In this document: piece after piece, positions 1-28,653 of the stretch
Layout of the letters: the number at the start of each line of letters is the position of its first letter
How positions within the stretch are numbered: position 1 is the first letter of the stretch
Virus record (IMG/VR): IMGVR_UViG_3300017749_000091
Location: 1-28,653 of that record
Source: a virus
Length of the DNA: 28,653 nt
Strand: one strand, 5' to 3'
Translations under genes and position numbers: made by a program
Notes under the pieces: generated by a model
Database searches by the model: none
What the model was told of the DNA's origin: nothing
Seen by the model: the letters and a program-made list of their open reading frames with translations, nothing else

Positions 1-402
1 CCTGACGGCTGGTACGACGCTCGCATTATGGGCGCCGAGTTGAAAGTGACTAAGCAGGGAAATGGGCGCTTTCTCTCGCTTAGGTACGATATAATTGGTG
101 GTGACTACGCTGGCCGCGTTGTTTTTGGCAACGTCACCATTAACAATAAAAGTGCGACAGCCGAGTCAATTGGTCGTAAGCAATTAAGTCAGATTGCTAT
201 GGCTGGTGGCATGAGCGCTTTACCAAAGGACAGCGATGAGTTGGTTGGTATGGACTTAAAAATCAAGGCAACAATTAGGGCTGCAACTGAGCAATATGCG
301 GCCTCGAACGATGTCCGAGATTGGAAACCAATGGAAGGTGGATCTGATATGCCGCCGCCAAGTAAAAAATCCAACGGTGCGACCGCGCCTTGGGCTAAAT
401 AA
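1..402 (+). CDS. DUF669-type phage DNA-metabolism protein (5' end cut by window)
   Basis: The reading frame is open from the first base (it begins P-D-G-W-Y-D-A-R-I-M), so the gene starts left of the window. Met at 28 is internal. The visible 133 residues match my memory of the DUF669 family: an N-terminal GWY-x-A-x-I/V, then ELK-x-T-K-x-G-x-G-x-L-L-x-Y-D, then a V-x-NVTINN strand and a helix with IG-x-x-L-x-x-I. The C-terminus is a Pro/Lys/Gly/Ser tail ending in PWAK, reminiscent of acidic or flexible tails on phage ssDNA-binding proteins. DUF669 proteins usually sit in phage recombination/replication modules and are often thought to be SSB-like; that role is inferred, not shown here. A strong hairpin terminator follows directly, which suggests this gene is expressed more than those downstream. 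Confidence 0.8.
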   Translation, partial: PDGWYDARIMGAELKVTKQGNGRFLSLRYDIIGGDYAGRVVFGNVTINNKSATAESIGRKQLSQIAMAGGMSALPKDSDELVGMDLKIKATIRAATEQYAASNDVRDWKPMEGGSDMPPPSKKSNGATAPWAK

Positions 403-404
403 AC

Positions 405-428
405 AGAGGGCTTCGGCCCTCTTTTTTT
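405..428 (+). terminator. Rho-independent terminator after DUF669 gene
   Basis: A perfect 7-bp stem AGAGGGC/GCCCTCT closes a TTCG tetraloop and is followed by a run of seven T (422-428). It starts 3 bases after the stop codon. The next ATG is at 445, leaving too little room for a promoter plus leader. Downstream genes therefore probably depend on partial readthrough or antitermination. Confidence 0.93.
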
Positions 429-444
429 AAAATTGGTACTCGTG

Positions 445-678
445 ATGACAAAAACTAATTTAATAGAACTGACGGATTTAGAGCTTGCGATGTTAGATGA
501 GATTGCTTTTTATGGCGCGGGAGAATTAAATTATTTGTTCTCCAAAAACCAAAAAAATATAGTTAAAAAAGTGATGGGAAAAATAGAATATGCACTGTAT
601 TTAAAGATGGAAAGAAAAGGCAAAAGGGGAGACTCGCATCTTGATGAATTGTTACAAAAAATAAAAGGCATTGAATGA
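445..678 (+). CDS. Small hypothetical protein, 77 aa
   Basis: The protein is a small, Lys-rich and probably helical polypeptide with no domain I recognise. It starts MTKTNLIELTDLELAMLDEI, and its second half is strongly basic (KMERKGKRGD). I chose ATG 445 over the in-frame TTG at 433 because 433 almost abuts the terminator T-tract, although neither start has a convincing Shine-Dalgarno. The stop overlaps the next start as ATGA (675-678), so translation is coupled to the nuclease gene. Its place at the head of the operon suggests an early accessory role, but no function can be assigned. Confidence 0.6.
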   Translation: MTKTNLIELTDLELAMLDEIAFYGAGELNYLFSKNQKNIVKKVMGKIEYALYLKMERKGKRGDSHLDELLQKIKGIE

Positions 679-1682
679 GCAAAATCGTAGAACTGATCGA
701 CAGGTACCACCAAGAGAAAACTGATACGCAGCGTGGGCATATGGGCGGCAGTTTGCTCGGGCATAAGTGCGAGCGCTATCTTTTTTATATGTTTCGGTGG
801 ACGTTTGCGGAGAACTTCCCCGGTCGTATCCGACGGCTTTTCCGTCGAGGCCACGATGAGGAACGCACCATTGTCAGTGATCTGCGAGCAATCGGTATTG
901 ATATCCGTGACGTTGGCAACAATCAGGCGCGTGTCGAATTTGGCGGACACGTTAGCGGATCAGTTGATGGCGTGATCAAGAGCGGCGTACCCGGTCATGA
1001 GATGGAAGAATTTTTAGCAGAATTTAAAACGCACAACAAACGTTCTTTTGACGCTGTTTCGAGGAAAGGCGTTCAAGAGTCTAAGCCTATGCACTATGCA
1101 CAAATGCAAGTGTATATGCTTGGAAAAGAAATACACAAAGCATTGTATGTCGCCGTGTGCAAGGACAACGACGAGATGTACACCGAGATTGTCGAGTTTG
1201 ATAAAGAGTTTGCCGAGCGTTTACTGCGCAAGGGAGAATGGATTGCGACGTCAATGGAAGCGCCGCCAAGACTGTCGAGCGATCCAACTTGGTTTGCTTG
1301 CAAGATGTGTCCGGCGAAACATATCTGCCACGAGAATAAACCGACCAAACAAATTAACTGTCGGACGTGCGCTCACTCGGAGCCAAAACCTAACGGCACT
1401 TGGACGTGCAACAGGCATAACGCGGACAACATTCCCGAGGATTTTCAGCACAAGGGATGCGAGGATCATATCCTCCATCGAGACGTTGTGCCTTGGCCGA
1501 GGATGGAAAGCGACGATCCTAATGTTGTCACGTTTGAGATTAACGGCCAGTTCATTAAGAACGGCAATGGAGAAGATTGTTTTGCAAGCAGTGAGCTTGT
1601 TAGCAATACGGATGCTTGTCTGAGTCCAGACGAGTTTATTGGAAATTTAAGATCTGACTTTGGGGGAAAGATATCAGGATGA
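675..1682 (+). CDS. PD-(D/E)XK nuclease, RecB/Cas4-like, with Cys cluster
   Basis: This 335-aa protein carries the motifs of the RecB/Cas4-type exonuclease fold. It has a G-x-x-x-E motif near residues 59-63 (GHDEE), Asp98 in GSVDGVI, Glu116-x-Lys118 in AEFKTHN, and a Q-motif helix (YAQMQVYM, 141-148). Cys32 plus C209-x2-C212-x5-C218 matches the split four-Cys arrangement that holds a 4Fe-4S cluster in AddB and Cas4 relatives. A second group (C229, C232, C245 and a later Cys) may bind zinc. The C-terminal ~80 residues are not recognised. It likely processes DNA ends in phage recombination or degrades host DNA. It overlaps both neighbours by 4 bases (ATGA). The fold is well supported; polarity and substrate are unknown. 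Confidence 0.82.
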   Translation: MSKIVELIDRYHQEKTDTQRGHMGGSLLGHKCERYLFYMFRWTFAENFPGRIRRLFRRGHDEERTIVSDLRAIGIDIRDVGNNQARVEFGGHVSGSVDGVIKSGVPGHEMEEFLAEFKTHNKRSFDAVSRKGVQESKPMHYAQMQVYMLGKEIHKALYVAVCKDNDEMYTEIVEFDKEFAERLLRKGEWIATSMEAPPRLSSDPTWFACKMCPAKHICHENKPTKQINCRTCAHSEPKPNGTWTCNRHNADNIPEDFQHKGCEDHILHRDVVPWPRMESDDPNVVTFEINGQFIKNGNGEDCFASSELVSNTDACLSPDEFIGNLRSDFGGKISG

Positions 1683-1915
1683 TTAAACAATTAAATCTAA
1701 TCGAGTCCGAAAATCATTGGACTGATATGCCTGAGTTTATTCAGGAAAAACAAAAACCATTTTCTCAAATTGTAATTCGGTTTAATTCAGAAAAAGATTT
1801 AAACGAGTTTGCAAAAATAATTGGGCAAAAGTTGACGCCAAAAACAAAAAGCATATGGCATCCATTTAAGTCTCATTTTAGAGCTGCAATTAAAGAGTGG
1901 CAGGATGAATCCTAA
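1679..1915 (+). CDS. Small ParB-C-like phage module, 78 aa
   Basis: The motif series W14-x2-MPEF-x-Q, then I-x-I-x-F-x-S/D-x3-D-x3-FA, then IGQ (48-50), then TPKTKSIW-x-P (53-62) is one I recognise from many phage proteins. There it often forms the C-terminal part of ParB/Srx-like proteins or stands alone beside DNA-modification genes. Here it is free-standing; no ParB N-terminal catalytic domain precedes it. Biochemical function is unknown to me. It starts with ATGA overlap to the nuclease, and its last 11 bases overlap the glycosyltransferase start, so the pair is probably made together. Linkage to DNA modification is inferred from the neighbour. Confidence 0.62.
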   Translation: MIKQLNLIESENHWTDMPEFIQEKQKPFSQIVIRFNSEKDLNEFAKIIGQKLTPKTKSIWHPFKSHFRAAIKEWQDES

Positions 1916-2777
1916 GCATCCAGTTTATATTGTGTCGAAAGGCAGATGGGATTCTCGTTTAACATCGAAAGCGCTCGAATATATGGGAGTCCCATATTTT
2001 ATTATTGTTGAGAAAAATGAGTACGATGAGTATGCAAAAGTAATTGACAAGAGAAAGATACTTGTTCTGCCTCGACAATATAAAACTGAGTACGATACGT
2101 TTTGGCCTAGAGAAAGTGATACGAGAACGGGGCCCGGCCCTGCGCGAAATTTTGCATGGAATCATTCCATCGATTCTGGTCATCGGTATCACTGGGTCAT
2201 GGACGACAACTTGGATGCGTTCCATCGTTTAAATAGAAATGAAAAATGGGAAACAAACACCGGCACAATTTTTAAATGCATGGAAGATTTTACTGAGAGA
2301 TATTCCAACGTTGCCATCTCTGGCCCAAACTATTATTCATTTGTAAAATCAACCGATGCTGTTCCGCCATTTGTTTTAAACACGCGAATTTACAGCTGCT
2401 TACTGATAAAGAATGACATTCCATATCGATGGCGTGGACGTTACAACGAAGATACAGATTTATCTTTGCGAGTTTTAAAAGATGGACTTTGCACAATTCA
2501 ATTTAACGCATTCTTACAAGGAAAAGTTACAACACAAAGAATGTCTGGCGGCAACACAAAAGAATTTTACAAGTCAGACGGCACGAAAGATAAAAGCCAA
2601 ATGCTTGCCGATATGCATCCAGACGTTGCAAAAGTTGTTTGGCGATTTAATCGTTGGCATCACCACGTTGATTACCGACCGTTTAAAAAAAATAAACTTG
2701 AATTTGATCCAAGTTTTGTTTCAAAAGCAAAAACAAATGAGTACAACATGACATTAAGGGAGAAAGTAAATGCTTAA
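1905..2777 (+). CDS. TET/JBP-associated-type glycosyltransferase (TAGT/GREB1-like, GT-A fold)
   Basis: This 290-aa protein has the hallmarks of the phage TAGT family. They are an N-terminal YIVSKGRW (8-15) followed by a GVPYFIIVE strand, GPGPARNFAWNHSI (76-89), and the GT-A metal/nucleotide-sugar motif in HWVMDDN (96-102, Asp100-Asp101). RYNEDTDLSLR (179-189) looks like the acceptor-side acidic motif, and a MSGG loop and His-rich segment (251-254) follow. The family was described as transferring sugars onto oxidised bases in phage DNA, and human GREB1 carries a related domain. Here it sits between a ParB-C-like gene and a DUF6378 gene in an early DNA-metabolism operon. No TET/JBP hydroxylase is visible in the window, so the acceptor base is unknown. 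The family call is strong; the substrate is inference. Confidence 0.78.
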   Translation: MNPKHPVYIVSKGRWDSRLTSKALEYMGVPYFIIVEKNEYDEYAKVIDKRKILVLPRQYKTEYDTFWPRESDTRTGPGPARNFAWNHSIDSGHRYHWVMDDNLDAFHRLNRNEKWETNTGTIFKCMEDFTERYSNVAISGPNYYSFVKSTDAVPPFVLNTRIYSCLLIKNDIPYRWRGRYNEDTDLSLRVLKDGLCTIQFNAFLQGKVTTQRMSGGNTKEFYKSDGTKDKSQMLADMHPDVAKVVWRFNRWHHHVDYRPFKKNKLEFDPSFVSKAKTNEYNMTLREKVNA

Positions 2778-3078
2778 AAATAATGTAGTAGATACACTAG
2801 CCGAGCGTCACGGGCAATACGGACATTACACTTATGTTAGTAAAACCAGCCAGCTCTTAAAACGAACCATTCGAGAGTCGCCAAACTACAAAACGATGCC
2901 AGCGTACATGAACGAGAGTCTCGACATGATATGCAACAAACTGGCTCGGATCTTGTGCGGCAATTACTTTCTTCGAGACTCATGGCTTGACATAGAGGGC
3001 TACGCAAAACTGGTGACCGATGAACTTGATAAACTGGATAACTTGAATGCTGAGAAAGTATCAGAACTTAGCGATTGA
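2770..3078 (+). CDS. DUF6378-type phage protein
   Basis: The 102-aa all-helical protein shows LAERHGQYG (10-18), then ESLDMI-x2-KLARIL (49-62) and DSWLDIEGYAKL (70-81). I recognise this pattern from the phage family named DUF6378. The acidic/helical layout loosely resembles all-alpha NTP pyrophosphatases (MazG/dUTPase type), but I do not see a full E-x-x-E...E-x-x-D metal site, so enzymatic activity is speculative. It overlaps the glycosyltransferase by 8 bases and the helicase by 32. If it acts on nucleotides, it could serve the neighbouring base-modification gene. Confidence 0.65.
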   Translation: MLKNNVVDTLAERHGQYGHYTYVSKTSQLLKRTIRESPNYKTMPAYMNESLDMICNKLARILCGNYFLRDSWLDIEGYAKLVTDELDKLDNLNAEKVSELSD

Positions 3079-4642
3079 TCAACTCTACGAATGGTTTCGG
3101 TTTAACAGGTACGGGAATCCGTGCATTGTTTTGCCGACCGGCAGCGGAAAGTCGCACGTCGTTGCAGCGATATGTCAGGACTCAATAAAAAGATGGCCTG
3201 ACACTCGTATCTTAATGGCGACACACGTCAAGGAATTAATCGAGCAGAATGCGGAAAAGATGCTTTTGCACTGGCCAGACGCGCCGCTCGGCATCTACTC
3301 AGCAGGAATTGGGCGTAAAGAATCCCATTGCAAAATCACGTTTGCAGGCATTCAGTCTATCAGAAACAAGGCCCACGAAATAGGGCATATTGATCTGATG
3401 ATTGTCGATGAAGCTCACCTGATATCGCATAACACGGATACCAGTTACCGTAAACTAATCGATGCGCTCAAGATTATTAATCCTGCGCTGCGCGTTGTCG
3501 GATTGACTGCGACGCCGTACAGACTCGGTCACGGGATGTTGACCGATGAAGAGGGCATATTCCATGATCTGATTGAGCCGACCAGTATCGAGGCGCTAGT
3601 TGAGGATAAATACCTCGCGCCGCTGCGCTCTAAACTGACAGGAACGCAATTAAGCGTCAAAGGCGTACACCGTCGAGGCGGCGAGTTTATTGAGAAAGAA
3701 TTGCAAGCCGCTGTGAATAAGTCGCACACAAACTTGGAAGTCGTGCGCGAAGTGATTAAATTGGCTGGCGACCGTAAGGCTTGGTTGTTCTTTTGCGCTG
3801 GCGTAGACCACGCTCACGCCATTAAAGATATGCTGGTGGACTCTGGCATCCCTGCGGAATGCATCACGGGAGAGACGCCTAAGATCGAGCGAGAGCGCAT
3901 CATTGCCGACTTCAAGTCTGGACGCCTGAGAGCGCTTACAAACGCCAACGTCCTGACTACCGGCTTTGACTATCCAGACATCGACTTAATCGCCATGATA
4001 AGGCCAACGATGTCTGCTGGGCTGTATGTGCAGATGGCTGGGCGTGGTATGCGCATTAAGAGCCACACCGATCACTGTTTGGTGCTAGATTTTGCTGGCG
4101 TTGTGCAGATGCATGGGCCAATTACAAATGTTCAGCCGCCAAACAAGGCCGGTAAAGGCACTGGAGAGGCGCCAGTAAAGACTTGCCCAGAGTGTGACAG
4201 TTTGATAGCGCCAGCGGTTAAAGTCTGCCCAGACTGTGGATATGAGTTCCCACCGCCAAAAGAAAAAAAGTACCGTTTGTCAGACATTGACATAATGGGC
4301 AGCTCAAGCAATGCGCTCTCGGTAGAATCTTGGTTATGGTCAACGCATACCTCTAGGGCTAGTGGAAAGAACATGGTGAAAGTCCAATATTACTCTAAGC
4401 TGTTAAGCGATCCAGTCATATCAGAATATTTTCCACTGACGCATGACGGTTTTGTCGGCAATAGGGCTACAATTAAGTTAGCAGAAATTGCTAATAAATC
4501 TAAAATTTCTTTTCAGTTTTTAGATGCGGCGTCGCTTGACGACATTTGTTTTGAAATGAATAAAGGAAAATGCCCTGATGAAATACGTTTTCGGAAAGAA
4601 GGGAAATACTACAAGGTTGTCAAAAGGGACTGGTCGCTCTGA
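3047..4642 (+). CDS. SF2 DEAH-box helicase with C-terminal zinc ribbon
   Basis: This 531-aa protein has a complete superfamily 2 helicase core. The motifs are RKYQ near the start (Q-motif region), Walker A TGSGKS (31-36), DEAH (121-124), TATP (154-157), TNANVLTTGFDYP (298-310) and QMAGRGMR (329-336). A CxxC...CxxC ribbon (C380, C383, C394, C397) follows, then about 130 residues of unknown fold. It resembles phage helicases of the type III restriction/UvsW-like group, which unwind or remodel branched DNA in replication and recombination. The ATG at 3047 sits inside the previous gene but is supported by the typical ML-R-x-YQ start. It overlaps the VRR-NUC gene by 65 bases. Confidence 0.93.
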   Translation: MLRKYQNLAIDQLYEWFRFNRYGNPCIVLPTGSGKSHVVAAICQDSIKRWPDTRILMATHVKELIEQNAEKMLLHWPDAPLGIYSAGIGRKESHCKITFAGIQSIRNKAHEIGHIDLMIVDEAHLISHNTDTSYRKLIDALKIINPALRVVGLTATPYRLGHGMLTDEEGIFHDLIEPTSIEALVEDKYLAPLRSKLTGTQLSVKGVHRRGGEFIEKELQAAVNKSHTNLEVVREVIKLAGDRKAWLFFCAGVDHAHAIKDMLVDSGIPAECITGETPKIERERIIADFKSGRLRALTNANVLTTGFDYPDIDLIAMIRPTMSAGLYVQMAGRGMRIKSHTDHCLVLDFAGVVQMHGPITNVQPPNKAGKGTGEAPVKTCPECDSLIAPAVKVCPDCGYEFPPPKEKKYRLSDIDIMGSSSNALSVESWLWSTHTSRASGKNMVKVQYYSKLLSDPVISEYFPLTHDGFVGNRATIKLAEIANKSKISFQFLDAASLDDICFEMNKGKCPDEIRFRKEGKYYKVVKRDWSL

Positions 4643-4973
4643 ACACGTTGAGCAACGAGAGTTTGTAAGTTGGTTCCGCAAAAGTTACAAAGGAATAAGG
4701 ATCATTGCAATACCAAACGGCGGTCAAAGAAATATCGCGACTGCGGCACGATTAAAGGCCGAGGGAGTCATGCGAGGAGTTCCAGACTTGTACGTTCCAG
4801 CGTGGATGCTGTGGATCGAAATGAAGAAATCTAGTGGTGGTCGAGTGTCCCCGGAACAAAAGGACTGGCACAATTATTTACAAAGCATTAACCAAAATGT
4901 TATTATCACGGCAGGATTTGAAAATGCAAAACTACAAATTGAAGATTTTATAGAGGAGATGGAAAATGCCTGA
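4578..4973 (+). CDS. VRR-NUC domain nuclease
   Basis: The 131-aa protein matches the VRR-NUC branch of PD-(D/E)XK nucleases. It has IPNGGQRN (45-52), an Arg/Lys/Ala helix (ARLKAEGVMRGVPD), Asp70 in GVPDLYV, and Glu81-x-Lys83 in WIEMKK, followed by GGRVSPEQKDWHNYL, a typical ending. Stand-alone VRR-NUC proteins in phages are predicted structure-specific nucleases. It follows the helicase directly, which suggests the two act on the same DNA intermediates. The first ~16 residues lie inside the helicase gene. A TTG at 4617 is an alternative start that would reduce the overlap to 26 bases. Confidence 0.9.
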   Translation: MKYVFGKKGNTTRLSKGTGRSEHVEQREFVSWFRKSYKGIRIIAIPNGGQRNIATAARLKAEGVMRGVPDLYVPAWMLWIEMKKSSGGRVSPEQKDWHNYLQSINQNVIITAGFENAKLQIEDFIEEMENA

Positions 4974-5310
4974 TAAAAATTTAACCAAGTCTTTAAGACT
5001 TAGCCAGAACATTAAAGCTAACCGATCAAAATTAAACTTACGACAAGAGGATTTAGCTAAATTATTAGGAACAAGTCGCACAAGAATAAGCCACTGGGAG
5101 AATGGAACATCAAATCCATCTGACGTTGAGAAACAAAAAATGGAACAGTTGTTTCTAACTGGTCGCATTTTAGAAGATCAAGTGCAGCTCGATCCTGAGC
5201 GCAATGCCTTATTATTTACTGAAGTTAACGTCATCGGTTTGATCGGGATTACGATTGGCGCAATGGCCGTGATTACAATGCTTTACTTGGTGGCAAGCCT
5301 ATATGGTTAG
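4966..5310 (+). CDS. XRE-family HTH regulator with C-terminal transmembrane helix
   Basis: Residues 12-62 are a Cro/C1-type helix-turn-helix: NIKANRSKLNLRQEDLAKLL, then the recognition helix GTSRTRISHWENG (35-47). After a short linker, residues 88-112 form one strongly hydrophobic segment (VIGLIGITIGAMAVITMLYLVA), predicted to be a membrane helix near the C-terminus. There is no peptidase or sensor domain. The domain order would place the DNA-binding part in the cytoplasm on a membrane anchor. It overlaps both neighbours by 8 bases. It probably regulates phage transcription; whether it is truly membrane-tethered is inferred from hydrophobicity alone. Confidence 0.82.
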   Translation: MPDKNLTKSLRLSQNIKANRSKLNLRQEDLAKLLGTSRTRISHWENGTSNPSDVEKQKMEQLFLTGRILEDQVQLDPERNALLFTEVNVIGLIGITIGAMAVITMLYLVASLYG

Positions 5311-5521
5311 TTTAAACCTTCGTAAGTTTAATAAACGCATCAAACACATTAAGTTTGGGCCGTACTACATGGTGGCGCTAAACAAATGGGATAAAGGCGA
5401 ACAGTTGTTTACTTTTATTGATGGGAAAACTTATCGAGACTCAGAGGTTATGACACTGGCAAAGAAATATGGTTATAATAACGTTGAGCGAGTTTACGAG
5501 ACATATAATTCGCTTGGTTAG
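5303..5521 (+). CDS. Small hypothetical protein, 72 aa
   Basis: The protein is small, basic and aromatic-rich. It begins MVSLNLRKFNKRIKHIKFGP and ends YETYNSLG, with six-plus Tyr residues and no membrane segment. I do not recognise a family. It is the last gene of the plus-strand unit, overlaps the regulator gene by 8 bases, and is followed 30 bases later by a hairpin terminator. Confidence 0.62.
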   Translation: MVSLNLRKFNKRIKHIKFGPYYMVALNKWDKGEQLFTFIDGKTYRDSEVMTLAKKYGYNNVERVYETYNSLG

Positions 5522-5551
5522 TATTTCATTGATTCTCCAATCACACCTCTT

Positions 5552-5577
5552 GCCCCACTTCGCGTGGGGCTTTTTTT
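5552..5577 (+). terminator. Rho-independent terminator ending the plus-strand early operon
   Basis: The 7-bp stem GCCCCAC/GTGGGGC has loop TTCGC and is followed by seven T (5571-5577). It lies between the convergent units. Read from the minus strand, the same hairpin lacks a T-tract, so it is not a good intrinsic terminator for the late transcript. Confidence 0.93.
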
Positions 5578-5692
5578 ATGCGTAACTTGTTTTTTTCTTT
5601 GTTTTTCTTTTTACTTTTTTCTTTTTGGCTTTTGCTGCCGCAGCCATTCCTTCTTTCGTATACGGATACTTCTTCTTTCCAACCATCGGCAT
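5576..5692 (-). CDS. Very small Lys-rich protein, 38 aa
   Basis: The minus strand reads ATG at 5692 to TAA at 5576. A strong AAAGGAG Shine-Dalgarno lies about 6 bases upstream (around 5699-5705). The product starts MPMVGKKKYPYTKEGMAAAA and then becomes almost pure Lys/Ala/Arg before ending TSYA. Similar short proteins with a K-x-x-PYT-x-x-GM start occur in many phages, with no known function. The strong ribosome site argues for a real gene. It is the last gene of the late unit, and its stop lies in the T-tract of the opposing terminator. Confidence 0.72.
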   Translation of the reverse strand: MPMVGKKKYPYTKEGMAAAAKAKKKKVKRKTKKKTSYA

Positions 5693-5710
5693 AACTATCT
5701 CCTTTTTTAA

Positions 5711-6181
5711 TTAACGTTTAACTGCTGAACTACCTACATAAAAACTAAAGACCATTAACATGATCTGGTCGTATGATGAACGAAACATTGCTGCGCCTTG
5801 AATAATTTCCCACTCCGTCCATCGTTTTGTTGTATCAATCAATCCAAACAAATAAGTCCCACCAGATGATTTTTCAACTGGCACTGCAATATCGATTGGA
5901 GTAAACATTGGCGCAAGACTAATAAATGCAACCATTGCCAAAAATCCTAACACAAGTACACGTCTAGTTGCGCTCGAGAATCTGTCTTGTGTTCTTAATT
6001 TAAATTCTTTGTCGGCAATTTCTGCTCTTGCCTTCATATGCTCGACATCAAAGGCGAGCCGCTCCATCATCAGTTTTTGTTCATCTGCTTTAGCCTTTTG
6101 CGCGTTCGCCAGGAGGCCGCTGAATACGCCCACGAGGTTACCACCAATAGCGAGTATAACTTCTGTCCCAAGTCCGAGCAT
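5711..6181 (-). CDS. Three-helix membrane protein, holin candidate
   Basis: This 156-aa protein has hydrophobic segments at about residues 3-25, 74-93 and 131-151. A long charged helix rich in Ala/Glu/Lys (26-66) lies between the first two. The layout (membrane helix, amphipathic coil, then an RR-preceded helix, then a short C-terminal helix ending SSAVKR) resembles phage/GTA three-transmembrane holin-like proteins. It lies at the end of the late unit next to other small membrane proteins, which suits lysis, but no endolysin is seen nearby. A structural membrane role is the alternative. The ATG at 6181 has only a weak upstream GAG and lies inside the 3' part of the endonuclease VII frame. Confidence 0.65.
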   Translation of the reverse strand: MLGLGTEVILAIGGNLVGVFSGLLANAQKAKADEQKLMMERLAFDVEHMKARAEIADKEFKLRTQDRFSSATRRVLVLGFLAMVAFISLAPMFTPIDIAVPVEKSSGGTYLFGLIDTTKRWTEWEIIQGAAMFRSSYDQIMLMVFSFYVGSSAVKR

Positions 6182-6546
6182 TTATGTTTAACTCTAAATT
6201 TAATTAAATAAAATCCAGCATTCATTAACACTTTAAAACTGTCTTTGTATAGACCAAGGCCCATGTTGCAGCGCTTGCACAGCATACCTCTTATTCTCCC
6301 ACTATTGTGGCAGTGGTCAACTGAAAGCGTGTCTATTGCGTCCTTAGTCCCTAGCCTCTTACAAATTAAACAACGGTTTTGCTGGCTGTCTGCCAGATCC
6401 ATCATCTCAGTCAGCGTTATTCCGTAACGAGTCCTTAAATGATAATTAGCATTTTCGCTTTTACTTCTTGCTCTTCTTTTTCTTTTTGGTTTTGACTGTT
6501 TTAGCTGTTTTTGCTGCTTGCTTAAATTGCTTGGCTGTTGGCGCAC
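6070..6546 (-). CDS. Recombination endonuclease VII-like (T4 gp49 family) Holliday-junction nuclease
   Basis: The core, counted from the in-frame ATG at 6552, has C61-x2-C64, the DHCH motif (79-82) and C92-x2-C95-Asn96. This is the zinc site and Asp/His/Asn catalytic set of T4 endonuclease VII, preceded by the family-typical RYGIT (42-46). The enzyme resolves branched DNA before packaging. I prefer GTG 6546, which has GGAG 6 bases upstream, over ATG 6552, which touches that GGAG. Both ends overlap neighbours: about 86 bases with the 59-aa gene and 112 bases with the holin-like gene. The last ~43 residues have no family resemblance and may be a readthrough tail. Family certain; ends uncertain. 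Confidence 0.85.
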   Translation of the reverse strand: MRQQPSNLSKQQKQLKQSKPKRKRRARSKSENANYHLRTRYGITLTEMMDLADSQQNRCLICKRLGTKDAIDTLSVDHCHNSGRIRGMLCKRCNMGLGLYKDSFKVLMNAGFYLIKFRVKHKCSDLGQKLYSLLVVTSWAYSAASWRTRKRLKQMNKN

Positions 6547-6640
6547 CTTCATCTCCCGGCTTTCTCATTTTCTCACCAGAGCCAGCTTTGATCCTATCTT
6601 TCTTGGCTTTGATGTTGGCATAAAGTCCACGTTTTGCCAT
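6461..6640 (-). CDS. Small basic conserved phage protein, 59 aa
   Basis: The minus strand reads ATG 6640 to TAA 6461, with AAAGGA about 5 bases upstream inside the end of the preceding gene. The product begins MAKRGLYANIKAKKDRIKAG and continues SGEKMRKPG-x2-GAPTA, then Lys/Ala-rich to a poly-Lys end. I recognise the core GLYANI-x-AK-x-x-RI-x-AGSGEKMRKPG from many marine and T7-like phage genomes, where it is an uncharacterised small protein. Its charge suggests nucleic-acid binding, which is inference. It overlaps the endonuclease VII start in a different frame. Confidence 0.85.
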   Translation of the reverse strand: MAKRGLYANIKAKKDRIKAGSGEKMRKPGDEGAPTAKQFKQAAKTAKTVKTKKKKKSKK

Positions 6641-6642
6641 GA

Positions 6643-6933
6643 CTATCCTTTCTTACTTTTGTTTCGTTTAGAAATTGATGCACTCTTTTTCTTGGCGTCT
6701 GCTTTAGATGATGCGCCCCACGCCTGTAGACTTAAAAGCAATCTTGTCGGCTTTCCTTTAGAGTCTCGCTCTGGGCCTTTCATGCCGCCCATGCGAGCAA
6801 GAAAAGACGCACGTCGAGGATTGTCTCCAGACTTAACTGGCGACTTTAAATTTGCGCCTGTAGTTTTTTTAAAGTGTTTGCGGCCTTTTTCATTTAAGCC
6901 GCCTTTTGGATTTTGATGTACTTTCTTAACCAT
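6643..6933 (-). CDS. DUF6321 family basic phage protein
   Basis: The 96-aa protein matches the pattern I know as DUF6321. It has NPKGGLNEKGR (8-18), then KSPVKSGDNPRRASFLARM-x2-MKGP and GKPTRLLLSLQAWG (~60-73), then a Lys/Ser-rich tail. The function is unknown. The family is frequent in marine phages, and its high positive charge suggests DNA or RNA contact. It overlaps the upstream membrane-protein gene by 8 bases, and its final codons provide the ribosome site for the 59-aa gene, so it is part of the same late transcript. Confidence 0.82.
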   Translation of the reverse strand: MVKKVHQNPKGGLNEKGRKHFKKTTGANLKSPVKSGDNPRRASFLARMGGMKGPERDSKGKPTRLLLSLQAWGASSKADAKKKSASISKRNKSKKG

Positions 6934-7198
6934 CTGGCCCTGTCCTTTCTAACAAATGCACTCTTACTTTAAGATCGTGAATGTGTTCGAGAATCTCTTC
7001 TTTTAAATCTTGCCGTGCAAAGGCATTTCCGGGGCTTGGAACAATGACTCCTTGAGGGCTAATCAATTGCATTTGATTCGCTCGAATTAACTGAATGTCT
7101 GATGTGATCTCGCCAATGCTAGAAATGACCCACCACATAGCCGCCAGCAAAACTGGAACTAAACTAGCCAGTGCTTTTGCTATGTCAAAGTCTTTCAT
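6926..7198 (-). CDS. Small membrane protein with N-terminal TM and coiled tail
   Basis: In this 90-aa protein, residues ~8-28 (KALASLVPVLLAAMWWVISS) form one membrane helix. The C-terminal half (residues 62-85) is a charged amphipathic helix (DLKEEILEHIHDLKVRVHLLE) able to form a coiled coil. One N-terminal membrane helix plus a periplasmic-type coil is also the plan of inner-membrane spanins (Rz-like), but no recognised Rz signature is present. Its ATG overlaps the previous gene as ATGA. Placement in the group of small membrane proteins suggests a lysis role; this is inference. Confidence 0.7.
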   Translation of the reverse strand: MKDFDIAKALASLVPVLLAAMWWVISSIGEITSDIQLIRANQMQLISPQGVIVPSPGNAFARQDLKEEILEHIHDLKVRVHLLERTGPDG

Positions 7199-7347
7199 TT
7201 TTTGTTTAAAAGATCAAAAACAGTTTTAATCTTTTCTTCCAAAAATTTAAGACGCAACAAAACTTCACTGCGAAAACTAATTAAACCAGCAGCCAGTATC
7301 GCTAACGCCGATATAATCGGCCAAAGTTCTACTAACGTTTGAGTCAC
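7195..7347 (-). CDS. 50-aa single-TM protein, translationally coupled
   Basis: The minus strand reads GTG at 7347 to TGA at 7195. The start overlaps the upstream stop as GTGA, and its stop overlaps the next start as ATGA, so it fills the otherwise empty gap exactly. The protein begins (M)TQTLVELWPIISALAILAA, a membrane helix at ~8-25, followed by a basic/amphipathic helix with LLRLKFLEEKIKTVFDLL. Small size, one membrane helix and a charged coiled tail resemble small holin or antiholin-like proteins, but no family is recognised. The perfect coupling at both ends is the main evidence that it is real. Confidence 0.75.
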   Translation of the reverse strand: MTQTLVELWPIISALAILAAGLISFRSEVLLRLKFLEEKIKTVFDLLNKK

Positions 7348-7595
7348 TTATCAGCCTTCCCATCCAGTTTTTCGTCAATGGAATCTAACTTAACAAAAAC
7401 TCGATCGACAAACTTTTCAAACTCTTTGCGTTTGAGATAGTCGCCAGCAACCAAGACCTCAATCTCGCCAACTCGGCGTTCAGTCCGGCTTTGCAGTTTC
7501 TGCAAGTCGCGGATTGCCGCCCAGATAATATGCGCCAAAGCGCCTAACAATGCGCTTGCGCCACCAAGTATAAAATTGATGGTGGATTGATCCAT
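7344..7595 (-). CDS. Small membrane protein, N-terminal TM and coiled-coil
   Basis: I take ATG 7595 (MDQSTINFILGG) as the start, not the in-frame upstream codon at 7637, because the latter lies inside the previous gene and 7595 has an upstream AAGGA. The 83-aa protein has one membrane helix (FILGGASALLGALAHIIWAA), then a heptad-like charged region with DYLKRKEFEKFVDRV and a KLDSIDEKLDGKADK ending. This plan is common in phage late regions, often beside lysis genes. No enzymatic motif is seen. A role in lysis is inferred from the cluster. Confidence 0.75.
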   Translation of the reverse strand: MDQSTINFILGGASALLGALAHIIWAAIRDLQKLQSRTERRVGEIEVLVAGDYLKRKEFEKFVDRVFVKLDSIDEKLDGKADK

Positions 7596-7596
7596 G

Positions 7597-7890
7597 TTAG
7601 AACGTTCCTTCCCAGACTCTGAACTTGTTGAAGTCACCAGACAATATCTTTCTTTTTATTACTTCCTGTGCTGCTTTATGATCATCCCATTTAACGCCAG
7701 CCTCTTTTAGCCACTGCGACATAATGTGCATTGGTATTCGGCCTACAAGTCTATTATCGCCTTTTTGTTGATCGAATCCAGCATCTTTTAAGTCTTTAAC
7801 TTGTTTAATTGTTGGATCGTTATCGTATACGTTCTCAATGGTAAGTGTGTCCCCACCATCGTCGTGATGCACTATCTCTTTAACTTTCAA
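7597..7890 (-). CDS. Post-capsid conserved phage protein, 97 aa
   Basis: The start is TTG 7890, with a strong GGAGG (7896-7900) five bases upstream. The N-terminus (VKEIVHHDDGGDTLTIENVYDNDP) is acidic and beta-rich, and the second half carries IPMHIMSQWLKEAGVKWDDHKAAQEVIKRKI. I have seen this arrangement in small proteins encoded just after capsid genes of marine phages, but I cannot name the family or assign a role. It is the first gene behind the capsid terminator, so it is probably expressed less than the capsid. Confidence 0.7.
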   Translation of the reverse strand: MKVKEIVHHDDGGDTLTIENVYDNDPTIKQVKDLKDAGFDQQKGDNRLVGRIPMHIMSQWLKEAGVKWDDHKAAQEVIKRKILSGDFNKFRVWEGTF

Positions 7891-7903
7891 ACAAACCTCC
7901 GAT

Positions 7904-7932
7904 AAAAAAAGGGAGAGGCGTTAGCCCCTCCC
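7904..7932 (-). terminator. Rho-independent terminator just after the major capsid gene
   Basis: On the minus strand a 9-bp stem GGGAGGGGC/GCCTCTCCC (one G-U wobble) with a TAAC loop is followed by seven T. It begins 9 bases after the capsid stop. The next gene's GGAGG starts 3 bases beyond the T-tract, so no promoter fits between; partial readthrough must feed the distal genes. Confidence 0.93.
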
Positions 7933-7941
7933 ATACACCAA

Positions 7942-8907
7942 TTAAGATGTTGTGTTGTCAAAGATACCGCCTGATGCTTTCTCGTTGTTAGAAACAAGAG
8001 TTAGCTCAGTAACGATTGCTCGACGTGTGCTGTCGCCTGTTTTCGCAAGCTCCATGTTCTTAGTGTTTCTAAGAACAGCACAACTGAACATATCATCTTG
8101 AACAATGAACACATCACGACTTCGGTTTTGACGCGAAGGCATGAAGTTTACAGTTCCCCAAGGCGTAACGTAAACGTCAACTGCGTTAACAACAGCGTTT
8201 GTGCCACCGACAGATGCGCCGATAGTTGCTCGCTGATTGTTCATGCCAGTAAAGGCAAGAGCCTTATTCATCTGGAATGCTGATAGGTACACAGTGTCAG
8301 GATCTCCGCCTTCTTCCCAGATTGACTGCATGACAGTGTCGAAACGAGCTTGACTAAACGCTATCAGCGTCGTTGTCTCATCTGTTCTCGCATCGGTTCC
8401 GTCGCCTGTGGCGTCAGCGCCCTCATTTGCACCAAAGACAGTGTTGGTGATCAACCATGATGGCAGACCTGCAAGCTCTCGAGCAGTTGTGCTGTTACCA
8501 GCAACTCTTGCGTTGTTATCGAAAAGTGCTTTCTCGATATCGAGCTTCTGTTCTTTAGCAGTCTTGAGCATTTGATATGCAATCTCAGATGCGCGACCAG
8601 CTTTTTTAAGGCTAGAGTCTGTATCTGGAACTGATACAGCGTCAACAAAGATCTGGCTGTAGTTGCCTAGTCTTGATGTTGCTGTACGAGCGTTAGCAGT
8701 AATCTCATCGCCCTCAATGTGAGCGTTAGCAGCTGCTGCACGAAGTGCGTCAGTTTGCCACTCATGAAGTGCGTTAGTTGCCTTAACTTTTTTACATTTT
8801 GAGTAAAAGGGAGTTTGCTCGGGAGAAACGTCATAGATGATATCTGAGAGATCCTCTCTGATACCGACAGCATCATAGCTGTCAAAAGTGTTACTTGGTT
8901 GTGCCAT
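7942..8907 (-). CDS. Major capsid protein, SU10 (DUF5309-type, HK97-fold) family
   Basis: The 321-aa protein starts MAQPSNTFDSYDAVGIREDL and continues with SDIIYDVSPEQTPF, KATNALHEWQTD and GD-E-x-TAN-x-RTATSRLGNYSQIF. These are the N-terminal signature of the SU10 major head protein family. Later segments (VDVYVTPWGTVNFMPSRQNR, AKTGDSTRRAIVTELTLV) match the family's C-terminal domain. The length is normal. It forms the icosahedral shell, built on the scaffold encoded just upstream. The ATG is preceded by AAAGG. The strong terminator after it suggests this is the most highly expressed late gene. Confidence 0.94.
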   Translation of the reverse strand: MAQPSNTFDSYDAVGIREDLSDIIYDVSPEQTPFYSKCKKVKATNALHEWQTDALRAAAANAHIEGDEITANARTATSRLGNYSQIFVDAVSVPDTDSSLKKAGRASEIAYQMLKTAKEQKLDIEKALFDNNARVAGNSTTARELAGLPSWLITNTVFGANEGADATGDGTDARTDETTTLIAFSQARFDTVMQSIWEEGGDPDTVYLSAFQMNKALAFTGMNNQRATIGASVGGTNAVVNAVDVYVTPWGTVNFMPSRQNRSRDVFIVQDDMFSCAVLRNTKNMELAKTGDSTRRAIVTELTLVSNNEKASGGIFDNTTS

Positions 8908-8924
8908 TGTATTTACCTTTAAAG

Positions 8925-9941
8925 TTATTCATTAACAATTAAACCGATCACATCTTCGATGCGACCAGACTTTTTGAACTTGGCTCTTTGCCTGTCCATT
9001 GCTTTACCGCGCTGGTTTTTATTTTTCTTCGATCCCGGCTTAATAACTGGTTTCGCGCCCTTGGCTTTTGCCTCGGCCTTCGACTTGCCAGCGACTATTT
9101 GACGGTATTTGATCGCGTCATTTAAAACAGCAATTGCTCGACTATCATCAATTTCATTTAATTCTTCAAATGAATATCCATAAGTAGATTGCCCTATATC
9201 CACCATTTTAGACTTAAGAGTTTCGGCAACTTTTTCATTTGCAAACTCAGGAACTAACTCTACTAATTTTTTAGCCTCTAATTCCAACTTAGCTTGTCTA
9301 GCTCTTTTTTGAGCATCTTGCTGGAGTTGCAATTGTTGACCAATCTGAGCTTGTTGAGTTTCGTATGCACGAAATTGCTCTTTATATTGAGCGTCTGCCT
9401 CCAAATAACCTAATGGATTTTCATCAAAAAGTTTTTTTGTTGGCGGTTGTGGTGGCGCTACATATTGTCCAGAGCTTAATTGATTATTTAGTTCTACAAG
9501 TTTTTGCGATTCAGCTTGCAATGCAGTGTACGCTTCTTCTGCTTGTTTGCGCATAGAAGCAACTTCTTGCATTCCCTTTTGAACGTACTTTTGGCCTGAA
9601 TAACCTTGCTTGAGATCCTCTAAGGATACCTGCTGTTCTGCACCGTCAACTTTGACAGTATAAAACGTTGGCGCAGGCTCTTCTGGATCGGCTGGTTCGT
9701 CTGCCTCTTCGTCATCGTCCGACATTTCAACTTCTGTTTCTTCTTCCTCGCCGTCGTTGACCTCGGCGTCATCAACGTCCTCTGATTCCGATGCTTCCAT
9801 CTCTGGAGATACATCCTCAGATTCTGTAATTTCTTCTTGCTCGACCTGTTCGGATTCTTCAGGCATGGTAATTAAACCAACTGCCTGTTCAATACTTCCG
9901 TCGAATTCTGGTGCTTCTTGAGTTTCAGTCGTGTCTGACAC
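8925..9941 (-). CDS. Head scaffolding protein
   Basis: The 338-aa protein has a very acidic first ~90 residues (runs of Glu/Asp such as DDDEEADEPADPEEP) and a Gln/Ala/Lys-rich coiled-coil middle (about 115-235). The C-terminus is basic (GSKKNKNQRGKAMDRQRAKFKKSGRI). An acidic N-terminus, helical middle and basic C-terminal hook, encoded directly upstream of the capsid gene, is the usual plan of phage scaffolding proteins, whose C-terminus binds the shell. No protease domain is seen. Assignment rests on composition and position. Confidence 0.88.
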   Translation of the reverse strand: MSDTTETQEAPEFDGSIEQAVGLITMPEESEQVEQEEITESEDVSPEMEASESEDVDDAEVNDGEEEETEVEMSDDDEEADEPADPEEPAPTFYTVKVDGAEQQVSLEDLKQGYSGQKYVQKGMQEVASMRKQAEEAYTALQAESQKLVELNNQLSSGQYVAPPQPPTKKLFDENPLGYLEADAQYKEQFRAYETQQAQIGQQLQLQQDAQKRARQAKLELEAKKLVELVPEFANEKVAETLKSKMVDIGQSTYGYSFEELNEIDDSRAIAVLNDAIKYRQIVAGKSKAEAKAKGAKPVIKPGSKKNKNQRGKAMDRQRAKFKKSGRIEDVIGLIVNE

Positions 9942-9946
9942 GGTAC

Positions 9947-10183
9947 TTATCTCCTAGTTTTTTTATCGAAAATCTTTTCATCCGCCAAGGCGGTGTTGAT
10001 GTAGTCATCGATAGTTGATAATGCACGAATGATATCGTGCGCGTTATCGCGATCCTCGGTGGTCGAGTCCGGATCTGTGAAAATGCTAACCTGTAGCATT
10101 TTTACGGCATCAATGACTTCCTTAAATGTGGAGTCGTCTTTGAGCCGTTGTAATCTTGATGCTTTCTCTTTAACTTTTGCCAT
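9947..10183 (-). CDS. Small helical protein between portal and scaffold, 78 aa
   Basis: The protein is a compact, charged, helical polypeptide (KVKEKASRLQRLKDDSTFKE at the start, then a run of helices ending FDKKTRR). Its start overlaps the portal stop as TAATG. I do not recognise a family. Small proteins here in related phages are annotated as head-assembly factors, which fits its position but is not demonstrated. Confidence 0.7.
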   Translation of the reverse strand: MAKVKEKASRLQRLKDDSTFKEVIDAVKMLQVSIFTDPDSTTEDRDNAHDIIRALSTIDDYINTALADEKIFDKKTRR

Positions 10184-12276
10184 TAAAATCTACCGCCAGA
10201 CACTGCATCAGATGGCTGTGCGTCTGGATATCTTGGTTCTTGTTGGGCTTGTTTGATTGCCTCAACATCAACTTTTGTTCCGTACTCGCCCATTATTTTT
10301 GCAGCGTCAATGAGTAAGTCTTGATCCATTTTGTCGCGCTCTCGATCGTCTTGAGCAATAGCTTTCTGTGCATCGACCTGCATCTTAACCATGTCAGATT
10401 GAGCTTTGGTCTGAGCTTTAAGCTGCTCGGCTTGTAACAATGCTTGAGCAGGATCAAGAGGCTGTCCTTTTTGTTGTGCCTCTTGCATTTTCATTTGAAT
10501 TAATTGCTGCTCTGTTTGCTCATCTAATGGAGAGAAATATCTATCTGCGTTTCTTATTCCGCCAATTGCTAGTATGTCTGATAACGTATTTCTAATTAAT
10601 GTCATTGTTACTAAGCCGTTGCCGGGGCCGTATCCTTGCCAAATTTGCATTTGTAATTGTAATGCTTGTTGCAATGCAGACATTTTTTCTTCTTCCTTGC
10701 CGGTGCCAAGACCAATGTTGCACATAACGTCCATGCTAGAATTCCATGATCTTGGATCAATTGGCACAAACTGGCTGTTCATACGCATCATTTTCTCTTC
10801 GTCAGTGTTCTCGATAAAGAGCTTAAGCATAAGTTTAAATAAGCGCTTCATGCCGCCCTCGGCAAGATTGCGTGACATAACCTCAATCTGAGCCGCACCA
10901 GCCTGTTTTGTAATGTTTGCCGCAGTTGCAGTAGTATTCTGTAGAGCGTCTGGATCAAGGCCCATAGAGGCTCGAGAAACGCCTGTTTTAGTCTCAATGG
11001 CGTCATCCATATACTGAATGGCTGCGAGCGTCTGAGCGGCTACAAACGGCACTGAGACAGGCACAATCGCCTGTGGATTCTTCATCCTGATAATGCCGCC
11101 AATTTCGTTATTTAGTACGTCGTCAACGTTGACCTGATTGTCCACAATGCCCATGCGAGGATTGTTTGTTAGCGCAACGTTGTCTAGAACGCCCCTAAGC
11201 ATCGCTGTGGATGCGTCTTGGTCGTCATTGATAAGATCAGATATAGAACGCCCAAAGAATGCGTGTGGCTCTGGATCGACCTCAAACACAGCAAATGGGA
11301 CTTCACTGTATGGCTCATAATCTAGGAGTTGGTAATCATTGCCGCCAAGCATAAACTTGTAGAGCTGTGCGACGCCAGTTCCCTCGATGTCCATTTTCAT
11401 GTACGCCTCGGTTACTGCCACCAGCTTCATAGATAAATCTTCGGTTGATTCTTCCTCTTCCTGTTGATATCCGCGACGCTCAAAGTCTTCAACTTCGGAA
11501 TATGTGTCACTAGATCCGATGCCGGTAAGATTGGATACTTTATCAAAATCGTATCCCATGTTAACGAGATCAGATACTCGCATCTCGGTACGGTGCGCGA
11601 CAACGTAAAAGTCATCAATTGACGTCGCATTCCTGTCCACCATAAATTCTTCTGGTGGCACAGATTTTACTTGGAGCATCCCTTTGTCAGTTTTTCGACT
11701 AATCGTGACACTATGCTCAGGAACTTCGATTTCCATTCCCATTTGATCCATCGAGATAGAGACTTCTTGGCTATGTTCGATAACATCTACATTCTCCTCG
11801 TTAACGATGGCAGAAAACTCTTCGTCAGTTAAATTTGTAAAAGAGTAAGTTTCAGCCTCTGTGTATTTGTCCCAGTAAACCTTCAGGACGCCAGTCTTCT
11901 TAACCATTGCGTCGTGAAACGCATCATTTAATAAACCATAACCATTAAGTTCATTAAATGCCCAGTGCATATATTGCGTTGCCTGTTGCGCAACGGCGAC
12001 ATCATCTTGGTTCGATGGAATGTACTCGACCGCTCGATCAGTTGATAAAAACACGCGCAATAGACTTGGCTTAATTGATCGTATTGTGTCGCGTACTTTT
12101 GTTGCGACTACTTTAGACCGACCGTCTTCTTCGCCAATATCTACTTCACCATCAAAATATCTTTGCGCCTTAATTCTGTCTTCAGAAATTTCGCTCTCGA
12201 TAAAATCAACGGCATCCTGTACGGCCTGCTGTACAATGCCTTCAACTTGATTTTCATCCATTTTTTCTGGCTTCAT
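10183..12276 (-). CDS. Portal protein, P22 gp1-like
   Basis: The 697-aa protein has the usual P22-type portal order. It has an N-terminal helical part (IESEISEDRIKAQRYFDGE and DTIRSIKPSLLRVFLSTD), a beta-rich wing with SVPPEEFMVDRNATSIDD-type signature and VAHRTEMRVSDLV, and a clip/stem region with PHAFFGRSISDLI, MLRGVLDNVALTNNPR and KTGVSRASMGLDPDALQN. A Gln/Lys-rich C-terminal coiled coil (about 575-665) resembles the barrel helix. It forms the twelve-fold ring for DNA passage and tail attachment. Position directly before the scaffold and capsid genes is typical. Confidence 0.93.
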   Translation of the reverse strand: MKPEKMDENQVEGIVQQAVQDAVDFIESEISEDRIKAQRYFDGEVDIGEEDGRSKVVATKVRDTIRSIKPSLLRVFLSTDRAVEYIPSNQDDVAVAQQATQYMHWAFNELNGYGLLNDAFHDAMVKKTGVLKVYWDKYTEAETYSFTNLTDEEFSAIVNEENVDVIEHSQEVSISMDQMGMEIEVPEHSVTISRKTDKGMLQVKSVPPEEFMVDRNATSIDDFYVVAHRTEMRVSDLVNMGYDFDKVSNLTGIGSSDTYSEVEDFERRGYQQEEEESTEDLSMKLVAVTEAYMKMDIEGTGVAQLYKFMLGGNDYQLLDYEPYSEVPFAVFEVDPEPHAFFGRSISDLINDDQDASTAMLRGVLDNVALTNNPRMGIVDNQVNVDDVLNNEIGGIIRMKNPQAIVPVSVPFVAAQTLAAIQYMDDAIETKTGVSRASMGLDPDALQNTTATAANITKQAGAAQIEVMSRNLAEGGMKRLFKLMLKLFIENTDEEKMMRMNSQFVPIDPRSWNSSMDVMCNIGLGTGKEEEKMSALQQALQLQMQIWQGYGPGNGLVTMTLIRNTLSDILAIGGIRNADRYFSPLDEQTEQQLIQMKMQEAQQKGQPLDPAQALLQAEQLKAQTKAQSDMVKMQVDAQKAIAQDDRERDKMDQDLLIDAAKIMGEYGTKVDVEAIKQAQQEPRYPDAQPSDAVSGGRF

Positions 12277-12286
12277 TTATTTTTCC

Positions 12287-13987
12287 TTATGGCATTATGG
12301 TGGCGTCGTCAAAAGCTCTTCTACCAGACTCGCCAGTAGCAACCGCCGTAGGAGCGCCATAAAATCTAGTGATTGCATTAATTAATGCTTGTTTTTTTGA
12401 CTCTATTATATTTGGATTTGCTAAGACTTCTTCAATCATTTTGTTTACTCTGGCAGATTGATTGCCTCGCGCCATAGCGCCGCCGACATTAGCTATTCCT
12501 TGACCTGCAGCAGCCCCACCTAAAATGACAGGAAGAGTTATATCACCTGTATACTGTGCTGCACCAGCCGCACCTAAAGCTGGTAGCCCAGCACTGGTAA
12601 TCCTTTGTAAGCTGTTACCACCAATGCCAAATTGTTGTAACATACGACCAATATTTTGAGTAGTGGTTGTATCACTTGCCTCTCTAATAGCAGCAACTTG
12701 GCTTTGCGTTAAAAATGGCTCTCGCCCCTTTTCATGTCTTTGTAAAATTGCTCCAAGCCTACTTTGTATCAAAGGATAAGCGTCTTTACCTTGATCAATT
12801 TTAATACCTGCTAAATTTAATTCAGATAAAATTTCATTTGCGGTAGTTCCAGTTCTCCACAATTTGTTTGCCTCAATAAAATCATCTCCTAATTGAGTTC
12901 CAATCCTTGCCTCGTAATCAGTCCAAATTTTCTTTAATAAAGCCTTTTGTGGGCCTTCAGCATCTTGTATTGCGTTTTGTATCATCTTTCGGTCTGCCAT
13001 TGCTTGCGCAGGCGTAACAAAATTTTGTCTATCCCTAGCTCTTAACGTAGATAAAACCTCTTCAGATTGATTAAACTCTTTACTTAGAGATACTCTTCCT
13101 AAATCATCAATGTAAGTAAATCCTTCATCTACAGCATAGGTAAAACTGTCATCAGCTAATCCTTTGTAAGAAGTTGGATCTACTTCCTTGCCTTCTAGCT
13201 TAACTCGATCATAAAGGTTTGATGCTCTTTTTTTATAATCGTTGGCAGTTTGTTTATAAATGGATTGTTTTTTTGCTGGAGATCTTCTTGCAAATCCACC
13301 TATAGCTCCCGGTATAAACGCGCCGCCCATTCCTATTATGCTTTGCAGCCAAGATGGTATTTCGCCCTCAGTTTTTTCTACTTGTTCTACAGCTGCCTGC
13401 TCCAATCCTGCGGAAGTTGTAACTGCGGCTGCCTCTCCAGCAGCAGTTGATAATGCTCTACCGCCTTTAGCGGCTTGGGCAACACCAGCAGCGCCCGGAA
13501 TGATACTTGCGCCTGCATACTCTCCGCCTCGACGCGCAAATCTTTCTGCCGGACTTTGCGGTTGATATTCAGAAGATCTTCTTTGACCTCTTAATGTTTG
13601 AGGCATTTCCATAACGTTTTGAAAATATTGTGATCCCATAAATGGATTTTCTATTGGATCCATTCCAAATGCGCCACCAACTTTATTTATTCCGGCGGTC
13701 GCCAAATCAACTGGAAGTCCAGCCAAATTAGCTACACCTTGATTAACTCCAGCCAGAAACTGAGTGCCTATACCACCGCTTGGCATATTATTAAGCACAT
13801 TACTAGCTTCTTGTTTACTTATAGATTTTATTACTTGAGGAGAATCCGTTTGCGGCGCTCTCATTTTCATTTTAACAAATTGAGATTTGTCGGCTTGCCT
13901 TAATTTTAAAATTGCAGTTTGTTTATCAGGCGCAAATATTTGTACAGGTTCATTTGAACCTTTTGGCGTAAATTTATATATAGGCAT
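12287..13987 (-). CDS. Putative ejection/internal virion protein
   Basis: The 566-aa protein begins with a short beta-rich domain (MPIYKFTPKGSNEPVQIFAP then AILKLRQ). It has several Gly/Ala hydrophobic stretches, including IPSWLQSIIGMGGAFIPGAI (about 213-233) and two near residues 470-505, that could insert in membranes. Helical, polar regions separate them. A Gly/Ala membrane-active virion protein encoded next to the portal fits podovirus proteins ejected to form a DNA channel (P22 gp7/16/20, T7 gp14-16 analogues). No lytic transglycosylase motif was found. There is no family-level match I can name, so the role is by composition and context. Confidence 0.6.
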   Translation of the reverse strand: MPIYKFTPKGSNEPVQIFAPDKQTAILKLRQADKSQFVKMKMRAPQTDSPQVIKSISKQEASNVLNNMPSGGIGTQFLAGVNQGVANLAGLPVDLATAGINKVGGAFGMDPIENPFMGSQYFQNVMEMPQTLRGQRRSSEYQPQSPAERFARRGGEYAGASIIPGAAGVAQAAKGGRALSTAAGEAAAVTTSAGLEQAAVEQVEKTEGEIPSWLQSIIGMGGAFIPGAIGGFARRSPAKKQSIYKQTANDYKKRASNLYDRVKLEGKEVDPTSYKGLADDSFTYAVDEGFTYIDDLGRVSLSKEFNQSEEVLSTLRARDRQNFVTPAQAMADRKMIQNAIQDAEGPQKALLKKIWTDYEARIGTQLGDDFIEANKLWRTGTTANEILSELNLAGIKIDQGKDAYPLIQSRLGAILQRHEKGREPFLTQSQVAAIREASDTTTTQNIGRMLQQFGIGGNSLQRITSAGLPALGAAGAAQYTGDITLPVILGGAAAGQGIANVGGAMARGNQSARVNKMIEEVLANPNIIESKKQALINAITRFYGAPTAVATGESGRRAFDDATIMP

Positions 13988-13990
13988 AAT

Positions 13991-15895
13991 TTATTCTACT
14001 ACCTCAATATCGTATTCAATTCCATCTTCATCAATAAAGGTTTCTGAGTCATCTTCAGCATCGGAATTAGGTCGAACTTGATAGAATCCTCTTGCCCTTC
14101 TTTGTTCTTCAAGATATTTTTCTGCATCAGAAAGAGATTCAAAATCTGGCAAAGGCATATCAGGAATTTCTACTCTAGAAAATCCTGCTTTTGCTGCATC
14201 TTCTGCTATTTTTGGATTATCAAATTTTGTATTGTAATCTTCCATTTGCGCTTTCAATACTTTTTGTTTTAGATAAGACATATACAACAAAGTAGCCGGC
14301 GTCATCTCAATTGTTCCAGCTAGAACTTCTTGTAAAAATTGCCTTTCTGCTACAGTATCTAATCCTCTTGCACCAATTCCAAGCTCTCCAATAGCGCCAA
14401 AAACAGATGATCCTAATGCAGCATTTATAAGCGCTGCCTCTGTAATTTTTTTCCCATCTTTAGTTGTTGGCCTAAATGTTCCATCCGCATCAAAAAATGA
14501 TCCTGCTGATCGCCTAGCAAATTCTTTTATTTTTGATATAGTAACGCCCAGTTCCGCACCCGGCCCTGTCTCAAAAATAGTAGGATCTACTAATGCCTCT
14601 GTAATCGCACTCATTGATGCTATTGCTCTTGGCGCTTTCATTGCATTTTTTTGTAATTCAACAAATTCTGTCGCGCCTAACTTGCCTATTTCTTTGCCAA
14701 ATGAGGTGGCAGGATCACCAGTATTGACACTAACATTTGTTACAGGCGGCTTACTTCCAAAACCAGATTTTTTACCAGTTGTTTCGCTAACTTGTATTCT
14801 TCCGTTCACAAGTGGATCATGGCCCATTGCTTTATATTCTTCTGCGGTAAGTTCCCTAAACGTTTCATCTGGCTTTTTGTTGTATTCTGCCAAAGCCTCA
14901 TCCATTGGTAGGCCGTTAAAAACAGCTTCCGCAAGATCTTCCCTGCCCTTACTTACAAACCAATTGGCGTTGTTTGTTGCTTTTTTCTGAGCTGAAATGT
15001 CTTGCATTTGTCCTTGCAAGAATTGTCCCCATTGTGCATTTGGAAAAGTTCTTAAATTATTAAATCCCATTGCCAATGCAAGCATAAACTCACCATTTCC
15101 AAATGTATTCTCATAATGCTTTGGCGAGCCATAATTTTTGCTTAATTTTTCTTGATTGTTTATTAGTTGTTTTGCGCTAACTTGAGTGTCTGTATCTTTA
15201 AATTTTATTGTTGAACCTAATCCTAATCCATTTTCCCCAGAGGAAAGAGAAAATCGATTATCTGAAAGCATTTTTTCTGCAATATTAGACTTTGGTTGCT
15301 GTGCAGCAGCAATTTCCATTTGGCTTTGAGGGCGCATAGGATCCATTGATGTAAGTTGATCCTGACTGGCAGTAGATCCTAATGCTTGAATTGCATTATT
15401 TACATCTTGACCAAGAATATTTTGATTTTGTTGGTCTTGCAACATTGGAGTTTGAAAATTTTGATTTGGATTAGAAGATGAAAGTTTTCCTCTTCTTTTG
15501 CTAATTATTTCATTTAACAATCCAACGCCATTGCTGGCAATATCTTCAACTGGAGCTGGCTGCGGAGTTTGACCAAACAAATTACCGCTAAATCCAGCAG
15601 AACTAACTGGCATTCCTAATTGCCCATTAAATTGTTGAGGCACAGGAGGATTTTCTTGAGATACTGGCGGTTGCTGACCGTATATAGCATTGTTTTGGAA
15701 TGCCTGATCTTCGGCATTTTTATAAAACTGTCGATCAAAAGAATTTATACCTAACTCGTCAAACATTCCAAGTCTTGCTATTTCAGCAGACTGCGCGTTT
15801 CTAGTTATTTGAGCTTGTCTTTCAATTTCTTGAGATCGTTTTAAATTTTCTTCATATTCTGCTTGCAAGCGAATTAGTTCTTCTTGGGTCGCCAT
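13991..15895 (-). CDS. Large Gln/Asn-rich virion protein, ejection-protein candidate
   Basis: The 634-aa protein starts with a coiled coil (MATQEELIRLQAEYEENLKR and onward). Residues ~65-215 are Gln/Asn/Pro-rich and probably disordered. The second half is globular and helical (ELTAEEYKAMGHDPLVNGRI, then GAELGVTISKIKEF, and FGAIGELGIGARGLDTVAERQFLQ). The ending is acidic (DSETFIDEDGIEYDIEVVE). I recognise no catalytic motif. Its place beside the other candidate internal protein and the portal suggests a component carried inside the head, but a minor head or tail protein is equally possible. Confidence 0.6.
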   Translation of the reverse strand: MATQEELIRLQAEYEENLKRSQEIERQAQITRNAQSAEIARLGMFDELGINSFDRQFYKNAEDQAFQNNAIYGQQPPVSQENPPVPQQFNGQLGMPVSSAGFSGNLFGQTPQPAPVEDIASNGVGLLNEIISKRRGKLSSSNPNQNFQTPMLQDQQNQNILGQDVNNAIQALGSTASQDQLTSMDPMRPQSQMEIAAAQQPKSNIAEKMLSDNRFSLSSGENGLGLGSTIKFKDTDTQVSAKQLINNQEKLSKNYGSPKHYENTFGNGEFMLALAMGFNNLRTFPNAQWGQFLQGQMQDISAQKKATNNANWFVSKGREDLAEAVFNGLPMDEALAEYNKKPDETFRELTAEEYKAMGHDPLVNGRIQVSETTGKKSGFGSKPPVTNVSVNTGDPATSFGKEIGKLGATEFVELQKNAMKAPRAIASMSAITEALVDPTIFETGPGAELGVTISKIKEFARRSAGSFFDADGTFRPTTKDGKKITEAALINAALGSSVFGAIGELGIGARGLDTVAERQFLQEVLAGTIEMTPATLLYMSYLKQKVLKAQMEDYNTKFDNPKIAEDAAKAGFSRVEIPDMPLPDFESLSDAEKYLEEQRRARGFYQVRPNSDAEDDSETFIDEDGIEYDIEVVE

Positions 15896-15908
15896 TATTT
15901 AACCTTTT

Positions 15909-16313
15909 TTAAAAATCAAAACTGTTAATAAACATTCCTAGTCCGTCTTCATCATCGTCTGGAAGCTGTAATCCAGCCTGAGGAAGTTGCAACCCAATTG
16001 ATCCAGCGGCATTCGGTGCTTGCATTCCAATATCTATCTGTGATGGAAGTTTCAAACCAATACCTGAATTTCCTTGCCCCAATGAATAATCTTCCAGAGG
16101 GCCGCCTTTTGGTTCGTCTGGTGATAGTAATCCAGACGGAATGCCTTGCGGCTCCTCATAAGAAGCCGGAGATGGAGGCGCGATACTATTACCCGGCCTC
16201 ATATTTTTTTCTCCACCTAATTGAGCGGAAACATAAGGCGACATAGTCATTTGGCCAAATAGTCCTTGCGAGTTATAAGGATTAGGTCGATTTTTAGAAA
16301 ATGGATTAAACAT
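15909..16313 (-). CDS. Low-complexity Gly/Pro/Gln/Leu-rich virion protein
   Basis: The 134-aa protein has no strong fold signal. It opens MFNPFSKNRPNPYNSQGLFG and carries two similar short units around GLQLPQAGLQLPDDDED and GIGLKLPSQIDIG, and the acidic tail ends FINSFDF. Such Leu-Pro-Gly-rich proteins are common in marine phage late regions, and no family name applies. It sits between the large candidate ejection protein and the S74 protein in the same transcript. Confidence 0.6.
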   Translation of the reverse strand: MFNPFSKNRPNPYNSQGLFGQMTMSPYVSAQLGGEKNMRPGNSIAPPSPASYEEPQGIPSGLLSPDEPKGGPLEDYSLGQGNSGIGLKLPSQIDIGMQAPNAAGSIGLQLPQAGLQLPDDDEDGLGMFINSFDF

Positions 16314-16314
16314 A

Positions 16315-17289
16315 TTAATTTATTTTAGAGTAATCAACTATTAAATAACCATTGTCAGCTAAGGACACTGCATCAGGATGACTTAACAATACTTTCTGAG
16401 CAATGACGCCAACTTTCGGTTGGTTGTCTATGCCAAGCTCTTTTGCTTTTTCGTTCCAGTCCCATGTATACATTTCTACACCGCTGTAAGTTTTGTCTAT
16501 ATATTTAATATTTGTTTTTAAATTTTCATCTGAGAAGCCAGCAAATTTTGCAAGACCTAGTATGGTTGACAAAGTGCCAGCCATGCCTGGGCTTCCACTT
16601 TGAACTTGATTTGATCCGCCTCCCATAGGCACAGCTCCAACAGCATTAGATACATAATTAATTGTGTTAGCTGGAGCGCCAACGTATCCTGCATATTGTT
16701 GTTTTGCAGAGTCAATCAATGCCTGTTGTGCAGCCTGTTGCAAAGCACCTTGATCATATAAATTTTGATTAACTTGCTGCCCCATACCAAAACCAAGATT
16801 TGCAATGTTCCCAAGCTGTCCGCCTGCGGCTAACCGTTGCTGACTTCCTGACAATCCTGACTGAACATTAAATTGGTCTGCAGCCATTCGATTATTAATG
16901 TCAAACTGACCTGCCGTTTGTGCATTCTGGAATCCCTGCGCCCTTAAAGCAGCAGATTGTTGTCCTAACAAATCAGCAACGCCACGCCCCATTTCAGCTT
17001 GAGCGATTCCGTGTCGAGATCCGCCAAATGCTTTAGCAGCCTGCGCCTGCGCTCCTAAATTACCAAATCCAATCTGAGCATTACGCAGTACGTCTTGCGC
17101 CTGTGCGTCTATAACTTGCTGAGTAAAAGGATTTTGATATTGCGAAAGATCAGTTGTTGCCAGCTGACCGGCGTTAACTTGGTTTGGAACGTATCCCATT
17201 TCCATCGCTGCACCTTGCCCAGCTCCGTATACGCCTTGAGCTGCTGCTTGATTTACGTTAGGGATTCCGCCCTGTGGGGAGCCTGCCAT
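16315..17289 (-). CDS. Gln/Ala/Gly-rich virion protein with C-terminal peptidase S74 chaperone domain
   Basis: Residues 1-250 are Gln/Ala/Gly-rich (many QAQAA, GMGQ motifs), with short repeated helical units. From residue 252 a classic S74 intramolecular chaperone domain begins, F-SDENLKTNIKYI. Ser253 and Lys258 keep the five-residue spacing of the autocatalytic dyad known from endosialidase tail spikes, so self-cleavage before Ser253 is expected. TWDWN and VGVIAQ (about 292-297) and NGYLIVDYSKI complete the motif set. The domain normally helps trimers of a fibre to fold, then is cut off. Here it ends a short non-fibre-like protein; a trimeric virion component is likely. Confidence 0.85.
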   Translation of the reverse strand: MAGSPQGGIPNVNQAAAQGVYGAGQGAAMEMGYVPNQVNAGQLATTDLSQYQNPFTQQVIDAQAQDVLRNAQIGFGNLGAQAQAAKAFGGSRHGIAQAEMGRGVADLLGQQSAALRAQGFQNAQTAGQFDINNRMAADQFNVQSGLSGSQQRLAAGGQLGNIANLGFGMGQQVNQNLYDQGALQQAAQQALIDSAKQQYAGYVGAPANTINYVSNAVGAVPMGGGSNQVQSGSPGMAGTLSTILGLAKFAGFSDENLKTNIKYIDKTYSGVEMYTWDWNEKAKELGIDNQPKVGVIAQKVLLSHPDAVSLADNGYLIVDYSKIN

Positions 17290-17292
17290 AAT

Positions 17293-17853
17293 TTATCCTT
17301 TGAAAATTGCGTAACCGTTGCCCATCGAGACGTATCCCTCTGGGGCTGGGGCAAAATGAGGTTTAAAATTTCCTTGTCGAGTGTTGTGTAGATATGGAAT
17401 TGTATCCAATTTTACTAAACTTCCAGCTGCTGGCCCCTGTGGGCCTAACGGCGCTGGTTGTTCTCCACTAAATGGATCAACAAATAACTTGTCATACTGT
17501 GCCACTTGGCCCGGCCTTCTAGCTTTTAACTCATTTAGAGCTTGGTCAAACAAATCACCGGATGAATAACCTTGCACTCCTCCAGCAAAAGTTTGCGGTT
17601 CTGGAGTCATTCCTTGCATTGCAGTTAATGATCCTTGTGGAACCATGCCAAATGCCTCTGCCGCGCCAATATTCGTGTTAAAAGCCGCTTGTTGAGATGG
17701 ATTAAATGCCGCAACGTCAGGCCCATAATATGGCATATAGCCAATTTTTTGGGCTTCCTCAGCTCGAGCCATATTTCTCGTTGCTGGGGCTTTTACAAAT
17801 TCTGGAATACTAGTGCTTGTTTGTCGGCTTCCGCCTTTACCACCGCCGCTCAT
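17293..17853 (-). CDS. Conserved virion-associated protein paired with the S74 gene
   Basis: The 186-aa protein has a Gly/Lys start (MSGGGKGGSRQTSTSIPEFV), then a Gln/Ala-rich middle with NPSQQAAFNTNIGAAEAFG and a Pro-rich second half (GPQGPAAGSL). I recognise the GGGKGG...IPE(F/Y) start from marine phages in which it precedes the S74 protein; function is unknown. Adjacent to that gene in the same unit, so the two are probably assembled in one structure. Confidence 0.65.
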   Translation of the reverse strand: MSGGGKGGSRQTSTSIPEFVKAPATRNMARAEEAQKIGYMPYYGPDVAAFNPSQQAAFNTNIGAAEAFGMVPQGSLTAMQGMTPEPQTFAGGVQGYSSGDLFDQALNELKARRPGQVAQYDKLFVDPFSGEQPAPLGPQGPAAGSLVKLDTIPYLHNTRQGNFKPHFAPAPEGYVSMGNGYAIFKG

Positions 17854-18219
17854 TTATATCTCCCTTTTAAGCGTTGTAAACTCAAATTTCCATCCAAGTT
17901 TATTTAATACTTTTTCCCAGCCCTTACGACCGGCTATTGTTAATGAAGAGCATCCGTTTGACTTGGCAAACTCAGCAAATGGCTCGTTTAAGGCTGTAAT
18001 TTGTTCAAGACTACCACCAGCTAGAAAAACGTGAAACACTTTTTTGCGAGGATACTCAATGATTTCAGTAATGCAACAGCCGCTGTCAAGAGGCCAAAAC
18101 TGGTACCTATAACTAAGAACACCAAGAACAACATCATCAAAAGTATGTGTACCACCGCTATAATCAAGAGCATCGTCAATGTATTGCTTACATCTAACCA
18201 GTTCTTCAGTGACATTCAT
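17854..18219 (-). CDS. GNAT acetyltransferase-like conserved phage protein
   Basis: I chose ATG 18219 because it overlaps the upstream stop as ATGA; the earlier in-frame start would lie inside that gene. The 121-aa protein shows ALDYSGGTHTFDDVV, FWPLDSGCCITEIIEYPRKK, HVFLAGGSLEQI, and GCSSLTIAGRKGWEKVLNKLGW. This order is typical of a small phage/prophage family that looks like a reduced GNAT fold. I do not see the Arg/Gln-x-x-Gly-x-Gly/Ala acetyl-CoA motif, so catalysis is doubtful. Position in the tail cluster suggests a virion-related or assembly role. Confidence 0.7.
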   Translation of the reverse strand: MNVTEELVRCKQYIDDALDYSGGTHTFDDVVLGVLSYRYQFWPLDSGCCITEIIEYPRKKVFHVFLAGGSLEQITALNEPFAEFAKSNGCSSLTIAGRKGWEKVLNKLGWKFEFTTLKREI

Positions 18220-18878
18220 GGCACATACAATTCCGCCACAGATAGCGTTACGGATGGCGATGCTGGGCAAAATGAAGTTGCCGCAGTCGTTGATAAAGAG
18301 CCATTTGTGCTATCTACGGCAAACATTGATTGCAAATAATCGTTGGCATTTACATCAAAAACACCAGATCTACTAATTATTTTCTTTTGCCCATTGTTGT
18401 GCAGCGTAGTCACCATCGTTGAGTTGGCTACATTAACGCCGTTAACTCGAGGCCATAAATAGAACGTAACCGTGCTGGCTGAACTTGAAGTAATTTCAGC
18501 GCTAAAATTTAATCGATATATGCCAGACTTGGCGAACACAATCTTGCTCGCATCGGTTCCGTCAATAGACACATTATGCGAAGATGCGCTTGTGTTGTAA
18601 GTTATTGCTGTGGCGGTATCGGCTCCAGACGCAGTCTGATTAGTAAAATCTACAAAGTAACCGTATGAGTTCTCGCCGTATGGAATAGGCTGAAAGGCGC
18701 CGTCCACAGAAACAACCATGTGTTTAATTGATTCATTCCACATGGTAACGCCGTTATCTGCGGCTGAGTCATCACTAGAGTTAAACTCTAACTTTGATTT
18801 AGTTCTTGCAATATAACTATTAAGGCGCTCTGCCCATTCTCTCCAACTGCCGCCTAATGGTGGTGGATTTGATCTCAA
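18216..18878 (-). CDS. Tail fibre/adhesin-like protein with C1q/TNF-type jelly-roll domain
   Basis: TTG 18878 is the best start. It overlaps the upstream stop as TTGA and has GGAGG six bases upstream; the longer TTG at 18926 would overlap by 52 bases. The protein begins (L)RSNPPPLGGSWREWAERLN, a conserved virion-binding-type segment. It then has a beta-rich domain (ASKIVFAKSGIYRLNFSAEI through FDVNANDYLQSMFAVDST) with a strand pattern like C1q/TNF jelly rolls found in phage fibres. It may contact the host surface. The family match is from pattern only. Confidence 0.72.
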   Translation of the reverse strand: MRSNPPPLGGSWREWAERLNSYIARTKSKLEFNSSDDSAADNGVTMWNESIKHMVVSVDGAFQPIPYGENSYGYFVDFTNQTASGADTATAITYNTSASSHNVSIDGTDASKIVFAKSGIYRLNFSAEITSSSASTVTFYLWPRVNGVNVANSTMVTTLHNNGQKKIISRSGVFDVNANDYLQSMFAVDSTNGSLSTTAATSFCPASPSVTLSVAELYVP

Positions 18879-20359
18879 CGCTTGCCTCCGGCTTTTGCCT
18901 CGATACGCATTACTCCAGCTCTCCAATCAGCGTTTCTTGCCGCCTCAATGCGTATTCTAACTTGTCTGCCAGTAAACCGCACATCGGTTGGATTAGCAGT
19001 TGAAAACGGCCCAAATGACGTTTCTGCAGCATTAGGATAAAACCGAGACTTAAACGTAATATTGACATCGCCCTGAGTTGCCTCGTCTGGTATTAAATTA
19101 GTTACTTTCATAACTTGATCACCGGCGCCTAAACTAATAGGCCCACTTTCAGCAAATGGAGTTTGCGATCCATGACCGACTGCTGGATCTTGCTCATGAT
19201 TAAATAAATTACCGTTATCATCGCCCCATATTGGATTTTTATAAACTCCCAAATCAATACCGCACGTTCTATCAAGTTGGCCGATTTCCCAATGGTTTTC
19301 TCGGTAGTCATACGAAACATATCGATCATTTTCAATAGACCCAGAACTTGGATAAAACCACCATATCTCCCCAAAAGAACTGTTATTAACAGCATAAACT
19401 TTAGTAATTTGATTTTTGTTAATATCTCTAAATACATAGTCAGACACTTCGCAGGGCAGTTCTTTTGCAACCGATCCATCAAATACAAAAAAAGCATCTT
19501 CGCCCATCCAAAACGCGCCTTCATCAACTGCGGCAATTGCTTTTCTTCCCACCATTCCAGTTGCTGTGCCTACACGTTCAAATCCAAATACAAACGGTGG
19601 GCCTTGATATGTCGCAACGTGTGCGTCTGTATCCGTAACAATTAACGTTCGGCCTCGAACTCTAATTGCTCCCATTATTTGCCCATTAGTTTGTAGTTCT
19701 AAATCTCCAGCCTCATTTGTTGCGGCTGGCGTCCATAATGTGTTGTTTTCTTTATCGCACCACTGCACCAATCTAGGATTGCCACCAGCCCCAAGCGCAA
19801 ATAAGAATCTTTCTTCAGTAACAATTAGCCCTAAGTTGTTAATCGGGGCGTTAGCAATTTGTGCTGCGGCAACGGCTGGATTAAGTTGCCATTCGTACAG
19901 TTTTCCATCGTCAGACGTGCATCCAACTAAGTATTCTCCCCAATTATCAAGTGACCACGTTGTCGCCTCTTGGAAAACGCCAGTATTTGGGCGTGTAACA
20001 CCATAAAACCCATTGTTGTAAAGCCCTCCGCCATATGCAGTATTAACTGCCGCGTCCTCGTTTCCAGCCGCAAAACCTGATGGCGTAATGTCACTTACAG
20101 TACCAGAAGCATTTACATAATAAAGTTTATTGTAAGTTCCAGCGGCAATTTGTGTGCCGTCTGAATTATCTCGCCATGCGTGTAATCCTCGAGGCGCTGC
20201 TGCAAAAGCAGAAGAAACTCTAGTAACAAAACCACCAACTGGTCGCATTGAATTGTTATGCCAACGAACTAAGTTAGCATCACGCCATCGGTTTGATTGC
20301 TCAAAATCCGTGCCGTTGCGTAAAATACCCGGTGGTAACTGCAATGGAATAAGCGCCAT
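18875..20359 (-). CDS. P22 gp10-like tail/DNA-stabilization beta-propeller protein
   Basis: The 494-aa protein begins MALIPLQLPPGILRNGTDFE and continues SNRWRDANLVRWHNNSMRPVGG. These lines, with repeated beta-blade units (GTYNKLYYVNASG, NPRLVQWCDKENNTLW, DEGAFWMGEDAFFVFDGSV) and the conserved C-terminal RFTGRQVRIRIEA, are what I know from podovirus gp10-type tail hub proteins. In P22, gp10 closes the portal after packaging. Length is normal. It is encoded with its ATG preceded by AAAAGGAA. Confidence 0.86.
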   Translation of the reverse strand: MALIPLQLPPGILRNGTDFEQSNRWRDANLVRWHNNSMRPVGGFVTRVSSAFAAAPRGLHAWRDNSDGTQIAAGTYNKLYYVNASGTVSDITPSGFAAGNEDAAVNTAYGGGLYNNGFYGVTRPNTGVFQEATTWSLDNWGEYLVGCTSDDGKLYEWQLNPAVAAAQIANAPINNLGLIVTEERFLFALGAGGNPRLVQWCDKENNTLWTPAATNEAGDLELQTNGQIMGAIRVRGRTLIVTDTDAHVATYQGPPFVFGFERVGTATGMVGRKAIAAVDEGAFWMGEDAFFVFDGSVAKELPCEVSDYVFRDINKNQITKVYAVNNSSFGEIWWFYPSSGSIENDRYVSYDYRENHWEIGQLDRTCGIDLGVYKNPIWGDDNGNLFNHEQDPAVGHGSQTPFAESGPISLGAGDQVMKVTNLIPDEATQGDVNITFKSRFYPNAAETSFGPFSTANPTDVRFTGRQVRIRIEAARNADWRAGVMRIEAKAGGKR

Positions 20360-20398
20360 GCCTATTTTCCTTTTATTTTTGTAATAAAATGTTTTATG

Positions 20399-21019
20399 TT
20401 AGCCATCTAATCGATCAATTAATTCCGCAAAAGGAATGTCGAAACAAAATTGAATGACTTTTCTTTTTATTTTTTTTGTATGCTCAAAAAGATCTTTATT
20501 CCTCATTAATGGATTTCCCTTGTATTTTTTATCCACAATAATTTTTTCAGATTCCAAGTTTGGCAAAACTGAGTGTGCGGTTAAAGTATCCAAGGCCCAT
20601 GCTTCTTGGGGTTTTGCAATAAATCGATCGACCGGATAAATATCTCGATCGCACCTAACTGCGTAATAAGTATTTCCGTTATCTTTTGTTAAACGGTTAT
20701 CTCGCTCCAATTCACCATGCCAAAACGTTGTCACTTCATCATCGGTATCAATATAAAAATTGATTATCGATTGATCTGACGTATGAATATGAGGCGTCAA
20801 TAAATTTAAATCTGTTACCGAATGCCTAATAATAAAATCTTTAACGCTAGATAAGCAGCCAACGTATTCGTCAAACTCATCAAGCTCTTTTCTCACAAAC
20901 ATAGGCACATTACTTATTTTTCCTACACCGTAATGATTGATCTTTTTTCTTTCCTTGTTTTTAAGTTTAGGAAAAACAATATTTAGTTTTTTAGAATGTT
21001 TAAACAAACTTAATCCCAA
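20399..21019 (-). CDS. Tail-cluster protein, possible 2-oxoglutarate/Fe(II) oxygenase fold
   Basis: In the 206-aa protein, residues 74-101 (LTPHIHTSDQSIINFYIDTD) and 137-154 (KPQEAWALDTLTAHSVLPN) carry His77/His79 and His149 in beta-rich contexts. A C-terminal Arg-rich strand KRKVIQFCFDIPF ends the domain. The order resembles double-stranded beta-helix proteins such as 2OG-Fe(II) oxygenases, though the first H-x-D pair is not clear. In this phage context it could instead be a structural or cofactor-free member. It overlaps the next gene by 20 bases. Confidence in the fold is low; the gene itself is certain. Confidence 0.6.
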   Translation of the reverse strand: MGLSLFKHSKKLNIVFPKLKNKERKKINHYGVGKISNVPMFVRKELDEFDEYVGCLSSVKDFIIRHSVTDLNLLTPHIHTSDQSIINFYIDTDDEVTTFWHGELERDNRLTKDNGNTYYAVRCDRDIYPVDRFIAKPQEAWALDTLTAHSVLPNLESEKIIVDKKYKGNPLMRNKDLFEHTKKIKRKVIQFCFDIPFAELIDRLDG

Positions 21020-21482
21020 AGCTATCTTCGTTTGCAGTTACTTGAGTCGCGTCGCTGCTAATCTTGATTTGTGTGGGATCATTAACTGTTTGCCCATTAA
21101 ATGAAATGGAACCTTGGCAAAACATAAGTTTTGTTCCTACCAATAAATCTGTTGTTTCTCCAGATGCTAAAAACCATTTTTCACAATCAGGTAAATAATC
21201 ATTGTTAGGTTTTGAAGACACACACCAAACCACAGTATCCCCGTTGACTGTATGTTTAACTGTCCTATCAATGTCAGTTTCAATCTTATGCCAATCACCT
21301 ACATTGTAATCTGGATAAGTAGGAGTCGTTGGAGAAATAGAAACATTGTTAATCATTGAGCCTTTTGTAAAATAATTCCAAAATATTTCATCTGGTTTTG
21401 CTATTGACTGATATGGCTCACCATCAGTCCATGTGTTTTTGATTACTATGTAACCAAAAGCTCGATAAGGTTTTTGTTTCAT
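21000..21482 (-). CDS. Tail-cluster hypothetical protein, 160 aa
   Basis: The protein is beta-rich with one striking segment, VVWCVSSKPNNDYLPDCEKW followed by FLASGETTDLLVGTKLMFCQG. This looks like a small cupin-like or Ig-like barrel; paired Cys residues may be structural. It starts MKQKPYRAFGYIVIKNTWTD. It overlaps the next gene by 20 bases and the previous by 1 (TAATG), so it is made together with both. No function is assigned. Confidence 0.6.
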   Translation of the reverse strand: MKQKPYRAFGYIVIKNTWTDGEPYQSIAKPDEIFWNYFTKGSMINNVSISPTTPTYPDYNVGDWHKIETDIDRTVKHTVNGDTVVWCVSSKPNNDYLPDCEKWFLASGETTDLLVGTKLMFCQGSISFNGQTVNDPTQIKISSDATQVTANEDSFGIKFV

Positions 21483-21826
21483 TAGACTTCTACCTCTGGT
21501 GTATTTTCATTATTAGGATCAACGAAATCAGATACATTAAATGTTTGAGTATTGCCTATCATCCCTGTAAGGATTGTCATTTTTCCATCGTTATTTTTCA
21601 TTGCTTCAATTTTGACTATTTCTTCGCAAACGTTTTGCCCTGCTCGAGCAACACATTCCATAATTTCTGCTTCAGTATTTGCATCAGGCCAAGTTAAAGC
21701 TGGCTGATAAGTAAGCGCCGGATAATCATCTGGATTACTTGACGCAGTTGTATCAGAAGCAAAACGACAAATTAAAGATCCATTTGGACTTTCAAAATTT
21801 ACAATTTTCACAGTTACTGTATTCAT
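21482..21826 (-). CDS. Tail-cluster hypothetical protein, 114 aa
   Basis: The protein begins MNTVTVKIVNFESPNGSLIC, carries YPALTYQPALTWPDANTEAE and an acidic, Asn-rich end (DPNNENTPEVEV). It appears alpha/beta, with no membrane helix. I do not recognise the family. Its start lies just after the polyglycine adhesin-like gene and its stop overlaps the next gene, suggesting a tail-fibre accessory such as an assembly chaperone; this is inference. Confidence 0.6.
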   Translation of the reverse strand: MNTVTVKIVNFESPNGSLICRFASDTTASSNPDDYPALTYQPALTWPDANTEAEIMECVARAGQNVCEEIVKIEAMKNNDGKMTILTGMIGNTQTFNVSDFVDPNNENTPEVEV

Positions 21827-21837
21827 AATTTCCTCGT

Positions 21838-22707
21838 TTAAGAAACGCCACCTTGGCGTGTGCCATTAGCCACCCAAGTGACGTTTGAGTTACCTACTAA
21901 ATAATTTCCTGCGCCACCTCCAGCACCTCCCGACCCTTGACCGCTTCCTCCACCTGCTCCACGACCACCACCATTACCACCATCGTTACGACTTGTGCCT
22001 CCAGCGCCTCCTCCTGTACTGCTACCAGCACTACCAGCTGAACCACTGCCACCACCATTTGATCCTGAGGCACCAGCACCACCACTTCCAGCGGTATAAC
22101 CAGCTCCTCCACCGCCGCCACTTCCACCGTGACGTTGATATTGCTTATTAACGTAAGCGCCAAGTGAACCTGAACCACCGCCTCCACCACCACCGCCACC
22201 AGCTAATGTGTTGTTGTTAGTAATTGATGTTGCAAAAGCAATGAAGACAGCAGGGCCGCCAGCACCTCCATTACCACCAGCGCCACTACCTGCGCTGCCT
22301 CCATTACCAGCATTACCGCCGCGACCAATTACAACGCCGTTATTAACAATTGAAACCGTGTCGCCAGATGTAAAATTGCTTGGAACCGTCAAAGCGTAAG
22401 ATCCTGTTGAATTAGATCCGACAAGCACTGAGGCATTAATGGTTAACGTCACGTCTGTAGTTCCAGCAGCGTAAGCCGCATTGGCTGCAGCCTGCGTATA
22501 GACGTTATAATTTTGAGTGTTAGACGCAATTGTAAGATTTACAGCAACTCTATTTGAGGTGCCATAAAAATCTTCTGCTAACTGTATCTCTCCAGACGCA
22601 GGAGCATTACCTTGATTGTAATATTCACTTAATGAGTGAGGCGCACTTCCGCCAAACTCTCCAGCAATGTTGGCTAAGCTAATTGCACCAGAACTTTGTA
22701 AGGCCAT
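21838..22707 (-). CDS. Gly-rich tail adhesin-like protein
   Basis: The N-terminus ([20 protein letters not shown] then APHSLSEYYNQG) is a motif I know from marine-phage tail proteins. Residues ~50-125 are beta-rich. Residues 128-151, 170-182 and 194-267 are almost only Gly with Ser/Ala/Asn/Arg, in repeated G-G-x or G-x-G units. A few loop residues lie between them (AYVNKQYQRH, 184-193), and a short tail with NSNVTWVANGTRQ follows. This looks like the polyglycine type II sandwich of the S16 gp38 adhesin, whose variable loops bind the host receptor. The protein probably sits at the tail-fibre tip. Starts at TAATG overlap. Confidence 0.75.
   Translation of the reverse strand: MALQSSGAISLANIAGEFGGSAPHSLSEYYNQGNAPASGEIQLAEDFYGTSNRVAVNLTIASNTQNYNVYTQAAANAAYAAGTTDVTLTINASVLVGSNSTGSYALTVPSNFTSGDTVSIVNNGVVIGRGGNAGNGGSAGSGAGGNGGAGGPAVFIAFATSITNNNTLAGGGGGGGGGSGSLGAYVNKQYQRHGGSGGGGGAGYTAGSGGAGASGSNGGGSGSAGSAGSSTGGGAGGTSRNDGGNGGGRGAGGGSGQGSGGAGGGAGNYLVGNSNVTWVANGTRQGGVS
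21907..22326 (-). repeat. Low-complexity GGN-repeat coding region
   Basis: The plus strand here is almost entirely CCA/CCN/CCT triplets with Pu-Py asymmetry (GGN on the coding strand). It encodes the three Gly stretches of the adhesin-like protein. The imperfect repeats could expand or contract by recombination, changing the loop spacing. Opposite-strand and other-frame reading is open in places but is a side effect of the repeat. Confidence 0.8.
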
Positions 22708-23273
22708 TATATTGTTCCAAAGGCAGTTACGTCGCCGACTACTGTTAAGTTCCCACTAGCGTCTAGCTTCATTTTTACTGTTCCACTTGCCGCAAAATGT
22801 AAAACTCCTGACGACTCAGTGATTGTCCAATCACCGAAGTCAATCGTTGGCACGTTAGCCGTCCCTGTAAACGTCGGGCTTGCCAATGGCGCCTTTGCGT
22901 CTAGCTGAGTCTGTATTGCAGACGTTACGCCGTCAACATAATTTAATTCAGCAGTGGTAGCAGTAACGTCATCTAAAAGATTAATCTCTGCTGCGGTTGA
23001 TGTAATTGCAACGCCACCAATTTGCAACGTTGTCGATGCGTTAACAGTTGCTGCCGTAGCAGTTGTAAACGTTCCAGCAACAGCAGTTGTGCCGCCAATT
23101 ACAGTGTTATCAATCGTTCCCGAGTTGATGTCGATACCAGTAACCGGCGTCGTTCCGTCTAGTAAATCATCAATGCTATCGAGATTTGTGTTTATCTTGG
23201 TTCCCCAAGTATCCTCAGACGCACCAACTTCAGGTTTTACCAGCGTATACGTCGTTGTATTAGTATCAGCCAT
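22707..23273 (-). CDS. Tail fibre protein with repeated TAAE(I/L)N units
   Basis: The 188-aa protein starts [20 protein letters not shown] and carries [20 protein letters not shown] (21-40), the usual head of marine phage fibre proteins. It then has [22 protein letters not shown] (91-112) and [17 protein letters not shown], a trimeric fibre repeat. The C-terminus is beta-rich. It is the likely fibre shaft, with the adjacent Gly-rich protein as tip; the adjacency and TAATG junction support shared assembly. Confidence 0.83.
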
Positions 23274-23284
23274 TATTACTCCTT

Positions 23285-23920
23285 TTAAGCGGCTAGTTTA
23301 GTCCATGTGACATTGTTTTTAGATTGTTCATTCCAAGTAACTGCATTTACAACTTCAAATTCCCATTTCTCTCTACCAGTGCTTGCAACAGTTGAAACAC
23401 TTTGAACTGTGCTGCCCCCACCAAATCGCACTCTTACTATTGTTGGCGATACTACCGCCACTGCGTTAATCTGTGCGACTGCATTTGCCTCGAGCTGGCT
23501 ATTAGATGTTGCCGTTGAGCTAGATGATGCTGTTGCAGCCCCAAGTCTAAATCGTAAACACGATGCGGTATTTGACGCACTTGAAATGACGTGTGCCTCA
23601 GCATTAGTTAAAAACTGCAATGATGCTGTCGCACTTGTAATGCTTGCACTTACAGTTGCCGATCCAAGAGATATTTTCTCAGCAACAGAAGTTGTAGATG
23701 CGGTCGATGATACAGATGCAGTTGCATCAATTACAAACGTTCCTGCCGATGTAATAGATGATGAAGCATTTGCGCTCGCACTGGCATCTCTAACAATTTC
23801 AGCACTTGATACTGTAGTTGCCGCTGTCGTTGTTGAACCTATGGCATCAGTAATTTCGCCGTCTAAGCCAAAAGCCCGGACGCCATAATTACCAGTGCCA
23901 AATCCAGTTCTATACGTCAT
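23285..23920 (-). CDS. Ala/Ser/Thr-rich repetitive structural protein
   Basis: The 211-aa protein has a short distinct head ([20 protein letters not shown]), then ~150 residues of Ala/Ser/Thr/Val in about regular beta-strand-like runs (for example [20 protein letters not shown] and [18 protein letters not shown]). It closes with [20 protein letters not shown]. The composition suits a repeated-strand fibre or surface protein. No family is recognised, and it has no membrane helix. It lies between the adaptor-type genes and the fibre. Confidence 0.65.
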
Positions 23921-23921
23921 A

Positions 23922-24302
23922 TTAGTCTAGCGTAATATCCAAGTCACCAGTTGGGATGCGGAAAACATCGCCAGTCGATATTGTTTTAGATGCAGTTAGC
24001 GCCGCATATGCAAGCATATTCCCAGAGCTTGCTGCGTCCCATACGCCGACATGAGTAACCGTTCCGTATCCAGCAGTTGCAGTTGGATATTCTACTGCCG
24101 CATCAGTTGTTGCTGTATTGCCAGAAACAGCAAATGATGCAACTTTTCTAACATATCCACCGCCTGAAACTTCAGCTCCAGATGCATCTTCGTCTGGATT
24201 AGCAGTGTGCAACGATACATAAACGTTAGTCGGCGACGTATACGCATTGTTTGCAAAGACATGATCCAGTATCTCAGTCTCTAAAAAATTTGAAAAACTC
24301 AT
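23922..24302 (-). CDS. Conserved phage virion protein, tail/head-completion type, 126 aa
   Basis: The protein starts MSFSNFLETEILDHVFANNA, then NVYVSLHTANPDEDASGAEV, GGGYVRKVASFAV, EYPTATAGYGTVTHVGVWDA and ends GDVFRIPTGDLDITLD. I recognise this combination from many phages, where it is called a tail-fibre or minor virion protein; its exact place in the particle is not known to me. Its ATG overlaps the adaptor stop as ATGA. Confidence 0.75.
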   Translation of the reverse strand: MSFSNFLETEILDHVFANNAYTSPTNVYVSLHTANPDEDASGAEVSGGGYVRKVASFAVSGNTATTDAAVEYPTATAGYGTVTHVGVWDAASSGNMLAYAALTASKTISTGDVFRIPTGDLDITLD

Positions 24303-24925
24303 CCTAGTCCTCTCACTTTTAATGTTAATCCAGATCCAGAGTATCTGGCGTTATCTGAACTCTCGTTCAATCGTAAAACTGCTGCTGCGTACATTTGCGC
24401 CCAGACAGTTGTTCGTGCATCTTCCTGCAAGTATGGCGCAGAATGTATTAAGGATCCATATAAATATATATCGGGATATTCCTCTACAAGCCAATTTGTG
24501 GCATTAGAGGCAAGCGCAGGTATCTTTTCAAAGAACAAAAGTTCAATTGTGTATTGAGCATCCGGCGTTGGATACAGTTGAAACTGTCCATCCGCCATAG
24601 CGTAATACTGCGGCCTGCCTGTCGTATCTTCAGCGCCAGCACGTTTATCTGCCATTGCCTGCCTTGATATTAGATCAAGAGGCGACGTTCCTGATCCTGT
24701 AACGTGAGCGCGTATGTTTTCAAGCCAGTTTGCTGGCGTCTGCATATACTCATCACCAGCGTCTTGTTGCGCGTTTGATCTGGCCTCCATCTCATAGTGC
24801 CGAATATCGCGATTAATCTGCGACTCCGCCAACTGGATAAACGTTGGTATAACTGCCGTTAGATCACTTCGATTAAGGTAATCAGCAATTGTCGATTGCA
24901 GTGTGCTGTAATTTGTAATTGTCAT
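24299..24925 (-). CDS. Head-tail adaptor, SU10 adaptor family
   Basis: The 208-aa protein has the order TLQSTIADYLNRSDLTAVIP, FIQLAESQINRDIRHYEME, then LENIRAHV...PLDLISRQAMAD, RPQYYAMADGQFQLYPTPDA, and YTIELLFFEKIPALASNATN, WLVEEYPDIYLYGSLIHSAP. This matches the SU10-type adaptor family. Such proteins form the ring under the portal. Its pairing with an SU10-family capsid is consistent. Start and stop overlap both neighbours by 4 bases (ATGA). Confidence 0.85.
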   Translation of the reverse strand: MTITNYSTLQSTIADYLNRSDLTAVIPTFIQLAESQINRDIRHYEMEARSNAQQDAGDEYMQTPANWLENIRAHVTGSGTSPLDLISRQAMADKRAGAEDTTGRPQYYAMADGQFQLYPTPDAQYTIELLFFEKIPALASNATNWLVEEYPDIYLYGSLIHSAPYLQEDARTTVWAQMYAAAVLRLNESSDNARYSGSGLTLKVRGLG

Positions 24926-25383
24926 TTCTTTTTCCGTCTTTCTTTGTCGGTTTTATCAAATAGATTACCTTCGCCATATCTTCTGCCTAAACTCATTATC
25001 TCCTCAGCAGACATTTCTGGAGTGATTCCTTGCTCGTCGTAATATCGATATGCGTCAGCATTGCTTTGCATATCTCGCAACATATCCTCATATCTTTGTA
25101 TAGCAGTGAAATCAGATCCATTTGTTAAACCGTCATATATATGTTTAATAGTTTGACCTTGTTCATATAGACTGCCTGCTACGTTTGCCATTAATTGATT
25201 TGCCTCTGGGAATCTTTGCCTTGCCAATAATCCAGTGGAAAATCCTTGCGCTCGGTCGTAAGGCGTATCGTACATTGATGCATAACCTTTTGCGCCCATT
25301 TGAGCTTCTAAGGCATCTTTCATTGTTTTTTGTTCGTCAAGATATTTTCTAAATCTGTCAACGTAACCAAATAAAGCGCTCAT
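24922..25383 (-). CDS. Hypothetical virion-region protein, 153 aa
   Basis: The protein is helical and charged (MSALFGYVDRFRKYLDEQKT at the start, then GFSTGLLARQRFPEANQLMANV and YRYYDEQGITPEMSAEEIMS, ending KDERRKKK-like basic residues). No family is recognised. It begins just after the giant gene and overlaps the adaptor gene, suggesting a head-completion or internal protein; this is inference. Confidence 0.6.
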   Translation of the reverse strand: MSALFGYVDRFRKYLDEQKTMKDALEAQMGAKGYASMYDTPYDRAQGFSTGLLARQRFPEANQLMANVAGSLYEQGQTIKHIYDGLTNGSDFTAIQRYEDMLRDMQSNADAYRYYDEQGITPEMSAEEIMSLGRRYGEGNLFDKTDKERRKKK

Positions 25384-25384
25384 T

Positions 25385-28300
25385 TTATCTTCCTAACAAA
25401 CCAAATTTGTTGCTTGGCTTTTTATCTTCTTGCTGGCTAGATAATAATCCACCACCAACTGGTGCAGCTGGCGCAGCACTGTACAATGGCTGTCCGGCTT
25501 TAGTTCCTGATTTCATCTCTGGAGTAATGTCCATGTACATAACATCATCCCCATTCGGCAGCTTGCCTCTGTAAACTTTAGACTTAAACTTTTTGGCGAT
25601 TTTTTGCATTGATTTAACGTAAACATCGTCATAATAATGTTTAAATCCATCATAGCCATATTCAATGTCTGAGCCATCTTCGTTTTTTAAAATTCTAACT
25701 TTTTCAGTAGTTGGCTCATCAAGGGGAAGTGCATAAGGCCAGTCGTCATCATAGTAATGGTTTACTTTTCTTTCTATTTCTGGCGCGTTTCTAATTTTAT
25801 TAGCTAACTTTTTGCCATAAATACCTTCTAAAGTAAAATCAGTATGTTGGTTGTTAAGTCGTACAAGTTCTGGCTCAGGGCCGCCAGCAGCTGTTCTGAA
25901 ATTGGGAACAGTAACCGTGTTGTTTTTTGGATTAAATTCTATTTTTTTGGTTGTTTTGTAATATTGGCTACCATATCTTTTTGCTTGATTCCTGCCTGTA
26001 GTTAAAGCAATTTTATCGTATCCCTCGTCCGAAGCAACTTTCGCCATTCTTTTAATTGCTGTGCTATACCACTCATCTTTTAATGGGGCGTCTGGGACTC
26101 GCCCATATGAATTTAATTCATTTTTTAAATTTACAAGTTTTTTGTTTAAGGGATCTAAAAGTTTTGCTAAACCATCTTTACGTTCATTATAATTAGCCGT
26201 GGTTGGGCGTGGATATTTCTTATCCCAATCACTTACAAACTCTTCTTCCGCGTAAATAATCTCTTCTCTTAAATCCTCATACTCTTTTTCAGCGGCCTGC
26301 TTACCTTTATAATCTGTAATGTATTGAGGATCTGTATATTTGCCATCATCATCTGGCTTTCCTTTTCCTGCTTGATGCCAATCAGATTGTATTTCGTCTA
26401 ACAATAAAATCTTATTTCCGTCTTTGTCAAAATGATCATTTGCCCTAACGTGGGCCAGCACATTGTCGTAATCAGCATAATGATAATCATCACGAAATAT
26501 CATTTCTGAATTTCTATTGTTCGGCAAAGTAAGCAGCATTTCTCTAAAATTTTGAGATCCTTCAGTGCTATATTGAGCAAATCGAGGAGGAGGAGAAAAA
26601 CCTCTCTCTAAATAGTATTCTAAATCTTGTTTTTCCAGCATAGTTGATCGATCTGTGGCGCCTTCAAACTCTATCTCACTAAGACGATTTTCAAATTCCT
26701 CAGCTGTTGAATATCCAAAAGGATTTTCTTGTAATGATGTTTCTCGAAGATAAACTCTATTGTCTTTTATATAATCCTGAACCTCTTTGCTGGTAACATT
26801 TTTCTTGCCTTTTAAAAACTCATCAAGCCCCATCCATTTTATTTCGCTGTCTTTAATGTTTGGAGCTTTCTTGATGTCATTTAAAAATGATTGCCCAGAT
26901 CCAGATTTACGTTGTAAATTTGATGCAGCATTTTGAACAGCAGAATAAAATCCCATCCCATCCACGTCTGGCCCTGCTGGGCCATTTGGCGCAACTTGTG
27001 GAGATAGCCCAAGCCTTTGCGATGCGTTATCTGCCATATCCACAAATTTTTCTCCAGCAGCCTTTAGCCCCGGCTTACTAGCTCGCAACAATCCTCCTGC
27101 TGCTTGAGGTACAGAAAATCCAGCACCAAGAGCGCCTGTTCCTAAGTCAAACATCTCTTCGCCAGTCAAGTCAGCACTTGCATCGCCATAAGATATTTTG
27201 TTTAGGGCCTCTGGAATTTGACCAGTAATCACTTCACCAAGAATTGATGGGGATGTTGTTATCGGCGCATACTTTCCTTGAGCGCCTGCAATCTCAGCGC
27301 CTAAACCAGTTCCGAGAAACTCTTTTGCAAATTCTGCAACGTTAGGCATCTCGCTAAAATAATCCTTAACACTAAAAAGAGCATCTGCCAATGCGCCAGC
27401 AATTGGGCCTCGAGGGCTTTCTGACAATCTGTCGTTGGCGCCGGGCGTTGGATTTAACGTTGAGTCAATGTTATCTTGCATCGTCCTTTTCATTGGATCA
27501 AATGTTTCCAACGGCGTACCAACTTTGTATGATCCCTCAGCAAATGCGAGCGCAGATTCTTTATCTTTCATGCGCAACATATTATTAGTTGCTATGGCGT
27601 TCCTCATTGCAGCCATATTGTCTGGATCGCCATTTGGCAATACGAACTCTTTTAGTTCTCCGTTTGGCATTTGCTGAATGGTTGGGAATACATACCAGTT
27701 TCCATCATCGCTTTGCTCTGCTGCCATGCGGTGAGTAGATATTGAGCCGTCACCATTTAGAATAAACTTGTGATTCTGAGGATTGTAAATTCTGTCTATA
27801 AATTCTGGGCCTCCTGCGGACGCAGATCCTGCGACTCCAGCGCCGCCAATGACGCCTAATTTTTCTAAATTTTTAAGGGCTTTGTCCGAAATTCGACCGC
27901 CGACAATATTTACTTGCAATGAATATGCATCAGCATTAGTTAAATTATTTCGATCTACATCTCTTTTATATTCTGCAAATCCAGCTTTGGCCTTTTGGTC
28001 TGGCATTAAATCAAAAGTAGTTACGTCTTTTTCTTTTAAAGTGCCAATGCCCTCGCCAGTCGTAGCAGTTGTGTAAGTTGGATTATTTGCATTACGAGTT
28101 CCTTGCCCAGTCATTTGACCAACATTTTGCAATCTTAATGATGGGGAATCTAATTGTTCTGGCTCGGTAATAATAGCCCTAGCCTCAGCTGTAGACAATG
28201 TGCCGAATCTATCGGTGTTTCCAACATTGCCAAATTTGTTTACAAAATCAACTTTTCTAGCTCCGGGCAAACTCCTAAATTGCTGAATAGATTTTGGATC

Positions 28301-28653
28301 GTCAAGACCAGCCCAGTCAGGTACAAAATTATCTTTTATATATTTATTTACCTGCGCCTTGCCTTGTTTGCCAAGTAGTGACTGCGCATAACTTAACATG
28401 ACCTCGCCCGGCATTGTTGACTGATCAGCAGATCCCATTCCCATACGGTAAGGCAGCATTACCGGATATTCGCCATATAATCTTTTTAACTCGTTTGCAA
28501 AAGCATCCATTGCCTCTGCTTCTTTTCGTGCATTCGCCCAAACGAGGCCGGGGTTGTTAAACATGAATCCCTGACCGCCAGTTAAATTTACCGGCATATT
28601 TAATTCAGTGTCATTTACGCGAGTAACTTTTCGTGCCGCAGCGGATCTATCAG
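25385..28653 (-). CDS. Giant multidomain (polyvalent-type) phage protein, 5' end cut by window
   Basis: The frame stays open from the right edge, reading D-R-S-A-A-A-R-K-V-T-R-V-N-D-T-E-L-N before the Met at 28597. That Met has no ribosome site, so the gene starts outside the window; more than 1,088 residues are visible. After ~500 residues with few recognisable motifs, a module begins (numbering from 28597) with SGSGQSFLNDIKKAPNIK...EIKWMGLDEFLKGKKNVTSKEV (~558-605). It continues with LLLDEIQSDWHQ (~731-742) and GYDKIALTTGRNQAKRY (~857-873). I know this set from large polyvalent phage proteins; its biochemical activity is not known to me. It may be packaged and ejected with DNA. Confidence 0.78.
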   Translation of the reverse strand, partial: DRSAAARKVTRVNDTELNMPVNLTGGQGFMFNNPGLVWANARKEAEAMDAFANELKRLYGEYPVMLPYRMGMGSADQSTMPGEVMLSYAQSLLGKQGKAQVNKYIKDNFVPDWAGLDDPKSIQQFRSLPGARKVDFVNKFGNVGNTDRFGTLSTAEARAIITEPEQLDSPSLRLQNVGQMTGQGTRNANNPTYTTATTGEGIGTLKEKDVTTFDLMPDQKAKAGFAEYKRDVDRNNLTNADAYSLQVNIVGGRISDKALKNLEKLGVIGGAGVAGSASAGGPEFIDRIYNPQNHKFILNGDGSISTHRMAAEQSDDGNWYVFPTIQQMPNGELKEFVLPNGDPDNMAAMRNAIATNNMLRMKDKESALAFAEGSYKVGTPLETFDPMKRTMQDNIDSTLNPTPGANDRLSESPRGPIAGALADALFSVKDYFSEMPNVAEFAKEFLGTGLGAEIAGAQGKYAPITTSPSILGEVITGQIPEALNKISYGDASADLTGEEMFDLGTGALGAGFSVPQAAGGLLRASKPGLKAAGEKFVDMADNASQRLGLSPQVAPNGPAGPDVDGMGFYSAVQNAASNLQRKSGSGQSFLNDIKKAPNIKDSEIKWMGLDEFLKGKKNVTSKEVQDYIKDNRVYLRETSLQENPFGYSTAEEFENRLSEIEFEGATDRSTMLEKQDLEYYLERGFSPPPRFAQYSTEGSQNFREMLLTLPNNRNSEMIFRDDYHYADYDNVLAHVRANDHFDKDGNKILLLDEIQSDWHQAGKGKPDDDGKYTDPQYITDYKGKQAAEKEYEDLREEIIYAEEEFVSDWDKKYPRPTTANYNERKDGLAKLLDPLNKKLVNLKNELNSYGRVPDAPLKDEWYSTAIKRMAKVASDEGYDKIALTTGRNQAKRYGSQYYKTTKKIEFNPKNNTVTVPNFRTAAGGPEPELVRLNNQHTDFTLEGIYGKKLANKIRNAPEIERKVNHYYDDDWPYALPLDEPTTEKVRILKNEDGSDIEYGYDGFKHYYDDVYVKSMQKIAKKFKSKVYRGKLPNGDDVMYMDITPEMKSGTKAGQPLYSAAPAAPVGGGLLSSQQEDKKPSNKFGLLGR

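Follow-up and report, generated by a model that had tools for sequence, protein, structure and literature searches.

Phage T6 encodes a glycosyltransferase, ggt, that belongs to family PF20691 and glucosylates glucosyl-hmC DNA, working downstream of a dCMP hydroxymethylase (PMC13216743). In our searches T6 ggt matched PF20691 with E=4.8e-11 in one search and E=1e-8 in another, and it adjoins the dCMP hydroxymethylase gene 42. Solitary TAGT glycosyltransferases have been reported in 288 of 753 phage genomes, in a study that leaves both their function and their substrate open (PMC13216743). The glycosyltransferase of Aeromonas phage Aeh1 is listed as presumably DNA-modifying, with the base not known, citing Iyer 2013 (PMC8056088). 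Gene 42 is missing from Aeh1 and 65 according to a published gene table, and some T4 relatives without genes 42/56 are reported to be sensitive to restriction enzymes, a finding that is not tied to Aeh1 or 65 (PMC2993671) and that counts against a DNA-glycosylation reading. Given T2/T6 ggt (PF20691), the solitary TAGTs and the Aeh1 protein, a TAGT without TET is not the novelty that a sequence-only reading of the present locus had taken it for.

Here we analysed a TAGT locus in a linear 28.65-kb virus fragment (the window, meaning the whole stretch of DNA). The region singled out by the sequence-only reading (1679-3078) spans three genes, N78, TAGT and DUF6378, and Table 1 lists these together with the flanking operon. 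In a Pfam profile search, the 290-aa TAGT protein matched PF20691 with 164 bits (cut-off 27.5), and it also matched phrog_842 (named for T-even beta-glucosyl-HMC-alpha-glucosyltransferase) with E=1.4e-54, so that the proposed family membership stands; a profile search against PDB sequences gave no significant match. The N-terminal motifs named in that reading are present (YIVSKGR at residues 8-14, GPGPARNFAW at 76-85 and HWVMDDN at 96-102, the last containing D100 and D101). Residue comparison shows D100, D101, E182 and D183 to be kept in essentially all TAGT relatives and in T6 ggt, and R81, D100, D101, N159, E182, D183 and R250 of the window protein are common to T6 ggt. Codon comparison of the window TAGT with two relatives (L003/L005) gave dN of 0.03-0.05 and dS of 0.26-0.47, and comparisons with relatives gave dN/dS of ~0.1-0.2 for both TAGT and the preceding 78-aa ORF, indicating that both are under purifying selection.

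Table 1. Features of the window that are discussed in the text, with the evidence for each.
Feature	Position	Strand	Evidence and remarks
DUF669 / ssDNA-binding protein	1-402	+	PF05037, phrog_6015; flanking operon, cut at contig end
Cas4-domain exonuclease	675-1682	+	phrog_1990 E=1.4e-96; left border of insert
N78+TAGT insert, exact extent (1,091 bp)	1679-2769	+	Comparison with empty site in sister phages
N78 (78-aa TAGT partner)	1679-1915	+	EWxxMPEF...KTKSIWxP domain; N78 profile; adjacent or fused TAGT in relatives
TAGT glycosyltransferase (290 aa)	1905-2777	+	PF20691 E=4.8e-48; D100/D101 (DDN), E182/D183 (NEDTDLS)
DUF6378-like protein (102 aa)	2770-3078	+	Weak PF19905 match, E=0.004, under Pfam cut-off; right border, outside cassette
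Superfamily 2 helicase	3047-4642	+	PF04851 (ResIII), PF00271, phrog_16; flanking operon
VRR-NUC nuclease	4578-4973	+	PF08774 E=0.001 (under cut-off), phrog_824; flanking operon
Tail-region ORF (206 aa)	20399-21019	-	2OG-Fe(II) oxygenase-like HxH...H pattern (PHIHT...INFY...EVT.FW...AHSV...)

The N78 ORF overlaps the TAGT ORF by 11 nt, and the two are found together in nearly all loci that could be read. Among 89 TAGT loci (80 metagenomic and 9 from named phage isolates), a single-sequence search scored N78 as a separate neighbouring ORF in 56 and as part of the TAGT protein in 13; most of the other 20 have an N-terminal extension of 84-119 aa at the N78 position, and a few are cut by contig ends or ambiguous. 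In GTDB, N78 accompanies 47 out of 51 TAGT loci (37 adjacent and 10 fused), the remaining four being partial or at contig edges. A scan with an N78-only profile gave the reciprocal picture, with TAGT adjoining N78 in 78 out of 79 loci and the 79th contig ending right after N78; no N78 away from TAGT was found among these, the best 80 of 507 candidates, and remote N78 relatives may exist elsewhere. These patterns mark N78 as a dedicated, obligate partner of TAGT. N78 has no family in Pfam and only noise-level matches to PDB sequences, and we dropped the idea that it is a known domain.

The neighbour described as ParB-C-like in the sequence-only reading corresponds to N78, which is the C-terminal domain of longer, ParB_N-containing homologues. 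In these long forms (~215-240 aa) ParB_N lies upstream of N78 (E down to 8e-11), while a Pfam search showed it to be absent from the window N78. The ParB domain of the long forms is also similar to the N-terminal region of phrog_498, a family of DNA methyltransferases. Such ParB-domain/methyltransferase fusions resemble the long N78-TAGT forms in that ParB_N is partnered with a DNA-modifying enzyme, but their partner is a methyltransferase and the window N78 is without ParB_N. We note several variant arrangements among relatives: a single 690-aa protein with ParB_N, N78 and TAGT (L423, 2219-4288), a tandem TAGT pair with an N78-like N-terminal part on each in Vibrio phage Kuja (L090, 3581-6269), and a second copy of the partner, in the shape of an additional N78-like ORF that follows TAGT (L033-L035, L088, and L144 at 6459-6701).

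Compared with the described enzymes, the window TAGT shares with T2/T6 ggt the family, the GT-A fold, the DD motif and a genome without TET, but it is only ~21% identical to it, and ggt is without N78 and puts a second sugar onto alpha-glucosyl-hmC; the presence of N78 places the window protein outside the T-even ggt subfamily. The TAGTs of Aeromonas phages Aeh1 and 65 are closer (53-57% identical, with a fused N78-type N-terminal extension), although each is a single fused gene in a jumbo myovirus and does not interrupt a Cas4-helicase operon. N78 and TAGT form a real, conserved two-gene system that combines a known family with a new partner and a new context.

We modelled the structure of a fused homologue (L023, 399 aa), the TAGT part of which is 62% identical to the window TAGT. 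The AlphaFold2 model (pLDDT 82, pTM 0.81) matched GT-A enzymes with Z of 12-14 (up to 13.7) in Foldseek and VIA-align searches; PDB matches included collagen galactosyltransferase, hyaluronan synthase, cellulose synthase (BcsA) and GalNAc-transferases, and among viral models it matched TAGT proteins and T-even-type ggt. The GT-A domain accounts for most of the matches, so that the search bears on TAGT and not on N78. The predicted fold of TAGT is GT-A, in agreement with the fold and DD motif expected from sequence. Enzymes with this fold modify proteins, glycans and small molecules alike, and with acceptors so varied the fold alone leaves the acceptor unfixed. The whole N78-TAGT model is covered by BFVD entry A0A6G6XN95 (890 aa).

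We gathered relatives of the window lineage via the portal and Cas4-exonuclease genes. In many of them (L235, L239, L240, L234, L236 and others) the site is empty, with the Cas4 stop directly overlapping the DUF6378 start, and many of these empty-site relatives have a Cas4 95-98% identical to that of the window. The N78+TAGT insert between Cas4 and DUF6378 is exactly 1,091 bp in the window, L002, L003 and L004, and 1,092-1,095 bp in L005 and L006. The DUF6378 gene also occurs without TAGT in relatives, and annotated isolates confirm the ancestral arrangement, which lacks the insert and runs AAA ATPase - DUF669 - Cas4 exonuclease - helicase - VRR nuclease. The neighbours named in the sequence-only reading were recovered as a Cas4 exonuclease (phrog_1990) and a helicase (ResIII/phrog_16), with the DUF6378 call remaining weak. 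Its picture of TAGT as a functional member of the nuclease/helicase operon around it did not hold up, since close relatives have the exonuclease-DUF6378-helicase-VRR operon without the cassette; membership of TAGT in a replication operon is ruled out by the same sister phages, which keep the operon intact without it.

A census of this slot was made by hand on ~50 distinct contigs in which Cas4 is 66% identical or more and the slot can be read, with loci of the same contig merged. About 25 slots are empty, 6 contain N78+TAGT and 19 contain other genes: a C5-methyltransferase in 5 (one also with a PAPS reductase), a phrog_954 DNA methyltransferase in 6 (L178 and five others), Mom in 3, an N6/N4 methyltransferase (PF01555; L267) in 1, PAPS reductase in 2 and an uncharacterised 241-aa protein in 2. 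The C5-cytosine methyltransferases (PF00145, E ~1e-53) were seen in L154, L184, L247 and L268, Mom (PF25680, E=2e-39) in L269 (1815-2420), and PAPS-reductase-like genes in L261, L262 and L184; a second Mom lies just after DUF6378 in L263 (3415-4053) and L264 (11289-11927). When methyltransferases (slot-derived and from TAGT phages), Mom, PAPS reductase and the 241-aa protein were used as queries, all 24 placeable homologues lay in the slot and none elsewhere. In distant relatives (~50% Cas4 identity) HNH/endonuclease VII-type genes also occupy it, which makes the slot an accessory site of a general kind, though strongly biased towards DNA modification. Among unrelated phages a methyltransferase gene was found near TAGT only in Vibrio phage 1.124.O, and the argument for DNA modification therefore rests on the slot and not on the general neighbourhood of TAGT. 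The PAPS reductase and 241-aa occupants are not proven DNA modifiers, and this, like the HNH/endonuclease VII-type genes, weighs against what is read from the slot.

We consider it probable that N78 and TAGT are the two components of a small, mobile phage cassette for DNA modification, in which TAGT glycosylates phage DNA and N78 is an obligatory subunit; the alternation with DNA methyltransferases and Mom thus lends support to the role in DNA modification suggested by the sequence-only reading, which we regard as probable. Mu-type Mom and the methyltransferases share the slot in sister phages and are one-gene systems that act on unmodified DNA, although as enzymes they are unrelated to TAGT and their chemistry differs (methyl or carbamoylmethyl-type groups). 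As these well-understood alternatives are self-contained modifiers of ordinary DNA, N78-TAGT is plausibly one too, and the best reading of the slot would be that of a self-contained modification allele interchangeable with methyltransferases and Mom. For the mechanism, we infer a DNA acceptor, protection from restriction and a role for N78, and any choice of sugar and base would likewise be inferred. TAGT would be a metal- and nucleotide-sugar-dependent GT-A enzyme with a D100/D101 metal site that transfers a sugar to phage DNA, and N78 (often with ParB_N) would most likely be an adaptor that keeps TAGT on DNA or shapes the acceptor site, with ParB_N, where present, perhaps contacting DNA. The glycosylated DNA would then be shielded from host restriction enzymes, much as methylated or momylated DNA is in sister phages with those genes in the slot. 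No gene for donor-sugar synthesis was identified.

Whether TAGT needs a hydroxylated base made by another enzyme is a separate matter. It may be a second-step enzyme that depends on a hydroxymethylated or hydroxylated base from TET, a TS-type hydroxymethylase, a ThyX-type enzyme or another 2OG oxygenase, the gene for which would lie in a part of the genome beyond the window. This account overlaps with the preferred one on the DNA target, and the need for a separate acceptor-making enzyme, to which we give somewhat less than an even chance, is what sets it apart; it is the strongest rival account when a non-homologous oxygenase is taken to provide the hydroxyl, which is compatible with a DNA target. 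T6 ggt does work downstream of a hydroxymethylase (PMC13216743), and the window is without its left arm. Tet_JBP was found in 1 out of 30 TAGT-bearing records (G017, L055/L082), where it lies ~1.4 kb downstream of TAGT and where a C5-methyltransferase homologue was not detected in the 36-kb contig; this is the only TAGT relative with TET/JBP. A 2OG oxygenase (PF13640) is present in three large TAGT records only, and larger TAGT isolates carry TS-fold proteins, which the search cannot separate from hydroxymethylases. The tail-region ORF with an oxygenase-like pattern (Table 1) has a homologue, L309, with a 14-bit Tet_JBP match, but the ORF is rare (two exact copies plus homologues in L154 and L309), its AlphaFold2 model is uninformative (pLDDT 34), and it had no match among PDB sequences.

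Against such a dependence, neither Tet_JBP nor thymidylate synthase matched in the window at E<=0.1, which agrees with the absence of TET/JBP noted from the sequence, and within the window lineage thymidylate synthase was found in 0 of 45 records and TET had no match over the cut-off, with left arms of up to ~9.5 kb included. The dCMP hydroxymethylase and TS fold of the T-even hmC pathway were likewise missing from the window fragment and its relatives, with a thymidylate-synthase fold in 0 of 30 TAGT-bearing records and ThyX in 0 of 40, and the dioxygenase typical of TET/JBP hypermodification was confined to G017. The deposited records of Vibrio phages 1.076.O and 1.124.O, each a partial genome of 48 kb, contain no TS, ThyX, TET or 2OG-FeII_Oxy_3 (PF13640). 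In an all-against-all comparison of 18 otherwise unrelated TAGT phage contigs (~0.8 Mb), only TAGT and N78 recur in more than five, with no third shared gene, so no phage acceptor-making gene travels with the pair; a hidden co-inherited hydroxylase was dropped as a candidate on this comparison together with the ThyX and PF13640 counts. Most records are fragments, and the absence of a hydroxylase from any one of them is weak evidence; the argument lies in the pattern across many. That N78-TAGT is fully self-sufficient, putting sugar directly on an unmodified DNA component with no pre-made hydroxyl acceptor, nevertheless seems to us rather unlikely; to our knowledge, such direct transfer would bring a new kind of chemistry to DNA modification.

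A target other than DNA, such as a protein, tRNA or cell-surface glycan (for instance to change the host surface or inactivate a defence protein), would fit with GT-A enzymes being mostly glycan and protein enzymes and with the top PDB matches listed above, but we judge it improbable in view of the slot alternation with DNA methyltransferases and Mom, the occurrence of the partner's ParB-like domain (long forms) in DNA-methyltransferase fusions, and the activity of TAGT family members on DNA (PMC13216743). Very improbable is a degenerate passenger, a moron in decay that no longer serves the window phage: only a minority of sister phages carry the cassette, as a passenger might suggest, but N78 and TAGT are under strong purifying selection, the precise gene overlaps maintain translational coupling, and the catalytic residues are kept in essentially all relatives.

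On the preferred reading of a DNA-modifying pair, solitary TAGTs gain an obligate partner, sometimes with ParB_N, and a context that points to DNA modification, and named cultured carriers are available (Aeromonas phages 65 and Aeh1). If the pair acts on unmodified DNA, it would offer a two-protein DNA-glycosylation tool and a new anti-restriction chemistry; if it is self-sufficient, phages would have sugar-coated DNA without the helper enzymes thought necessary for such systems.

Two other sets of genes from these searches may be of interest. The ~241-aa slot protein (phrog_17480; L270, 4188-4928, and L271) may be a new DNA-modifying protein or one that counters restriction. In L296/L297, a PAPS reductase is found together with DUF3440 and ParB_N, possibly another ParB-partnered DNA modification.
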